Shown: one piece after another, positions 1-64,000 of the stretch | Position numbering within the stretch: the stretch's first letter is position 1 | Layout: each line of letters starts with the position of its first letter | NCBI GenBank assembly: GCA_947259295.1 | Contig: CAMYMG010000013.1 | Coordinates: 62,001-126,000, forward strand | Source: an uncultured Rhizobiaceae bacterium | GTDB lineage: Bacteria > Pseudomonadota > Alphaproteobacteria > Rhizobiales > Rhizobiaceae | Direction: 5' to 3' | Length of the DNA: 64,000 nucleotides | The notes under the pieces: generated by a model | The model's database searches: none | What the model was told of the DNA's origin: nothing | The model's input: the letters and a program-made list of their open reading frames with translations, nothing else | Position numbers and translations under genes: made by a program

Positions 1-238
1 GAGTTTCTGGATGCGGAACACGCCGATGCCGCTCGACCTTGTGTTCATCGATGCAAACGGCGCGGTTCGCGACATACTGCCTGGAGAACCTTTCTCGGAA
101 ACGCCGATAGGCCCGGCAGCGCCGGTGAAGTTCGTGCTTGAACTGAAGCGTGGCATGGCCGACATGGCGGGCATCAAGCCTGGCGACGCCGTGCGGCATC
201 CGGCGATCGGGGTCGCCGGATCGCAAGATCCGGGCTAG
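1..238 (+). CDS. DUF192 family protein, C-terminal part (5' end outside window)
   Basis: The open frame enters from the left edge (first full codon at base 2) and stops with TAG at 236-238. The visible residues include FWMRNTPMPLD, the hallmark of DUF192 proteins, followed by a VFID strand and a late GIKPGDAVRHP segment typical of the end of this small beta-barrel domain. In Rhizobiales these are short exported proteins of unknown function. The start and any signal peptide lie outside the window. An alpha/beta hydrolase follows 35 bp downstream on the same strand. Family assignment is confident; function is not known. Confidence 0.85.
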   Translation, partial: SFWMRNTPMPLDLVFIDANGAVRDILPGEPFSETPIGPAAPVKFVLELKRGMADMAGIKPGDAVRHPAIGVAGSQDPG

Positions 239-273
239 TCCTGGTTTCGATACTGAGAGGGATTGCCGGCTCC

Positions 274-1047
274 ATGCAGTTTTTCGAGCATGAAGGTTTC
301 AGACTCGCGTTCATCGACCAGAATGACGACCAGGGCGGTGAGCCGATCCTGCTGATTCACGGGTTCGCCTCGAATCACATCGTCAACTGGGTGTCGACCG
401 GGTGGGTCCGGACGCTGACCGACGCCGGCCATCGCGTCATAGCCTTCGACAATCGCGGCCACGGCCAATCCTCCGGCAGCTACGATGCCGCGGACTACAC
501 GCCGCACAAGATGGCCGGCGACGCCGCGGCGCTGCTGCGCCATCTCGGCATCGGCAAGGCTCACGTGATGGGCTACTCCATGGGCGCCCGCATTGGTGCC
601 TTCCTGGCGCTGGCCGAGCCCGCGATGGTTGCCTCGCTGGTCTTCGGCGGGCTGGGGATAGGCATGGTCGACGGGGTGGGGGAGTGGGACGAGATCGCCG
701 AAGCGCTGCTGGCGGAGGATCCGGCAAGCATCGAAACGGCGCGCGGCAAGATGTTCAGGACATTCGCCGACCAGACCAGGAGCGACCGCCGGGCGCTGGC
801 AGCCTGCATAGCCACGTCGCGCGAGCTGCTCAGCCCGTCGGACGTCGGCGGCATCACGCAGCCGACGCTGGTCGCCGTCGGCACCAAGGACGAGATCGCC
901 GGATCGCCCGATGCACTGGCGCGCCTCATGCCGGCTGGGGAAAGCTTTGCCATCGAGGGGCGTGACCACATGCTGGCGGTCGGCGACCGGACCTTCAAGC
1001 AAAGGGTGATTGAGTTTCTCGCCGACCACCCGGTCGGCGATTCGTGA
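274..1047 (+). CDS. alpha/beta hydrolase
   Basis: A 257-residue single-domain alpha/beta hydrolase without a signal peptide, so probably cytoplasmic. It has the oxyanion-hole HGF motif near residue 30, the strand motif DNRGHGQS near residue 65, and the nucleophile elbow GYSMG near residue 108, which makes that Ser the likely nucleophile. A late GRDHM supplies the catalytic His, and the Asp of VGTKDEI is a plausible acid. The start follows AGAGGGATT. The substrate cannot be read from sequence; esterase, lactonase and C-C hydrolase activities are all possible in this fold. Confidence 0.9.
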   Translation: MQFFEHEGFRLAFIDQNDDQGGEPILLIHGFASNHIVNWVSTGWVRTLTDAGHRVIAFDNRGHGQSSGSYDAADYTPHKMAGDAAALLRHLGIGKAHVMGYSMGARIGAFLALAEPAMVASLVFGGLGIGMVDGVGEWDEIAEALLAEDPASIETARGKMFRTFADQTRSDRRALAACIATSRELLSPSDVGGITQPTLVAVGTKDEIAGSPDALARLMPAGESFAIEGRDHMLAVGDRTFKQRVIEFLADHPVGDS

Positions 1048-1202
1048 TCGCTTTTCCCGCATCTGTCCGCAGTCTGTTCAAAAGCGCTTCCATCACGGAA
1101 ATTTCACACAAACGTGAGGAAACGAAATCCGATCGCGTCGCCACGCCTTGACGCCCATTTCGCCGCAACCTATTGAAGCCGCTGTTACGTCCGAAGCGGC
1201 GA

Positions 1203-1276
1203 GGCCTCGTGGCGGAGTGGTTACGCAGAGGACTGCAAATCCTTGCACCCCGGTTCGATTCCGGGCGAGGCCTCCA
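1203..1276 (+). tRNA. tRNA-Cys (anticodon GCA)
   Basis: The acceptor stem GGCCTCG (1203-1209) pairs perfectly with CGAGGCC (1266-1272), followed by discriminator T and an encoded CCA. The anticodon loop places GCA at 1235-1237 on a five-pair stem, and the T arm GGTTCGATTCC is standard. The gene lies between the hydrolase and the Pcm-like methyltransferase. Confidence 0.97.
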
Positions 1277-1352
1277 ATTCGCGCATTGTGCCAATGCCCC
1301 GGCGTGGTAGCGTATCAACGAAGCGCGCGGCGCGCATGAAACTGGCCAGGCG

Positions 1353-2027
1353 ATGATGGATACCGATTTCTCCGAACAACGCGTCAAGATGGTCGATGGT
1401 CAGATCCGCACGACCGACGTGACGAGCGCACCCGTTCTGGCGGCGATGCTGGCAGTCCCCCGCGAGCTCTTCGTGCCACGGTCGCGAATCAATCTTGCCT
1501 ATATCGACGAGAACATCCTGGTTTCCGGCGAGCGCGGCAGCGGCGCGCGCTACCTCATGCAGCCGTCGCCGTTTGCGAAACTTGTTCAACTCGCGGAAAT
1601 TTCTCCCGACGACAACGTCCTCGACGTCGGTCCGGGTACCGGCTATTCGGCCGCCGTCCTGTCCAGGATCGCGAAGTCGGTCGTCGCTCTGGAAAGTGAT
1701 CCGGCGCTCGCCGACGAGGCCGCTTCCGCTCTCGCTGCGGCCGGCTGCGACAATGTAACCCTTGTTCGGGGCGCGCTTGCCGAGGGGCACCCGCCAAGAG
1801 CCCCATTTGACGTGATCTTCATCGGCGGCAGTGTCGAAGAAGTACCCGATGCATTGACGAAGCAGTTGTCCGAAGGCGGACGGCTCGTCGTTGTCGAAGG
1901 CAGCGGAAATGCCGGTGTCGCGCGGATCTATGTAAAGTCGAGCGGTTCGGTTACTGGGCGGCGTGCCTTCAATGCGGCAGTAAAGCCACTGCCCGGCTTC
2001 GAACGAGCCAGATCATTCGAATTTTAA
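1353..2027 (+). CDS. protein-L-isoaspartate O-methyltransferase family protein
   Basis: A 224-residue protein of the Pcm family. SAM-binding motif I appears as LDVGPGTGYSAAVLS near residue 90, preceded by the family segment covering LMQPSPFAKLVQL where the isoaspartate substrate loop sits. Classical Pcm repairs isoaspartyl residues in aged proteins using S-adenosylmethionine. This shorter alphaproteobacterial branch is usually annotated only as family member, so repair activity is inferred. It starts at tandem ATG codons (1353 and 1356) and lies upstream of tolC, a common arrangement in rhizobia. Confidence 0.88.
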   Translation: MMDTDFSEQRVKMVDGQIRTTDVTSAPVLAAMLAVPRELFVPRSRINLAYIDENILVSGERGSGARYLMQPSPFAKLVQLAEISPDDNVLDVGPGTGYSAAVLSRIAKSVVALESDPALADEAASALAAAGCDNVTLVRGALAEGHPPRAPFDVIFIGGSVEEVPDALTKQLSEGGRLVVVEGSGNAGVARIYVKSSGSVTGRRAFNAAVKPLPGFERARSFEF

Positions 2028-2195
2028 GCAGCTGGCACTTGCGCGTGTGATTCAGCCATGATGGTCTGGACTTTGAAGCGGTTATTGGCGAATACCTAGG
2101 GCGCTGGCGCGGACCGATTACATGCACCGGCGATGCGGCTGAGGGTTGCGCCGACCAGGAACCTGGTTCCGACGCTGGAAATATGAGGGACGCTG

Positions 2196-3578
2196 GTGTT
2201 GTTGGGTGTTAATCGGATTTTCGCCGCAGTTCTTGTTTCGGCGACCGCGCTGAGTTCTGCCACCGCCTCGGCCGAAACGATCTTCGGCGCCCTGGCCAAG
2301 GCCTACCAGTTCAACTCGACACTGAATTCCGCGCGCGCCGGTGTGCGCGTCACCGACGAAAACGTGCCGATTGCCAAGTCCGGCCAGCGTCCGGTCATCG
2401 CCGGCAGCGGCAGCATCAACTACACCTCGTCGAACGGCCCTGCGTCGTCGCGCCTGACGACCGGCTCCTTCGGCGTGGAGATCCAGCAGAATCTGTTCGA
2501 CGGGTTTCAGACGCGCAACAATGTCCGCGCGGCGCAGGCACAGGTAAGGGCCTCCAACGAAAGCCTGCGCAACCAGGAGCAAAATACGCTCTTCGATGCC
2601 GCTTCGGCCTATATGGACGTCATTCGCGACCGGCAGATCGCCGTGCTCACCGAACGGAACTTGCAGTTCCTGACTGAACAGTCGCGCGCCGCACGGTCGC
2701 GCTTCGAGGTCGGCGAGGGTACCCGGACCGACGTCTCCCAGGCGGATGCCAGCCGCGCCACCGCGGTAGCCCAGGTCGCTGCCGCAAAGGCGCAGGCACA
2801 GTCCAGCGCGGCGACGTACCGGCGGGTGATCGGTGACGACCCGGGCAATCTGAAGGGTGCGGCGCCGCTTTCAAAGCTGCTGCCGAACAGTCTCGCGGCC
2901 GGGATCGCCCTTGGCGAGGCACAGCATCCTGCGATCCTTGCCACGCAACAGCTGGTCGACGCTGCCGCATACTCGGTCAAGTCGGCCGAAGGGCAGCTGC
3001 TGCCGCAACTCTCCGCCTCTGCGGGGATTCAGAGTTCCTACCGCAACAGCCTTCCGGGCGTGGGAATCGGCTCGTCGAATGGCACCACGAATTCGGCCAG
3101 CATTGGCGCCACCCTGACGGTGCCCATCTACCAGGGCGGCCGCACTTCGGCGCAGGTTCGGCAGTCGAAGGAGTCGCTGGGGCAGGCGCGCATCGAAGTC
3201 GATGTTAGCCGCGATCAGGTGCGCAACGCGATGGTCGCTGCCTGGACGCAGTACATTGCCGCGCGCGAAAGCCTTTCGGCCAACCGCGAAGTCGTCTCCG
3301 CAGCCCAGCTGGCGCTGAACGGCGTCAGCGAAGAGCGCAATGTCGGCCAGCGCACCACTCTGGACGTCCTCAACGCCCAGGCGGACGTGATCACCGCACA
3401 GATCAGCCTGGCAAACTCCGAGCGCGATGTCGTCGTGGCGAGCTACGCGATCCTCTCGGCCGCCGGCCGTCTTTCGGTCGAAACGCTGGGATTCCAGGTC
3501 GCCACCTACAGGCCTGAGGAACATTACAACGCCGTCAAGGACAAATGGATCGGCCTCAGGACGCCCGACGGGCGCTGA
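2196..3578 (+). CDS. tolC: TolC family outer membrane efflux protein
   Basis: A 460-residue outer-membrane channel subunit. The GTG start at 2196 gives an N-terminal signal peptide ending near the ASA/ETI junction around residue 26. The mature part has two halves of the OEP type with long alpha-helical, Gln/Ala/Ser-rich segments (EQNTLFDAASAYMDVIRD; TLDVLNAQADVITAQISLAN) that form the periplasmic tunnel. TolC trimers connect inner-membrane type I secretion or RND pumps to the outside. No pump gene is adjacent, so it probably serves several systems, as in rhizobia where TolC handles exopolysaccharide-related and protein export. An ATG at 2183 is out of frame. Confidence 0.93.
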   Translation: MLLGVNRIFAAVLVSATALSSATASAETIFGALAKAYQFNSTLNSARAGVRVTDENVPIAKSGQRPVIAGSGSINYTSSNGPASSRLTTGSFGVEIQQNLFDGFQTRNNVRAAQAQVRASNESLRNQEQNTLFDAASAYMDVIRDRQIAVLTERNLQFLTEQSRAARSRFEVGEGTRTDVSQADASRATAVAQVAAAKAQAQSSAATYRRVIGDDPGNLKGAAPLSKLLPNSLAAGIALGEAQHPAILATQQLVDAAAYSVKSAEGQLLPQLSASAGIQSSYRNSLPGVGIGSSNGTTNSASIGATLTVPIYQGGRTSAQVRQSKESLGQARIEVDVSRDQVRNAMVAAWTQYIAARESLSANREVVSAAQLALNGVSEERNVGQRTTLDVLNAQADVITAQISLANSERDVVVASYAILSAAGRLSVETLGFQVATYRPEEHYNAVKDKWIGLRTPDGR

Positions 3579-3747
3579 GCCTTCCGGCCTCGGGTATTCC
3601 CGCCTTCAATCTGTTGAAATCCGCCAAGTCCCGAGTTTGGGGATTCTCCGATGCTCCGGCGTCCGCTACGGTTGGGCAATGATTCGAACCTGGCCGCTGA
3701 CTGGCCAAGGTTGATCGGATCCGGTCACAAAAGCGGCGGATGTGACG

Positions 3748-4563
3748 ATGGTGCCTTCAAGCAGCGCTCAGCGCGAACCTTCGATGGAAGAAATACTGGC
3801 CTCGATCCGAAGGATCATCGAGGACAATGATGCGGGGCGCAAACAGCCGCCGGAGGGCGACTCCGGCGATTCCCCCGAAGCTGCCTATGAGCGCAACGTC
3901 ATCGAGGTCGACGCCTTCCGCAACGAGTTGCGGGCACCGGCGCCCGAAATGCCGGCCACTCCTGCTCCGGATGAGGCCGTTGCGCCGGGAAACGACGCCG
4001 TCGCCGAGCCCGATGCCTCAGACGACGAGGAGCCGGCCAAGGCTGCGACTTCCGAGCCTGCGACACCGCCTGCCTGGAACCTGGAAAAATCGCCCGCAAA
4101 AGACCGTTCGGCGGCAGAGGAGAGGATCAGGATGGCGATCGAAAATGCGCGGGCCAGATCCGAGGAACTGAAGCGCCGCAGCGAAGACGAGCAGGATCAT
4201 CAGCATCAGACGGCCAACGACGACCGCGCATCGTCCTCGTCTCCGCTCGAGGCCGAAGCCGACGACGGCGCAGCCGTCGAGCAGCCCGCATCGGCGCCGA
4301 ACGTCGCCGTGGGCAAATCTGGCTCCTTGGAAACGGTGCAGCCGAGACCGGCGTTTCTGTCGGAACAGGCCGAGCGCAAGATCGCGGCATCGTTCGGCGA
4401 ATTATCCGAGGCTTTTGCCGCGCGCAGCCAGAAGACGTTCGACGACATGGCCCAGGAGATGCTGCAGCCGATGCTGCGCGACTGGCTCGACAACAATCTG
4501 CCCGTGCTGGTGGAGCGACTGGTGCGCGAGGAAATCGAGCGGGTCGCACGCGGCTCGCAATAA
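3748..4563 (+). CDS. DUF2497/PopZ-like polar organizing protein
   Basis: A 271-residue protein with the bipartite layout of the PopZ family: a short N-terminal helix MEEILASIRRIIEDND, a long acidic Pro/Ala/Glu-rich disordered middle (residues about 30-190), and a conserved C-terminal helical part with LDNNLPVLVERLVREEIERV. PopZ self-assembles at cell poles and anchors the chromosome partition machinery in alphaproteobacteria. The ATG at 3748 has a better placed GGCGGA than the in-frame GTG at 3742. valS follows about 150 bp downstream, the usual rhizobial order. The family call is firm; polar function is inferred from family. Confidence 0.85.
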   Translation: MVPSSSAQREPSMEEILASIRRIIEDNDAGRKQPPEGDSGDSPEAAYERNVIEVDAFRNELRAPAPEMPATPAPDEAVAPGNDAVAEPDASDDEEPAKAATSEPATPPAWNLEKSPAKDRSAAEERIRMAIENARARSEELKRRSEDEQDHQHQTANDDRASSSSPLEAEADDGAAVEQPASAPNVAVGKSGSLETVQPRPAFLSEQAERKIAASFGELSEAFAARSQKTFDDMAQEMLQPMLRDWLDNNLPVLVERLVREEIERVARGSQ

Positions 4564-4714
4564 CGTTTCCCCCACACGGCTGAACGCGCGCCGCCGCCTT
4601 AGGGCGGCGTTTGCAATTCTGCCCGGCGCCATCGCCCGGCCGTGGTTGACTTGCCGCGGCCCTTCGGATTTACAGCGGACCGACGACAATCCGGACAGCG
4701 CGGACCCCATTCCC

Positions 4715-7618
4715 ATGCTTGAGAAGACCTACGACGCCAAAGCCGTCGAGCCGAAAATCGCGAAAGTCTGGGAGGAGGCCGACGCCTTTGCGGCCGGCGC
4801 TGGCGCGCAATCTGGTGCGGAAAGCTTCACCATCGTGATCCCGCCGCCCAACGTCACCGGCTCGTTGCACATGGGCCATGCGCTGAACAACACGCTGCAG
4901 GACATCCTCATCCGCTTCGAGCGGATGCGCGGCAAGAACGTGTTGTGGCAACCCGGCATGGACCATGCCGGCATCGCGACGCAGATGGTCGTCGAACGGC
5001 AGCTGGCCGAACGGCAGATCAGCCGCCGGAACATGACCCGCGAAGAGTTCATCGACAAGGTCTGGGAATGGAAGGACGAGTCCGGCGGAGCGATCCTCAA
5101 CCAGTTGAAGCGGCTCGGTGCCTCCGCCGACTGGTCGCGCGAGCGCTTCACCATGGACGAGGGCCTGTCGAAGGCGGTGATCGAGGTTTTCGTCACCCTC
5201 TACAAGCAGGGGCTGATCTTCCGCGGCAAGCGCTTGGTCAACTGGGACCCGCAGTTCGAGACCGCCATCTCCGATCTCGAGGTGGAGAATCGCGAAGTCG
5301 ACGGCCACATGTGGCACTTCAAGTACCCGCTGGCCGGCGGCGAGACCTATCTCTATGTCGAGAAGGACGCGGACGGAAACGTCGCGTTCCAGGAGGAGCG
5401 CGACTACATCGCGATCGCCACGACGCGGCCCGAGACGATGCTAGGCGACGGAGCGGTGGCGGTTCATCCGTCCGACGAGCGCTACGCACCGATCGTCGGG
5501 AAGCTTTGCGAGATTCCGGTCGGCCCGAAGGAGCACCGGCGGCTGATCCCGATCATTACCGACGAGTATCCGGAACCGGAATTCGGCTCGGGCGCCGTCA
5601 AGATCACCGGCGCGCACGACTTCAACGACTATCAGGTTGCCCGTCGCAACGGCATTCCCGCCTATCGGCTGATGGACACGAAGGCGGCGATGCGCGCCGA
5701 CGGCGAGCCCTATGCGGTGTGCGCGGCTCAGGCGCTTGCCATCGCAAAAGGCGGCGACGTTCCGGGCGAGGCGGAGATCGACGACATCAACCTGGTGCCG
5801 GACGAGTACCGCGGCCTCGACCGCTACGATGCGCGCAAGCGCATCGTCGATGCCATCAATGCCGAGGGCCTTGCCGTCACCACTACCGACGCCGAGGGCA
5901 ATATCGTGCCGCTCGTCGAGAACAAGAAGATCATGCAGCCTTTCGGCGACCGCTCCGGCGTCGTCATCGAGCCGATGCTGACCGACCAATGGTTTGCCGA
6001 TGCCGCGACGCTGGCCAAGCCAGCCATCGCATCGGTGCGCGAAGGGCGTACCAATTTCGTGCCAAAGAACTGGGAAAAGACCTACTTCGACTGGATGGAG
6101 AACATCGAGCCGTGGTGCGTCTCGCGCCAGCTCTGGTGGGGCCACCAAATCCCCGCCTGGTTCGGCCCGGACGGCCATGTCTTCGTCGAGAAGACCGAGA
6201 AGGAGGCGCTGGACGCCGCCGTCAAGTATTATCTGGCCCTGGAGGGCCCATGGAAGGCCTGGGTCGAGGAGAAGCTCAAGAATTTCGCGCCCGGCGAGAT
6301 ACTGACGCGCGACGAGGACGTTCTCGACACCTGGTTTTCCTCGGCGCTCTGGCCCTTCTCCACGCTTGGCTGGCCCGACACAACACCGGAGCTGAAGACC
6401 TACTATCCGACCTCGGTGCTGGTAACCGGCTTTGACATCATCTTCTTTTGGGTTGCCCGCATGATGATGATGAGCCTGCATTTCATGGAAGAGGAGCCCT
6501 TCCACACGGTCTACGTGCATGCGCTGGTTCGCGACAAGAACGGCGCCAAGATGTCGAAGTCGAAGGGCAACGTTATCGATCCGCTCGAACTGATCGACGA
6601 GTATGGCGCCGATGCGCTGCGTTTCACGCTGACGATCATGGCCGCGCAGGGCCGCGACGTGAAGCTCGATCCGGCCCGCATCGCCGGCTACCGCAACTTC
6701 GGCACCAAGCTGTGGAACGCCACCCGCTTTGCCGAGATGCATGGCGTGGCACGCAATGACGACTTCTGGCTGAACGACGCCGAGCTGACGGTCAATCGCT
6801 GGATACTGACCGAGCTGACGCGCGCGACACAGGAGATTACCGAGGCGATCGCAGGCTACCGCTTCAACGAGGCGGCGGGTGCTGCATATCGTTTCGTCTG
6901 GAATCTGGTCTGCGACTGGTATGTCGAACTGCTGAAGCCGATCTTCATGGGCGACAACGAGGCCGAGAAGGCCGAGGGCCGCGCCGTCATGGCTTTCGTG
7001 CTCGACGAGATCTACAAGCTCCTCCACCCGATGATGCCATTCATGACGGAGGAACTGTGGGCGCAACGGGCAGGTGACGGCGAGCGGGCCACGCTCCTTT
7101 GCCATGCCGCGTGGCCAAACCCCGACTTTGCCGATGCGGAGGCCGCCGCCGAGATCAACTGGCTGGTCGAACTCGTCTCGGGCATCCGCTCGGTCAGGGC
7201 CGAGATGAACGTGCCGGCGAAGGCGGTGGCTCCCCTCGTGCTGATCGGCGCCAATGCGACGACGCGCGAGCGTCTCGTCCGCCATGCCGCGGCAATCGAG
7301 ACCCTGGCGCGCGTGGGAGAGATCAGCCATGCCGACCAGGCCCCTGCGGCTTCGGCTCAGTTTGTCGTCGGAGAGGCGACGGCCTGCCTGCCCCTCGGTG
7401 CCCTGATCGATCTCGACGCCGAAGCTGCGAGGCTGGAGAAGGAAATCAAGAAGACGGCCGGTGAATTCGATCGACTTCAGGCCAAGCTGTCAAACGAGCG
7501 CTTTGTGGCGAACGCACCCGAGGAGATCGTCGCCGCAGAGCGCGAAAAGCTGGCCGAGTACGGCGAGACGCGGGAAAAGCTGGTACTCGCGCTGTCAAGG
7601 CTTCGCACCGGCGGCTGA
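4715..7618 (+). CDS. valS: valyl-tRNA synthetase
   Basis: A 967-residue class I aminoacyl-tRNA synthetase that charges tRNA-Val. The HIGH signature is HMGH at residues 52-55 after PPPNVTGSL, and the second ATP-binding motif KMSKS is at residues 612-616. The large insertion between them is the editing domain that hydrolyses mischarged Thr-tRNA. The C-terminal end has the coiled-coil arm typical of ValRS (DLDAEAARLEKEIKK). The frame stays open upstream, but the ATG at 4715 gives the normal N-terminus MLEKTYDAK. Cytoplasmic and essential. Confidence 0.97.
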   Translation: MLEKTYDAKAVEPKIAKVWEEADAFAAGAGAQSGAESFTIVIPPPNVTGSLHMGHALNNTLQDILIRFERMRGKNVLWQPGMDHAGIATQMVVERQLAERQISRRNMTREEFIDKVWEWKDESGGAILNQLKRLGASADWSRERFTMDEGLSKAVIEVFVTLYKQGLIFRGKRLVNWDPQFETAISDLEVENREVDGHMWHFKYPLAGGETYLYVEKDADGNVAFQEERDYIAIATTRPETMLGDGAVAVHPSDERYAPIVGKLCEIPVGPKEHRRLIPIITDEYPEPEFGSGAVKITGAHDFNDYQVARRNGIPAYRLMDTKAAMRADGEPYAVCAAQALAIAKGGDVPGEAEIDDINLVPDEYRGLDRYDARKRIVDAINAEGLAVTTTDAEGNIVPLVENKKIMQPFGDRSGVVIEPMLTDQWFADAATLAKPAIASVREGRTNFVPKNWEKTYFDWMENIEPWCVSRQLWWGHQIPAWFGPDGHVFVEKTEKEALDAAVKYYLALEGPWKAWVEEKLKNFAPGEILTRDEDVLDTWFSSALWPFSTLGWPDTTPELKTYYPTSVLVTGFDIIFFWVARMMMMSLHFMEEEPFHTVYVHALVRDKNGAKMSKSKGNVIDPLELIDEYGADALRFTLTIMAAQGRDVKLDPARIAGYRNFGTKLWNATRFAEMHGVARNDDFWLNDAELTVNRWILTELTRATQEITEAIAGYRFNEAAGAAYRFVWNLVCDWYVELLKPIFMGDNEAEKAEGRAVMAFVLDEIYKLLHPMMPFMTEELWAQRAGDGERATLLCHAAWPNPDFADAEAAAEINWLVELVSGIRSVRAEMNVPAKAVAPLVLIGANATTRERLVRHAAAIETLARVGEISHADQAPAASAQFVVGEATACLPLGALIDLDAEAARLEKEIKKTAGEFDRLQAKLSNERFVANAPEEIVAAEREKLAEYGETREKLVLALSRLRTGG

Positions 7619-7965
7619 TCGCCGCGATTCGCCAGATTTTGCACTGCACACCTTGTTGCGTAAGGTTTTGTCACCTTACGGAAACAGGCTCGCGCAAGCG
7701 AATTCCGCGCGGCTTGTTGCAATTGCGCCACAGATAAGGGGCGCCCGATCGTATTCTTCGCAACAGCTTGATCCGGTTAAGCTTTTGTTCACCAAGCGAG
7801 GACGAGACTTGATCACGACTGATTGAGTTGGGCGTGATATTTCCCCGTCGCGCTGCAGGTGTCTCGTTGCGCGGCTAACAGCAAGGTCCGCAACCGAAAT
7901 TCCCGTTGCGCCGACTCGGCGATTTCATCTTAGCTTCTCTACGCGACACCGGGGAGAACTTCGCC
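7619..7965. other. intergenic region between valS and the FadL-type porin, with an 8-bp inverted repeat
   Basis: This 347-bp stretch has no convincing gene. It is noticeably more A/T rich than its surroundings. The only clear structure is a perfect inverted repeat, CGTAAGGT at 7659-7666 and ACCTTACG at 7673-7680, separated by six bases and not followed by a T-tract. It could be an operator for the downstream porin gene or the remains of a terminator for valS. I cannot place -10/-35 elements reliably. Confidence 0.5.
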
Positions 7966-9153
7966 ATGAACAGCCTGCGCCTCATTACGTACCTGGCAGC
8001 CACAGCGGCGACCCTGGGAAGCGCGTACGCAGGCGGCTATTCGCGCGGCACCGCCGACACCGACCTGATCTACGAAGAAGGCAACTTCAACATGCGCTCC
8101 GGCGTGACGGTGATCATGCCCAAGCGGGGGTATGCCACGCTGACGCCGCCAGGATCCTCCGTTCCCGTTCAGTCGACTGATGGAGACTATAGCCAGACCT
8201 ATGCAATTCCATCTGCAGCGGTGAAGTTCAATCTGAACGACGACCTGCGTTGCGCCGGGACATATACCCAGCCTTTCGGCGCGGACTCGGAGTTTGGGCC
8301 TCAAGCCATAGAGATTGGCGCAGCCGCCGACGGTACCGGCACTATGAGGGAAGGTTTCACCACAGACGAGTTCGGTCTGACGTGCGGCTACAAGTTCAAT
8401 CTCGCAAAGGGACGGGCCTGGCTTATCGGTGGAGGATTTCTGGAGAATTTTGACTATTCGCAGACGGTAGAGCTTGGTGCCCCTTATGGTCTGCTGAGTG
8501 GGTCGCCTGCAACCTTGAGGTTCGACGGCGGATATGAGCCCGGCTTTCGGCTAGGTGCGGCATACGAGATTCCGGAAATGGCATTGCGCGCGCAGCTTAT
8601 GTATCGCTCTGAGGTTACCCATACTCCTGATGGCTCGTTCACAACTGTTTTGGCCACTGCGCCCGCTGTCGGGCAAGGGACGCTCCCTCAATCGTTGGAG
8701 TTGAAGGTCCAGTCGGGTGTCGCTCCGGGTTGGTTGGCCTTTGGTACGGTGAAGTGGACCGATTGGAGTGTTCTCGATACGCTGGACTATACAATCGGCG
8801 GTGTAGATAACAGGCAACTCGAATATTACTACAAGGATGGGTGGACGGTTACCGGGGGCCTCGGTCACGCATTCTCGGAAAGCATTTCGGGAGTAGCGGG
8901 CTTCACATGGGATCGGGGCGTATCCACGACTGAGGATACGCTGAGCGACACCTACACATTTGCTGCCGGTGTGGCGCTCAGGGACAAGCTGGGTGGCGAG
9001 GTCCGCTTTGGCGGCGCTATTACCTATCTGACGGCTGCCAGTGTCGGTGCGTCAGACGCGGGGGACGGGTCCGGTCCTGGCAACTCGTTCGCCTACACAG
9101 TCGACGGCGATTTCGCCTACGCCCTCTCGGCCGGCTACAAGATCAGCTGGTAG
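7966..9153 (+). CDS. FadL/OMPP1/TodX-family outer membrane transport protein
   Basis: A 395-residue predicted outer-membrane beta-barrel. The ATG at 7966 follows GGGGAG at good spacing and yields a signal peptide of about 22 residues ending at SAYA. The mature N-terminus GGYSRGTADTDLIYEE matches the hatch region of FadL-type channels, and the body is a run of amphipathic strands ending in an aromatic residue (YKISW). FadL proteins take up long-chain fatty acids or other hydrophobic compounds. The frame extends upstream to 7906, but that start lacks a signal peptide. Codon use looks less GC-biased than the neighbours, especially at 8440-8900. Confidence 0.87.
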   Translation: MNSLRLITYLAATAATLGSAYAGGYSRGTADTDLIYEEGNFNMRSGVTVIMPKRGYATLTPPGSSVPVQSTDGDYSQTYAIPSAAVKFNLNDDLRCAGTYTQPFGADSEFGPQAIEIGAAADGTGTMREGFTTDEFGLTCGYKFNLAKGRAWLIGGGFLENFDYSQTVELGAPYGLLSGSPATLRFDGGYEPGFRLGAAYEIPEMALRAQLMYRSEVTHTPDGSFTTVLATAPAVGQGTLPQSLELKVQSGVAPGWLAFGTVKWTDWSVLDTLDYTIGGVDNRQLEYYYKDGWTVTGGLGHAFSESISGVAGFTWDRGVSTTEDTLSDTYTFAAGVALRDKLGGEVRFGGAITYLTAASVGASDAGDGSGPGNSFAYTVDGDFAYALSAGYKISW

Positions 9154-9485
9154 CCAGCGACGCCAAGGTCGGCGCGCCCTGGACGTCCTCGCCAACCGGT
9201 CGCGTTCCACAATCGCTGGAACCGGCCTGGTCGCGCTCATGCTGCCTGGCTCACCGCAGGCTGGGCACCCCCCAAATGCGATTCCACGGCAACATTTGTG
9301 GTGTTTCGGCAACACTAAATCAAGAAGCTATGCGCTATAGAGGGCCGCAGGAGATTTGCCTATTTCCCGCCACTATCCCGGCGCACCCGAAGTTCTCCTG
9401 ATCGGGTTCGCGATTTTTGCGGGCCAGGCGGTCAGGAGGCGCCGCACCGGAAGCGGCAGGGAAAACCATGGACGCCAGCGCCGAT
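9154..9485. other. intergenic region, no feature recognised
   Basis: I see no supported gene, tRNA, strong terminator or repeat in these roughly 330 bases between the FadL-type porin and the small minus-strand gene next to exoR. Short open frames exist but lack ribosome binding sites and protein-like composition. Confidence 0.4.
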
Positions 9486-9806
9486 TCACGGTTCAGCATT
9501 CCAGTCCGCGAGGTCACCGCAGAACGATTCCGCCTGCATCCACAGGACCTGCGAGGTAGCAGGACGATTGGCCGCACTTTGGCCGAAAATCCGGATCATG
9601 GTCTCCCGCATGGCCGCTTCGAACGCGGCCACACAGGCAGAAATCCCGCCAGGTTTGGCATGATTGTCGAATTGACTGGTGAAATCTGGCCCGACGGCAA
9701 CAAGGCAGCTTTGTCGGGCCCGGTCATGAAGCACAGACAAGCGTTCGTAGCCGCTCGTGATGGTGCGCAAACCCATCCAGGCGGGGTGAAAGAAACACGA
9801 TACCAT
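9486..9806 (-). CDS. hypothetical protein divergent from exoR
   Basis: A possible 106-residue protein read leftward from an ATG whose bases overlap the exoR start codon (shared CATG at 9804-9807). It has a purine-rich AGAGAG four to five bases upstream of its start. The composition looks natural: balanced aromatic residues, helices such as ACVAAFEAAMRETMIRIFG, and a C-terminal WMQAESFCGDLADWN. I do not recognise the family. The opposite strand is also open over most of this stretch, but its translation is poor in hydrophobic residues and less protein-like. If real, this gene and exoR would be mutually antisense at their 5' ends. Confidence 0.45.
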   Translation of the reverse strand: MVSCFFHPAWMGLRTITSGYERLSVLHDRARQSCLVAVGPDFTSQFDNHAKPGGISACVAAFEAAMRETMIRIFGQSAANRPATSQVLWMQAESFCGDLADWNAEP

Positions 9807-10623
9807 GCGTCTCTCTGAGTTAGTCAGGTCAACATTTTTCGGCGGTGTCCTAGCAGCCGCGTTCGCTGGCACGGCCGGCAACGCGCTGGCGTTCGACGAG
9901 AAGATGTTCGACGAGAGCGGCGAGGTCAGGGCCGAGTCCAATCCCTGGGCCGTGTTCCAGTTCGGCTATTCGGCCTACAAGAGCGGCCACAAGGACCAGG
10001 CGGCCGAGGCCTATCGATACGCAGCGGAAAATGGCCAGATCGGCGCGACGTGGAAGCTGGCGCGCATGTACGCTGCCGGCGACGGGGTTGCGCGCAACGA
10101 TTTCGAGGCCTTCAAATTCTTTTCCGAGATTGCCGAGCAGGATGTCGAGCCGGGAAGTCCCGAGGAAAGCTACGTCTCCGACGCGCTGGTCGCACTCGGC
10201 GGCTATCTGAAGTCCGGCATCCCGGGAAGCCCGGTCGAGGCCAACGCGGTCGCGGCGCAGGAATATTACATGCGGGCCGCCGCCAATTACCGCAACCCCA
10301 ACGCCCAGTTCGAGATGGGCAACATGTTCCTGAAGGGCGAGGGCGGCGTGAAGGCCAGTGTCCGCCAGGCCGGCCGCTGGTTCCAGCTGGCCGCCGAAAA
10401 GGGCCACGCCGGCGCACAGGCGACACTCGGCAACCTGCTGTTTCAGAGTGGCAAGGTGGTGCGCGGGCTGGCCATGATGACGGCTGCCCTCGAGCATGCG
10501 GCGCCCGCCGACCGCACGTGGATACGCAACATGCAGGAAGAGGCATTCTCGCTGGCTGCCGAAGCCGATCGCCGCACGGCGATATCGCTGGCGCAGGATT
10601 TTCTGGTCAAGGGCACCCAGTAG
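9805..10623 (+). CDS. exoR: ExoR, periplasmic Sel1-repeat regulator of exopolysaccharide synthesis
   Basis: A 272-residue exported protein. A signal peptide ends near NALA (residue about 29). The mature part begins with the ExoR-specific block ESNPWAVFQFGYSAYKSG and continues with Sel1-like repeats (AAENGQIGATWKLARMYAAGDGV; AQFEMGNMFLKGEGGV; AAEKGHAGAQATLGNL). In Sinorhizobium meliloti ExoR binds the sensor kinase ExoS in the periplasm and holds the ExoS/ChvI two-component system off; loss raises succinoglycan production and blocks motility. Length and repeat layout match that protein. ExoS/ChvI genes are not in this window. A DUF815 ATPase gene converges on it. Confidence 0.92.
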   Translation: MRLSELVRSTFFGGVLAAAFAGTAGNALAFDEKMFDESGEVRAESNPWAVFQFGYSAYKSGHKDQAAEAYRYAAENGQIGATWKLARMYAAGDGVARNDFEAFKFFSEIAEQDVEPGSPEESYVSDALVALGGYLKSGIPGSPVEANAVAAQEYYMRAAANYRNPNAQFEMGNMFLKGEGGVKASVRQAGRWFQLAAEKGHAGAQATLGNLLFQSGKVVRGLAMMTAALEHAAPADRTWIRNMQEEAFSLAAEADRRTAISLAQDFLVKGTQ

Positions 10624-10658
10624 CGCGCCGGATCACCTGCGCGGCTGCTGATCACCGT

Positions 10659-11537
10659 CTACTGCCGAAGCGTCTTGCCCAGCCGACCCGCCAGATCCTG
10701 CGTGAACTGCCAGGCGACTCGCCCCGAACGGCTGCCGCGGGTCGTCGCCCACTCCAGCGCTTCAGCGCGAAGCTGTTCCGGCTCGATATCCAGTCCGTGA
10801 TAGGCGACATAGCCGTCGATCATCGCAAGATAGTCGTCCTGCGAGCATTTGTGGAAACCGAGCCACAGCCCGAAGCGGTCGGAAAGTGATACTTTTTCCT
10901 CGACGGCTTCCGACGGGTTGATCGCCGTGGAGCGTTCATTGTCGATCATGTCGCGCGGCAGCAGGTGCCGCCGGTTCGAGGTGGCGTAGAAGATCACATT
11001 GTCGGGCCGGCCCTCGACGCCGCCTTCGAGTGCCGCCTTCAGCGACTTGTACGAAGTGTCGTCATTGTCGAAGGAAAGATCGTCGCAAAACAGGATGAAG
11101 CGGTAGGGCGCTGACTTGAGAACGCTCATCAGCCTGGGCAGCGTGTCGATGTCCTCCCGGTGGATCTCGACCAGCTTCAGCGCGTGATCGCTGCCGTCCT
11201 GGCGGGCGCTGATGCCGGCGTGGACGGCCTTGACCAGCGAGGACTTGCCCATGCCCCGCGCACCCCACAACAGCACATTGTTGGCCGGCAGGCCCGCGGC
11301 GAAGCGCTCGGTATTGTCGACCAGTATGTCGCGGACCCGGTCGACGCCCTTGATGAGGCCGAGATCGACACGGTTCACGCGATGTACAGGTTCCAGCGAA
11401 GCGGTCTCAGCGGACCAGACGAAGCAGTCCGCGCTGCCGAGGTCCGATGGGGCAGGCTGCGGCGGCGCAAGGCGGCTTACTGCGTCGATCAGCCGGTCGA
11501 GCTTTTCGACAATCGTTTCGCGGGTCTTGTCGGTCAT
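10659..11537 (-). CDS. DUF815-family ATP-binding protein
   Basis: A 292-residue AAA-like ATPase. A short helical N-terminus (residues 1-40) precedes a nucleotide-binding core with Walker A GARGMGKSS at residues 92-100 and a Walker B-like hydrophobic strand FILFCDDLSF. Later motifs NVIFYATSNRRHLLPRDM and LSDRFGLWLGF fit sensor-1 and the arginine-finger area. The family is widespread and its substrate is unknown. The frame is open to 11717, but MTDKTRE at 11537 is the expected start. It lies divergent to yajC with about 170 bp between. Confidence 0.88.
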   Translation of the reverse strand: MTDKTRETIVEKLDRLIDAVSRLAPPQPAPSDLGSADCFVWSAETASLEPVHRVNRVDLGLIKGVDRVRDILVDNTERFAAGLPANNVLLWGARGMGKSSLVKAVHAGISARQDGSDHALKLVEIHREDIDTLPRLMSVLKSAPYRFILFCDDLSFDNDDTSYKSLKAALEGGVEGRPDNVIFYATSNRRHLLPRDMIDNERSTAINPSEAVEEKVSLSDRFGLWLGFHKCSQDDYLAMIDGYVAYHGLDIEPEQLRAEALEWATTRGSRSGRVAWQFTQDLAGRLGKTLRQ

Positions 11538-11704
11538 TTCTGAGGTTCTTCCTGAAAAGCGGCGGCCGTGACGCTCTAACACGGTCAAACAGGCCCGAAA
11601 AGCCGCTGAATAGAACGGATACGCGGTTGCAAAGGCAGGTTTACCGACTATATTCCGGCGACTTTCAAGGGCCGGATTCCGGCCCCGCTTATTAGGAGCT
11701 TTCA

Positions 11705-12040
11705 ATGTTTGTGACACCCGCTTACGCGCAGGGCATGGGTGCGAGCCCGGACATGTTCATCAGTATTCTGCCGTTTGTCCTGATCTTCGTGATCATGTAT
11801 TTTCTGATCATCCGGCCGCAGCGTACGCAGTTGAAGAAGCGCGGCGAGATGCTGGCGGCGATCCGCCGCGGCGACACGGTCGTCACCGGCGGCGGTCTGG
11901 TGGGCAAGGTCACGAAAGCTACCGATGGCGAGCTTGAAATCGACCTTGGCGGCGGCACGAAAGTGACTGCGCTGCGCGCGACCATCGCCGACGTCCGGGT
12001 CAAGGGCGAGCCTGTGGCCAACCAGAACGCCAAGAAATAG
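11705..12040 (+). CDS. yajC: preprotein translocase subunit YajC
   Basis: A 111-residue inner-membrane protein with one transmembrane helix (about residues 18-37, ISILPFVLIFVIMYFLIIRP), followed by the conserved RPQRTQLKKRGEM basic segment and a small cytoplasmic beta domain with the GDTVVTGGGLVGKV motif. YajC associates with SecDF and YidC in the holotranslocon. An AGGAGC sequence precedes the ATG at a suitable distance. secDF follows after 75 bp, so the two are probably one operon. Confidence 0.95.
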   Translation: MFVTPAYAQGMGASPDMFISILPFVLIFVIMYFLIIRPQRTQLKKRGEMLAAIRRGDTVVTGGGLVGKVTKATDGELEIDLGGGTKVTALRATIADVRVKGEPVANQNAKK

Positions 12041-12115
12041 CCGCAGTCGCGGCGGACCTGGCGTGATCATCGAGGCGGAGAGGCACTTGCGCTTCGCCTG
12101 AACGGAAGACCGACA

Positions 12116-14671
12116 ATGCTCTATTTCTCACGCTGGAAGACGATCTCGATCTGGGCAATCGTTCTGCTCGGTCTGCTGTTCGCAAGTCCCAACCTGTTCC
12201 CCCAGTCGGTTCTCTCCGGCTTTCCCGACTGGCTGCCGAAGAAGCAGATGACCCTCGGTCTCGACCTGCAGGGTGGATCGCACATCCTGCTGCAGATCGA
12301 GCGTCAGGACCTCGTCGACGAGCGGCTGGAAACGACCCGCGATGACATCCGCACCCTGCTGCGCGATGCCAGGATTGGCTACACAGGCCTGACCGGGTCG
12401 GGACAGACGGTGCAAGTGAGAATCCGTGACGCCGGAGACCTTGCCCCGGCCAAGGAAGCGCTGTCGTCGCTTCTCGATCCCGTCGCCACGGGCGTCTTCG
12501 GTTCAGGCACCATCACCGAACTGACACTGTCTGAGCCCGAGCCGAACCTGCTGCGCTATACGCTGACGCCCGAAGGCATCGACTATCGGCTTTCGGCCGC
12601 GCTCACCCAGTCGATCGAGGTCGTCGGCCGGCGCGTCAACGAACTCGGCACCACGGAGCCGATCATCCAGCGCCAGGGTGCGGATCGCATCTTGGTGCAG
12701 GTGCCTGGCCTGCAGGATCCGCAGCGGCTGAAGGATATCCTCGGCCAGACCGCCAAGCTCACCTTCCAGATGGTCGACCAGACCGTTCCGGTCCAGGAGG
12801 CCATCGAGGGCCGTCCGCCGGCCGGCTCGACGATCATGTATTCGACCGACGATCCGCCGGTGCCCTATCTGATCGAGAACCGCGTCATCGTTTCCGGCGA
12901 AAATCTCGTCGACGCGCAGGCGTCGTTTGATCAGCGCACCAGCGAGCCGGTCGTGTCGTTCCGCTTCGATTCCAAGGGCGCCCAGCGCTTCGGACAGGCA
13001 ACACAGCAGAATGTCGGCAAGCTGTTCGCCATCATCCTCGACGACCAGGTTATTTCCGCGCCCCAGATCCGCGAACCCATTCTCGGCGGAACCGGCCAGA
13101 TTTCCGGCAGCTTCACGGTCCAGGGCGCCAACGACCTCGCCGTCCTGCTGCGCGCCGGCGCGCTGCCGGCCAACCTGACGATCGTCGAAGAACGCACTGT
13201 CGGCCCGAGCCTTGGCGCGGATTCCATCTCGGCCGGCAAGGTTGCCGGCGTAATCGGCGCATTGCTGACTCTGGTCTTCATGATGCTTGCCTATGGCTGG
13301 CTCGGCGTCATCGCCAATGTCGCCCTGATCGCCAACGTCGCCATGATCGTCGCGCTTCTCTCGCTGCTCGGCGCCACGCTTACGCTGCCGGGCATCGCCG
13401 GTATCGTGCTGACCATCGGCATGGCAGTCGATTCCAACGTGCTGATCTACGAGCGAATACGCGAGGAGCGCCGCAACGGCCGCTCCGTCATCCAGGCCAT
13501 CGACACGGGCTTCGCCAAGGCGCTGGCAACGATCCTCGATGCCAACCTAACGACGCTGATCGCGGCAGCGGTGCTGTTCTATCTCGGCACCGGCCCGGTC
13601 AAGGGTTTTGCCGTGACGCTGGCCATCGGCATCATCACGACGATGTTCACCGCCTTCACCTTCACGCGTTGGCTGATCGCCGAATGGGTCCGCCGCAGCA
13701 AGCCCAAGGAATTGCCCTGGGCGCCGGTGCGGCTCATCCCGCCGAACACCAAGATTCCCTTCATGGGTATCAGGCGCTACACCTTCGCGCTGTCCGGCGC
13801 GCTGTCGATCCTGTCGGTCGTGTTGTTCATGACGGTCAACATGAACTACGGCGTCGACTTCAAGGGCGGCTCGCTCATCGAGGTGCAGGCCAAGACGGGG
13901 ACCGCGGATCTCTCCGATATCCGGGCGAGGCTCTCGGGTCTCAACATCGGCGACGTGCAGGTCCAGCAGTTCGGCCAGACCAGCGACGTGCTGATCCGCG
14001 TCGGCAGCCAGGAAAGCGGCGACAATGCCGAGCAGACCGTGGTCACCAAGGTGCGCGGCGAGCTCGAGAATGACTACGAGTTCCGCCGCGTCGAGACGGT
14101 CGGCCCGACGGTTTCGAGCGAGCTTGCCAGACAGGGCACGATCGGCGTCATCGTCGCCCTCGGCCTCGTGCTCATCTATGTCTGGTTCCGCTTCGAATGG
14201 CAGTTTGCCATCGGCGCGATCATCGCGACGATCCACGATATCGTCATGACGGTGGGCTTCTTCGTCATCAGCGGCATCGAGTTCAACCAGTCGTCGATCG
14301 CCGCCATTCTGACGATCGTCGGGTATTCGCTCAACGACACGGTGGTCGTCTACGACAGAATCCGCGAGGATCTCCGACGATTCAAGAAGATGCCGCTGCC
14401 CGAACTGCTGAACAATGCCGTCAACACGACGCTGTCGCGCACGACGATGACGTCGATGACGACAATCCTTGCGCTGCTGGCGCTGTTCCTCTTCGGCGGC
14501 GAGGTCATCCGGTCGTTCACGGCAGCCATGCTGTTCGGCGTGGTGTTCGGCACCTATTCGTCGATCTTCATCGCCGCGCCGCTGCTGATCCTGTTCAAGC
14601 TTCGTCCGGGGCCCGCATCGCCTTCGAGCGAGGAAACGCCGCCGACCGTGGAGAAGGCGGTCACAACCTGA
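12116..14671 (+). CDS. secDF: protein translocase subunit SecDF (fused SecD and SecF)
   Basis: An 851-residue fusion of SecD (about residues 1-530) and SecF (about 540-835), which drives late steps of protein export using the proton gradient. The SecD half has an N-terminal helix, the LGLDLQGGSH motif, the periplasmic P1 domain and a membrane domain with GMAVDSNVLIYERIREE. The SecF half has MNYGVDFKGGSLIEV and GYSLNDTVVVYDRIRE, equivalent to the proton-relay region. About twelve membrane segments are visible. Fusion of both halves is common in alphaproteobacteria. The gene is flanked by yajC and the Mth938-like gene. Confidence 0.96.
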   Translation: MLYFSRWKTISIWAIVLLGLLFASPNLFPQSVLSGFPDWLPKKQMTLGLDLQGGSHILLQIERQDLVDERLETTRDDIRTLLRDARIGYTGLTGSGQTVQVRIRDAGDLAPAKEALSSLLDPVATGVFGSGTITELTLSEPEPNLLRYTLTPEGIDYRLSAALTQSIEVVGRRVNELGTTEPIIQRQGADRILVQVPGLQDPQRLKDILGQTAKLTFQMVDQTVPVQEAIEGRPPAGSTIMYSTDDPPVPYLIENRVIVSGENLVDAQASFDQRTSEPVVSFRFDSKGAQRFGQATQQNVGKLFAIILDDQVISAPQIREPILGGTGQISGSFTVQGANDLAVLLRAGALPANLTIVEERTVGPSLGADSISAGKVAGVIGALLTLVFMMLAYGWLGVIANVALIANVAMIVALLSLLGATLTLPGIAGIVLTIGMAVDSNVLIYERIREERRNGRSVIQAIDTGFAKALATILDANLTTLIAAAVLFYLGTGPVKGFAVTLAIGIITTMFTAFTFTRWLIAEWVRRSKPKELPWAPVRLIPPNTKIPFMGIRRYTFALSGALSILSVVLFMTVNMNYGVDFKGGSLIEVQAKTGTADLSDIRARLSGLNIGDVQVQQFGQTSDVLIRVGSQESGDNAEQTVVTKVRGELENDYEFRRVETVGPTVSSELARQGTIGVIVALGLVLIYVWFRFEWQFAIGAIIATIHDIVMTVGFFVISGIEFNQSSIAAILTIVGYSLNDTVVVYDRIREDLRRFKKMPLPELLNNAVNTTLSRTTMTSMTTILALLALFLFGGEVIRSFTAAMLFGVVFGTYSSIFIAAPLLILFKLRPGPASPSSEETPPTVEKAVTT

Positions 14672-14681
14672 CGGACGGACA

Positions 14682-15071
14682 ATGGCAGGCGGTATAATTG
14701 TCCGGGAAGCCCATTTTCCCGGACGCGCTCCGGTGGACGCATATGGCAATGGCGGCTTTCGCTTCGCCGACATGTCGCATCGCGGCTCGATCCTCTGCTT
14801 GCCGTCGGGCGTTCATGGCTGGCAGCCGGGCGATCCCGCGCGGCTGACTGCCGAGGATTTCAGCCAGGTCATGGACGAGGCGGAGGCCATCCAGATTCTG
14901 CTGGTCGGCGTCGGGAGGGATCCGAAGGTGCTGCCGGCCGATATTCGCCAGATGTTCCGCAACGCGCAGATTTCCGTCGACCCGATGTCGACCGGGGCCG
15001 CTGTGCGAACCTACAACGTGCTGCTGGCGGAGGATCGGGCGGTTGCGGCGGCCCTGATCGCCGTTGACTGA
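14682..15071 (+). CDS. Mth938-like domain protein (DUF498, NDUFAF3 type)
   Basis: A 129-residue protein of the Mth938/DUF498 fold. It shows a beta-rich N-terminus, the block GSILCLPSGVHGW near residue 35, ILLVGVGRDP near residue 70, and the conserved STGAAVRTYNVLLAEDR near the C-terminus. The eukaryotic relative NDUFAF3 is a mitochondrial complex I assembly factor; a matching role here is inference. It starts 10 bp after secDF and ends 3 bp before the squalene/phytoene synthase-like gene, so all are probably cotranscribed. Confidence 0.87.
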   Translation: MAGGIIVREAHFPGRAPVDAYGNGGFRFADMSHRGSILCLPSGVHGWQPGDPARLTAEDFSQVMDEAEAIQILLVGVGRDPKVLPADIRQMFRNAQISVDPMSTGAAVRTYNVLLAEDRAVAAALIAVD

Positions 15072-15074
15072 GGA

Positions 15075-15908
15075 ATGGACGCCTCAGCCGTCGCCACACT
15101 TCGCAGCGCCGATGCCGACCGCTATCTTGCGACGCTCTACGCGCCCGAGCAGAAGCGCGGCGCCCTCCAGGCCCTGTTTGCCTTCAACGCCGAAATCGCC
15201 GGCATCCGGGACCGCATAACCCAGCCGCTCACCGGGGAAATGCGGCTGCAGTGGTGGCGGGACCTGATCGATAGGGCGAATCCCGAGGCGGCATCCGGTC
15301 ATCCGACCGCAAGACCGCTGCTCGAGGCGATCGATCGCTACGCCCTGCCGAAATCAGCGTTCCACAACTACCTCGATGCGCGGGTCTTCGATCTCTACGA
15401 CGATCCGATGCCGACCAGAGGCGATCTGGAAGGCTATTGCGGCGAGACCGCGTCGGCGCTCATCCAGCTTGCGTCCATCATTCTCGATGCGGAAGCCGCA
15501 TCAAGCAACGCGGAGCTCGCGGGCAGGGCGGGTTGCGCGCAGGCCATCACCGGTCTCATCCGCCTGCTGCCGCTGCACCGCGCGCGCGGCCAGTGCTATG
15601 TTCCGAAAGACATATTGTCCGCGGTCGGAAGCTCGCCGGAGGAGTTTCTTCGCGCAGACGATGCGTCTGCTGCCAAGGCCGTTACGGCGATGCGGGCGCT
15701 GGCTCTGGAGCATCTGGCTGCCTTCGAGGTCGGCGCGCCGACGCTGCCCCAATCGTTGCGACCGGCCTTTCTGCCGCTTGCATTGACGAGAGCCTATCTG
15801 GGCCGGACCGAGGGCCGCGAGGCCATCGTGCTCGGGCAGGGCGCCGATGTCGCCGCATGGCGCAAGCACTGGCTGATGTTGCGACGCGCGATGCGCGGAT
15901 GGGCCTGA
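15075..15908 (+). CDS. squalene/phytoene synthase family protein (NDUFAF6-like)
   Basis: A 277-residue all-helical protein of the trans-isoprenyl diphosphate synthase fold. It has YLATLYAPEQKR and LQALFAFNAEIAGIRDRITQP near the N-terminus, MRLQWWRDLID near residue 55, and GYCGETASALIQL near residue 120. The Asp-rich DXXXD metal sites of true squalene or phytoene synthases are not clear: the first is replaced around FNAEI and the second is weak. That fits the NDUFAF6/complex I assembly branch better than carotenoid biosynthesis. Its stop codon directly abuts the stop of convergent trmFO. Confidence 0.85.
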   Translation: MDASAVATLRSADADRYLATLYAPEQKRGALQALFAFNAEIAGIRDRITQPLTGEMRLQWWRDLIDRANPEAASGHPTARPLLEAIDRYALPKSAFHNYLDARVFDLYDDPMPTRGDLEGYCGETASALIQLASIILDAEAASSNAELAGRAGCAQAITGLIRLLPLHRARGQCYVPKDILSAVGSSPEEFLRADDASAAKAVTAMRALALEHLAAFEVGAPTLPQSLRPAFLPLALTRAYLGRTEGREAIVLGQGADVAAWRKHWLMLRRAMRGWA

Positions 15909-17321
15909 CTACTCGGCTGCCTGTGTCGCTTCTTCCAGTCCAAGCCACCGGCGGCAGTCGGCCAGCGCGCGCGAGGTGACGGCGTGACGCTTGGCGACGG
16001 TCTTGTCCTTGCCGCGCAGCCGCTTGCCCTCCGGGCCCTGCTGCGCCTCGACGGGCGGGAACAGGCCGAAATTGACGTTCATCGGCTGGAAGGAACGCTT
16101 GCCGGGTTCATCATCCGAAACGATGTGCCCGCCCGTGATGTGATTGAGCAGCGCGCCGAAAGCCGTGGTAACCGGTGGCAAAGCAGGCGCCAGGCCGAGC
16201 CGCTCGGCGGCAGCGAACCGTCCGGCGAGCAGCCCGATGGCCGCACTCTCGACATAGCCCTCGCAGCCGGTGATCTGGCCCGCGAAGCGCAGTCCGGGGC
16301 GCGTCTTCAGCTGCAGCGAAGGGTCCAGCAGGGTCGGCGAATTGATGTAGGTGTTGCGGTGCAGCCCGCCGAGGCGTGCGAACTCGGCGTTCTCGAGACC
16401 GGGGATCATGCGGAAGATGCGCACCTGCTCGGCGTGCTTCAGCTTGGTCTGGAAACCGACCATGTTGTAGAGCGTGCCTAGCGCGTTGTCCTGGCGCAGC
16501 TGCACCACGGCATAGGCCTTGACCGACGGGTTATGCGCATTGGTCAGCCCCATCGGCTTCATCGGACCATGGCGCGCCGTTTCCGGTCCACGCTCGGCCA
16601 TGATCTCGATCGGCAGGCAGCCGTCGAAATAGGGTGTGCCCTCCCACTGCTTGAATTCCGTCTTCTGGCCCGAAATCAAGGCGGCGATGAAGGCCTCGTA
16701 CTGGGCCTTGTCCATCGGGCAGTTGATGTAGTCCTTCCCCGTGCCGCCGGGGCCGACCTTGTCGTAGCGCGACTGGAACCAGCAGACGTCCATGTCGATG
16801 GAATCGAAGTGGATGATCGGCGCGATGGCATCGAAGAATGCCAGCGCATCGGCGCCCGTCGTCGCGGCAATGGCTTCGGCGAGCGAAGGTGCGGTCAGCG
16901 GCCCGGTGGCGACGATCGCCTCATCCCACTCGGCGGGCGGCAGACCGGTCACCTCCTCGCGGACGATGTCGATCAACGGATGGGCTTCGAGCCGCTCGGT
17001 GACAGCGGCGGAGAAGCCGTCGCGGTCGACCGCCAGCGCACCGCCGGCGGGCACCTGGTTGGCGTCGCCGGAGGCCATGACCAACGATCCTGCAAGCCGC
17101 ATTTCCGCATGCAGCAGTCCGACGGCATTGTTCTGCGCGTCGTCGGAGCGGAAGGAATTCGAGCAGACCAGTTCGGCCAGGCCTTCGGTCTTGTGCGCAT
17201 CGGTGCCGCGCACGGGGCGCATTTCGTGCAGGATAACCGGCACGCCGGCCTGCGCCGCCTGCCATGCGGCTTCGGATCCGGCGAGACCGCCGCCGATGAT
17301 GTGGATGGGTTTCAGCGTCAT
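15909..17321 (-). CDS. trmFO: methylenetetrahydrofolate-tRNA-(uracil-5-)-methyltransferase TrmFO
   Basis: A 470-residue FAD- and folate-dependent enzyme that makes 5-methyluridine at position 54 in the T loop of tRNAs. The N-terminal Rossmann motif [19 protein letters not shown] binds FAD. Family segments [19 protein letters not shown] and the C-terminal [13 protein letters not shown] are all present. Length is normal. It is transcribed toward the phytoene synthase-like gene with no bases between the two stop codons. Confidence 0.96.
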
Positions 17322-17432
17322 GGTTGCCGCAATAATCCCTCAAAGGGGCGATTGCAACGATGGTCGTCGGATGCTGTGGGCTTGGCGAGCGGCAGGGTTG
17401 CCGCCATGCGTTCAGGCGCAATAGGATTGCGG

Positions 17433-18050
17433 ATGAAATCCAGTCTACAGGTCCTTTCCGCTGCGCTTCTGCTCGCCGTCGCCGGCTGCACGTCGGCTTC
17501 TGAGACGAGCAAGCCTGAACTTCTCGGCTATGCGGCGCCGGAGAGGTTGTCGATCTGCCATGGCTATGGATGCACCTACCGCAGCAATCTCGATCTCGGT
17601 GCCAAGGATGGAGCGCGATTCAGGGCAATAATGGCGCGCGGCAAAGCCAGTCCCGCCGCCGAGCGGGCCGCCATCTCCAAGGCTGTACGGTATTTTGAGG
17701 ATAGGACCTTTCAGGTGACGGGCGTACGCGACCTGCCGAGGGCCAAGCTCGGAGCGTCGCGCATCAGAGGGCAGATGGACTGCGTCGACGAGGCAACCAA
17801 CACGCGCGCCCTCCTGATCTACCTGTCGAAGCGCGGCATGCTGAGGCACCACAAGGTCGAGAGGAACGCGTCGCGCGGTCATTTTATCGACGGGCGCTAC
17901 CCGCACTTTACCGCGGTGATCCGCGATCCCAAGGGCGTTACCTGGGCAGTCGACTCCTGGTACGCCCCGATGGGCGGTGCGCCCGACATCATCCCGATGA
18001 GCGAATGGAAGCCGCGCGGCTACCTCTCGAGCGGTGCGCTCGATTCCTGA
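17433..18050 (+). CDS. lipoprotein with transglutaminase-like Cys-His-Asp layout
   Basis: A 205-residue predicted lipoprotein. The signal peptide ends in the lipobox VAGC, putting Cys near residue 19 of the chosen ATG; another in-frame ATG at 17406 would add nine residues. The mature domain has GQMDCVDEATNTRALL (candidate catalytic Cys), then RYPHFTAVI (His) and WAVDSWYAP (Asp and Trp), the order and spacing expected of bacterial transglutaminase-like cysteine peptidases. I infer that fold; activity is untested and I know no named family member. It converges on the DUF1127/hairpin RNA unit. Confidence 0.75.
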   Translation: MKSSLQVLSAALLLAVAGCTSASETSKPELLGYAAPERLSICHGYGCTYRSNLDLGAKDGARFRAIMARGKASPAAERAAISKAVRYFEDRTFQVTGVRDLPRAKLGASRIRGQMDCVDEATNTRALLIYLSKRGMLRHHKVERNASRGHFIDGRYPHFTAVIRDPKGVTWAVDSWYAPMGGAPDIIPMSEWKPRGYLSSGALDS

Positions 18051-18077
18051 ACTGTTCCATTGCGTGGGAGGAGGGGG

Positions 18078-18119
18078 CTAAAAAACAACACCCGCCGCGG
18101 GAGGAGGTGCGGCGGGTGT
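18078..18119 (-). terminator. intrinsic terminator formed by the last CCUCCUCCC hairpin
   Basis: The perfect 11-bp G/C-rich stem (18088-18098 with 18109-18119) is followed on the minus strand by TGTTTTTTAG (18087-18078). This is a canonical intrinsic terminator whose loop is at the same time the regulatory CCUCCUCCC motif. Confidence 0.85.
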
Positions 18120-18196
18120 CGTTTTTGGGGCCAGCAATCGGGAGGAGGTGACTGCCGACCGTATCCGTCAGTTCCCGGGAGGAGGTGGGTTCTGAC
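18088..18196 (-). ncRNA. CcsR/cuckoo-type small RNA, unit 2
   Basis: Second copy of the three-hairpin unit, 159 nt downstream of unit 1 on the minus strand. Hairpins: arms 18187-18196/18167-18176 (10 positions with a two-base internal mismatch), 18150-18160/18129-18139 (11 pairs including three G-U wobbles) and 18109-18119/18088-18098 (11 perfect G/C-rich pairs). Linkers GGATAC and CCAAAAACG match those of unit 1 in place and length. Loops again read ACCUCCUCCC. The sequences of the arms have diverged from unit 1 while pairing is mostly kept, which indicates selection on structure. Confidence 0.85.
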
Positions 18197-18246
18197 GAAA
18201 TTCCTTTTGCCAATTGAAAAGGGGCAAATCCTTTGGGTGGGTAACA

Positions 18247-18356
18247 GCGCCCGCCGCGGGAGGAGGTGCAGCGGGCGCCGTTTTGGTGGTCAACTTCCGG
18301 GAGGAGGTGAAAGCTGACCGTATCCGACCGGGTCTGGGAGGAGGTAGACCGGTCGG
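18247..18356 (-). ncRNA. CcsR/cuckoo-type small RNA, unit 1 (three CCUCCUCCC-loop hairpins)
   Basis: Read on the minus strand, three stem-loops follow each other: arms 18346-18356/18324-18335 (11 pairs, one bulged C), 18309-18319/18288-18298 (11 pairs with G-U wobbles) and 18268-18278/18247-18257 (11 pairs, one G-U). Each loop is ACCUCCUCCC, which resembles the anti-Shine-Dalgarno end of 16S rRNA. The linkers are GGATAC and ACCAAAACG. The wobbles would be A-C mismatches in plus-strand RNA, so the minus strand is the functional one. CcsR/cuckoo RNAs of alphaproteobacteria have the same loops and lie behind DUF1127 genes. Hairpin 3 is followed by TGTTACCC, not a T-tract. Confidence 0.85.
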
Positions 18357-18368
18357 AATTCGCGAATG

Positions 18369-18509
18369 CTAGAGAGACTTGCGTGCAACCTGGCGGATTT
18401 CGCTGCGGTCGATGCCGAGGTCATCCAGGCTACGGTTGGACAGGCGACCCAGCGCGTCGACAGTGTCGCGATAAGCGCGCCAGTTGCGATAGTTGCGGAT
18501 CAGGTTCAT
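18369..18509 (-). CDS. DUF1127 small basic protein (second of two)
   Basis: A 46-residue, arginine-rich protein starting MNLIRNYRNWRAYRDTVDAL, with the DUF1127 core RLSNRSLDDLGIDRSEI and a basic end VARKSL. It is identical at 33 of 46 positions to the DUF1127 protein encoded 48 bp upstream. DUF1127 proteins bind RNA; the Rhodobacter example CcaF1 is encoded just ahead of the CcsR RNAs and affects their maturation and turnover. Here the hairpin array begins 12 bp after the stop codon on the same strand, so RNA binding and joint transcription are likely. Only a weak AAAGAG precedes the start. Confidence 0.93.
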   Translation of the reverse strand: MNLIRNYRNWRAYRDTVDALGRLSNRSLDDLGIDRSEIRQVARKSL

Positions 18510-18557
18510 CGTCGTGCTCTTTCAAAAACTGGTTCGGACCGTTGAAGGTCCGAAGTG

Positions 18558-18698
18558 TCAGACCGACTTGCGGGCGACGAAGGGGATGTCGCCGCGGCTG
18601 ATGCCGAGATCGGTCAGTTCGCGGTTGGTAAGGCGATTCAGCTCGTTGACCGTGTCACGGTAGCTGCGCCAATTGCGGTAGTTGCGGATAAGGTTCAT
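18558..18698 (-). CDS. DUF1127 small basic protein (first of two)
   Basis: A 46-residue protein, MNLIRNYRNWRSYRDTVNEL at the N-terminus followed by RLTNRELTDLGISRGDI and VARKSV, the full DUF1127 domain with almost nothing else. It is first in the minus-strand unit DUF1127-DUF1127-hairpin array. The ATG at 18698 is preceded by GAGAAG. The frame is open further upstream to 18803, but that extension is not part of the family. Expression under heat or oxidative stress via RpoH-type sigma factors is known for related loci; I could not identify a clear promoter here. Confidence 0.94.
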   Translation of the reverse strand: MNLIRNYRNWRSYRDTVNELNRLTNRELTDLGISRGDIPFVARKSV

Positions 18699-18784
18699 GG
18701 TACTTCTCGTTCGTCTTTCTTTCGGATCATTCCGTCTTTGTGTACGAAGCGAAGATAGGTGAACCGTACCGGCATTTAAATCGA

Positions 18785-18805
18785 CAATGCTGCATGGCAG
18801 CATTG
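18785..18805. promoter_or_regulatory. perfect 9-bp palindrome in the divergent DUF1127/DUF2157 promoter region
   Basis: CAATGCTGC (18785-18793) and GCAGCATTG (18797-18805) are perfectly complementary with ATG between them. The site lies 87 bp upstream of the first DUF1127 start and 120 bp upstream of the DUF2157 start on the other strand. A dimeric regulator could bind it, but no regulator is identified and it has no T-tract, so a terminator is unlikely. Confidence 0.45.
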
Positions 18806-18924
18806 CAAATTGTGCATCGCAACATTTCTGCCTTTTCGCAGCGCCGTCACAATCCCTGCCGAATCGGCTAAAATGCCGTCAGGTCAACAGTTTGGCATCG
18901 TCGTCTGCTCCCCGGAGATCGGTC

Positions 18925-20046
18925 ATGGCTGGCTATGCGTCTCGCGTCCGCAAGGACATCAGCCGGTGGCTCGACGCCGGCCTGATCGATCCGATCGTCG
19001 CCGAGGCGCTGAGGCGCGATGTCGACGCAAACGATCGACGATCTCTGAGCTTCGGTTCGATCCTGGCGACGATGGCGGCCCTGCTGCTCGGTGCCGCCAT
19101 CCTGATATTCGTGGCGTCCAATTGGGAAGGCATTCCGAGGATTGCCCGCACCGGCGGGCTTTTTGCCATCATTTTCGCGGCCTATGTCGCCGGCGCCGTC
19201 TTGAAGGTTGGCGGGCATACGGCGATTGCGGAAGCGCTGTGGCTGGTCGGGGCGGCCGCATTCGGAGGCTCGGTCGCGCTGATCGGGCAGATGTATCACC
19301 TGTCCGGCGACGAAACCGCAGCGATCCTGATCTGGTGTCTGGGCACGGCTCTCGCCGCAGCCGGCCTGCGCTCCGCGCCCTTGACCATGGCAGCGGTGGC
19401 ACTTGCCGGGGCCTGGCTGGTATTTCGGGGCGCGGGCATCTGGCGGCCGGGCGACTTGCCGCATGCTTTCCTTGCGATCGCTGCCGGCCTGTGGCTGCTC
19501 TCCCTCTGGACGCGAAGTCGAGCCTCCCGCCACCTGCTGCTGTTGTCGGCCGTACTTTACGCCGTGATGCTGGCTGTCGACCAGAATGTCATGGTGACGG
19601 CGCTAGCGCTGACGGCAATTTCAGTCGCGATATTCGGTTTTGCCGTGGCCGAACCCGATCAGGTCGACAAACTGGTGCAGATCGACCGGCTGTTGCCGGT
19701 TCACGCGCTCATCGGATTCCTGACCGGCATTTTCCTCATCCAGATCGATCGTGCCGGCGACGCCCACACGAGTGCCGGCTTCGCACTAGCCGCGGCGGTC
19801 GCTCTGGCCGGCATCGTTGCCGCGGTCGTTGTTGCCGGCCGCGAAAGCCGGGGCCTGCGCTGGATCGCCTATACGGGCTTCGCTGTCGAACTCTGCGCCA
19901 TCTATGGCGTGATGATCCAGGACATGCTGGGAACGGCCGGCTTCTTTCTCGCGGCCGGCATTCTCCTGGCTCTGCTTGCCTTTGCCATCATACGCATCGA
20001 GAGGCGCATGAAGGTGGCAAGCGCGGCAGAAGGAGCAGCAGCGTGA
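18925..20046 (+). CDS. DUF2157 multi-spanning membrane protein
   Basis: A 373-residue inner-membrane protein. A cytoplasmic N-terminal helical part (about residues 1-45, with RKDISRWLDAGLIDP) matches DUF2157, followed by about ten hydrophobic segments beginning at ILATMAALLLGAAILIFVAS and NWEGIPRIAR. The ATG at 18925 follows GGAGA at good distance. Its stop overlaps the GTG start of the GDYXXLXY gene by 4 bases (GTGA), so the two are translationally coupled, a pairing seen across proteobacteria. The function of the pair is unknown. Confidence 0.9.
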   Translation: MAGYASRVRKDISRWLDAGLIDPIVAEALRRDVDANDRRSLSFGSILATMAALLLGAAILIFVASNWEGIPRIARTGGLFAIIFAAYVAGAVLKVGGHTAIAEALWLVGAAAFGGSVALIGQMYHLSGDETAAILIWCLGTALAAAGLRSAPLTMAAVALAGAWLVFRGAGIWRPGDLPHAFLAIAAGLWLLSLWTRSRASRHLLLLSAVLYAVMLAVDQNVMVTALALTAISVAIFGFAVAEPDQVDKLVQIDRLLPVHALIGFLTGIFLIQIDRAGDAHTSAGFALAAAVALAGIVAAVVVAGRESRGLRWIAYTGFAVELCAIYGVMIQDMLGTAGFFLAAGILLALLAFAIIRIERRMKVASAAEGAAA

Positions 20047-20609
20047 ATGGCACCCGGCTGATTGTTGCCGCGCTGGTCGTGGCGCTCGCCCAGATCGGCT
20101 TCCTGTCCTTCATGATCGCCGGGCCGGCCTCAATCCTGCGCGACGGCCACGAGGTGCTCCTGAAGATCGAGCCCATCGATCCCCGCGACATGCTGCGCGG
20201 CGACTATGTCCGGTTGAACTACGAGATCAGCAACGTTCCGGTGACAATGCTGGACGTGGCGCCAGAAGATCGATTCGTGACGGTCGCCGGCCCCATCTTC
20301 GTGCGCCTTGGCAGGGATGAGGACGGATTCTGGCGCCCGAGGGCGGCAACGCTCGAACGGCCCTTCGCCGAACCGGCCTCGGCTGGCGAGGTCGACATCA
20401 GGGGCGAGGTGGTCGGCGGCAGGTCGCTCGGACCCAACGACTCATTCACTGTGCAATATGGCATCGATCGCTTCTACGTGCCCGAAGGAAAGGGGCTCGC
20501 CATCGAAACGGATCTGCGCGACCACCCGCTCGGCATTCTAGCTGCCATCGCCGCCGACGGGACGCCGCAGATCAAGGCTCTGATGGATGGCGACAAGAAG
20601 CTCTACTAG
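20043..20609 (+). CDS. GDYXXLXY domain protein
   Basis: A 188-residue protein with one N-terminal membrane anchor (LIVAALVVALAQIGFLSFMI) and an extracytoplasmic domain containing the signature GDYVRLNY near residue 58, preceded by EPIDPRDMLR. A second conserved part, YGIDRFYVPEGKG, lies near residue 140. It starts at GTG within the stop of the DUF2157 gene. Proteins of this family are nearly always next to a DUF2157 membrane protein, suggesting a complex whose role is unknown. Confidence 0.9.
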   Translation: MNGTRLIVAALVVALAQIGFLSFMIAGPASILRDGHEVLLKIEPIDPRDMLRGDYVRLNYEISNVPVTMLDVAPEDRFVTVAGPIFVRLGRDEDGFWRPRAATLERPFAEPASAGEVDIRGEVVGGRSLGPNDSFTVQYGIDRFYVPEGKGLAIETDLRDHPLGILAAIAADGTPQIKALMDGDKKLY

Positions 20610-20780
20610 GAGCCGCTTTGTTCAGTGCCCGGGAAGGGCCTCATCAAAGCTCTGGCCGCGAGGCTCGCCCGCTCTATATCCTGACGCATGTGAGACGACA
20701 GCGCCAAAGCGGGATGTGCTCCAGAACGCTGTCCTTCTAGGTCGTTGAAGTCCGCCCCGCCGATTGAAGGAGCCAAAGGA

Positions 20781-21314
20781 ATGAAAACTGCATTCAGGCA
20801 ATTGCTTGCCGCATCCGCCGTTACGGCATTGCTGACAGGCGCCGCCAGCGCGGCGGACAGTGTCACCATGCATCTGATCTCCGCGGACGGGCTCGGTGAC
20901 GAAATCGGAACCGTGACGCTGGAGGATGCCTCAGAGGGCCTGCTCATCACACCGAACCTTCGCGGTCTGACGCCGGGAGAGCATGGTTTTCATGTCCATC
21001 AGAACCCATCCTGCGACCCTGCCGAGAAGGATGGCGAGACGGTCGCCGGCCTTGGCGCGGGTGGGCACTACGATCCGCACGACACGGGCAAGCATCTCGG
21101 TCCCCAATCCCTTGATGGTCATCTTGGAGATCTGCCGGTGCTGGTTGTCGGGAGCGACGGGACCGCAGTCCAGCCTGTCAGCGCGCCACACCTGACCCTG
21201 GCTGAGGTGAAAGGGCGGTCACTGATGATCCATGCGGGCAGCGACAACTACGCCGATACGCCGAAAGCCCTCGGTGGCGGCGGCGCCCGCGTCGCCTGCG
21301 GTGTAGTCGGCTAG
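20781..21314 (+). CDS. sodC: periplasmic Cu/Zn superoxide dismutase
   Basis: A 177-residue exported enzyme that dismutates superoxide in the periplasm. A signal peptide ends at ASA/ADS near residue 24. Copper ligands sit in HGFHVHQNPSC, zinc ligands in GGHYDPHDTGKHLG and GHLGDLP, and the two conserved Cys (NPSC and VACGV) form the intramolecular disulphide. The C-terminal GGGGARVACG is typical. The ATG at 20781 follows AAGGA; an earlier in-frame ATG at 20745 would spoil the signal peptide. Confidence 0.95.
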   Translation: MKTAFRQLLAASAVTALLTGAASAADSVTMHLISADGLGDEIGTVTLEDASEGLLITPNLRGLTPGEHGFHVHQNPSCDPAEKDGETVAGLGAGGHYDPHDTGKHLGPQSLDGHLGDLPVLVVGSDGTAVQPVSAPHLTLAEVKGRSLMIHAGSDNYADTPKALGGGGARVACGVVG

Positions 21315-21386
21315 CGGCGCGGAACAGGCGCTGGCCGGGCGCCGTTTCGGACTTTGATGGATTGGCTGCCTGGACAATCGCTGGGG

Positions 21387-21469
21387 TGGTGCGGGTAGAG
21401 GGACTCGAACCCCCACGTTCTCACGCCAGAACCTAAATCTGGTGCGTCTACCAATTCCGCCATACCCGC
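21387..21469 (-). tRNA. tRNA-Leu (anticodon TAG)
   Basis: Read on the minus strand, the acceptor GCGGGTA (from 21469) pairs with TACCCGC, followed by discriminator A and encoded CCA ending at 21387. The loop TTTAGGT carries anticodon TAG on stem CCAGA/TCTGG, and the long variable arm is typical of leucine tRNAs. Confidence 0.97.
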
Positions 21470-21827
21470 GGGCGCCCGCCCAATCACATGCCGCCATCAT
21501 TCTGTCAATCTCGCAGCCACTATGCAGGCCAAGGCTTTGCCGTGCGAAGATAGTTGAAAAACCGCCCCGGCTATGACAAAAGGCGTGACAAATGTGACGG
21601 GATAGGACGATACGTTCCCCGTGAATGTGGTAAGAAGCAGGAAAAACAAAGACTTACGCACATTTTCGGTGTGTTTTCGGGCCTATGGAAGCCGCAGCGG
21701 CAAGAGCCGCCGGTGCCAGCAAGCCGATCCCGCACGTCACTAGCCACTCCGGCCACGACTATACCGGCAGGCTGAACGGCAGGGAGCCGTTCCAGACTGC
21801 CAGTTTTTGGAAACAAAGGTTTTGAAT
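21470..21827. other. intergenic region upstream of tig
   Basis: About 360 bases without a supported gene. The stretch should contain promoters for tRNA-Leu (leftward) and tig (rightward). An A/T-rich part around 21640-21680 is the best place for a promoter, but I cannot define -10 and -35 boxes. Confidence 0.4.
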
Positions 21828-23306
21828 ATGCAGGTTACCGAGACGCTGAATTCCGGCCTGAAGCGCGAGATCAAGGTCACGGTTCCGGCCGGCGACATGG
21901 AAGCCAAGCTCATGGAGCGGCTGAACGACGCCAAGACCAAGGTGCGCATCAACGGCTTCCGCCCGGGCAAGGTGCCGATCCCGCACCTGCGCAAGGTCTA
22001 TGGCAAGTCGTTCATGGCCGAGGTGGTCAACGAAATCCTGTCCAACTCGACGCGCCACATCATCGCCGACCGCGGCGAGAAGGCCGCGATGCAGCCCGAG
22101 GTCACCATGACCGAGGACGAGAAGGAAGCCGAGAAGATCCTCGCCGGCGGCGCCGACTTCGAGTTCCAGCTCTCCTATGAGGTGATCCCCGCCATCGAGA
22201 TCAAGGATTTCGCCGGCATCTCGGTGACCCGCCAGGTCTTTGACGTTCCTGATTCCGAGATCGAGGAGCAGGTGGCGCGCGTCGCGGAATCGTCGCGCAG
22301 CTACGAGACCAAGGATGGCAAGGCGGAGAACGGCGACCGCGTCAGCATCGACTATATCGGCAAGATCGACGGCGTGGCCTTCGACGGCGGTGCCGGCACC
22401 GACCAGCCGCTGGTCATCGGTTCAAAGGAATTCATCCCCGGCTTCGAGGAGCAGCTGATCGGCACCAAGGCCGGCGACGAGAAGCAGATCACCGTCACCT
22501 TCCCGGAAAACTACTCGGCGCCGCACCTCGCCGGCAAGGAAGCCACCTTCGACGTTACCGTCAAGGAAGTGGCAAGCCCCGGCGCGCTCGAGATCAACGA
22601 CGAGATGGCCAAGTCGCTCGGCCTGGAAAGCCTCGACAAGCTGCGCGAGATCGTGCGCGGCCAGATCGAGAACCAGTTCGGCTCGATGACCCGCCAGAAG
22701 GTCAAGCGCCAGCTGCTCGATCAGCTCGACCAGTCCTACCAGTTCGAGGCGCCCTCGAAGCTCGTCGAGGCGGAATTCGAGAACATCTGGAACCAGGTCA
22801 ACCGCGACCTGGAGGCTGCGGGACGCAGCTTCGCCGACGAAGAGACGACAGAGGAAGAGGCCCGCGCCGAGTATATGAAGCTGGCCGAGCGCCGCGTCCG
22901 CCTCGGCCTCGTGCTCGCCGAGATCGGTGACAAGGCCGGCGTGACCGTTGCCGACGATGAGGTACAGCGCGCGCTGTTCGATACCGTGCGACGCTTCCCT
23001 GCAAACCAGCAACAAGAGGCCTTCGAGTTCTACCGGAACAATCCGAACGCCATTTCGTCGATCCGTGCGCCGCTCTTCGAGGAAAAGGTCATCGATCATC
23101 TGCTGACGCAGATCTCGGTCACAGACCAGAAGGTCTCCAAGGAAGAGCTGATGGCCGACGACGAGGCCGAGGAAAATGCTGCAAAGCCGGCCAAGAAGGC
23201 GTCCGCCAAGAAGGCTGCAAAAAAGGCTGAAGACGGCGAAAAGGCCGACGAGCCGAAAAAGAAGGCTGCGCCCAAGAAAAAGGCTGCTGAAAAGGCCGCA
23301 GAATAG
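21828..23306 (+). CDS. tig: trigger factor with a lysine/alanine-rich C-terminal tail
   Basis: A 492-residue ribosome-associated chaperone and peptidyl-prolyl isomerase. It has the ribosome-binding domain with GFRPGKVP near residue 45, an FKBP-type PPIase domain ([19 protein letters not shown], about residues 165-250), and the helical substrate-cradling C-terminal domain. The last 40-50 residues are an unusual low-complexity tail of Lys, Ala, Glu and Pro, making the protein about 60 residues longer than the E. coli one. The start is [10 protein letters not shown], with an upstream in-frame ATG at 21807 rejected. An intrinsic terminator follows. Confidence 0.95.
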
Positions 23307-23332
23307 GGCGAACATCGTACAGACTCTGAAAG

Positions 23333-23357
23333 AGGCCGCTACCAGGCGGCCTTTTTT
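23333..23357 (+). terminator. intrinsic terminator of tig
   Basis: Stem AGGCCGC (23333-23339) and GCGGCCT (23346-23352) with loop TACCAG, followed by a run of T to 23357. It lies 27 bp after the tig stop codon and just before the convergent radC stop. Confidence 0.92.
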
Positions 23358-23363
23358 GTGCCT

Positions 23364-24122
23364 TCAGATCAACTGAAGGCCCTTCATGCTGGCAAAGCCC
23401 TTCTTGCCGATGATGATATGGTCGTGCACGGCGATGCCGAGCTGCCTGCCCGTGTCGATGATGGTTCGCGTCATGTCGATGTCGGCGCGCGACGGCGTCG
23501 GATCGCCCGAGGGATGATTGTGCACAAGGATTATCGCGGTCGACGATAGTTCAAGCGCCCGCTTGATCACCTCGCGCGGATAGACCGGCGTGTGGTCGAC
23601 GGTCCCCATCTGCTGCACCTCGTCGGCAATCAGCGCATTCTTCTTGTCGAGGAAGAGGATGCGAAACTTCTCGCGTTCCTCGAAGGCCATCGCGGCACGG
23701 CAATAGTCCAGCACCTGGTTCCACGAGGACAGCAGTTCTCGGGTCCTGATCTCGCCACGCGCCATGCGGCGGCCGGCCGCGGCGATCACCTTGAGATCGA
23801 GCGCCACGGTCGGGCCGACGCCCTTCACCTCGCGCAGCAAAGTTTCCGGCGCACCGAGCACCTGCGAAAGCGATCCGAACCGCGCCAGCAAGGCCTTGGC
23901 AACGGGCTTGGTGTCGGAACGTGGGATCAATCGAAAAAGTATGAGCTCGAGCAATTCGTAGTCTGCGAAGTCGTCACCCGAGGCAGAATTGTGGAAGCGG
24001 TCGCGCAGGCGTTCACGATGGCCTACGTAGTGCGGCTTTGCCGGTGCCTGTTTGACCTTGCCGACACTTACCGCCGTCTGTTCGCCGAAAAAGCCACGTT
24101 CGTCTTCGACTTCACCTGCCAT
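23364..24122 (-). CDS. radC: RadC family protein (JAB/MPN metalloprotease fold)
   Basis: A 252-residue protein. The N-terminal half has a helix-hairpin-helix segment ([15 protein letters not shown]) and the C-terminal half the JAB1/MPN domain with the metal motif [14 protein letters not shown] near residue 200, i.e. HxH plus Asp. Despite the historic name, a role in DNA repair is not established. The ATG at 24122 was chosen; the frame is open further upstream into the end of map, giving an unnatural N-terminus. Confidence 0.93.
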
Positions 24123-24177
24123 GTGCACCCCGCCGGGAGTATTCGACAGCGCGATACTCGCACTGCGCGGCGAAATA

Positions 24178-25008
24178 CTATGAGGGCAGGCCGGGCCGGT
24201 CGAGCCCTTTCGGCGACAGCGTGAAGATTTCGCAGCCATCCGCGGTCACGCCGATCGTGTGCTCGTACTGCGCCGACAGCGAGCGGTCGCGCGTTACCGC
24301 GGTCCAGCCATCGGACAGAACCTTCACATGCGGGCGCCCGAGATTGATCATCGGCTCGATGGTGAAGATCATGCCTTCACGCATCTCGACGCCGTCATTG
24401 GCACTGCCGTAGTGCAATATGTTCGGCGCGTCATGGAACAGCTGTCCGACCCCGTGGCCGCAAAAATCGCGCACCACCGAACAGCGCTCGCCCTCGGCAT
24501 ATGACTGGATCGCAGCGCCGATGGCGCCGGTACGCTGGCCGGGCTTCACCGCCGCGATGCCGCGCATCAGGCATTCATGCGTCACCTCGAGCAGCCGCTC
24601 CGCCGCGCGCTTGATCTGGCCGACGGGATACATCCGGCTGGAATCGCCATGCCAGCCGTCGAGGATGAAGGTGACGTCGATATTGACGATATCGCCTTCC
24701 TTAAGCGGCTTCTGGTCCGGGATGCCGTGGCAGACCACGTGATTGATCGAGGTGCAGGATGATTTCGTATAACCGCGATAGTTGAGCGTCGCGGGTATCG
24801 CGCCGTGGTCCATGCCGTATTCGAAGACGAAACGGTCGATAGCGTCGGTGGTGACGCCGGGCGCAACGACGCCGGCAAGTTCGTCGAGGCATCCGGCCGT
24901 GATGGCACAGGCCTTGCGCATGCCGGCGAAGCCTTCCTCGCCATAGAGGCGGATCTGGCCGGTATTGCGAAGCGGCGCCGTCGCGGCGTCGAGATAGGTG
25001 GTCATCAT
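24178..25008 (-). CDS. map: type I methionine aminopeptidase
   Basis: A 276-residue cytoplasmic enzyme that removes the initiator Met from nascent proteins. The five metal ligands are visible: Asp in [14 protein letters not shown] (two), His in GHGVGQLFH, Glu in FTIEPMIN and Glu in AQYEHTIGV. The substrate-side His is in NHVVCHGIP. Start is the tandem ATG at 25008/25005. It lies upstream of radC on the same strand with about 55 bp between. Confidence 0.95.
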
Positions 25009-25151
25009 GGCGCCGTAGGGCTTTCCCGAAAATCTGGCAAGGATTTGTGGACCCTGATTTGGCACCTTGCGGCCAAAGGTTCAAGCCCCGAGCCCGACCG
25101 ACAAAGTCCGGGCTTGCTTTGCCGCTCGCTCAGCGACAGGTCGAGTGTCAG

Positions 25152-25328
25152 CTAGTTGACGTTCGCAAGTTCCGGAAAGGAGGAGATCGACGAGGACGGG
25201 TTGCAGGTACCCGCACTTTCCATGCGCTCGGTGCAGGGACGATTGGCTATCGTCTGCTGCGGCGCGGTGCTCTGGCAGGCTCCCAGCAACATGAGGGGCA
25301 ACAACGTGAGGATTGGCATGCGTCGCAT
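25152..25328 (-). CDS. very small lipoprotein, 58 residues
   Basis: A predicted lipoprotein: basic start MRRMP, hydrophobic LTLLPLMLLGAC with lipobox LGAC (Cys at residue 18), then a 40-residue mature part containing two further Cys in CTERMESAGTC. A clear GGAGACC ribosome binding site precedes the ATG at 25328. No domain recognised. A similar mini-lipoprotein is encoded about 150 bp upstream on the same strand. Confidence 0.72.
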   Translation of the reverse strand: MRRMPILTLLPLMLLGACQSTAPQQTIANRPCTERMESAGTCNPSSSISSFPELANVN

Positions 25329-25471
25329 CGGTGGTCTCCATTGCCTGGGGCTAGAGCAATAGCACATGGCGTGCCGGCAAAGGAGTCCCGGGTGCCAAAC
25401 ACGTGTTGACAGGTCACCGCCGCACAGCGTCGCGTAGTGCAGTGGGGCAGTGCTGTAAGGCGGATGCTGTC

Positions 25472-25618
25472 CTAGTGATTGCTTCGAGTGCAGGTCGACC
25501 CGACCATGGCGCAATTTGCCGGCTTGTAGGGCTTGGCATCGGATGTCGCCTGGCAGCCCGCGATGGCCGTCAGGGCCGCCCCGGCAATAAGCGCTTTCAC
25601 GATTCTCATTACATGCAT
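25472..25618 (-). CDS. very small lipoprotein, 48 residues
   Basis: Start MHVMRIVK, hydrophobic ALIAGAALTAIAGC with lipobox IAGC, and a mature part of about 25 residues with two more Cys (NCAMVGSTC). GAGAG lies at good spacing before the ATG at 25618; a second in-frame ATG at 25609 is possible. Same design as the neighbouring 58-residue lipoprotein, suggesting an ancient pair. Function unknown; entericidin-like envelope peptides are comparable in size only. Confidence 0.68.
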   Translation of the reverse strand: MHVMRIVKALIAGAALTAIAGCQATSDAKPYKPANCAMVGSTCTRSNH

Positions 25619-25721
25619 GGCGATGGCTCTCGACTTTCCGCCCCGCGTCAAAGGAAGCGGAAGCAGCTTCACCTGGCAAGCAACGAAAAGTTTATCGGCG
25701 TCGAAGCGCAGTCCGGAAAGT

Positions 25722-27221
25722 CTAGTTGTCCGGAGTTGTGGTCTCCGGCCCGTCATCCTCAGCCTGTCCGCCTTGCACGGCGGGTTCGTCCGCGCTTGCG
25801 GGCGGTTCCGGTGCCGCGGCCGGAGCAGGCATGCTTGACGCGCGGTCGGTGCCGACCGGTTCATCCGTCACCGAGCCATCGGCAGCTGCAACCCGCCACA
25901 CAGTGTTGCCGGCATCGTCCGCAACGAGCAGAGCTCCCGTGCCGTCGATGCCCACGCCCACCGGGCGGCCACGGGCTTCGTCGCCGTCGATGAAGCCTGT
26001 TACGACGTCCTCAGCCTTGCCGACAGGCTTGCCATCCTCGAACGGAATATAGACGACCTTGTACCCGTTGAAGAAGCTGCGGTTCCAGCTTCCGTGCTCG
26101 CCCACGAACGCGCCGCTGCGGTATTCCTCGGGCAAGGCCGAATCCGCACTGAACGTCATGCCGAGCGGAGCGACATGGCTGGACAGGGCATAGTCGGGCA
26201 TTGTGGCCTTTGCGACCATGTCCGGGCGCGGAGGGCGGACTCTCTCGTCGACATGGTTGCCGAAGTAGCTCCACGGCCAGCCGTAGAATGCCCCCTCTTT
26301 GACGGACGTCATGTAGTCGGGCACGAGGTTGGGTCCGAGCTCGTCGCGTTCGTTTATGACAGCCCAAAGCTCGCCCGTTTCGGGGTGAATGCTGAGACCG
26401 TTGGGATTGCGCAGACCAGAGGCATAGACTCGGGAAGCACCGGTCTCCCGGTCGACCTGCCAGATCGCGGCGCGTTCCCGCTCTGCCTCGAGGCCGTTTT
26501 CCGCGACGTTGGAATTTGACCCCACCGAGGCATAGAGATAGCGGCCGTCGGGACCGAGCACGAGATCCTTCGTCCAGTGATGGTTGATCGGCCCGCCCGG
26601 TAATTCGGTAAGCACCGTCGGCTCCCCCTCTACGCTGGTTTGCCCGAGTTGGTAGGGCCAGCTGAGGATCGCGTCGGTGGCGGCCACGTAGAGCGTACCG
26701 TCGTACCAGGCTACCCCGAAGGGCGACTTGAGACCGGTGAGCAGGTCGTTCCGCTCGTCCACCGTGCCATCCCGGTCGGCATCGCGCAGAAGGGTGATCA
26801 GATTGCTTTCCTTCTGCTCGCCGCCCCCGCCGTGGGCGATCGACATGATCCACCCGCGAATGACGTCCTTGGGCCTCGACACGGGCTTGCCGGACGGGCC
26901 GCGCGCCTGAACCACAAGAACGTCGCCATTCGGCAGCGTGTAGACGGTACGGGGGTTCGCGAGGTCCCGCGCATAGGCCGTCACCGTCAGGCCCTCGGGC
27001 ACGCTCGGCAGCTCGCCTTCCTGCCAGCCGACGACTTCGGCAATCTTGGTGTCGGCAACGAGCGACGGAGACGGTTCCGGCAGCACGGGGTCGGGACCGA
27101 TCTGCGAGCTCACGTCGAAGTCGTCGCCGCTGCCGCCGTCACTGCAGCCGGCCACCGATGCGAGGGCAAGGCAGCAACCCAAAACGGCGCCAGTGTGAAG
27201 CCTGCGCTTTCCTTCAAACAT
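25722..27221 (-). CDS. PQQ-dependent sugar (sorbosone-type) dehydrogenase, lipoprotein
   Basis: A 499-residue predicted lipoprotein (lipobox VAGC near residue 24). The body is a soluble quinoprotein glucose/L-sorbosone dehydrogenase beta-propeller: DLANPRTVYTLPNGDVLV, GLKSPFGVAWYDGTLYVA, SIHPETGELWAVINERDELG, GEHGSWNRSFFNGYKVVYIPF and GVGIDGTGALLVADDAGNTVWRV mark successive blades. The His of GEHGSW is close to the usual metal and PQQ site. The C-terminal 50 residues are acidic, Pro/Ala-rich and probably disordered. It overlaps the DUF2231 gene by 8 bp, so both belong to one operon. Substrate is inferred only as sugar or aldose. Confidence 0.88.
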   Translation of the reverse strand: MFEGKRRLHTGAVLGCCLALASVAGCSDGGSGDDFDVSSQIGPDPVLPEPSPSLVADTKIAEVVGWQEGELPSVPEGLTVTAYARDLANPRTVYTLPNGDVLVVQARGPSGKPVSRPKDVIRGWIMSIAHGGGGEQKESNLITLLRDADRDGTVDERNDLLTGLKSPFGVAWYDGTLYVAATDAILSWPYQLGQTSVEGEPTVLTELPGGPINHHWTKDLVLGPDGRYLYASVGSNSNVAENGLEAERERAAIWQVDRETGASRVYASGLRNPNGLSIHPETGELWAVINERDELGPNLVPDYMTSVKEGAFYGWPWSYFGNHVDERVRPPRPDMVAKATMPDYALSSHVAPLGMTFSADSALPEEYRSGAFVGEHGSWNRSFFNGYKVVYIPFEDGKPVGKAEDVVTGFIDGDEARGRPVGVGIDGTGALLVADDAGNTVWRVAAADGSVTDEPVGTDRASSMPAPAAAPEPPASADEPAVQGGQAEDDGPETTTPDN

Positions 27222-27657
27222 GGCGGACCTCCATCTCGTGGCGATAGACAAGCCGGCGACCAATCCAGGCGGTAGCGATCATCACCACGACGGTAACGGC
27301 AGACAGGGTAAGCCCCCATGGCACGATGGCCGTCCAGCCGTCGCCGGCATGCACGAGGCTGTTGAGGACGGCGAGGGCGAGAACGACGACGCCGCCGATG
27401 GCGTGGGTCCATGTCGCCCGATGGGAGCGGATCGAGTGCATGAAAAGGTCGACAATGCCTGCCAGCGCGGCCAGCCCGCCAAACACCAGGCCGGCAAACA
27501 GCAGCCAGGCGGAAAAATTCTGCCACATGAGGTTTTCGGTCTGCCAATAGGCGATGTCAGTCAGCAGCGTCAGCGTGAAGCAGACGACTGGAAACTGGAC
27601 GAGGACGGAGTGGATGGGCAATCCGGCGTCGGGCTCGGCATAAAGAGGGCGTGACAA
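27214..27657 (-). CDS. DUF2231 membrane protein
   Basis: A 147-residue inner-membrane protein with four hydrophobic segments and the family opening LPIHSVLVQFPVV. The natural N-terminus begins at a TTG codon (27657) preceded by GGAGAG with five-base spacing; the frame stays open to 27711 without a better start. DUF2231 proteins often sit next to PQQ-type dehydrogenases or cytochromes and may take part in membrane electron flow, but no cofactor motif is certain here. It is upstream of, and overlaps, the sugar dehydrogenase gene. Confidence 0.85.
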   Translation of the reverse strand: MSRPLYAEPDAGLPIHSVLVQFPVVCFTLTLLTDIAYWQTENLMWQNFSAWLLFAGLVFGGLAALAGIVDLFMHSIRSHRATWTHAIGGVVVLALAVLNSLVHAGDGWTAIVPWGLTLSAVTVVVMIATAWIGRRLVYRHEMEVRHV

Positions 27658-27741
27658 GGCTTCTCTCCGGGATTGGGGTGCAGAGTGAACAATACGCCTG
27701 GCGTGGCCCATTGTTCCCGGTGCCCGACCCGGGAGTCCGCG

Positions 27742-28470
27742 CTAGCGCGGCTCGGAGAGAAGGTTGAGATAGGTCGCGTCAAATCCAGCAAGTTCAGCCA
27801 GCCGGTCGAAGTCATGAATGACGACGTCGGAATTTTTCCACGAAACGAGCCCTGTTGCGCGAAGGTCCCTGACGGTCCGGTTCGTATGCACCAGGGAAAG
27901 GCCGAGGATATCGGCAATGTCGGTCTGCGTCAGCGCCAGCTGGAAGCGCCAGCCACCGGCCAGGCCGACGACTTCCATCCTGAGATAGAGCTCGCAGATA
28001 AGGTGCCCCAGGTGGGTCAGTGGGGTCCTCCGACCGATTGAAGCTATCATCTCGCGCTGGATCGCCGCGTCGATCGTCGTCGAGAGCCACAGCAGCCTGG
28101 TCAGATGAGGCGCCTGCTCGGTCAGCGCAATCAGTTCGTTGTGCGGGATGAAGGCCGCCACGCAGTCGTCCATGGCCATGACACTATGGTCCATCACCTT
28201 GAGGAGCAGGGCGTGCAGATCAACGAAGTCGCCTGGAATGTGCAGGGCAGTCAGCTGCCGCCGCCCGTCCTCGAGCATTAGCGCCCGGGCGGTCAGCCCC
28301 GACATCACAAGGCAGCTGGAATTTGCCCGCGAATGGGCCGAGATCAGTTCGGCACCCTTGGCGAAAGCCATCTGCTTGTAGTTCAGAGACGAAAGGATGT
28401 CGATTTCGCGCTTGTCGAGCCTGTCCCGCCGCGAAAGCGACTTGCACAGGAGTTCTAGGGCAGGCTTCAT
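27742..28470 (-). CDS. Crp/Fnr family transcriptional regulator
   Basis: A 242-residue regulator: an N-terminal cyclic-nucleotide-like beta domain (AFAKGAELISAHSRANSSCLV, IPGDFVDLHALLL), a dimerisation helix, and a C-terminal winged helix with recognition region LTQTDIADILGLSLVHTNRTVRDLRA. It lacks the Cys cluster of FNR, so oxygen sensing through an FeS centre is unlikely. ATG at 28470 follows AGAGCG; a TTG at 28494 is possible. It lies upstream of the DUF2231/sugar dehydrogenase operon on the same strand and divergent from the DUF6894 gene. Confidence 0.88.
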   Translation of the reverse strand: MKPALELLCKSLSRRDRLDKREIDILSSLNYKQMAFAKGAELISAHSRANSSCLVMSGLTARALMLEDGRRQLTALHIPGDFVDLHALLLKVMDHSVMAMDDCVAAFIPHNELIALTEQAPHLTRLLWLSTTIDAAIQREMIASIGRRTPLTHLGHLICELYLRMEVVGLAGGWRFQLALTQTDIADILGLSLVHTNRTVRDLRATGLVSWKNSDVVIHDFDRLAELAGFDATYLNLLSEPR

Positions 28471-28574
28471 TTTCAACGCTCTGTGAGCTGGCAAGGAACC
28501 GACATCCTAGCGGGTCGTTCCGTAGGGCACGGCTGGACACGCTGCCCGTGCCACAAAGCACATAGGCGACCTGA

Positions 28575-28808
28575 ATGCACAGGTATTTTTTCGACATCAG
28601 GGACGGCGACAACCTGTCGGTCGACGAGACCGGCATCGAGTGTGCAAGCCTCGACGACGTGCGATTCCAGGCGATAGATGCCTTGCCCGAGATCGCACGG
28701 GACGAATTGCCCGATGGCGACCACCACGTTTTCGAAGTGACCGTGAGAGACGCGACCGGAAAGCGCGTTTTCAGCGGGCGTCTGACGCTTGAGGTGCAGT
28801 GGCTTTAG
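28575..28808 (+). CDS. DUF6894 small protein
   Basis: A 77-residue protein with the DUF6894 pattern: MHRYFFDIRDGDNLSVDETG at the start, then a conserved acidic helix (DDVRFQAIDALPEIARDELP) and a C-terminal beta hairpin EVTVRDATGKRVFSGRLTLEV. Such proteins are very common and multicopy in Mesorhizobium and relatives; function unknown. Divergent from the Crp/Fnr gene with about 100 bp between them. Confidence 0.85.
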   Translation: MHRYFFDIRDGDNLSVDETGIECASLDDVRFQAIDALPEIARDELPDGDHHVFEVTVRDATGKRVFSGRLTLEVQWL

Positions 28809-29039
28809 GCGCCCCGTTCCCTCGTGAACAGGCGAAAACTGCCGGACCGATTTGGATCACCTCAGGTAGCTACATCATGACCTTAAGCGACGTTGGGAGC
28901 GCTCTTCGGCGCACAAGTTGACGTTGCGGAAATGCCACACGACGCAGATGAATGATTCGATTCACAGTGTGCTCCCGTTGTCAATTCCCTAATTTCGGTT
29001 AACAACAACTTATCGGTAACGGTTTGGGGAGTCGTACTC

Positions 29040-29801
29040 ATGAAAAAGATCATGCTGGCATCCATTTTATCGATCGGGATGTCGGGAGCAGCGTTCGCTG
29101 CCGACGCGGTGGTCTAATACGTGCCGGAAGCGCCCGTCGTCGCCGTCAAGTACTTCGATGGTGGCTATGTCGGTATCCATGGCGGCTGGGGCTGGGGGGA
29201 TGCTTCTGCAAGCTATGTAGACGGCAGTGTTTTTGGCCAACCAACTTCGGAATGCGGGGTCGGTGAGCCTTTTGCCTGTGCGGTCAGCCTTGATCCGGAT
29301 GGCGGATTCCTTGGAGTTCAGGCCGGCTGGAACTACGTTTTTGACAATGGTTTTATGCTGGGTATCGAGGGTGATTATTCCTTTGCCAGCCTCAACGACA
29401 GCGGCAACGGATTGTTTGGTCCAGCATTTGGCGGAATCGTCGGAGACGAGCAGTCGCATGTCGACCTCGAAATTGATCAGATGGCGACGGTCATGGCTCG
29501 GTTCGGCTATGTCATGGACCGCTGGATGCCCTTTGCTACGGTCGGTTGGGGCTGGGCCCATGGCAAGCGTGAAGTGAACAGCAGCTTTCCGGATCAATTC
29601 AGCGCCAGCGCTTCGAACTGGCATGACGGCTGGACCCTTGGCGCCGGTGCCGAGTTTGCCTTGGACGACCATTGGACGCTCAAGGGCGAATACCGCTATT
29701 TCGATGGCGGCGACGAGGTGTACGGGGTCGGCTTTGCGGGCGGCACCAAATACGATCTGCAAATCCATACCGTCCGCTTCGGCATCAACTACGGATTCTA
29801 G
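29040..29801 (+). pseudogene. Omp25/Omp31-type outer membrane beta-barrel gene interrupted by a nonsense codon
   Basis: An ATG at 29040 after GGGGAG encodes a good signal peptide (MKKIMLASILSIGMSGAAFA) and ADAVV, then TAA at 29115-29117, after which the same frame runs on with YVPEAPVVAVKYF to a TAG stop at 29799-29801. The downstream part is a normal eight-strand OmpA-like barrel: GGYVGIHGGWGWG, FLGVQAGWNYVFDNGFMLGIEGDYSF, WTLKGEYRYFDGG and a terminal aromatic RFGINYGF. One base change (TAA from CAA or GAA) would restore a 253-residue protein. Internal GTG at 29121 could make a signal-less barrel, unlikely to be functional. A sequencing error is possible. Confidence 0.85.
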
Positions 29802-29821
29802 CTTTTAGAACCAGGAGTTTC

Positions 29822-29852
29822 AAAGACCCCGCGGCCCTCCGCGGGGTCTTTT
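29822..29852 (+). terminator. intrinsic terminator after the Omp gene
   Basis: A 13-bp stem, AAAGACCCCGCGG (29822-29834) with CCGCGGGGTCTTT (29839-29851), loop CCCT, ending in TTTT. It lies 20 bp after the stop codon. Confidence 0.93.
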
Positions 29853-30092
29853 GCATCCCGGACGCGGGCCGGGCGAGTGGTGTCTGACGGACCCGAGATG
29901 CAAGCGTTTCTCGGCGACGCTGACCGCCAGGCTTGCCAAGTGCGCGGAGGTTGGCCGCCAAAATGCATTTCGCTCGCAAAAATCGTTCAAAACGTTTCCA
30001 CTGCATCACAATATGTTGCGCCGCAGACAATATTTCGCAGACCGGCCTCGATCGATCCAAACCACCAGACTGCCATTTCGTTGAAAAATGTC

Positions 30093-30167
30093 TGGTACGC
30101 CCAAGGGGAATCGAACCCCTGTTACCGCCGTGAAAGGGCGGTGTCCTAACCGCTAGACGATGGGCGC
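30093..30167 (-). tRNA. tRNA-Glu (anticodon TTC)
   Basis: On the minus strand GCGCCCA (from 30167) pairs with TGGGCGT (first pair G-U), followed by discriminator A and encoded CCA ending at 30093. The anticodon stem CCGCC/GGCGG carries loop CTTTCAC with TTC. The body resembles E. coli tRNA-Glu closely. Confidence 0.97.
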
Positions 30168-30244
30168 GCTCAGACGAGGCGGGTTATAATTGCCTTGCGG
30201 GCATGCGGCAACCCGTGAAACGCGTGCAGACACAAACTTTTTCG

Positions 30245-31354
30245 CTAGGTGCGCTTGCGGCAATTCCAGTTCCAGTCGCGCTCCGGGCCGATGTCGATGT
30301 GAACCGACTCGGTGTGACAATAGGTGCCAACGCCGCCACGGCCCGGCATGGAACGTACATATTTGGCCAGTTCCCATTTGCTGACGCCGGGCACCTGGAC
30401 GTCGGCTGCGGCGCAATAAATGTGCTGCGATTTCTTGGCGCCGTTGACCTTTCGGTTGTAGCTCGGGCTGCGGTAGCCGGAGGTCACCACCATCTTCTTG
30501 CCGTAGTGGCGCTCGACCGTCTTCAGCACGCGCACCAGCGCCGGCTTGAGGCAAGCCACATCCACCGATTCGCGCTGTCTGAGGAGCCCGTTGGGCGCCA
30601 GCCGCGCCAGGCCGGCTGCCGACGCCAGCACGACGGGCGGCCCGTCGACGTCCTCGTGCACGTCGATGTCGCTGTCGTCGTCGAGCCCGGACTTGCGCTT
30701 GATCTCGAAGAGGTTGGTCGTGCGAACGCCCGGAAAGGCGAAGTCGCCGCTGCCTTCGCTGAGCGAGGCCGTGCGAACCGGCTTGGCGGGCTTGGCTTCA
30801 TCCTCAAGTGCCACGAGCGGCTTCGTCTCGGTCTTCTTTTCAGGCGAGGGTGCAGCCTGCGCCGGCGTCGCGCCGAAGAAAGACGACAGGAAGCTCTTCT
30901 TCTTGGCGGGGATCGGAGCGTCGGGCATGACGCCTGCCGTCAGGACCGGACCGCCGTTCTCGAGAACATCGCCGGCGCCCGGCACCGGCACCGACGCAGC
31001 GGCCTTGTTGGCAGCGACGGCCTCGGCCTTGGTGTCGGCAGGTTTCCTTGCTTCGTCCTTTGCGACGTCCGTTTCCGGAGCGGTGGTGTCCTTGCCGGAC
31101 GCGACCTGCTCGTCCGGCTTGTTGTCCGGCGCTGCGGCCGTTTTTGCGGGCTTGCCAGACTTCGCATCATCAATCTCGGCATCGGCGGCAGCCATCGCGA
31201 GCGCAGGCAATGGCGACCCCGCATCCGTGTAGGCCGGTGTGGTCAGTTCAAGCGAAGGGTCGGTCGTCGAAGAGCAGGAAACCAGCATAGCCGTAAGAAA
31301 TCCGGCCAGAATGACGCGGCTTGTCCCGATCGCTTGGCGCGCGTCTGGTTTCAA
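30245..31354 (-). CDS. lipoprotein with C-terminal peptidase M15-like domain
   Basis: A 369-residue predicted lipoprotein. The signal peptide ends in the lipobox LVSC about residue 27 of the chosen TTG start (31354), which follows AGGGGA. Residues about 30-240 are Ala/Lys/Pro/Asp-rich and look disordered. The C-terminal 120 residues form a peptidase M15 family domain of the DUF882/YcbK type, with SGYRSPSYNRKVNGA, the metal motif SQHIYCAAAD (His and Asp) and the later HTESVHIDIG (third His). Relatives cleave or bind peptidoglycan peptides. The long linker would let a membrane-anchored domain reach the cell wall. Confidence 0.83.
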   Translation of the reverse strand: MKPDARQAIGTSRVILAGFLTAMLVSCSSTTDPSLELTTPAYTDAGSPLPALAMAAADAEIDDAKSGKPAKTAAAPDNKPDEQVASGKDTTAPETDVAKDEARKPADTKAEAVAANKAAASVPVPGAGDVLENGGPVLTAGVMPDAPIPAKKKSFLSSFFGATPAQAAPSPEKKTETKPLVALEDEAKPAKPVRTASLSEGSGDFAFPGVRTTNLFEIKRKSGLDDDSDIDVHEDVDGPPVVLASAAGLARLAPNGLLRQRESVDVACLKPALVRVLKTVERHYGKKMVVTSGYRSPSYNRKVNGAKKSQHIYCAAADVQVPGVSKWELAKYVRSMPGRGGVGTYCHTESVHIDIGPERDWNWNCRKRT

Positions 31355-31571
31355 TCCGTTTCCCCTACTCGCAATCCGGTCCCGCCGCACAGGGCGGCAA
31401 GCGGTCCTGAAATTTGGCCTGTGGCGGCCTGGCACCCCGCAATGTGGCGGCAGCGCGAATCTGTAAAAGTCACCCCAGTATCGGGCTATGGGCGGAATAT
31501 GGCCATATCAAGTTACCACAAACCATTTCGCCCACTTTCGGCGCAAGGTCAATTGCAGCCGAACCGCAATT

Positions 31572-33404
31572 TCAGACGCGCACCCGGACATAACTGCCTG
31601 GAGCATCGCCCAGCGTCTTCACGCCCTTGCCGGGCTTGCGGGCTTTCACCATCGTTTTATCCTTGGCTGTAATCCATGCATGCCAGTGCGGCCACCAGGA
31701 CCCAGCCGTTTCCGTGGCATGAGCGACCCACTGATCGAAGTCGCCGACCGGCTTGCCGTTGGTCCAGTACTGGTACTTCTGCCGGTCCGGCGGATTCACC
31801 ACGCCGGATATGTGACCGGAGCCGGCCATGACGAAGTCGACATCGCCGCCGAAATACTGGCACCCGACGAAAACCGAGCGGGCCGGCGCAATGTGGTCTT
31901 CCTTGGTCGCCAGGTTGTAGACGGGGATCTTGATGTCGGCGAGCGACAGCGTGTGCCCGGCGAGTTCCATCGTGCCCTGCGACAGCGTGTTGTCGAGGTA
32001 GCAGTTGCGCAGATAATAGGAATGATTGGCCGCGCCCATGCGCGTGGAATCGGCGTTCCAGTAGAGCAGGTCGAAGGGCAGGGGGTCCTTGCCGCGCATG
32101 TAGTTGTTGACCACGTAGGGCCAGATCAGGTCGCCCGAACGCAGCATGTTGAAGGCGGTCGCCATCTTGGTACCGTCGAGATATCCCTTCTCGTTCATCG
32201 AGCGTTCGACGGCCGCCACCTGGTCCTCGTCGACGAAGACCTTCAGGTCGCCGGCATGGGTGAAATCCACCTGCGTGGTGAACAGCGTCACCGAGCGGAT
32301 GCGGTCGTCACCTTCCTGCGCCATCAGCGACAAGGCGGCGGCCAGCAGCGTGCCGCCGACGCAATAGCCTATGGCGTTGACTTCCTTCTCGCCTGTCGAC
32401 GCCTCGATCGTGTTCAGGCCGTATTGCAGTCCCTCTCGGATATAGGCCTCCCAGCCCTTCGTGCCGTGGCTCTTGTCCGGATTTACCCAGGAAATCACGA
32501 AGACGGTGTGGCCCTGCTCGACGGCCCAGCGGATGAAGGATTTGTCGGGATTGAGGTCGAGGATGTAGAACTTGTTGATCCAGGGCGGGCAGATCAGCAA
32601 CGGCCGCTTCAGCACCTTTTCGGTGGCCGGGGCGTACTGGATGATCTCGGCGATGTCGCTGCGGCCCACCACCTTGCCCGGCGTGATGGCGATGTTCTTG
32701 CCGATTTCGAAGCGCGAATAGTCGGACTGCCTGACCTTCAGGTCCCCTTTGCCGGCGGCGATGTCCTCGGCCAGCATCTTCATGCCGCGCACCAGGTTTT
32801 CGCCGCTGCTGGCGACCGTCTCGCGAAACAGCTCGGGATTGGTGAGGATGAAGTTTGACGGCGAGATCGCGTTGGATATCTGCTTGACGTAGAAGCTCGC
32901 CTTGTGGCGCGTGTGCTCGTCGAGGCCTTCCGCGTTCTCTACCAGGTCGCCGGCCCAGCGTGACGTCACGAGATAGGCCTGCTTGAGGAAGTCGAAGAAG
33001 GCGTTCTTGCCCCATTCGGGGTCGCTGAAGCGCTTGTCGCGCGGGTCTGGCTGCACCGAGCCATCCTGCCGTTCACCGGAACCAACGCGGTTGATTGCGT
33101 TGCCCCATATGTTCAAGTAGCCGGCAAAAAGCCGCGTCTGTGCTTCCAGCGCCCGCGACGGGTCGGACAGCCAGTACTCCGTGACCTTGGAGAACGTCTT
33201 GACCATGTCGGCCATCGGCTCGGCGGCGGTGTCGCGCACCTCGCCCTTCTCGCGTGGACCGGCCCAGGCCGACGCCGCCTTGCCGGCCTCCTCGATCATG
33301 CGTGCGAGATTGAGCGCGAAGCGTTCGGGATCCTTCACGATATACTGGTCGACATCCGATACGTGATCGGAGTCTTGCTTGCCCGACTCGCCTGCCTTAG
33401 TCAT
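31572..33404 (-). CDS. phaC: class I poly(R)-hydroxyalkanoate synthase
   Basis: A 610-residue polymerase that makes PHB-type storage polyester from 3-hydroxyacyl-CoA on granule surfaces. The lipase-like box GYCVG puts the catalytic Cys at residue 348; the conserved WINKFYILDLNPDKSFIRW, SWVNPDKSHGTKGWEAY, TKEDHIAP (Asp) and SGHISGVVNPP (His) are all present. Length and N-terminal domain match class I enzymes that act without PhaE. Divergent from a small lipoprotein gene by 88 bp. phaA/B and phaZ are not in the window. Confidence 0.96.
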   Translation of the reverse strand: MTKAGESGKQDSDHVSDVDQYIVKDPERFALNLARMIEEAGKAASAWAGPREKGEVRDTAAEPMADMVKTFSKVTEYWLSDPSRALEAQTRLFAGYLNIWGNAINRVGSGERQDGSVQPDPRDKRFSDPEWGKNAFFDFLKQAYLVTSRWAGDLVENAEGLDEHTRHKASFYVKQISNAISPSNFILTNPELFRETVASSGENLVRGMKMLAEDIAAGKGDLKVRQSDYSRFEIGKNIAITPGKVVGRSDIAEIIQYAPATEKVLKRPLLICPPWINKFYILDLNPDKSFIRWAVEQGHTVFVISWVNPDKSHGTKGWEAYIREGLQYGLNTIEASTGEKEVNAIGYCVGGTLLAAALSLMAQEGDDRIRSVTLFTTQVDFTHAGDLKVFVDEDQVAAVERSMNEKGYLDGTKMATAFNMLRSGDLIWPYVVNNYMRGKDPLPFDLLYWNADSTRMGAANHSYYLRNCYLDNTLSQGTMELAGHTLSLADIKIPVYNLATKEDHIAPARSVFVGCQYFGGDVDFVMAGSGHISGVVNPPDRQKYQYWTNGKPVGDFDQWVAHATETAGSWWPHWHAWITAKDKTMVKARKPGKGVKTLGDAPGSYVRVRV

Positions 33405-33492
33405 ATTGAGGTATGGTCCTCCCGTGGGTCCTGTCTTGACATATTATCATGGCGCGTCCAATGCGGTCTAATCCGGGCGGGCAGGTTAAGTT

Positions 33493-33852
33493 ATGACATT
33501 CAGACATGGCAGATATGTTTCCACCCGCCGATTGCGCGCCGCCTCGCTGCTGCCCGCGATAGTATTCGTGGCACTGGCCGGGTGCTCAACGCCAGCCGAG
33601 GACGCGGCGCCGATGGCTCTGGGTGAGGGGCCGGTCAACACCGGCACGTTCCCCAATCTCAACATTGCCCCCAAGGCTGCAGCCCCGCAGCTCACCGACG
33701 AAGAGACCGCGGCCAAGCTCGCCGCCCTTCAGCGCGTCCAGCAGCAGCAGGGCCCCCGCACATACTCGGAGACGCCCGAGGAGAGGCGCCGGCGGATGCA
33801 GGTCATCACCGACGATCAGGCCGCGACGCTCAAGGAGATCGAAGGCAACTGA
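33493..33852 (+). CDS. small conserved lipoprotein
   Basis: A 119-residue predicted lipoprotein: basic N-terminus, hydrophobic LLPAIVFVALAGC with lipobox (Cys near residue 33), and a mature part rich in Ala, Gln, Arg and Glu ending with a helix RRRRMQVITDDQAATLKEIE. No domain recognised, though similar lipoproteins occur upstream of this aminotransferase-hom block in rhizobia. Divergent from phaC. Confidence 0.78.
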   Translation: MTFRHGRYVSTRRLRAASLLPAIVFVALAGCSTPAEDAAPMALGEGPVNTGTFPNLNIAPKAAAPQLTDEETAAKLAALQRVQQQQGPRTYSETPEERRRRMQVITDDQAATLKEIEGN

Positions 33853-33925
33853 CGCCCTCGACCCACCCGGCAAATCGGTATATATCGCGGCGCTACGAGC
33901 ATTCCCCCCAGCGCCTGGATTTGCC

Positions 33926-35143
33926 ATGGAAGAGTTTCACAAGGTCCGCCGCCTTCCGCCCTATGTTTTCGAGCAGGTCAACCGGCTGAAGGCCAGTGCA
34001 CGCTCGAGCGGCGCCGACATCATCGATCTCGGCATGGGCAATCCGGACCTGCCGACGCCGAAGGCCATCGTCGACAAGCTCTGCGAGGTTGTCCGCGATC
34101 CCAGAACGCACCGCTATTCCTCGTCGCGCGGCATTCCGGGGCTGCGCCGCGCGCAGGCCGCCTACTACGCCCGCCGATTCGGTGTGAAGCTCAACCCCGA
34201 CACGCAGATCGTCGCCACGCTCGGCTCCAAGGAAGGCTTTGCCAACATGGCGCAGGCGATCACCGCGCCCGGCGACGTGATCATGTGCCCGAACCCGACA
34301 TACCCGATCCATGCCTTCGGCTTCATCATGTCGGGCGGCGTCATCCGCTCGCTCCAGGCCGAGCCCGACGATGGCTTCATCCCGGCGCTGGAACGCGGCG
34401 TCAGGCATTCGATCCCCAAGCCCTTGGCGCTGATCCTGAACTATCCTTCGAACCCGACGGCGCATGTCGCGTCGATCGATTTTTACAGGGACGTCGTCGC
34501 CTTCGCTAAGAAGAACGACATCATCCTGTTGTCGGACCTCGCCTATTCGGAGATCTATTTCGACGGATCGCCGCCGCCCTCCGTGCTGCAAGTGCCGGGC
34601 GCCATGGATATTGCCGTCGAATTCACCTCGATGTCGAAGACCTTTTCCATGCCGGGCTGGCGCATGGGCTTTGCCGTCGGCAATGAGCGGCTGATCTCGG
34701 CGCTGACGCGCGTGAAATCCTATCTCGACTACGGCGCCTTCACACCGATCCAGGTGGCGGCTGCCGCGGCGCTGAACGGCGACGGGGCCGACATCGCCGA
34801 AGTGCGCGACGTCTACCGCAAGCGCCGCGACGTCATGGTCGACTCGTTCGGCCGCGCCGGCTGGACTATTCCCGCTCCGGCCGCGTCGATGTTTGCCTGG
34901 GCGCCGATCCCCGAGGCATTCCGCCATCTCGGGTCGCTGGAATTCTCCAAGCTGCTGATCGAGCACGCCGATGTCGCGGTGGCACCCGGCGTCGGCTTCG
35001 GCGAGCATGGCGACGACCATGTCCGCATCGCGCTGGTCGAGAACGAGCACCGGATTCGCCAGGCAGCGCGTAACATTAAGCGCTTCCTCGCCTCGTCGGC
35101 CAAGCAGCCGAACAATGTCGTGCCGCTAGTCGCCAGGTCCTGA
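33926..35143 (+). CDS. PLP-dependent aminotransferase, class I/II (LL-diaminopimelate/alanine aminotransferase type)
   Basis: A 405-residue fold-type I aminotransferase. It has IDLGMGNPDLPTP at the N-terminus, YPSNPTAHVA binding the substrate carboxylate, and the PLP lysine in SMSKTFSMPGWRMGF near residue 240; the following Arg helps bind the cofactor phosphate. The closest family groups are LL-diaminopimelate and AlaA/AlaC aminotransferases. The neighbour hom supports a role in aspartate-family amino acids, but the substrate is not decided by sequence. The frame is open upstream to 33623; ATG at 33926 gives the family N-terminus. Confidence 0.88.
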   Translation: MEEFHKVRRLPPYVFEQVNRLKASARSSGADIIDLGMGNPDLPTPKAIVDKLCEVVRDPRTHRYSSSRGIPGLRRAQAAYYARRFGVKLNPDTQIVATLGSKEGFANMAQAITAPGDVIMCPNPTYPIHAFGFIMSGGVIRSLQAEPDDGFIPALERGVRHSIPKPLALILNYPSNPTAHVASIDFYRDVVAFAKKNDIILLSDLAYSEIYFDGSPPPSVLQVPGAMDIAVEFTSMSKTFSMPGWRMGFAVGNERLISALTRVKSYLDYGAFTPIQVAAAAALNGDGADIAEVRDVYRKRRDVMVDSFGRAGWTIPAPAASMFAWAPIPEAFRHLGSLEFSKLLIEHADVAVAPGVGFGEHGDDHVRIALVENEHRIRQAARNIKRFLASSAKQPNNVVPLVARS

Positions 35144-35185
35144 CGCGGAACGGTCTGAATACTGATTTGAGGGGCGTTGCCGCAA

Positions 35186-36499
35186 ATGGCTGAAGCATTG
35201 CGTGTTGGGTTGGCCGGACTGGGCACGGTCGGGGCGTCGGTCGTCAGGGTTCTTTCGGCCAAGGCCGCCGAACTGTCGCGCCAGTGTGGGCGCGAGATCG
35301 TCGTCACGGCCGTCTCGGCCCGCGACCGCAAGCGTGACCGCGGCGTCGACCTCGGTTCGGCCGAATGGTTCGACGATCCCGTCAAGCTGGCGAAATCCGA
35401 CCTCATAGACGTCTTCGTCGAACTGATCGGCGGCGAGGAGGGGGCTGCGCGCAGCAGCGTCAAGGCTGCGCTCGAGGCCGGCCGGCACGTCGTCACCGCC
35501 AACAAGGCGCTGCTGTCGCGCCATGGCGTGGCGCTGGCCGAGATCGCCGAGAAGAAGGGGGTTTTGCTGAACTACGAGGCGGCAGTCGCCGGTGGCATCC
35601 CGGTCATCAAGACGATGCGCGAGGCGATGGCCGGCAACACGGTATCGCGCGTCTTCGGCATCCTCAACGGCACCGCCAACTACATTTTGACGCGCATGGA
35701 GGCCGAAGGCATTTCCTTCGAGGCCTGCCTCGCCGACGCCCAGCGTCTCGGCTATGCCGAGGCGGACCCGACGTTCGATATCGAGGGCCACGACACCGCG
35801 CACAAGCTGTCGATCCTCACCGCGCTCGCCTTCGGAACGAAGATCTCGGCCGACGACATCTACATGGAAGGTATTTCCAACATCAGCCAGGCCGACATCC
35901 AGGCGGCCGGCGAACTCGGCTACCGCATCAAGCTGCTGGGCGTGGCGCAGCGTACAGACACCGGCATCGAGCAGCGCGTGCACCCGACCATGGTGCCGAC
36001 AGCCTCCGTCATTGCGCAGGTCCACGGCGTGACCAATGCGGTCGCCATCGAGACCGACATTCTCGGCGAACTCCTGCTCTCTGGCCCCGGTGCCGGCGGC
36101 AACGCGACCGCCTCGGCGGTGATCGGCGACATCGCGGACATCGCCAAGAGCCGCCCCGGCTTCCAGCATGGACCCGTCTTCGGGCGTCCGGCAAAGGAGT
36201 TGAAGCCGTACAAGCGGGCGCGCATGCGCACCCATGCCGGCGGCTATTTCATCCGGCTTACCGTGCACGACCGATTGGGCGTCTTCGCGGCCATCGCAAA
36301 GCGCATGGCCGACAGCGAGATCTCGCTGGAATCGATCGTCCAGCATGCGGCGGAGGGCGAGTTGCCCGACCAGAAGACGGTCATCCTCGTCACGCACGAG
36401 ACGACGGAGGCCGCGGTGCGCAAGGCGACCGACGGCATCACCAAGGATGGCCACCTGACTGCCAAGCCGCAGGTGATCCGCATCGAGCGCGCCGGCTGA
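35186..36499 (+). CDS. hom: homoserine dehydrogenase
   Basis: A 437-residue enzyme that reduces aspartate semialdehyde to homoserine, the branch to Thr and Met. N-terminal NAD(P) motif GLAGLGTVG, then VTANKALLSRHG, the catalytic-domain segment NYEAAVAGGIPVIK and GILNGTANYIL, and a C-terminal ACT domain (FIRLTVHDRLGVFAAIAKRMAD) expected to give allosteric inhibition by threonine. ATG at 35186 is used; a TTG nine bases earlier is possible. Follows the aminotransferase by 42 bp. Confidence 0.96.
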   Translation: MAEALRVGLAGLGTVGASVVRVLSAKAAELSRQCGREIVVTAVSARDRKRDRGVDLGSAEWFDDPVKLAKSDLIDVFVELIGGEEGAARSSVKAALEAGRHVVTANKALLSRHGVALAEIAEKKGVLLNYEAAVAGGIPVIKTMREAMAGNTVSRVFGILNGTANYILTRMEAEGISFEACLADAQRLGYAEADPTFDIEGHDTAHKLSILTALAFGTKISADDIYMEGISNISQADIQAAGELGYRIKLLGVAQRTDTGIEQRVHPTMVPTASVIAQVHGVTNAVAIETDILGELLLSGPGAGGNATASAVIGDIADIAKSRPGFQHGPVFGRPAKELKPYKRARMRTHAGGYFIRLTVHDRLGVFAAIAKRMADSEISLESIVQHAAEGELPDQKTVILVTHETTEAAVRKATDGITKDGHLTAKPQVIRIERAG

Positions 36500-36720
36500 T
36501 GGGTTTCGACTGGCATTCTGACACGATCACGCGCCAGACGCCGATTTCGGACACCTACCGCAACACGCAGAATGTCCGCCGTTTCCTGAAGCGCGAATGC
36601 GGCGACGCGTTCAAATTCGATCGGCCCTTTATGGCCTGGATCAGGGACGGGCGCGGCAAGACGATCGGAGAGGTCGCCGACGAGTGGCTGCGCCGCAGGT
36701 CCGGCGGGCCGCAGCAATGA
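36499..36720 (+). CDS. DUF6434 small protein
   Basis: A 73-residue protein starting within the hom stop (TGATG, one-base overlap), so probably translationally coupled. It matches DUF6434/SAP-like proteins: FDWHSDTITRQTPISDTYRNTQNVR-type opening (split here over residues 3-27), a FKFDRPFMAWI middle and a basic C-terminal helix. In other bacteria the domain often accompanies SAP DNA-binding domains. Function unknown. Confidence 0.82.
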   Translation: MGFDWHSDTITRQTPISDTYRNTQNVRRFLKRECGDAFKFDRPFMAWIRDGRGKTIGEVADEWLRRRSGGPQQ

Positions 36721-36779
36721 GACATCCTCCTTTGCCAGTGGCCAATGTCGCCTGCGGCAGTGCCAGCGCGGCCTGACCG

Positions 36780-38567
36780 ATGCCGGCAGAAAAACGCATC
36801 TTCCTCGACGTGAAACGATCGGCGACCGGGCACAGCTGGGCGCACCGCTTGAACGAGCGCCAGGAAATGCTGGCGCTGGCAATCGCGCAGGGTCACGGCG
36901 TGCCCGACATCGTTGCCCGCGTGCTGGCCGGACGCGGCGTGACGGCCGACGACGCCGAGGCGTTCCTCGATCCGACGATCAAGGACCTGCTGCCCGACCC
37001 GGCATCGCTGACCGACATGGAAAAGGCGGCCGAACGGATTGCCGAAGCAATCCGGCGGCGCGAGCGGGTGGCGATCTTCGGCGACTATGATGTCGACGGG
37101 GCCGCGTCTTCCGCGCTGATGAAGCGGTTCCTCGCCCATTACGGGGTCGAGTCCGAAATCTACATTCCCGACCGCATTTTCGAAGGTTATGGCCCCAATC
37201 CCGAGGCGATGCGCGAACTGGTCGGCCGCGGTGCGACGCTGATCGTCACCGTCGATTGCGGCACCAACAGCGCTCTGTCGATCGAGGCGGCGCGCGAGGC
37301 GGGCGCCGATGTCGTCGTGCTCGACCACCACCAGGTCGGCGGGCCGCTGCCGTCGGCGGTGGCTGTCGTCAATCCGAACCGCGACGACGACCTGTCCGGC
37401 CAGGGGCACCTCTGTGCCGCGGGCGTCGTGTTTCTGGCGCTGGTGCAGACGGCCAGGATCCTGCGCATCGAGCGGCCGGACGCCGATCAGCCCGACCTTC
37501 TGTCGATGCTCGATCTCGTGGCGCTTGCCACCGTTTGCGACGTGGTTTCGCTGACCGGCGTCAACCGGGCCTTTGTCGTCAAGGGACTGCTGGCGGCGCG
37601 GCAGCAGAAGAATGTCGGCCTCAACGCGCTCGCCCGCGTCTCGCGCATCGGCGAGCCGGTTGCCACCTTCCATCTGTCCTTTCTGATCGGACCCCGCATC
37701 AATGCCGGCGGCCGCATCGGCGACGCGGCGCTCGGCAGCCGGCTGCTGGCGACCGACGATCCGGTAGAGGCAACGACAATTGCCGAGACGCTCGACCGGC
37801 TGAACCAGGAGCGCCAGGCGATGGAGCAGGGCATGCTCGCCGAGGCGCGCGCCGAAGCCGATGCCGAGTTGGCCGGCTCGCCCGGGCCGGCAATCGTCGT
37901 GACGGCGAGCCCCAACTGGCATCCGGGCATCGTCGGCCTGCTTGCGTCCCGGCTGAAGGATCACGCTCACCGCCCGGCCTTCGCCATTGCCTTCAACGCC
38001 AATGGCGTCGGCACCGGCTCCGGCAGGTCTGTGCCGGGCTTCGACCTTGGGAAACTCGTTCGCGAGGCGGCGGACAGGGGGTTGATCGCAAAGGGCGGCG
38101 GCCATGCGATGGCGGCGGGCATCACCGTCGAGAGGGACAAGCTCGGCGCGCTGCGCGCCTTCTTCGAGGAGCGTGCTGCAGCCGATGTGTTTCGCCTGCA
38201 GGACGAGGCCACGCTCCAGATCGACGCCGCGCTGGCGGCCGAGGGCGCGACGCTGGCCCTGCTCGACACGCTGGAAAAGGCTGGTCCGTTCGGCGCCGGC
38301 CATGTCGCCCCCGTCTTCGTGCTGCCGCGCCACGCGCTGTCGGATGCCCAACCGGTCGGCGTCAATCACATCCGCGTCGATCTGCGCTCCGAGAGCGGCG
38401 GCCGCATCCAGGCCATGGCGTTCCGGGCCGTAGATACCGCGCTCGGCGAGTTCCTGTTCAGGAATCGCGGTGCGACGATCCATGTCGCCGGAACCTTGTC
38501 GGGAAACTACTGGAACGGTAGCCGCAAGGTGCAGTTTCGCATCACCGACGCGGCCCTGGCCTCCTGA
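36780..38567 (+). CDS. recJ: single-stranded-DNA-specific 5'-3' exonuclease RecJ
   Basis: A 595-residue DHH-superfamily nuclease used in recombination and mismatch repair. Motif I FGDYDVDGAASSAL (residues about 100-113), motif III VVLDHHQVG with the DHH signature, and the DHHA1 motif region GKGGGHAMAAG late in the protein are all visible. The final third has the OB-like domain. It starts 59 bp after the DUF6434 gene and the patatin gene converges 2 bp after its stop. Confidence 0.95.
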   Translation: MPAEKRIFLDVKRSATGHSWAHRLNERQEMLALAIAQGHGVPDIVARVLAGRGVTADDAEAFLDPTIKDLLPDPASLTDMEKAAERIAEAIRRRERVAIFGDYDVDGAASSALMKRFLAHYGVESEIYIPDRIFEGYGPNPEAMRELVGRGATLIVTVDCGTNSALSIEAAREAGADVVVLDHHQVGGPLPSAVAVVNPNRDDDLSGQGHLCAAGVVFLALVQTARILRIERPDADQPDLLSMLDLVALATVCDVVSLTGVNRAFVVKGLLAARQQKNVGLNALARVSRIGEPVATFHLSFLIGPRINAGGRIGDAALGSRLLATDDPVEATTIAETLDRLNQERQAMEQGMLAEARAEADAELAGSPGPAIVVTASPNWHPGIVGLLASRLKDHAHRPAFAIAFNANGVGTGSGRSVPGFDLGKLVREAADRGLIAKGGGHAMAAGITVERDKLGALRAFFEERAAADVFRLQDEATLQIDAALAAEGATLALLDTLEKAGPFGAGHVAPVFVLPRHALSDAQPVGVNHIRVDLRSESGGRIQAMAFRAVDTALGEFLFRNRGATIHVAGTLSGNYWNGSRKVQFRITDAALAS

Positions 38568-38569
38568 GG

Positions 38570-39517
38570 CTAGGCCAGCACCGTCTGCAGCCGCTCGAGA
38601 TCGCGCATCTGCGCCATCGTCGCTTCATAGCCGAGGCGAATTGCCTCGTCGGCTCGGTGAAATTCGGTCAGGCCGATATGACCGAGCTTGGGCTGCAGCG
38701 ACATGTCCGGCGGATCGCCGGCCAGCCGCGCGCGCGAAATCCGGTCCTGGATGATGTTGAACGCCTCGAGCATCACGCCGGTCACGCCGATGCGGGTGTG
38801 CTTCTCGCCCGAATTGGGTTCGGTCTCGACGACCAGTTCGCCGGCGCTGTGCTTGACCACGGCTGCCCGCCCGTAGAGGTCGTAGTGGAGATTGACCGCC
38901 ACAACCAGAGGCTGCTCGTTGGCGCGGCAGACGGAGACGGGAACGGGATTGACCAGCGCGCCGTCGACCAGAACGCGCCCGTTCGCCGTCACCGGCTCGA
39001 AGACGCCGGGCAGCGCGTATGAGGCGCGCATGGCGGTGATCAGCGAGCCGCTCGACAGCCAGATCTCGTGGCCGGTGCGGATTTCCGAGGCGACGCAGAT
39101 GAAGGGCTTGGCCAGGTCCTCGAAGCGGATGCCATGCATGTGCTCGCGCAGGCGTGCGTCGAGCTTCATGCCGCCGAACAGGCCGCTCCCGCCGATCTTG
39201 ATGTCGAGCAGCCCGAACATGCGGCGCTTGGTCAGGCTGCGGGCGAATTCCTCGAGCTCGTCGAGCTTGCCGGCGAGGTAGCAGCCGCCGACCAGCGCGC
39301 CGATCGAGGTGCCGGCGATCATCGAGACTTCGATACCCGCTTCGTCAAGCGCGCGAAGCACGCCGATATGTGCCCAGCCGCGCGCGCAGCCGCCGCCAAG
39401 CGCGAGCGATATGGCGGTCTTCTTTCCGGGAACAGGTTCGGAGACGCCGCCTGACGACGAAAGGCCATTGGCTTCCCGTACGTCCAGTCGGTTGCGCAGT
39501 GACGCCCACTCGAGCAT
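38570..39517 (-). CDS. patatin-like phospholipase
   Basis: A 315-residue serine acylhydrolase of the patatin/RssA type. Oxyanion motif LGGGCARGWAHIG (residues 40-52), nucleophile elbow GTSIG with Ser71, and the catalytic Asp in LVDGALVNPVPV. No signal peptide; a cytoplasmic or membrane-attached lipase is likely. AAGGAG precedes the ATG at 39517, which was chosen over an earlier in-frame ATG at 39586. Confidence 0.92.
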   Translation of the reverse strand: MLEWASLRNRLDVREANGLSSSGGVSEPVPGKKTAISLALGGGCARGWAHIGVLRALDEAGIEVSMIAGTSIGALVGGCYLAGKLDELEEFARSLTKRRMFGLLDIKIGGSGLFGGMKLDARLREHMHGIRFEDLAKPFICVASEIRTGHEIWLSSGSLITAMRASYALPGVFEPVTANGRVLVDGALVNPVPVSVCRANEQPLVVAVNLHYDLYGRAAVVKHSAGELVVETEPNSGEKHTRIGVTGVMLEAFNIIQDRISRARLAGDPPDMSLQPKLGHIGLTEFHRADEAIRLGYEATMAQMRDLERLQTVLA

Positions 39518-39601
39518 CAGGTTCTCCTTAGTCCGAACAGCAGTATAGAAGGTCGGCGTATCGAAAACGTGAATCTGTGTCGCCACTCGGATGCATCTGG
39601 T

Positions 39602-40054
39602 TCACGACCGGCTCCGATAGGCTTCGGCGGGATCGAACAGCGGCTCGCTTCCATTGCTTTCAAGAACCGCGCTCCCGTCCACCAACGACACCGTCCGATA
39701 AAAGCAGGAACGCCGGCCGGTGTGACAGGTTGCATCGGCGCCGGCGACTTTGACACGAAGCTGTACGGTGTCCTGGTCGCAGTCTGTCAGGACCTCCACG
39801 ACCTGCTGGAAATTGCCCGATGTTTCGCCCTTTTTCCAGAGTTTCTGGCGCGACCGCGACCAGTAGTGCGCTGTGCCGGTCTCAAGCGTCCGCGAGAGGG
39901 CTTCAGCATTCATGTGGGCGACCATCAGCAAAGCGCCATCCGCAGCGTCGGTCACGACAGCGGTCACCAGGCCGTTGGCGTCGAAGCGCGGCGCGAAGAC
40001 CGAACCGTCTTCGAGGAGGGCCTTGTCGGCGATGTCGTGGGCAAATGGGATCAC
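39602..40054 (-). CDS. hisI: phosphoribosyl-AMP cyclohydrolase
   Basis: A 150-residue HisI enzyme for the third step of histidine biosynthesis. Metal-binding motif DCDQDTV with the following [11 protein letters not shown] supplies the conserved Cys and Asp ligands; [15 protein letters not shown] is the substrate-binding block. It is the stand-alone form, not fused to HisE. 49 bp downstream of folE on the same strand; the rest of the his genes are elsewhere. Confidence 0.95.
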
Positions 40055-40103
40055 TGTCGAAGCACTTCCTGGATCTGGGCGCCGGGCGGCGCGAAATGCG
40101 GTC

Positions 40104-40733
40104 CTAGCCGTTGCGAACCATTGTCACGAACCGGATCTGTTCTTCCGGCGTGTCCTTGAACGTCCCGGTGAACGTCGAGGTCAGCGTCGTCGAACCCTGC
40201 TTGCGGATGCCGCGCATCGCCATGCACATGTGTTCCGCCTCGATCATCACGGCAACGCCGCGCGGGTTGAGGACGTCCTGGATGACGCCGGCGATCTGGG
40301 CGGTCAGCGCCTCCTGCGTCTGAAGGCGGTGCGCGAAAATGTCGACCACGCGGGCGATCTTGGACAGGCCGACGACCTTGCCGTCCGGCAGGTAGCCGAC
40401 ATGCGCCTTGCCGATGATCGGCACCATGTGGTGCTCGCAATGCGAATGGAACGTAATGTCCTTGACGATGACGAGATCGTCATAGCCGGCGACTTCCTCG
40501 AAGGTGCGGCCGAGTTCCTCGGCCGGGCACATGTCGTAACCGCCGAACATCTCGCGATAGGCCTTCGCCACCCGCTTCGGTGTGTCGACGAGGCCTTCGC
40601 GGTCCGGATTGTCGCCGGTCCAGCGCAGCAGGACGCGCACAGCCGCTTCTACCTCGGCCTCGCTCGGCCGGTCGGTAACCGGCTTTTCCATGTAGGCGGC
40701 CTGGGGCATGAACTTCTTGATGACGGCGTCCAT
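40104..40733 (-). CDS. folE: GTP cyclohydrolase I
   Basis: A 209-residue type I GTP cyclohydrolase, first enzyme of tetrahydrofolate synthesis. Zinc ligands lie in [12 protein letters not shown] (Cys and His) and in [10 protein letters not shown] (Cys). [18 protein letters not shown] and the C-terminal DTPEEQIRF are family hallmarks. Lies upstream of hisI on the minus strand, an order seen in other rhizobia. Confidence 0.96.
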
Positions 40734-40983
40734 AGGTGTCTCCCGTAGTTCCCCTCGGTGGAGGAACGAGTTGAACGGTTCACAGCCTGTCGGGGGATTT
40801 CGGCGTCATGCCAAGCTGCCCGAAGCTGCCTAGATATGATCCCGGATGCGACGACGTCCGGCGACGCAGAGGCCGCCATCTTGTCGATCAAAGAACACCA
40901 GCATTATATATGACCGGACAGGGCGAATGAAAGATACCGGGGCGGCACGGATTGTTCGCCAAACGGCGACAGGTTGGAAAATC

Positions 40984-41430
40984 ATGATCGACGACATCTA
41001 CAACGCGAAAATCCTCGGCTTTGCCGGGAATATCGCCCGGATCGGCCGCCTCGACCATCCCGATGCGACCGCAACGGCCCATTCCAAGCTCTGCGGTTCG
41101 ACGGTAACCGTCGACCTGACCATGCAGGACGGCGTCGTTACCGATTTTGCGCATGATGTGAAGGCCTGCGCGCTCGGACAGGCGTCCTCCTCGATCATGG
41201 CCCAGTCAGTGGTCGGCGCGTCGTCGGACGAACTGCGCGCCGTGCGCGAGACGATGCGCAAAATGCTCAAGGAAAACGGCGCCCCGCCGCAGGGCCGCTT
41301 CGAAGACCTGAAATATCTGGAGCCGGTACGCGACTACAAGGCGCGCCACGCCTCGACCATGCTGACCTTTGACGCCGTGGTCGACGCGATCGACCAGATC
41401 GAAAAGAAGCGCGCGGAGGAGGCGGCCTAG
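40984..41430 (+). CDS. iron-sulfur cluster assembly scaffold protein (NifU/IscU-like)
   Basis: A 148-residue protein of the IscU/NifU N-terminal fold. Conserved Cys37 (KLCGSTV) and Cys62 (KACALGQASSS) match the first two cluster ligands. The third Cys expected near residue 120 is absent: the segment reads YKARHASTMLTFDAV. That could mean a carrier rather than a primary scaffold, or a family-specific ligand change. The frame is open upstream, but MIDDIYNAKI is the typical start. yidD follows closely. Confidence 0.88.
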   Translation: MIDDIYNAKILGFAGNIARIGRLDHPDATATAHSKLCGSTVTVDLTMQDGVVTDFAHDVKACALGQASSSIMAQSVVGASSDELRAVRETMRKMLKENGAPPQGRFEDLKYLEPVRDYKARHASTMLTFDAVVDAIDQIEKKRAEEAA

Positions 41431-41443
41431 GCTGCCCGGACGA

Positions 41444-41806
41444 TTGGCCGTAGAAAATCTCGCACAGCGTCCACGATACTCCCGCAACTGGTCCGGTCCC
41501 TGGCGCAGGACTCCAGGCCGGCTTCTCGGCACAGCAATCGTGCGCCTATATCAACTGACCCTTTCGGGTTTCATCGGCAACTCCTGCCGCCATCTGCCGA
41601 CCTGTTCGGAATATGCCTACGAGGCGATCGCCAGGCACGGGTTCTGGCCCGGCGGCTGGATGGGGCTGTTTCGCGTCGCGCGATGCGGCCCCTGGGGAAC
41701 GCATGGCATCGACCGGGTGCCTGAGACGCTGGCCGAACGATACCGCTGGTTCACGCCATGGCGTTACTGGTCCATCGGCAGGACACACGCCCAAGAGCTC
41801 GGCTAA
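41444..41806 (+). CDS. yidD: membrane protein insertion efficiency factor YidD
   Basis: A 120-residue protein with the YidD core: IVRLYQLTLSGFIGNSCRHLPTCSEYAYEAIARHGFWPG (over residues about 35-75), with three conserved Cys, and RVARCGPWGTHGIDRVP. YidD assists YidC-dependent membrane insertion. The start is uncertain: no ATG lies close, the TTG at 41444 is one option, and a later GTG would remove about 35 residues before the core. It follows the NifU-like gene by 13 bp. Confidence 0.85.
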   Translation: MAVENLAQRPRYSRNWSGPWRRTPGRLLGTAIVRLYQLTLSGFIGNSCRHLPTCSEYAYEAIARHGFWPGGWMGLFRVARCGPWGTHGIDRVPETLAERYRWFTPWRYWSIGRTHAQELG

Positions 41807-41914
41807 GGGCCTACCTTTACCTCTTGCTGATCTCGCCCTAAAAGACCGCTCGCCGCCGGACGCATCCGGCAAAACCCACCCGCGCTCGTTTGCGGGACTG
41901 GATAGGAGAAGAAA

Positions 41915-43891
41915 TTGCCCAACACTGTTTCCATGAAATTCCCCGATGGCTCGGTCCGCGATTACAACGCGGCCATGACCGGTGCCGAGCTTGCCGAATC
42001 GATTTCCAAATCGCTGGCCAAGAAGTCTGTTGCCGTTGCGATCGACGGCGCCCTCCAGGACCTGTCGGATCCGCTCGCCCGCTCCGGCAGCATCGAGATC
42101 GTGACGCGCGATGATCCGCGCGCGCTGGAACTCATCCGCCACGACACCGCGCATGTTCTCGCCGAGGCGGTTCAGGAGATCTGGCCCGGCACCCAGGTGA
42201 CGATCGGACCGGTCATCGAGAACGGCTTCTATTACGATTTCGCCCGCAACGAGCCGTTCACGCCGGAAGATTTTCCGGTGATCGAGAAGAAGATGCGCGA
42301 GATCATCGGCCGCAACAAGCCGTTCACCAAGGAAGTCTGGCCGCGCGACAAGGCCAAGAAGGTTTTTTCCGACAAGGGCGAGGCCTACAAGCTCGAACTG
42401 ATCGACGCGATTCCCGAAGACCAGGATCTCAAGATCTACGCGCAAGGCGACTGGTTCGACCTTTGCCGCGGGCCGCACATGGCTTCCACCGGCCAGATCG
42501 GCAGCGCCTTCAAGCTGATGAAGGTGGCCGGCGCCTACTGGCGCGGCGACAGCAACAATCCGATGCTGACGCGCATCTACGGCACCGCCTGGGCCAACCA
42601 GGAACAGCTCGAAAACTACATCACCATGCTGGCCGAGGCCGAGAAGCGCGACCACCGCAAGCTCGGCCGCGAGATGGACCTGTTCCACTTCCAGGAGGAG
42701 GGACCGGGCGTCGTGTTCTGGCACGCCAAGGGCTGGAAATTGTTCCAGAGCCTGGTCAACTACATGCGCCGCCGTCTCGACGAGCAGCGCTACGAGGAAG
42801 TCAATGCGCCGCAGGTGCTCGACAAGTCGCTGTGGGAGACGTCCGGCCACTGGGGCTGGTATCGCGACGCGATGTTCAAGGTAACGGTTGCCGGTGACGA
42901 CACCGACGACGACCGCGTCTTCGCGCTGAAGCCGATGAACTGCCCGGGCCACGTGCAGATTTTTAAGCACGGTTTGAAATCCTACCGCGAACTGCCGGTA
43001 AAGCTTGCTGAATTCGGCAATGTCCACCGCTACGAGCCGTCCGGTGCGCTGCACGGGCTGATGCGCGTGCGCGGTTTCACGCAGGACGACGCGCACATCT
43101 TCTGCACCGAGGAGCAGCTCGCCGCCGAATGCCTGCGCATCAACGATCTGATCCTCTCGACCTATGCCGACTTCGGCTTCGAGGAAGTCAGCGTCAAGCT
43201 GTCGACCAGGCCAGAAAAGCGGGTCGGCTCCGACGCGGCATGGGACCATGCCGAGGAGATCATGGGCAATGTGCTCGCGATCATCGAGGAGCAGTCGGGC
43301 GGCAGGATCAAGACCTCGGTCAATCCGGGCGAGGGCGCCTTCTACGGCCCCAAGTTCGAGTACGTGCTGAAAGACGCCATCGGACGTGAATGGCAGTGCG
43401 GCACCACGCAGGTCGACTTCAACCTGCCCGAGCGGTTTGGCGCCTTCTACATCGGCAGCGATTCGGAAAAGAAGCAGCCGGTGATGATTCACCGCGCCAT
43501 CTGCGGCTCGATGGAGCGCTTCATCGGCATCCTGATCGAGAACCATGCCGGCCACTTCCCGCTCTGGCTGTCGCCCCAGCAGGTGGTGGTGGCGACGATC
43601 ACCTCGGATGCCGACGACTACGCGATGGAAGTCGTCAGGAAGCTGAAGGCTGCCGGCCTGTCGGCCGAGCCCGATCTTCGCAACGAGAAGATCAACTACA
43701 AGGTGCGCGAGCACTCGATGGTCAAGGTGCCGGTCATCATCGTCTGCGGCAAGCGTGAGGCCGAGGAGGGGACGGTCAATATCCGCCGCCTCGGCTCGCG
43801 CGACCAGCAGTCGATGACGCTCGACGAGGCGGTTGCCTCGCTGAGCGAGGAGGCGGTCACGCCCGACCGCCGGCGGTCGCCGAACGCCTGA
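41915..43891 (+). CDS. thrS: threonyl-tRNA synthetase
   Basis: A 658-residue class II synthetase that charges tRNA-Thr. N-terminal TGS domain ([11 protein letters not shown]), the editing domain with the [11 protein letters not shown] zinc-site motif, then the catalytic core with motif 2 [22 protein letters not shown] and zinc Cys in [10 protein letters not shown], and the C-terminal anticodon-binding domain. Start TTG at 41915 is supported by AGGAGAAGAAA immediately upstream; ATG at 41933 is the alternative. Confidence 0.97.
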
Positions 43892-43957
43892 TCCGGGAGG
43901 GGCGGGGCTGGTCCCGCCCTTCATCCAGCTGTCATGCCGGGGCTTTAAGCATCCGGC

Positions 43958-44908
43958 ATGGTAGCCAAGCGACTCAACGACGTTGCCTTCACAGAGCTCT
44001 CATATGCCAGCGCCGCCGACCCGCGGCTGAAGCGCTGGTTCATACGTTCGGTCGAAGGTCTTTCCGGCCGCGACCGATACGCAGCGATCTACGACCTGTG
44101 GCGCAAGAACATCGCTCCGACCGGCGACCACATATTCGGTCGCATGCTGGAACTGGTGGACATCCGCGTTCGCCGCGAAGGCCAGTGGCCGCCTGCGGAT
44201 CTGCCGGAGACACCGCTGGTCATCGTCGCCAACCATCCTTTCGGCATCGGCGACGGCATCTCCATCCTGTCGCTGGCCGAGCAGCTCGGCCGGCCATTCC
44301 GCGTGATGATTGCCTCGGAACTGCTGAAAATTCCGGAGATGGCGCCCTATTCGCTGCCTGTCGACTTCTCCGATACCAAGGAGGCGTTGAAGAACAACAT
44401 CGCCGTCCGGCACGAGGCGGTAAGGTTGCTCAAGGAAGGCGTCGTCATCGTCGTCTTTCCCGCCGGCGGCGTGGCCACGGCGCCCAAGGGATTCGGACCG
44501 GCTTGCGACCTGCCGTGGAAGATCTTCCCCGCGCGACTGGTGCAGGATGCCAAGGCATCGGTCATCCCGATGCATTTTTCCGGCCAGAACGGCAGGCTCT
44601 TCCATCTTGTCAGCCGGCCGATGGGGCTCGCCGCCCACGAGCATCGTCTCGCGCGAATAGTCGGCAAGGTGTCGCTCGCTCTGCGGCTGTCGCTGCTGGT
44701 GCGCGAGTTTGCTCGGCTGTCGGGACGCACGATCGGGGTGCGTATCGGCGAGACGATGTCATGGGATCAGTTGCAGGCGGTCCGTGACCGCAAGGCGCTG
44801 CTCGCGGTCATTCAGGAAGCCGTTTTCCGCCTCGCTCCGCAACCTGCCATCCGGCAGCGGAGAATCATTCGTCTGCGGCGCGGCAACGCTGATATGAAAG
44901 CCGCCTGA
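43958..44908 (+). CDS. lysophospholipid acyltransferase family protein
   Basis: A 316-residue PlsC-like acyltransferase. The catalytic block is NHPFGIGDG with His93 and Asp99, i.e. one residue longer than the classical HX4D spacing but the normal form for the NHP-G group related to OlsA and hemolysin-type acyltransferases. Further motifs: FPAGGVATAPKGF and IPMHFSGQNGRLFHLV. A role in ornithine lipid or phospholipid synthesis is possible; OlsB is not adjacent. Confidence 0.85.
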   Translation: MVAKRLNDVAFTELSYASAADPRLKRWFIRSVEGLSGRDRYAAIYDLWRKNIAPTGDHIFGRMLELVDIRVRREGQWPPADLPETPLVIVANHPFGIGDGISILSLAEQLGRPFRVMIASELLKIPEMAPYSLPVDFSDTKEALKNNIAVRHEAVRLLKEGVVIVVFPAGGVATAPKGFGPACDLPWKIFPARLVQDAKASVIPMHFSGQNGRLFHLVSRPMGLAAHEHRLARIVGKVSLALRLSLLVREFARLSGRTIGVRIGETMSWDQLQAVRDRKALLAVIQEAVFRLAPQPAIRQRRIIRLRRGNADMKAA

Positions 44909-44913
44909 AGAGC

Positions 44914-45879
44914 CTAGTCGGCTCCCTCGGACGCGTCGACCGCATTGGCCTCCGTCGCCAGGACTTCGACGTCCTGGTTCCGGCCGCCGACGACGGTGAA
45001 GTCGCGCTGGTAGATGCGGTCGCGGTTCTTGGCGATGATCGTGTAGTCGCCCTCGGCAAGCACCATCGAGGCAAAAGCCCCGACCATTTCGCGGATCGGA
45101 TCGCCCGAACCGGAGAGTATCGACCACGACGTATCGGCGATCGCCTCGCCGCCGGCTTCGCGCACCAGCTTCATGGTCAGTTCGGCGGCGTGATGTTCGA
45201 CCGTCGCTTCGGTCAGCTTGCCGGCCTCGATGCGGATGTCCGACCGGATGACAGCGTTGACGGCGCCGTAGGTGGAGACGACGTGATAGGTGCCGGAATT
45301 GAGCCGCACGACCGAGTTCGGGCTGACGTCCGGGATGATCAGGGCGCGCTCGCCGTCGGCACCTGGGGACGCCTCGTAGATCGAAAAGCGGAGCTTGGCC
45401 GAAGGGATTCGGACGCCACCGGCCAGGATCGCATCGAGCTTCAGTCCGCCGGCGTCGAGCACGAGATCCTCGCGCTTGCCGTCTCGGCCAACCGTGATCC
45501 GCTTCGTCGCGCCTGCCCGCCCGTAGGATGCATGCACGAGATAGCCGCCCGGAGCGAGGTGAAACGACGTGGTCCCGCCCTGTGCGGAAGCGATGAGCGG
45601 CAGCTTGCCGTCATCGCCGACCTCGGGCGCAAAGACCCGCCAGACGAGCCCCCGGCTGATGTCCTCGCCCTGGTCGGTCAGCTTCGCCGACAGCGTGATT
45701 TCGCCGCCCGCAGTCAGCCCGGTCAGGGCTTCGCTCGCCGGGGCGAAACTGGTGATTGACGGGAGTTTCAGGTCCGGAAGGTCGGGACCGCCCTCCTGGG
45801 CGACAGCCACTCCCGTTTGCGCCCCGGCGAAGGTGGCACAAGCGAGCACGGCAAAGAGTCGGAAAATCCCTCCGGTCAT
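44914..45879 (-). CDS. exported protein with three repeated beta domains
   Basis: A 321-residue exported protein with a signal peptide ending at VAVA (about residue 26). Three related segments recur: LAPGGYLVHASYGRAG..KRITV (about residue 108), LNSGTYHVVSTYGAVNAV..DIRI (about 200) and LAEGDYTIIAKNRDRIYQRDF (about 280). Each has a [GE]-x-Y-x-[VI] turn and following strand, as in carboxypeptidase-regulatory-like or peptidase-associated Ig-like modules. No catalytic motif. A similar hypothetical protein is found across Rhizobiales. It converges on the acyltransferase gene. Confidence 0.8.
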   Translation of the reverse strand: MTGGIFRLFAVLACATFAGAQTGVAVAQEGGPDLPDLKLPSITSFAPASEALTGLTAGGEITLSAKLTDQGEDISRGLVWRVFAPEVGDDGKLPLIASAQGGTTSFHLAPGGYLVHASYGRAGATKRITVGRDGKREDLVLDAGGLKLDAILAGGVRIPSAKLRFSIYEASPGADGERALIIPDVSPNSVVRLNSGTYHVVSTYGAVNAVIRSDIRIEAGKLTEATVEHHAAELTMKLVREAGGEAIADTSWSILSGSGDPIREMVGAFASMVLAEGDYTIIAKNRDRIYQRDFTVVGGRNQDVEVLATEANAVDASEGAD

Positions 45880-46002
45880 GACTTGCGTTGAACCCTATGC
45901 CGGTGGCAATTTCAAGGCTAATTCGCCGGCTATCGCCAGCAAGCCCACAGTCGCCGCACGCATCGTCGCCGCGCTTTCAGCCAACAAACCGGAGACATGC
46001 CC

Positions 46003-46587
46003 ATGACCTCGCAGATCATCGACTTCCTGCTGGCCCGAAATTCCGCACCGATCCCTGACCTTCAGGAGCCGGCGCCGGACGATTCGCAGATCAGGACCAT
46101 CCTGACGGCGGCCAGCCGCGTGCCCGATCATGGCCGGCTGGCACCCTGGCGGTTCATCCTTTATCGGGGAGCGGCACGCGTACGGGTCGGCGAAAGGCTG
46201 GCCGATCTTGCCGAGCAGCGCGAAGGACCATTGTCGGAAGGCCGGCGCAACCAGGAACTGACGCGCTTTTCGCGCGCGCCCCTGGTCATCGGTGTGGTGT
46301 CGAGTCCCAAGGACCATCCGAAGATCCCCGAGTGGGAGATGTTTCTCTCGGCCGGCGCCGCTGCCATGAACCTGGTGCTCGCCGCCAACGCGCTGGGCTA
46401 CGGCACGAACTGGATCACCAACTGGTATTCCGATGTCCCGGAAGGCCGCGCTCTGCTCGGTCTGGCGCCGCACGAACGCGTTGCAGGTTTCGTCCACATC
46501 GGCACCTATTCAGGCGTCGCGCCCGAACGTCCGCGTCCGGAGGTCGATGCGCTCTACTCCGACTACGCCGGTCCCTGGGAAGGCTAG
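46003..46587 (+). CDS. nitroreductase family protein
   Basis: A 194-residue FMN-dependent nitroreductase of the YdjA type. SRVPDHGRLAPWRF near residue 42 and the Ala/Gly-rich AAAMNLVLAANALGYGTNWIT near residue 125 bind FMN. GGAGA lies seven bases before the ATG at 46003; the ATG at 45997 is too close to it. Substrate not known. Confidence 0.9.
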   Translation: MTSQIIDFLLARNSAPIPDLQEPAPDDSQIRTILTAASRVPDHGRLAPWRFILYRGAARVRVGERLADLAEQREGPLSEGRRNQELTRFSRAPLVIGVVSSPKDHPKIPEWEMFLSAGAAAMNLVLAANALGYGTNWITNWYSDVPEGRALLGLAPHERVAGFVHIGTYSGVAPERPRPEVDALYSDYAGPWEG

Positions 46588-46603
46588 GCTGCGGGGCGGC
46601 CGA

Positions 46604-47479
46604 TCAAGCGTTCGGCTGCTCTGCTCTCGCCAGCAGGCGCAAGGCGCGCTTCAGATGCGGCACGTCGTACATCTGTCCGTCGATGGAAACGACACCCGGG
46701 TTGCCGGCAGCCTCGAATGCGGCAACAATGCCGCGCGCCTGTTCGACCGATCGTTCGGATGGCGTGAATGCCTCGTTGATGATCGGGACCTGTGCGGGGT
46801 GGATCGCCAGCTTGCCGGTGAAACCATCGCGTTCCGCCTCCAGACACTCGCGTTTGAGGGCATCGGCATCGCGGAAATTGACGAAAACGGTATCGATGGC
46901 CGCCACCTCTGCCGCCGACGAGGCGAGCAGCGTCACAGTTCGCGCAAAGCGGAACACGTCGGTGTAGTTTCCGGCGTCGTCGCGGGTGCTGCGTGCGCCA
47001 AGGGCGGCGGACAGGTCTTCCGCACCCCAGGTCAGTCCGGCAAGGCGGGGGCTGGCGCCGGCATAGGTCGAGCCGGAAAGCACGCCCAGGCTGGTTTCGG
47101 TGATGATCGAAAGGATGGCGATGCCACCGTCCGGCAGGCCGGCCTCTGCCTCGTGGAGCCGCAGCTTCGCCGACAGATGCTGCAGATCGGCCCCTGAATT
47201 GCACTTCGGCAGAATGATGCCGTCCGGTCCCGGGGCAACGATAGCCTTGAGATCGTCGTCGGTCAGGCCGGACGCGAGGTCGTTGACCCGTACGTAGAAC
47301 CGCATACCCGATTCGCGGCTGCGCCCGTTCAGAAACGTTGCCGCTGTATCGCGTGCCCGCTGCTTGTCTTGCGGGGCGATCGAGTCTTCGAGATCGACGA
47401 TCAGCACGTCGGCGCCAGATACGAGGCCCTTCTCGAGCTTCCTATCCGAGTCGCCCGGCACGAAAAGCAGCGATCGCAT
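46604..47479 (-). CDS. HpcH/HpaI-aldolase, CitE-like CoA lyase
   Basis: A 291-residue CitE-type TIM barrel. The N-terminal RSLLFVPGDSDRKLEKG, then LIVDLEDSIAP (Mg-binding Glu/Asp region), FYVRVND and the distal GFTGKLAIHPAQVP are characteristic of the malyl-CoA/citramalyl-CoA lyase family. Start overlaps the MaoC stop by one base (TGATG). In rhizobia this pair takes part in acyl-CoA metabolism, possibly the ethylmalonyl-CoA pathway, but the exact substrate cannot be read. Confidence 0.9.
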   Translation of the reverse strand: MRSLLFVPGDSDRKLEKGLVSGADVLIVDLEDSIAPQDKQRARDTAATFLNGRSRESGMRFYVRVNDLASGLTDDDLKAIVAPGPDGIILPKCNSGADLQHLSAKLRLHEAEAGLPDGGIAILSIITETSLGVLSGSTYAGASPRLAGLTWGAEDLSAALGARSTRDDAGNYTDVFRFARTVTLLASSAAEVAAIDTVFVNFRDADALKRECLEAERDGFTGKLAIHPAQVPIINEAFTPSERSVEQARGIVAAFEAAGNPGVVSIDGQMYDVPHLKRALRLLARAEQPNA

Positions 47480-47931
47480 CAGGCCGCCATCTTCATGATC
47501 ATCGCCTGGCGGCTGCATTTGGCCACCAACTCGCCCTTCTGGTTGAAGGCACGGTGTTCGAACTCGACGATGCCGCGGTCGGGCTTCGACTTCGATTGCC
47601 TGACCGAGATGACTTCGGTCTCGACGCGGATCGTGTCGCCGTGAAAGACCGGATTGGGGAAGACCGTCTCCTTCATGCCAAGATTGGCAACGGTCGTGCC
47701 GAGCGTCGTGTCGTGCACCGATATGCCGATCATCAGCCCGAGCGTGAACAGCGAATTCACCAGCGGCTTTCCCCATTCCGTCTTCGACGCGAAGTCGAAG
47801 TCGATATGCAGCGGCTGCGGGTTGAGCGTCATCGTCGAGAACATCATGTTGTCGCTCTCGGTGACCGTCTTGGTCAGCCCGTGGCGGAAAACCTGGCCCG
47901 GCCGGAACTCCTCGAGATATAGCCCTGCCAT
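47479..47931 (-). CDS. MaoC family dehydratase
   Basis: A 150-residue single hot-dog domain hydratase. The hydratase 2 motif is present as FSTMTLNPQPLHIDFDFA, with Asp/His at the usual catalytic positions, followed by PLVNSLFTLGLMIGISVHD. Single-domain MaoC proteins hydrate enoyl-CoA thioesters; full-length mesaconyl-CoA hydratase is twice as long. Coupled to the CitE-like gene, so the two probably act in sequence on a C4-C5 CoA ester. Confidence 0.9.
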   Translation of the reverse strand: MAGLYLEEFRPGQVFRHGLTKTVTESDNMMFSTMTLNPQPLHIDFDFASKTEWGKPLVNSLFTLGLMIGISVHDTTLGTTVANLGMKETVFPNPVFHGDTIRVETEVISVRQSKSKPDRGIVEFEHRAFNQKGELVAKCSRQAMIMKMAA

Positions 47932-48080
47932 GCGCAGTCCTCCATCTGGTTCGCGGATTGATAGGCACTGCCGCCAGGCGCGGCAAGCCGGTTAAGAATT
48001 ATGGTGAACCAAACGTAAACTATTTCCGCCTAGCGTTGCCTGAGGCCACGGGGATGGCTTTTGGGGGCTCACGGGCATTT

Positions 48081-49202
48081 ATGGTTGTCTCACATTTTTT
48101 GAAATGGATTTATACGGCCAAGGCAGGTGAACGGGCTGCGGCCGCTGCGGCGCTTGCACGCGCCTATATCGACCGCGACCTACCTTTCGAGGATCGCTGC
48201 GCTGCCGAGGCGGCGCTGACGCTGCTGCTCGACGATCCCTCGTCAAAAGTGCGCCTTGCAATGGCCGAGGTGCTCGCGCTGAGCAGCCATGCGCCACTGC
48301 AGGTCATCAGCGCACTCGCCTCTGACCAGCCGGAAGTGGCCAGCCTCGTCATCGCCCGATCGCCCTTGCTGACCGACAGCGATCTCATCGATCGTGTCGT
48401 CTCGGGGCAGGCGAAGACCCAGAAGATGATCGCCAACCGGCCGGCCGTATCGATGGCCCTGTCCGCCGCCATTGCCGAGATCGGCGAAGCGGAGGCCTGT
48501 GCGGCCCTGATTTCCAACAGCGGTGCATCGATCGCCGGACTGAGCTTTCGCCGCATGGCCGAGCGGCACGGCCATGTCGGCTACGTGCGCGAGGCCATGA
48601 TTGCCGATACGCGGCTCCCAGCCGATTGCCGGCACATGCTGCTGGTCAAGCTCGGCGACGCCCTCAAGGGCTCACCGCTGGTGCTCGCCCTCATGGGAGC
48701 GGGCCGAGCCGAGCGCATGCTGAAAGACGCCTGCATCAGGGCATCGCTGACCCTGATCGACGGCACGAAGGCTGAAGAACATTCAGCGCTGATTGCGCAT
48801 CTGCAGGTTCGCGGCGATCTGACCGCCAGCTTCATCGTCCGCACCGTCGCGCACGGCAAGGTGGATTTTTTCGGCTCCGCGCTGGTCGTCCTGACCGGTC
48901 AGTCGGAGGAACGGGTGAGGGCGCTTCTCGCCAACGGAAACGACGTTGCCCTGGCAGCGGTGTTCCGCAGCGCGGGCCTGGCAGATGCTGTCCATGGCGT
49001 GCTCTTGCGAGCCCTCAAGGTGTGGCGTGAAGTGGCAAGGGGCAAGCGGGTTGCCGGCGCCCAGGAAGTCTCCTGGCTCATGCTGAAGGAACTCGGAGGC
49101 CAGGAGGCAACCGGCGATCTGGCCGGCCTTCTGAAGTCGATCCACCTCGATGCGCTACGCGAGAACGCTCGCGGCCACGCCCTGGCGATCGCCGCCGCCT
49201 GA
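48081..49202 (+). CDS. DUF2336 protein
   Basis: A 373-residue alpha-helical protein. The N-terminal part MVVSHFLKWIYTAKAGERA, followed by FEDRCAAEAALTLLLDDPSSKVRLAMAE, matches DUF2336, whose HEAT-like helical repeats continue over most of the length. No enzyme motif. The ATG at 48081 gives the family start; another in-frame ATG lies at 48054. Common in Rhizobiales, function unknown. Confidence 0.85.
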   Translation: MVVSHFLKWIYTAKAGERAAAAAALARAYIDRDLPFEDRCAAEAALTLLLDDPSSKVRLAMAEVLALSSHAPLQVISALASDQPEVASLVIARSPLLTDSDLIDRVVSGQAKTQKMIANRPAVSMALSAAIAEIGEAEACAALISNSGASIAGLSFRRMAERHGHVGYVREAMIADTRLPADCRHMLLVKLGDALKGSPLVLALMGAGRAERMLKDACIRASLTLIDGTKAEEHSALIAHLQVRGDLTASFIVRTVAHGKVDFFGSALVVLTGQSEERVRALLANGNDVALAAVFRSAGLADAVHGVLLRALKVWREVARGKRVAGAQEVSWLMLKELGGQEATGDLAGLLKSIHLDALRENARGHALAIAAA

Positions 49203-49215
49203 GGCTCGCGATCGT

Positions 49216-51276
49216 CTAGATATCCAGCGCCTCGGTTTCGGCGAACTCGGCCCGATCCTGGATGAAGCGGAAGCGCAGTTCGGGCTTGGTGCCCATCAGC
49301 GCATCGACAGAGGATTTCGTCGCCGTTTCGTCGCCCTCGACATCGACCCTAAGCAGCATGCGTTTCTTCGGGTCCATCGTGGTTTCCTTGAGCTGCGCCG
49401 CCATCATCTCGCCCAGGCCCTTGAAGCGGCCGATCTCGACCTTGCCGCGCCCGGTGAACTCGCTTTTCAGCAGTTCGTCCTTGTGCTGGTCGTCGCGCGC
49501 ATAGAGGACCTTGCCGCCCTGGCTGATGCGGTAGAGCGGCGGCACGGCCATGTAGAGATGGCCGCCCCGCACCAGTTCCGGCATTTCCTGATAGAAGAAG
49601 GTGATGAGAAGCGACGCGATATGAGCGCCGTCGACGTCGGCGTCCGTCATGATGATCACGCGGTCGTAGCGCAGATCTTCCTCGCGGTAGCGCGAGCGCG
49701 TGCCGCAGCCCAGCGCCTGGATCAGGTCGGAAATCTGCTGGTTTGCGGTCAGCTTGTCGTGACCGGCGCTGGCGACGTTCAGGATCTTGCCGCGCAGCGG
49801 CAGGATAGCCTGGCTGGCGCGGTCGCGCGCCTGCTTTGCCGACCCGCCGGCCGAATCGCCCTCGACGATGAAGAGCTCGGCGCCCGCGGCGGCGTTCTGC
49901 GTGCAGTCGGCGAGCTTGCCGGGAAGCCTGAGCTTGCGCACCGCCGTCTTGCGCGAGACCTCACGCTCCTGGCGACGGCGGACGCGGTCGTCGGCGCGTG
50001 CGATCACCCATTCGAGGAGCTTTGACGCCTCCTGCGGATTGTCGGCCAGCCAATGGTCGAACGGGTCGCGGATCGCCTGCTCGACGATGCGCATGGCCTC
50101 GATTGTCGCCAGCCGGTCCTTGGTCTGGCCGACGAATTCCGGCTCGCGGATGAACACGGAGAGCATGCCGGCTGCCGAGATCATCACGTCGTCGCTGGTG
50201 ATGATCGAAGCACGCTTGTTGCCGATCAGGTCGGCATAGGCGCGCAGGCCGCGCGTCAGAACGTTGCGGAAGCCGCCCTCGTGCGTGCCGCCGTCGCCGG
50301 TCGGGATCGTGTTGCAATACGAGCTGATGAAACCGTCGCCGCCATACCAGGTGACGGCCCATTCGAGGGAGCCGTGACCGCCCTGTTTCTCGCTCTTGCC
50401 GGCGAAAATCTCTCGCGTCACCTGGAACTCGCCGCCAAGCGAGGCCGCCAGATAGTCCTTCAGGCCGCCGGGAAAATGGAAGACCGCCTTTGCCGGTGTC
50501 TCGTCCTTTTCCTTGATCAGTTCGGGCGCGCAGGTCCAGCGGATCTCGACGCCGCCGAACAGATAGGCTTTTGAACGCGCCATCCGGCAGAGCCTAGCCG
50601 GTTCGAACGCCGCATCCTTGCCGAAAATATCGGCGTCCGGGTGAAAGCGTGTCCTGGTGCCGCGCCGGTTGTGGACCTCGCCGAGGGATTCGAGCGGGCC
50701 CTGCGGGATGCCGCGGGAAAAGCGCTGGCGATAGAGCTGGCGGCCGCGCGCCACCTCAACCTCGAGCTCATCCGAAAGCGCATTGACGACGGAAACGCCG
50801 ACGCCGTGCAGGCCGCCCGACGTCTCGTAGACCTTTGAATCGAACTTGCCGCCGGCATGCAGCGTGCACATGATGACTTCGAGTGCGGACTTGCCGGGAA
50901 ATTTCGGATGCGGATCGACAGGAATGCCGCGTCCATTGTCCGTCACGGTCAGAAAGCCGTCGGCCGAAAGCTCGACGTCGATAAAAGTCGCATGGCCGGC
51001 GACGGCCTCGTCCATCGAATTGTCGATCAGTTCGGCGAACAGATGGTGCAGAGCCTTGGAGTCGGTGCCGCCGATATACATGCCTGGCCGGCGGCGCACC
51101 GGTTCGAGTCCTTCCAGCACCTCAATATGGCTGGCATCGTACCCCTCGCTGCCGTCCTTCTGCTGCGCGCTGCGCTTGGCCATCGACTGGATGATCGGGT
51201 CGAGCGGCCGCGCCGCGGCGCGCGGGGCGGCTGCGGGCTTGTCGATGTTGCCGAAGAGATCGTTGCTGTCGTCCAT
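49216..51276 (-). CDS. parE: DNA topoisomerase IV subunit B
   Basis: A 686-residue GHKL ATPase subunit that decatenates replicated chromosomes with ParC. The ATP site is marked by ELIDNSMDEAVAGHA, VTDNGRGIPVDPH and GGLHGVGVSVVNALS; the TOPRIM part has LFIVEGDSAGGSAKQARDR and IIMTDADVDGAHIASLL. The linker QKDGSEGYDASHIEVLEGLEP and length fit ParE rather than GyrB, which carries an insertion in gamma-proteobacteria. parC is not in the window. Confidence 0.94.
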   Translation of the reverse strand: MDDSNDLFGNIDKPAAAPRAAARPLDPIIQSMAKRSAQQKDGSEGYDASHIEVLEGLEPVRRRPGMYIGGTDSKALHHLFAELIDNSMDEAVAGHATFIDVELSADGFLTVTDNGRGIPVDPHPKFPGKSALEVIMCTLHAGGKFDSKVYETSGGLHGVGVSVVNALSDELEVEVARGRQLYRQRFSRGIPQGPLESLGEVHNRRGTRTRFHPDADIFGKDAAFEPARLCRMARSKAYLFGGVEIRWTCAPELIKEKDETPAKAVFHFPGGLKDYLAASLGGEFQVTREIFAGKSEKQGGHGSLEWAVTWYGGDGFISSYCNTIPTGDGGTHEGGFRNVLTRGLRAYADLIGNKRASIITSDDVMISAAGMLSVFIREPEFVGQTKDRLATIEAMRIVEQAIRDPFDHWLADNPQEASKLLEWVIARADDRVRRRQEREVSRKTAVRKLRLPGKLADCTQNAAAGAELFIVEGDSAGGSAKQARDRASQAILPLRGKILNVASAGHDKLTANQQISDLIQALGCGTRSRYREEDLRYDRVIIMTDADVDGAHIASLLITFFYQEMPELVRGGHLYMAVPPLYRISQGGKVLYARDDQHKDELLKSEFTGRGKVEIGRFKGLGEMMAAQLKETTMDPKKRMLLRVDVEGDETATKSSVDALMGTKPELRFRFIQDRAEFAETEALDI

Positions 51277-51522
51277 GGGGCGCGAAATTCCAACTCTGCG
51301 AATCGATTCGGATAATGCCACGACCTGACGGGCAAATGACAGAGGTTCCGCTTCCGTTCATGAGAACGGTCCGCGCAGAAGCCGCGAAATCGGGAAAGGC
51401 TTCGATAACCAAAATCCGAAGATAGATTCAATACGAACTTTCTAAAATGCCGAATGTTTAGGTTTGCCCGGTAGCGTCGAGGTTCAAGAACGGACCAGAA
51501 CCAGCTTACAGGGAATTCGGGC

Positions 51523-52461
51523 GTGCGGGGCAAGGCAATAACAATGATCGGCATCGCGGCCGTCATCGGCGCGATCTCCGTCTTTGCGGCGGACATGTGG
51601 GTCAAGAGCGCGGCCAATGCCGATGTCGTCGTCGTTCAGGCGCCGGTGCCCGAGCAGCCGCAGATCGAATTCCAGAAGATCGTCGTCGCTTCGGCGCCGT
51701 TGCGTTTCGGCATGGAACTCGACGCTTCCATGCTGACCGAGATTCCCTGGCCGCAGGACGCCCTGCCGCAGGGCGCCTTCCGGTCGATCAATGAACTTCT
51801 TGCCGAGGGCTCGCGCGTCGTGCTCTCGCCGATCGAGGTAAGCGAGCCGATTCTGCTGGCCAAGCTGTCGGGCGCAAATGGCCGCGCCACGCTCTCCAAC
51901 CTTTTGTCATCGGGCATGCGCGCCGTCACCATCAAGACGGACGAGATCGCCGGTGTCGGCGGTTTCGTGATGCCGGGCGACCGCGTCGACATCGTGCTGA
52001 CGCGTGACGCAGGGGCCATCCAGGAAGTGTCGGGCAATGCCGCCGGTGCCTCGGGATCGACCATCACAACCGAGGTGGTGGTCGAGAACGCGAAGATACT
52101 GACGGTCGGGCAGGGCGCCGACGAGCGCCAGACGGCGCCGCAGATCGTCAATTCGGTCACCGTCGAGGTAACGATCGATGGCGCGCAGAAGATCGCGCTG
52201 GCCCGAAACATCGGTACCCTGTCGCTGTCGCTGCGCTCGTCGAACGATGTTGGCGCCGTCCAGGACGGCGTGACGACAATCTCGTCCTTCGGCGGATCGG
52301 TTGCTGCCGGCATGGCCGAGACCGCCGGATCACTGGTCGAGAAGGTCTCGGCCGAGCCTGAGGGACCGAAATTCAAGACCATCATCGTAACCCGGGGATT
52401 GCAGACACAGCCTTATCAGGTCGTGTCGCCGGACGGCACGGAAGAGAAGATTCAGAATTGA
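51523..52461 (+). CDS. cpaB: Flp pilus assembly protein CpaB
   Basis: A 312-residue periplasmic protein, first gene of the tad/cpa operon. One N-terminal membrane segment (MIGIAAVIGAISVFA), then a SAF-like domain (IVVASAPLRFGMELDASML) and the RcpC/CpaB block AVTIKTDEIAGVGGFVMPGDRVDIVL. CpaB helps assemble the outer-membrane secretin. GTG start at 51523 follows AGGGA; ATG at 51544 is the alternative. About 245 bp separate it from divergent parE, room for the operon promoter. Confidence 0.93.
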   Translation: MRGKAITMIGIAAVIGAISVFAADMWVKSAANADVVVVQAPVPEQPQIEFQKIVVASAPLRFGMELDASMLTEIPWPQDALPQGAFRSINELLAEGSRVVLSPIEVSEPILLAKLSGANGRATLSNLLSSGMRAVTIKTDEIAGVGGFVMPGDRVDIVLTRDAGAIQEVSGNAAGASGSTITTEVVVENAKILTVGQGADERQTAPQIVNSVTVEVTIDGAQKIALARNIGTLSLSLRSSNDVGAVQDGVTTISSFGGSVAAGMAETAGSLVEKVSAEPEGPKFKTIIVTRGLQTQPYQVVSPDGTEEKIQN

Positions 52462-52502
52462 ACTGAGCCCGGCGGGACACCGGGTTTTTGGGGGCGTGGA
52501 AG

Positions 52503-53942
52503 ATGTTTCGTTTGACGGGGAATAGAGGCCTGAATGGCTTGACCAGGGTCGCGGCATCGCTGCTTGCGATGGCGTTTGTGGCAGGCAGCGTTGTGACGAC
52601 GACCACCGTCGCGGGCGCGGCCAACGAGGTGATCCACATCTCCTCGTCCAAGAATGCGTCGATCCGCATCGCCAAGGGCAAGCCGCGAACCATCAAGACC
52701 AACGTGCCCTTCTACGAGATCGTCATCGGCGATCCGGAAGTGGCCAACGTCAACCCGCTGACGGATGACTCCTTCTACGTGCTCGGCAATAGCCTCGGCA
52801 CGACAGGCATCGCGCTGTTCGACGAGAACAAGCAGCTGGTCGGCACGGTCGACATCGAGGTCACGCTCGACACCGACCGGCTGGCCACCACCATCCGCAA
52901 CAGCGTGCCCGGCGGCGAGGACATCAAGGTCAGCTCGGCGAACGGCCGTGTCGTGCTGTCCGGCTCGGCCAACGACCAGGTTGCCGCCGATAAGGCTTCG
53001 AAGATTGCGACCAACTTCTCCGGCCAGGAAGAAGTCATCAACTCGGTCAACATCTCGTCCTCGCAGCAGGTCCAGCTCAACGTCCGCTTCGTCGAGATCA
53101 ACCGGCAGGTCGGCAAGGAGCTCGGCACCAAGCTTGGCGTCAGGTATTCGGGCGGATCGGGCTCGATCGCATTCAACTCAAACCCGACAGCGTCGTCGAA
53201 CGCGCCGGCCGGCGAGATCATCGGCAAGTTGATGACGAACGGCTGGTCGGTCGATGCCACCATCAAGGCGCTCGAGGATCGCGGCGTGGCGCGGCGGCTC
53301 GCCGAACCGAACCTGATCGCGCGCTCTGGCCAGAGGGCGAGCTTCCTGGCCGGCGGCGAGTTTCCGATTCCCGTCTCGCAGGGCGACGATGGCCAGATTT
53401 CGGTCGAATACAAGAAATTCGGCGTCGGTCTCGATTTCACCCCGACGGTCCTGTCCGATGGCCTGATCTCGCTCGACATCGAGCCCGAGGTGTCGGCCAT
53501 CGACAAGTCGGCTTCCTATAACATGAATGGCCTTTCGATCCCCGGCTTCGTGGTTCGGCGGGCGCGCACCTCCATCGACCTGAAGAATGGCCAGAGCTTC
53601 ATGATGGCCGGGCTGTTGCAGAGCGAGAACGACATGGTCCAGCAGGGCATTCCCGGCCTGGCTAAGCTGCCGGTGCTTGGTGCGCTGTTTTCATCGAAAG
53701 CCTACCAGCGCCGCGAGACCGACCTCGTCATCATCGTGACGCCCTACCTAGTCAAGCCGATCGATCCGTCGAAGAAGGTGGCGACGCCGTCGGACCAGAC
53801 CGTGCCGGCCAGCAATGTCGACTTCTTCCTGGGCAACATCGAAGAAGTGAAGGTATCGGACGCCGGGCGCGCCGTCGCTTCGTCTAGCGGCGTGCTCGAT
53901 GCCGCCGGTGCCGGACATTTCCTCGACCTTCCAAGGGATTAG
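52503..53942 (+). CDS. cpaC: CpaC/RcpA secretin of the tad pilus
   Basis: A 479-residue outer-membrane secretin. Signal peptide to about residue 40 (VAGA/ANE). Domains in order: N-terminal pilus-assembly domain (NVPFYEIVIGDPEVANVNPL), a BON domain (VVLSGSANDQVAADKASKIA), and the secretin channel domain with RSGQRASFLAGGEFPIPV, FTPTVLSDGLISLDIEPEVS and the C-terminal ETDLVIIVTPYLVKP signature. It forms the outer-membrane pore through which Flp pili are extruded. Follows cpaB by 41 bp. Confidence 0.95.
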   Translation: MFRLTGNRGLNGLTRVAASLLAMAFVAGSVVTTTTVAGAANEVIHISSSKNASIRIAKGKPRTIKTNVPFYEIVIGDPEVANVNPLTDDSFYVLGNSLGTTGIALFDENKQLVGTVDIEVTLDTDRLATTIRNSVPGGEDIKVSSANGRVVLSGSANDQVAADKASKIATNFSGQEEVINSVNISSSQQVQLNVRFVEINRQVGKELGTKLGVRYSGGSGSIAFNSNPTASSNAPAGEIIGKLMTNGWSVDATIKALEDRGVARRLAEPNLIARSGQRASFLAGGEFPIPVSQGDDGQISVEYKKFGVGLDFTPTVLSDGLISLDIEPEVSAIDKSASYNMNGLSIPGFVVRRARTSIDLKNGQSFMMAGLLQSENDMVQQGIPGLAKLPVLGALFSSKAYQRRETDLVIIVTPYLVKPIDPSKKVATPSDQTVPASNVDFFLGNIEEVKVSDAGRAVASSSGVLDAAGAGHFLDLPRD

Positions 53943-53946
53943 AGCC

Positions 53947-54210
53947 ATGCGTGGATTCGTCACCTTACCCGTTCTGGCAGGTGCGCTGCTCATCGGCACC
54001 GGCTGCATGAGCGAAAATTACCGCCGGTCGGAATACATCACCGACGGCGCCGGCAATTCGCAGGCAGCCAACACCGTGATGCAGATGGTCGACCCGTGGC
54101 AGGACGGTGTGCAGAACACGCGTCTGCTGGTGCCGGCGGCCCGCGCCAGCCAGCCCGGCCTCGCCGACGATGCTGCCGCGGCCAAGGACGCGCAGACCAG
54201 CTCCAACTGA
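53947..54210 (+). CDS. small tad-locus lipoprotein in the cpaD position
   Basis: An 87-residue predicted lipoprotein: MRGFVTLPVLAGALLIGTGC, lipobox GTGC with Cys at residue 20, then YRRSEYITDGAGNSQAANTVMQMVDPW, a block seen in short lipoproteins of alphaproteobacterial tad loci, and a Lys/Ala/Asp-rich end. It starts 4 bp after cpaC and ends 26 bp before cpaE, exactly where CpaD normally lies. It is too short for CpaD and lacks its NC..NL motifs. Probably a pilotin-like or accessory factor for CpaC; that is inference. Confidence 0.82.
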   Translation: MRGFVTLPVLAGALLIGTGCMSENYRRSEYITDGAGNSQAANTVMQMVDPWQDGVQNTRLLVPAARASQPGLADDAAAAKDAQTSSN

Positions 54211-54236
54211 AGCTTCAGCAAGGCATAGGCAACAGC

Positions 54237-55448
54237 ATGGCCACTCCCGGAAAAACCAAGCGGATCGTCCTGATTTCGGCCGACAAGGTATTCGCTCAGG
54301 AAACCAAGGCGGCGTTCTCGTCTTCCGACCTGATCCAGCTCGAAATCGTCGACAAGAACGTCGTCGAACTGCGCGGCGAGATCCAGGAATCGAACTGCGA
54401 CGCCGTGATCATCGACATGGATGCGGCCAAACTCGAAGAGATCGAGGCGCTGCAGCGCGTGACCCGCCGCCTGGAAGGCAAGGCGCCGATCCTGGTGGTG
54501 ACGCAGGAGTTCAATGCCGCTGCGGTGCGCATCCTCGTCCAGCTTCAGGTCGCCGACTTCCTGGTCAAGCCGATCAAGACCGCCGATCTCGTGCGTTCCT
54601 GCATTCGCGTGCTGCAGGGGCCAGGTCGCGAGGAAAACTCGGAATCGCAGATCTACACCTTCATGCCGGCCGCCGGCGGCGTCGGCACCACGACCCTGAC
54701 CCTGCAGACGGCGTTTCAGCTGCACAATTCGACGACACGGGGCGCGTCCACCTGCGTTGTCGATCTCAATTTCCAGCAGGGCGCCTGCGCCGAATATCTC
54801 GACCTCGAGCCACGCTTCGACATCGCCGAGATCGAGAACCAGCCCGAACGGCTGGACCGCCAACTGCTCGACGTCATGCTGTCGAAGCACTCGAGCGGGC
54901 TTTGCGTGCTGGCGGCGCCGACGCGTCCTTCCGAGATGCGTTCCTTCAACGCCGATGTCGTCGTGCGCATGCTGGATCTGGTGTCGGCCTATTTCGACAA
55001 TGTCGTGATCGACATGCCGCGCACCTGGTTTCCGTGGACCGAGACGGTGCTGCTGGGATCGAACAAGCTCTACATCGTTTCTGAAATGACCGTGCCATGC
55101 CTGCGCCATACGCAGCGCCTGATCCAGGCGGTCTACGAGACCGTCGGCAAGGAAGTTAAGCCCAACGTCATCGTGAACCGCTTCGAACAGAAGATGTTCG
55201 AAAGCGGAATCAAGCAGGCCGACGTGCAGGAAATCCTCGGCGACCATTTCGTCGGCGGCATTTCGAACAATTACCGACTCGTCCGCGAGGCGGTCGACCG
55301 CGGCGTCCCGCTGCACGAGATCGATGCCAACGCCAATGTCGTCAACGATCTGAAGCGCATCATCCTGCCCGAAGAGGTAATCGCCACCGAGAAGAAGGCA
55401 CGCTCGCTTCTGGCCATCGGCAAGGGCCTGTTGAGGAAGTCCGCATGA
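54237..55448 (+). CDS. cpaE: CpaE/TadZ, ParA-like polar localisation protein with altered P-loop
   Basis: A 403-residue protein: an N-terminal receiver-like domain (residues about 8-125, with DAVIIDMDA and LVKPIKTAD) and a C-terminal ParA/MinD-type domain. In the nucleotide site the usual KGGxGKT reads AGGVGTTT (residues 146-153): both lysines, the signature one and the Walker one, are missing, as reported for some atypical TadZ proteins. DLNFQQGACAEYLDLEP and VVIDMPRTWFPWTE match the switch regions. CpaE/TadZ directs the pilus machine to the pole. The stop overlaps the cpaF start (ATGA). Confidence 0.93.
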   Translation: MATPGKTKRIVLISADKVFAQETKAAFSSSDLIQLEIVDKNVVELRGEIQESNCDAVIIDMDAAKLEEIEALQRVTRRLEGKAPILVVTQEFNAAAVRILVQLQVADFLVKPIKTADLVRSCIRVLQGPGREENSESQIYTFMPAAGGVGTTTLTLQTAFQLHNSTTRGASTCVVDLNFQQGACAEYLDLEPRFDIAEIENQPERLDRQLLDVMLSKHSSGLCVLAAPTRPSEMRSFNADVVVRMLDLVSAYFDNVVIDMPRTWFPWTETVLLGSNKLYIVSEMTVPCLRHTQRLIQAVYETVGKEVKPNVIVNRFEQKMFESGIKQADVQEILGDHFVGGISNNYRLVREAVDRGVPLHEIDANANVVNDLKRIILPEEVIATEKKARSLLAIGKGLLRKSA

Positions 55449-56863
55449 CCAGCCGCTTCTCGACGCTGCAGAATCGCGACACGCGGCAGGCGCGCGCGCC
55501 CGAGCCGTCGCCGGTCGTCGAGCAGGCGGTGGTCATTCCCACGACCCGCAAGGCCCAGCCGCGGCAGGAATCCGGCCCGGCGAAATCGACCAACAAGGTC
55601 ATCGACGCGCGCGCCCGGCTGCATCGCATGCTAATCGAGGAGATCAATCTCGTTGCGCTGGAGCGCCTGCCGCAGGACGAGATGCGCCGCCAGGTACACG
55701 AATTCGTGCTGGAGAAGACCAGGCAGGAACGCCTGGCGGTCAACGGCGCCGAGCTCGACGCGCTCGTCAACGACATTGTCGACGAGATGGTCGGCCTCGG
55801 CCCGCTCGAGCCGCTGCTCAAGGACCCTTCGATCAACGATATCCTGATCAACGGCCACCAGAACTGCTTCGTCGAGCGCCACGGAAAGCTGACGCAGGTC
55901 CACATACCGTTCAAGGACGAGGCGCATCTGTTGCGCATCGTGCAGAAGATCGTCGGCGCGGTCGGCCGCCGCGTCGACGAGAGCCAGCCGATGGTCGACG
56001 CCCGCATGCTCGACGGATCGCGCTTCAACGCCGCCATCCGGCCCGTCGCCGTCGACGGCCCGCTGGTCTCGATCCGAAAGTTCTCCAAGAACAAGCTCGG
56101 CCTGCACAAGCTGGTCGAGTTCGGCGCCATCACCCAGAACATGGCCGAGGTGCTCGCCGCCGCCGTCCACGCGCGCAAGACGACGATCATCTCCGGCGGT
56201 ACCGGTACCGGCAAGACGACGATGCTCAACGCGCTTTCGGCGTTCATCCCGGAAGACGAGCGCCTCATCACCATCGAGGACGCCGCGGAGCTGCAACTGC
56301 AACAGCCGCATGTCGCGCGCATGGAAACGCGGCCGGCCAACATCGAAGGCCACGGCGAACTGAAGCAGCGCGACCTCGTCAAGAACGCACTGCGCATGCG
56401 TCCCGATCGCGTCATTCTCGGCGAGTGCCGCGGCGAGGAAGCCTTCGACATGCTGCAGGCGATGAACACCGGCCACGAAGGCTCGATGGCGACCATCCAC
56501 GCCAACACGCCGCGCGATGCGATCGGTCGCCTGGAGCAGATGCTCGGCATGACCGGCATGCCGATGACGGTTCAGTCGATCAGAAGCCAGATATCGAGCG
56601 CCCTCGACATCATCGTCCAGCTCACCCGCCTGTCGGACGGCAAGCGCAAGGTGACGAGCGTCGCCGAGGTGACCGGCATGGAAGGCGACGTCATCCAGAT
56701 GCAGGAGATCTTCAAGTTCGTGCGTACCGGCATGGAAGCCGACGGCAAGATCCTCGGCCATTTCGAGGCTACCGGCCTGCGCCCGCGCTTCCTCGAGGAC
56801 ATGAAGGCGATGGGCATCGAGTTTCCGGGCAAGTATTTCGAGCCCGGGAAGCCGCTGGAATAG
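55445..56863 (+). CDS. cpaF: CpaF/TadA secretion ATPase
   Basis: A 472-residue hexameric ATPase of the type II/IV secretion family that powers pilus assembly. N-terminal all-helical region (to about 170), then LNDILINGHQNCFVERHGKL, Walker A GGTGTGKTT at 251-259, Asp box ITIEDAAELQLQQPHV, and Walker B/His box RPDRVILGECRGEEAFDMLQAMNTGHEGSMATIHAN. Length and motifs are complete. ATGA overlap with cpaE indicates coupled translation. Confidence 0.96.
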   Translation: MTSRFSTLQNRDTRQARAPEPSPVVEQAVVIPTTRKAQPRQESGPAKSTNKVIDARARLHRMLIEEINLVALERLPQDEMRRQVHEFVLEKTRQERLAVNGAELDALVNDIVDEMVGLGPLEPLLKDPSINDILINGHQNCFVERHGKLTQVHIPFKDEAHLLRIVQKIVGAVGRRVDESQPMVDARMLDGSRFNAAIRPVAVDGPLVSIRKFSKNKLGLHKLVEFGAITQNMAEVLAAAVHARKTTIISGGTGTGKTTMLNALSAFIPEDERLITIEDAAELQLQQPHVARMETRPANIEGHGELKQRDLVKNALRMRPDRVILGECRGEEAFDMLQAMNTGHEGSMATIHANTPRDAIGRLEQMLGMTGMPMTVQSIRSQISSALDIIVQLTRLSDGKRKVTSVAEVTGMEGDVIQMQEIFKFVRTGMEADGKILGHFEATGLRPRFLEDMKAMGIEFPGKYFEPGKPLE

Positions 56864-56865
56864 CC

Positions 56866-57822
56866 ATGTCTGGAGCGCTTTACGTCATCTACGCGGGTGC
56901 GGCGCTGACCGGCATCATGATTGCGGAAGCCTGCTACCTGCTCTACGCGGGAAGGGCAGACCGCCGCACGGCCATCAACCGGCGCATGAAGCTGCAGGAA
57001 GGCAAGATCAGCCAGGAACAGGTGCTGATCCAGCTTCGCAAGGAGCGCGGCCTCGACGACAAGACCTCGATCTTCTCGATGGAGCGCTTTCGCAAGCTGC
57101 GCACCCAGTCCGGACTGGTGATGCCTTTTCCAAGGTTCCTTGCCATAACCTCGGCTGTCGCCCTGGCAATCGTCATAGCCGCCTACTTCAAGGGCGTGCC
57201 GCTGCTGCTGGCATTGGCTGCATTGCCGGTTCTCAGCTTCATGATCCCGATCCAGGTCCTTAAATTCCGCCGCAACCGGCGCCACAAGATCTTCGGCATC
57301 CAGTTGCCCGAGGCGCTGGAACTGATCACCCGAAGCCTGAAGGCTGGGCATCCCGTGCCCGTCGCCATTGCCATGGTGTCGCGCGAAATGCCCGATCCGA
57401 TCGGCACCGAGTTCGGCGTCGTGTCGGACGAGGTGACTTACGGCTCCGACCTCGTGTCGGCGCTGCACAATCTTTACCAGCGGGTCGGCCACGATGACCT
57501 GCCGCTGTTCGTCACCGCCGTCTCGATCCAGACCTCGTCGGGCGGCAATCTGCGTGAGATCCTCGACGGATTGTCGACCACGATCCGCGAGCGCGGCAAG
57601 CTGAAGCGCAAGGTCCGGGCGATCTCGACCGAAGGACGCATGTCGGCCTACATCCTGACAGCGGTGCCGTGCCTTCTCGCGCTCGGCATCATGCTGTTGA
57701 TGCCGCAGTTCTATACCGAGGTCTGGGACGAACCGATGACCTGGTACCTGCTCGGCGGCTCGGTTTTCTGGCTGCTGCTCGGCAACGCCATGATGTTCAA
57801 AATGTCCAACTTCAAGTTCTGA
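56866..57822 (+). CDS. tadB: TadB, tad inner-membrane platform protein
   Basis: A 318-residue inner-membrane protein of the GspF/T2SSF type. An N-terminal membrane helix (LYVIYAGAALTGIMIAEACYLLY), two central ones (residues about 90-130), then the T2SSF domain (LPEALELITRSLKAGHPVPVAI, LQTSSGGNLREIL-like IQTSSGGNLREILDGLS) and two C-terminal helices. With TadC it forms the platform driven by CpaF. ATG lies 2 bp after cpaF stop. Confidence 0.93.
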   Translation: MSGALYVIYAGAALTGIMIAEACYLLYAGRADRRTAINRRMKLQEGKISQEQVLIQLRKERGLDDKTSIFSMERFRKLRTQSGLVMPFPRFLAITSAVALAIVIAAYFKGVPLLLALAALPVLSFMIPIQVLKFRRNRRHKIFGIQLPEALELITRSLKAGHPVPVAIAMVSREMPDPIGTEFGVVSDEVTYGSDLVSALHNLYQRVGHDDLPLFVTAVSIQTSSGGNLREILDGLSTTIRERGKLKRKVRAISTEGRMSAYILTAVPCLLALGIMLLMPQFYTEVWDEPMTWYLLGGSVFWLLLGNAMMFKMSNFKF

Positions 57823-57823
57823 C

Positions 57824-58789
57824 ATGGAAGAGCTGATCCGCATGCTTGCATCGCTGCGCCCCGACTCGCTCGGGCCGGTCGCGCTCATCCTCCTCCTCGG
57901 TGGTGCTGCGGCCGTGGCATGGCCAATGGTCGCCGCGCGCAGCGGCCACAGCGACTTGAGGCGCCGGCTGAAAGTCCAGCCGGACAAGCCGGTTAGCGAC
58001 GCAGCTGCCGCGCCGAAGAAGAACATTGGCGTGGTGCGCGAGAAGGCGACCAAGACGGCGCAGGAATTCTACGCCAAGAGCGACCCCGAGAACGTCGCAA
58101 GGCTGCGGATGCGCCTCATCCAGGCCGGCTACATGGATCCCCGCGCGGTCGGCACCTTCTTCCTGATCCGCTTCGGCGGCTTCGTCGTGGCCGCACTCGG
58201 CGCCTTCCTGTTCAACGAATGGATGGCGAGCGCCGATTCCACCGCGCTCAGCCGCTGGACATTCGTCGGCATCGCGGCGGTCGGCGGCTATTTCTCGCCC
58301 GGCCTGATCCTCGGCCGGCTGATCTCCGCCAAGATGCGCGAATACCGCAACGGCTTCCCGGACTTCATGGACCTGATGATCGTCTGTTCGGATGCCGGCA
58401 TGGCGATGGAAGCGGGCATCGAGCGGGTCTCGAAGGAACTCTCCGGCACCTATCCCTCCCTCAGCGAGAACCTGCAGCTGGTCTCGCTCGAACTCAGGGC
58501 AGGGCGCAGCCTCGACGACGCGCTGAAGTCGCTTGCCGACCGCCTGAACCTCGACGAGGTCCGCTCTTTCGCCACGCTCCTGCAGCAGTCGAAGGAACTC
58601 GGAACCAGCCTTTCCGGCGCGCTGCGTGTGTTCTCCGACGAGATGCGCCACAAGCGCATGTCGCTGGCGGAAGAGAAGGCGCATTCACTGCCGGCCAAGA
58701 TGTCCGTCCCGGTCACGGTCTGTATTCTGCCGGTCGTCATGATGATCGCGATCATCCCGATCATCGTGAAAATGTCGGGCGGCGACTGA
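57824..58789 (+). CDS. tadC: TadC, tad inner-membrane platform protein
   Basis: A 321-residue second GspF-type platform protein. One N-terminal membrane helix, two central helices (FFLIRFGGFVVAALGAFLF and FVGIAAVGGYFSPGLILG), then the T2SSF domain with FPDFMDLMIVCSDAGMAMEAGI and LLQQSKELGTSLSGALRVFSDEMR, and a C-terminal membrane helix ending IIVKMSGGD. Starts directly after the tadB stop. Confidence 0.94.
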   Translation: MEELIRMLASLRPDSLGPVALILLLGGAAAVAWPMVAARSGHSDLRRRLKVQPDKPVSDAAAAPKKNIGVVREKATKTAQEFYAKSDPENVARLRMRLIQAGYMDPRAVGTFFLIRFGGFVVAALGAFLFNEWMASADSTALSRWTFVGIAAVGGYFSPGLILGRLISAKMREYRNGFPDFMDLMIVCSDAGMAMEAGIERVSKELSGTYPSLSENLQLVSLELRAGRSLDDALKSLADRLNLDEVRSFATLLQQSKELGTSLSGALRVFSDEMRHKRMSLAEEKAHSLPAKMSVPVTVCILPVVMMIAIIPIIVKMSGGD

Positions 58790-58922
58790 GCCGCTATCGT
58801 AAACAAGTCCTTGCCGGCATCCGCAGCTTTCGTCGCAACTCCGCACCGAAGTTTAAACGCCTTTGAGCTAATGTGGGTTCTTACGGAGACCCGGTAAACG
58901 GGCCAGTGTGGGACAGGGGCAA

Positions 58923-59393
58923 ATGCGCAATATTGCATCGACTGCGATGGTCGCCATCGTTGCGTCCATGGCGCTTGGCGGTTGCACGACCAGCCAGATT
59001 GACAAGACCGAGACGACATCGATCGAGCCGGTGACGGCCGACATCAGCGCCGGCGACCTTGCCGCCGGCAAGCAGCAGTTCCGCCAGGCCAATTACGGCC
59101 TCGCCGAAAAGCATTTCCGCAAGGCCGTCGAACTGCGCGCCGACAATTCTGAGGCCTGGATGGGCCTTGCGGCCTGCTACGACCAGCTCGGCCGCTTCGA
59201 CTTTGCCGACCGCGCCTATGAGCAGCTGCTGAAGGTCGCCGGCCGCAAGCCGGAGATCGTCAACAATATGGGCTATTCGCAGCTGTTGCGGGGCAACAGG
59301 AAGCAAGCACGCAAGCTGCTCCAGGAAGCCCGCCGTGACATGCCGCAATCGACGGTCGTGGAAGCCAACCTGGCGCTGCTTCAGAAGACCTGA
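58923..59393 (+). CDS. tadD: TadD, TPR lipoprotein
   Basis: A 156-residue predicted lipoprotein. Lipobox LGGC (Cys near residue 21), then about three tetratricopeptide repeats: AAGKQQFRQANYGLAEKHFRKAVEL, NSEAWMGLAACYDQLGRFDFADRAYEQL and EIVNNMGYSQLLRGNRKQARKLLQEA (each given here as about 20 residues around the conserved helices). TadD is needed for tad pilus biogenesis and may pilot the secretin. An AGGGG lies before the ATG; 133 bp separate it from tadC, so it may have its own promoter. Confidence 0.9.
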   Translation: MRNIASTAMVAIVASMALGGCTTSQIDKTETTSIEPVTADISAGDLAAGKQQFRQANYGLAEKHFRKAVELRADNSEAWMGLAACYDQLGRFDFADRAYEQLLKVAGRKPEIVNNMGYSQLLRGNRKQARKLLQEARRDMPQSTVVEANLALLQKT

Positions 59394-59447
59394 CGGACCG
59401 GCGCGGCCAGGCCGCGCCAGTCATCCGAGAGATCGCGCTGCCAGGGC

Positions 59448-62258
<2,811 letters not shown>

Positions 62259-62273
62259 CATCTGCTCCTGCGC

Positions 62274-62642
62274 CTAGCCGATATGTGCCTTGTAGCCGGC
62301 CTCGTCCATCAGGCCCGACAACTGGCTCTCGTCTTCAAGCTTCATCTTCCACAGCCAGCCTTCACCGGCGGCCGAGGAATTGACGAGCGCCGGATCGGAG
62401 CCGAGCGCGCCATTCGCCTCGGTCACTTCGCCATCGGCCGGCGCGTAGACGTCGGATGCGGCCTTGACGGATTCGACGACGACGGCGACGTCGCCCTTCT
62501 TCACCTTTCGCCCGGCCTCGGGCAGTTCGACGAAGACGAGGTCGCCCAGTTGCTCCTGCGCATAGTCGGTGATGCCGACGGTGGCGACGCCACCCTCGAC
62601 GCGGATCCATTCGTGGTCTTCGGTGAAATAAGTCGTTGCCAT
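62274..62642 (-). CDS. gcvH: glycine cleavage system H protein
   Basis: A 122-residue lipoyl carrier. The lipoylated Lys is residue 60 in [33 protein letters not shown] at the N-terminus and [16 protein letters not shown] near the C-terminus are typical. It shuttles the aminomethyl intermediate among GcvP, GcvT and lipoamide dehydrogenase. Six bases after gcvT and 15 before gcvP. Confidence 0.97.
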
Positions 62643-62648
62643 GAGAGT

Positions 62649-63749
62649 CTATCCTTTGCGGTAGCGGTGTGGCGTGAAGGGCAGGGAATGGATGCCGACC
62701 GGAATCCTGGTGCCCCGGACTTCGGCGAAGAACGTTGCGTCGGGCCGGGCGAGCGCTGCTGCCACGTAGCCCATGGCGACGGGATGGCCGGCCGATGGCC
62801 CGAAACCTCCCGAGGTGACGCGCCCCGCGGGCCTGCCATCCCCGTCCGTCAGCAGGGTCCCGGCGCGCACCGGCTGGCGGCCTTCCGGCTTCAGCCCGAC
62901 GCGCTTGTCCTGCGCGCCTTTCGCCAGGATGGACCGCAACGCCTCGGCACCGACGAATTCGCCCTCGGCGCGAAGCCCTTTCGGGATGGACCACATCAGG
63001 CCGGCGGTCGCTGGGTCGATGTCGGGCGTGATGTCCAGCCCGTGCAGGCAGAGGCCAGCCTCGAGCCTCAGGCTGTCGCGCGCGGCAAGGCCGATCCACA
63101 TCACGCGCTCGTCTGCGAGCAGTTTCGGGACAAGATCGCGTGCATCGCTTTCGGGCAGCGCGATCTCGAAGCCGTCTTCGCCGGTATAGCCGGAACGGCT
63201 CATGAACCAGTCCTGGCGCGGCTCGGTACCGTGCATAAAGGTGAGGGCGTCCGTCGCTATGCCGGCCTTTTCCAGAACCTCGGCGGCCTCAGGGCCCTGG
63301 ATGGCGAGAAACACGCGGTCGAGCGGTTCGATCGTCGCCTCGAAATCCTTGCCGACGCTGCGCAGATTGGCCTCGTCGGCTGCAGCGTTGCCGGCATTGG
63401 CGACGACCATGTAGCGGTCGGGCCCGAGCCGCGTGACGATCAGGTCGTCGATGATGCCGCCGGCTTCGTTGAGGAAGAACGTGTATTTCGACTGCGTTGG
63501 TTCGAGCGCGGCGGCATCGAGCGGACAGGCCCGGTTCAACAACCCGACGGCGCCGGGACCCGACACCGCGAAAAGCTTCATGTGCGATATGTCGAAGAGC
63601 CCGGCATGGGCGCGCGTGTGAAGATGCTCCTTCATCACACCGGCTGGGTAGGTCAGCGGCATCGACCAGCCGGCGAAATCGCCGAAGCGTGCGCCGGCCT
63701 GCTTGTGAATGTCGTCGAGTGGAAGTGTTTTCGATGCTTCGCCAGCCAT
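62649..63749 (-). CDS. gcvT: glycine cleavage system aminomethyltransferase (T protein)
   Basis: A 366-residue folate-dependent transferase that releases ammonia and forms 5,10-methylene-THF. FAGWSMPLTYPAGVMKEH and GLFDISHMKLFAVSG open the protein; RSGYTGEDGFEIALPE and GLAARDSLRLEAGLCLHG are folate-site hallmarks. GGAGAAGTC before the ATG at 63749. First gene of the operon, immediately downstream of the glycine riboswitch. Confidence 0.96.
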   Translation of the reverse strand: MAGEASKTLPLDDIHKQAGARFGDFAGWSMPLTYPAGVMKEHLHTRAHAGLFDISHMKLFAVSGPGAVGLLNRACPLDAAALEPTQSKYTFFLNEAGGIIDDLIVTRLGPDRYMVVANAGNAAADEANLRSVGKDFEATIEPLDRVFLAIQGPEAAEVLEKAGIATDALTFMHGTEPRQDWFMSRSGYTGEDGFEIALPESDARDLVPKLLADERVMWIGLAARDSLRLEAGLCLHGLDITPDIDPATAGLMWSIPKGLRAEGEFVGAEALRSILAKGAQDKRVGLKPEGRQPVRAGTLLTDGDGRPAGRVTSGGFGPSAGHPVAMGYVAAALARPDATFFAEVRGTRIPVGIHSLPFTPHRYRKG

Positions 63750-63798
63750 GACTTCTCCAGAGACACACGCAATCGGCCGCTGTGGCGACCAGTCCGTG

Positions 63799-63975
63799 CC
63801 CCTCTGTCGGAAGCCTGAGAGACTCGCGCAACCGGAACCCTGTCGGCGGCGCTTACACCTTCGGCGCGGGAACCAGTCCCGACTTTCCAGAGTGTCTTCC
63901 TGTCTACGGTTCTTTTGCCTGAGAGATTTCGGGCGATTTCCCCTTCGGCGGCAGCACCGTGCTGCTCTCTCCCGC
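63799..63975 (-). promoter_or_regulatory. tandem glycine riboswitch upstream of gcvT-gcvH-gcvP
   Basis: On the minus strand two aptamers follow each other. Aptamer 1 (about 63975-63890) has GCGGGAGAG, CGCCGAAGGGG and AATCTCTCAGGCAAAAG, then CCGTAGACAGG. Aptamer 2 (about 63890-63799) starts at CACTCTGGAAAG and has GCGCCGAAGG, GAGTCTCTCAGG and GACAGAGGGG. These are the conserved cores of the glycine riboswitch, which turns on gcv expression when glycine is high. It ends 49 bp before the gcvT ATG. Confidence 0.95.
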
Positions 63976-64000
63976 AAACAGTTAGGGCTCCCGAGAGAGC

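Follow-up and report, generated by a model that had tools for sequence, protein, structure and literature searches.

A putative VtlR/LsrB-controlled operon of two DUF1127 genes and two tandem ar14 RNA units in an uncultured Rhizobiaceae bacterium

What kind of genetic element is formed by two very small protein genes that run straight into a series of hairpins with identical loops, and what might control it? The window that we have analysed is a stretch of 64,000 nucleotides from an uncultured Rhizobiaceae bacterium, in which the minus strand carries, from position 18698 to 18080, two DUF1127 genes and then two tandem three-hairpin units, with a gap of only a few bases between the DUF1127 stop codon and the start of the array (Table 1). 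The initial annotation of two adjacent minus-strand DUF1127 genes with six same-loop stem-loops is confirmed, as both proteins match PF06568 and the six loops, each of 10 nt, all read ACCUCCUCCC. A sequence search of solved structures for DUF1127 relatives found none, its four matches all having E values of 0.1 or worse. The motif CCTCCTCCC occurs 8 times in the 64-kb window, 7 of these on the minus strand at 18066-18344, as compared with a mean of 0.60 and a maximum of 3 in the shuffled window; among the 12 other two-DUF1127 loci that were examined, none is listed with an extra copy behind the terminator such as the orphan seventh one of Table 1. A glycine riboswitch (63897-63984) and a THF-II riboswitch (40740-40778), both on the minus strand and above their gathering scores, are also present in the window. 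The locus is probably a DUF1127-DUF1127-ar14-ar14 operon under VtlR/LsrB control, with one processed transcript whose anti-Shine-Dalgarno loops would block the translation of target mRNAs.

Table 1. Position of the genes, RNA units and candidate control elements of the locus in the window.
Feature	Position	Strand	Remarks
LsrB-type box TGCA-N6-GCAA (TGCACAATTTGCAA)	18803..18816	-	last base differs from TGCA-N6-GCAT
VtlR-type box CAATGCTGCCATGCA	18791..18805	-	1 mismatch to the reported CAATGCAGCCATGCA
Candidate -10 element CTATCT	18753..18758	-	inferred from the sequence and, by eye, from the regions upstream in relatives
DUF1127 gene 1	18558..18698	-	46 aa; PF06568 match, E 6.5e-17
Hairpin with short U-tract between the DUF1127 genes	18533..18554	-	possible partial terminator or processing site
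DUF1127 gene 2	18369..18509	-	46 aa; PF06568 match, E 1.3e-13
ar14 unit 1	18242..18362	-	RF02344, 95.8 bits
Unit 1 hairpin 1	18323..18357	-	loop ACCUCCUCCC
Unit 1 hairpin 2	18288..18319	-	loop ACCUCCUCCC
Unit 1 hairpin 3	18243..18282	-	loop ACCUCCUCCC; without a U-tract behind
ar14 unit 2	18083..18204	-	RF02344, 92.8 bits
Unit 2 hairpin 1	18164..18199	-	loop ACCUCCUCCC
Unit 2 hairpin 2	18129..18160	-	loop ACCUCCUCCC
Unit 2 hairpin 3 with U6	18080..18126	-	loop ACCUCCUCCC; likely intrinsic terminator of the array
Orphan seventh CCTCCTCCC	18066..18074	-	behind the terminator, no stem

Since both units are full-length members of the Rfam family RF02344 (ar14, the alpha-r14/NfeR1 sRNA family), spanning model positions 1-123 of 123 with covariance-model scores far above the gathering cut-off of 58.8 bits, the three hairpins per unit are, as judged by the model, the standard ar14 fold and not an enlarged CcsR; the earlier description of the array as a larger and differently built version of CcsR has to be abandoned. 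As in ar14, each of the two units has three hairpins with CCUCCUCCC in every loop. NfeR1 has in common with them this architecture, a length of about 122 nt and an LsrB-type box upstream, but it has a promoter of its own (PMC10746234), whereas here the units are in tandem, preceded directly by two DUF1127 genes, and no U-tract follows unit 1. The SmelA075 and SmelA099 RNAs of Sinorhizobium meliloti likewise have three or four hairpins with CCUCCUCCC loops and several copies per genome (PMC3927594), but no link to DUF1127 is stated for them, the term being absent from the main text of that paper; as early as 2011 it was suggested there that RNAs of this build belong to a single family whose members differ in their number of modules. 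The ccaF1-CcsR1-4 operon of Rhodobacter sphaeroides (CIN1-type, cuckoo RNA family) resembles the locus in its DUF1127 gene, its tandem RNAs with anti-Shine-Dalgarno loops and its single intrinsic terminator, and the DUF1127 gene that marks CcsR/CIN1 loci, upstream and on the same strand, is found here too. The R. sphaeroides RNA RS0680a we take to be CcsR1. It has two hairpins (PMC3927594), as is characteristic of CcsR, versus three per unit here. In the broader sense, placing DUF1127 with downstream anti-Shine-Dalgarno-loop RNAs in the CcsR/cuckoo kind was correct, as this arrangement is published as the CIN1 locus (PMC10253847), in which short DUF1127 proteins are described as often associated with CcsR-like RNAs. 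The locus is, then, an ordinary member of a widespread and already known family.

The strand of the RNA had been said to be fixed by covariation. The folding energies of the two strands of the locus are nearly equal (-137.6 kcal/mol for minus, -138.5 for plus), while their z-scores differ (-10.8 and -5.0, respectively), and therefore it is the z-score rather than the energy alone that picks the strand. Eight clear G-U pairs are present in the minus-strand RNA, distributed over four hairpins, with none in hairpin 1 of unit 2; hairpin 1 of unit 1, whose register is displaced by a bulge, is listed with two further ones. Pairs of this type in a single sequence are not covariation; the relatives, on the other hand, do support the minus strand. 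In an alignment of 57 ar14 units, hand-picked from the 100 of the 141 matches that contain two or more exact motifs, RNAalifold found changes on both sides in 20 of 22 predicted pairs and recovered hairpins 2 and 3; hairpin 1 is absent from this result, and its stem varies in length. Throughout the aligned units the loop letters stay fixed and the stems vary. When the arms of exact-motif hairpins (n = 100, 105 and 69 for hairpins 1, 2 and 3) were compared over 8 positions, 6.8, 7.1 and 7.9 of these were paired, as opposed to 5.2, 5.3 and 6.5 in a control in which arms were swapped between genera. With the register set by Watson-Crick pairs alone, 273 hairpins (99 + 105 + 69) contained 103 G-U versus 46 A-C cells, and the swapped arms 173 versus 169; a choice of register that permits G-U pairs favours them, giving 136 versus 42 A-C. 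This excess of G-U over A-C, relative to the arm swaps, supports the assignment of the minus strand as the RNA strand.

The genome from which the window derives (4.14 Mb in 112 contigs, 86% complete) contains five ar14 copies and five DUF1127 matches. Besides the two units of the window, one ar14 copy is located behind a single DUF1127 gene (contig C28), one behind a phasin gene (contig C64; PF09361), and one 79 nt behind a dctM gene (contig C10). Units placed 7-30 nt behind a phasin-like gene were observed at 11 loci in 11 genomes (L003, which is the copy on C64 at 1157-1269, L015, L026, L030, L047, L068, L075, L082, L099, L100 and L109), with the gene called by eye on similarity and the Pfam phasin model run for L003 only; a phasin-like gene may thus represent a second recurring host mRNA for ar14.

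The combination of two DUF1127 genes with a multi-unit array is not peculiar to this genome. In a set of 61 genomes (our own and 60 relatives) ar14 was detected with E <= 0.001 in 45 and above the gathering cut-off in 37, and DUF1127 in at least 56. The 141 ar14 matches, weak ones counted, correspond to 112 loci, of which 41 have a DUF1127 gene upstream on the same strand, with its start within 520 nt of the first unit. Two DUF1127 genes followed by two units occur in the window and in genomes G001 and G016, and two such genes followed by one unit in G029. At one locus of another family (L112, in contig C130 of G043) the order is two DUF1127 genes, an ar14-like unit, DUF1127, unit, DUF1127, unit, the ar14-like units scoring under the Rfam cut-off. 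A second survey, with the neighbouring TrmFO protein as query, gave the best 80 named loci of 581 confirmed ones. The top ten of these, from Mesorhizobium, Pseudaminobacter and Aminobacter, have 86-88% identity, and therefore our genome is close to this group. In nine of the ten (L120-L123, L125-L129) two DUF1127 genes and then 5-9 exact motifs are found upstream of trmFO, the sequence of the tenth (L124) ending before the place of the array; among the best 80 loci of the 581, 39 contain at least two exact motifs. The trmFO-side arrangement is variable: Phyllobacterium and two loci titled Brucella have one DUF1127 gene and 3-4 motifs, in Sinorhizobium glycinis and Ensifer adhaerens the units precede the DUF1127 genes, and near the trmFO-side genes of Agrobacterium tumefaciens (L155) no ar14 scores above the cut-off. 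The position of DUF1127 upstream of trmFO is itself shared by many Hyphomicrobiales (15909-18698 in the window; L120-L199), those without a CCTCCTCCC array including Methylobacterium, Microvirga and Bradyrhizobium. In the 13 two-gene loci, the gene 1 proteins are 86% alike across loci versus 74% alike to the gene 2 protein of their own genome, and the nearest neighbours of the window's unit 1 are first units of eight other loci; those of unit 2 are the second units of two Mesorhizobium loci, with mixed neighbours next. The duplication seems to be old and to have been retained.

The frequent vicinity of DUF1127 and ar14 has a bearing on what the hairpins are for. They could be binding sites for the DUF1127 proteins, the array acting as a sponge or feedback element of the CcaF1 type with the regulation of other mRNAs only secondary, as is suggested by CcaF1, an RNA-binding protein with a part in the maturation of CcsR (PMC10253847). 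Against this, 71 of the 112 ar14 loci have no DUF1127 gene directly upstream (8 of the 71 have one downstream), and in a hand-picked set of 20 DUF1127 loci the 500 nt downstream are free of CCTCCTCC. The part of the hairpins that remains fixed is, moreover, the loop, which is able to pair with ribosome-binding sites, while the stems vary; and although RNA binding is reported for CcaF1, other DUF1127 proteins have protein partners, for example PhoR and SsrA (PMC12501420). We regard this explanation as unlikely.

With respect to the operon that we favour, the relevant question is whether the array is transcribed as a unit. The longest T-run behind unit 1 is 2, in agreement with co-transcription, and unit 2 is followed by U6; the U-tract is not part of the Rfam cut-off. 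A pattern scan for terminators on the minus strand, with a loop limit of 8, did not list hairpin 3 of unit 2. A T-run of at least 5 behind hairpin 3 is found in none of 19 inner tandem units (13 loci) versus 52 of 91 solo units (Fisher p of 1e-6 by unit and 1e-4 by locus). For runs of at least 4 the numbers are 2 of 19 inner versus 8 of 12 terminal units (p 0.002), overlapping model matches and units near a contig end having been left out of the inner and terminal counts; only 4 of the 12 terminal units have a run of at least 5, and so not all of them are good terminators. Since a U-tract of five is missing from the inner tandem units, the array is probably made as one processed transcript. 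A hairpin similar to the one between the two DUF1127 genes occurs in 8 of 12 two-DUF1127 relatives, with a longest T-run of 3-5, and may be a partial terminator.

The terminator-like hairpin 3 of the last unit, together with the start of the array so close to the DUF1127 stop codon, is what one would expect if the units did no more than stabilise and terminate the DUF1127 mRNA at its 3' end, with no targets in trans. This appears highly improbable to us, since the loops are conserved far beyond the needs of a terminator, many ar14 copies have no upstream DUF1127 gene, and a member of the family, NfeR1, silences mRNAs in trans by means of its loops (PMC10746234). A derivation of ar14 hairpin 3 from a DUF1127 terminator was also considered. 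Terminators resembling GCCCGCC...GGCGGGC do occur behind trmFO-side DUF1127 genes in genera without the motif, but terminators of this type are common, and the idea is suggestive at most.

We now turn to the promoter, for which the initial annotation implied heat and oxidative-stress control as for CcsR. This is not what the upstream region suggests, as boxes like those of VtlR and LsrB are present instead. The LsrB motif of the NfeR1 promoter is TGCA-N6-GCAT (PMC10746234) and the reported VtlR motif is CAATGCAGCCATGCA (PMC12595884). Even if 2 mismatches to CAATGCWGCCATGCA are tolerated, the VtlR-type box is the sole match in the window, as compared with 0.37 expected by chance; it starts 107 nt ahead of the first ATG and is adjoined by the LsrB-type box. 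Allowing up to 3 mismatches within 250 nt on either strand, a VtlR box was found in 26 of 41 DUF1127-ar14 loci (15 are without it) versus 14 of 1640 mononucleotide shuffles, a ~74-fold enrichment, and in 19 of 70 ar14-only loci versus 15 of 2800 shuffles (one of the 71 loci was dropped for its short upstream stretch). It was also found in 5 of 20 hand-chosen DUF1127 loci without ar14 downstream, one of which (L255) has ar14 upstream. The pattern TGCA-N6-GCA[A/T] is present upstream of 29 of 41 DUF1127-ar14 loci and 13 of 70 ar14-only loci, the rate in shuffles being 0.4% (~166-fold for the 29 of 41). Elsewhere in the genome trxB, a 306-aa LysR gene and ar15 (AbcR; 46.2 bits, cut-off 40) are consecutive, which is the order described for vtlR (PMC7486931). 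The LysR protein is on this basis a candidate VtlR/LsrB, placed by synteny only; no NCBIfam model passes its cut-off among the best 25 of 55 matched to it. Because of the boxes, which are shared by most DUF1127-ar14 relatives, and of the trxB-LysR-ar15 cassette, VtlR/LsrB is the predicted activator of the locus, and not RpoH as for CcsR. Two Agrobacterium loci (L224, L226) have ar14 but no DUF1127, and a VtlR-like box, with 2 mismatches at L224 and 1 at L226, starts 57 nt upstream; these units are possible relatives of the VtlR-regulated RNA VrsA.

If control were instead by RpoH, the LysR-type boxes would have to be incidental, and their frequency in DUF1127-ar14 loci relative to shuffles argues against it. 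The RpoH consensus has a -35 element of the CTTG type, and none could be seen by eye in the candidate promoter. The ccaF1-CcsR operon itself is preceded by an RpoHI/RpoHII promoter and contains a single DUF1127 gene, of 71 aa (PMC10253847), whereas two 46-aa genes behind VtlR/LsrB-like boxes are found here; on the whole we judge RpoH control to be decidedly unlikely. A closer parallel to the predicted promoter is offered by the VtlR-activated DUF1127 genes of Brucella and Agrobacterium (atu1667), which are likewise small DUF1127 genes behind a VtlR box; they differ in that an ar14 RNA behind them is not described in the literature searched. VtlR binds the promoter of atu1667, and whether the latter acts as a protein or as an RNA gene is left open in the same study (PMC7486931).

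The operon that we favour would work as follows. A single minus-strand transcript would start just past the LysR-type boxes, encode the two 46-aa DUF1127 proteins, read through unit 1 in the absence of a U-tract, and end at hairpin 3 of unit 2, which would act as its terminator. From the 3' portion of this transcript one or two ar14 RNAs would then be cut out, likely by RNase E in analogy with CcsR, and in each of these three identical anti-Shine-Dalgarno loops would pair with the ribosome-binding sites of targets and block their translation, as NfeR1 does. We infer co-transcription, processing, VtlR binding, targets and any action of the DUF1127 proteins on the ar14 RNAs, with the following precedents: CcsR1-4 are cut by RNase E from the ccaF1-CcsR precursor of R. 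sphaeroides with participation of CcaF1 (PMC10253847, PMC8307010), while NfeR1 is activated by LsrB and silences ntrB via loops that are redundant (PMC10746234). Some ar14 copies may be silent, because in S. meliloti only one of six NfeR1 loci is reliably detected by northern blot, according to a review (PMC7143759).

As for the targets, GGAGGAGG-N4-10-ATG gave 16 sites versus 6 for the reversed pattern, several of them not at plausible gene starts. A Pfam scan of 10 of the 16 downstream frames found a domain in 8 of 10 and no transporter gene start among the ten; some of the frames seem to lie inside larger genes (the C-terminus of a GMP synthase; a TOBE domain, probably of an ABC ATPase). 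ntrB is unsupported as a conserved target, as in our genome a 500-nt stretch around its start contains neither GGAGG nor GAGGAG; ntrB and ntrC are here the two ORFs behind dusB, named by order rather than by family search. Self-silencing of DUF1127 is not an obvious mechanism either, since by eye the leaders of both genes have no GGAGG.

Target searches without a clear set would also fit an array that broadly mimics the 16S rRNA tail, with loops that bind any strong Shine-Dalgarno sequence. In that case it would be the dose, here six loops, that counts, and a specific regulon would not exist; six identical generic anti-Shine-Dalgarno loops, and as many as 9 exact motifs per array in relatives, point in the same direction. 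The loop motif is, on the contrary, longer than the core anti-Shine-Dalgarno sequence. Predicted NfeR1 targets, furthermore, are mostly transport mRNAs (PMC10746234, PMC7143759), and we find a broad mimic rather doubtful.

What is new in this locus are the adjoining VtlR/LsrB boxes of the DUF1127-ar14 operons and the inner units without a U-tract. In the literature searched we found neither a report of the joint VtlR/LsrB box, which subscription papers may contain, nor a joint treatment of DUF1127 and NfeR1, so that the locus brings together two separate literatures. We are evenly divided as to whether, throughout the Rhizobiaceae as delimited by GTDB (the family to which the named relatives point), one LysR-type regulator (VtlR/LsrB) drives a dual-output mRNA that gives both DUF1127 proteins and one or more 3' ar14 RNAs. 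If it does, the VtlR-DUF1127 branch known from Brucella and Agrobacterium and the LsrB-NfeR1 branch known from Sinorhizobium would be one regulon, and the number of ar14 units per transcript would be a gene-dose dial. With this locus it can also be tested directly whether small-protein genes activated by VtlR act to some extent via an RNA derived from their 3' part, a question akin to that left open for atu1667 (PMC7486931).
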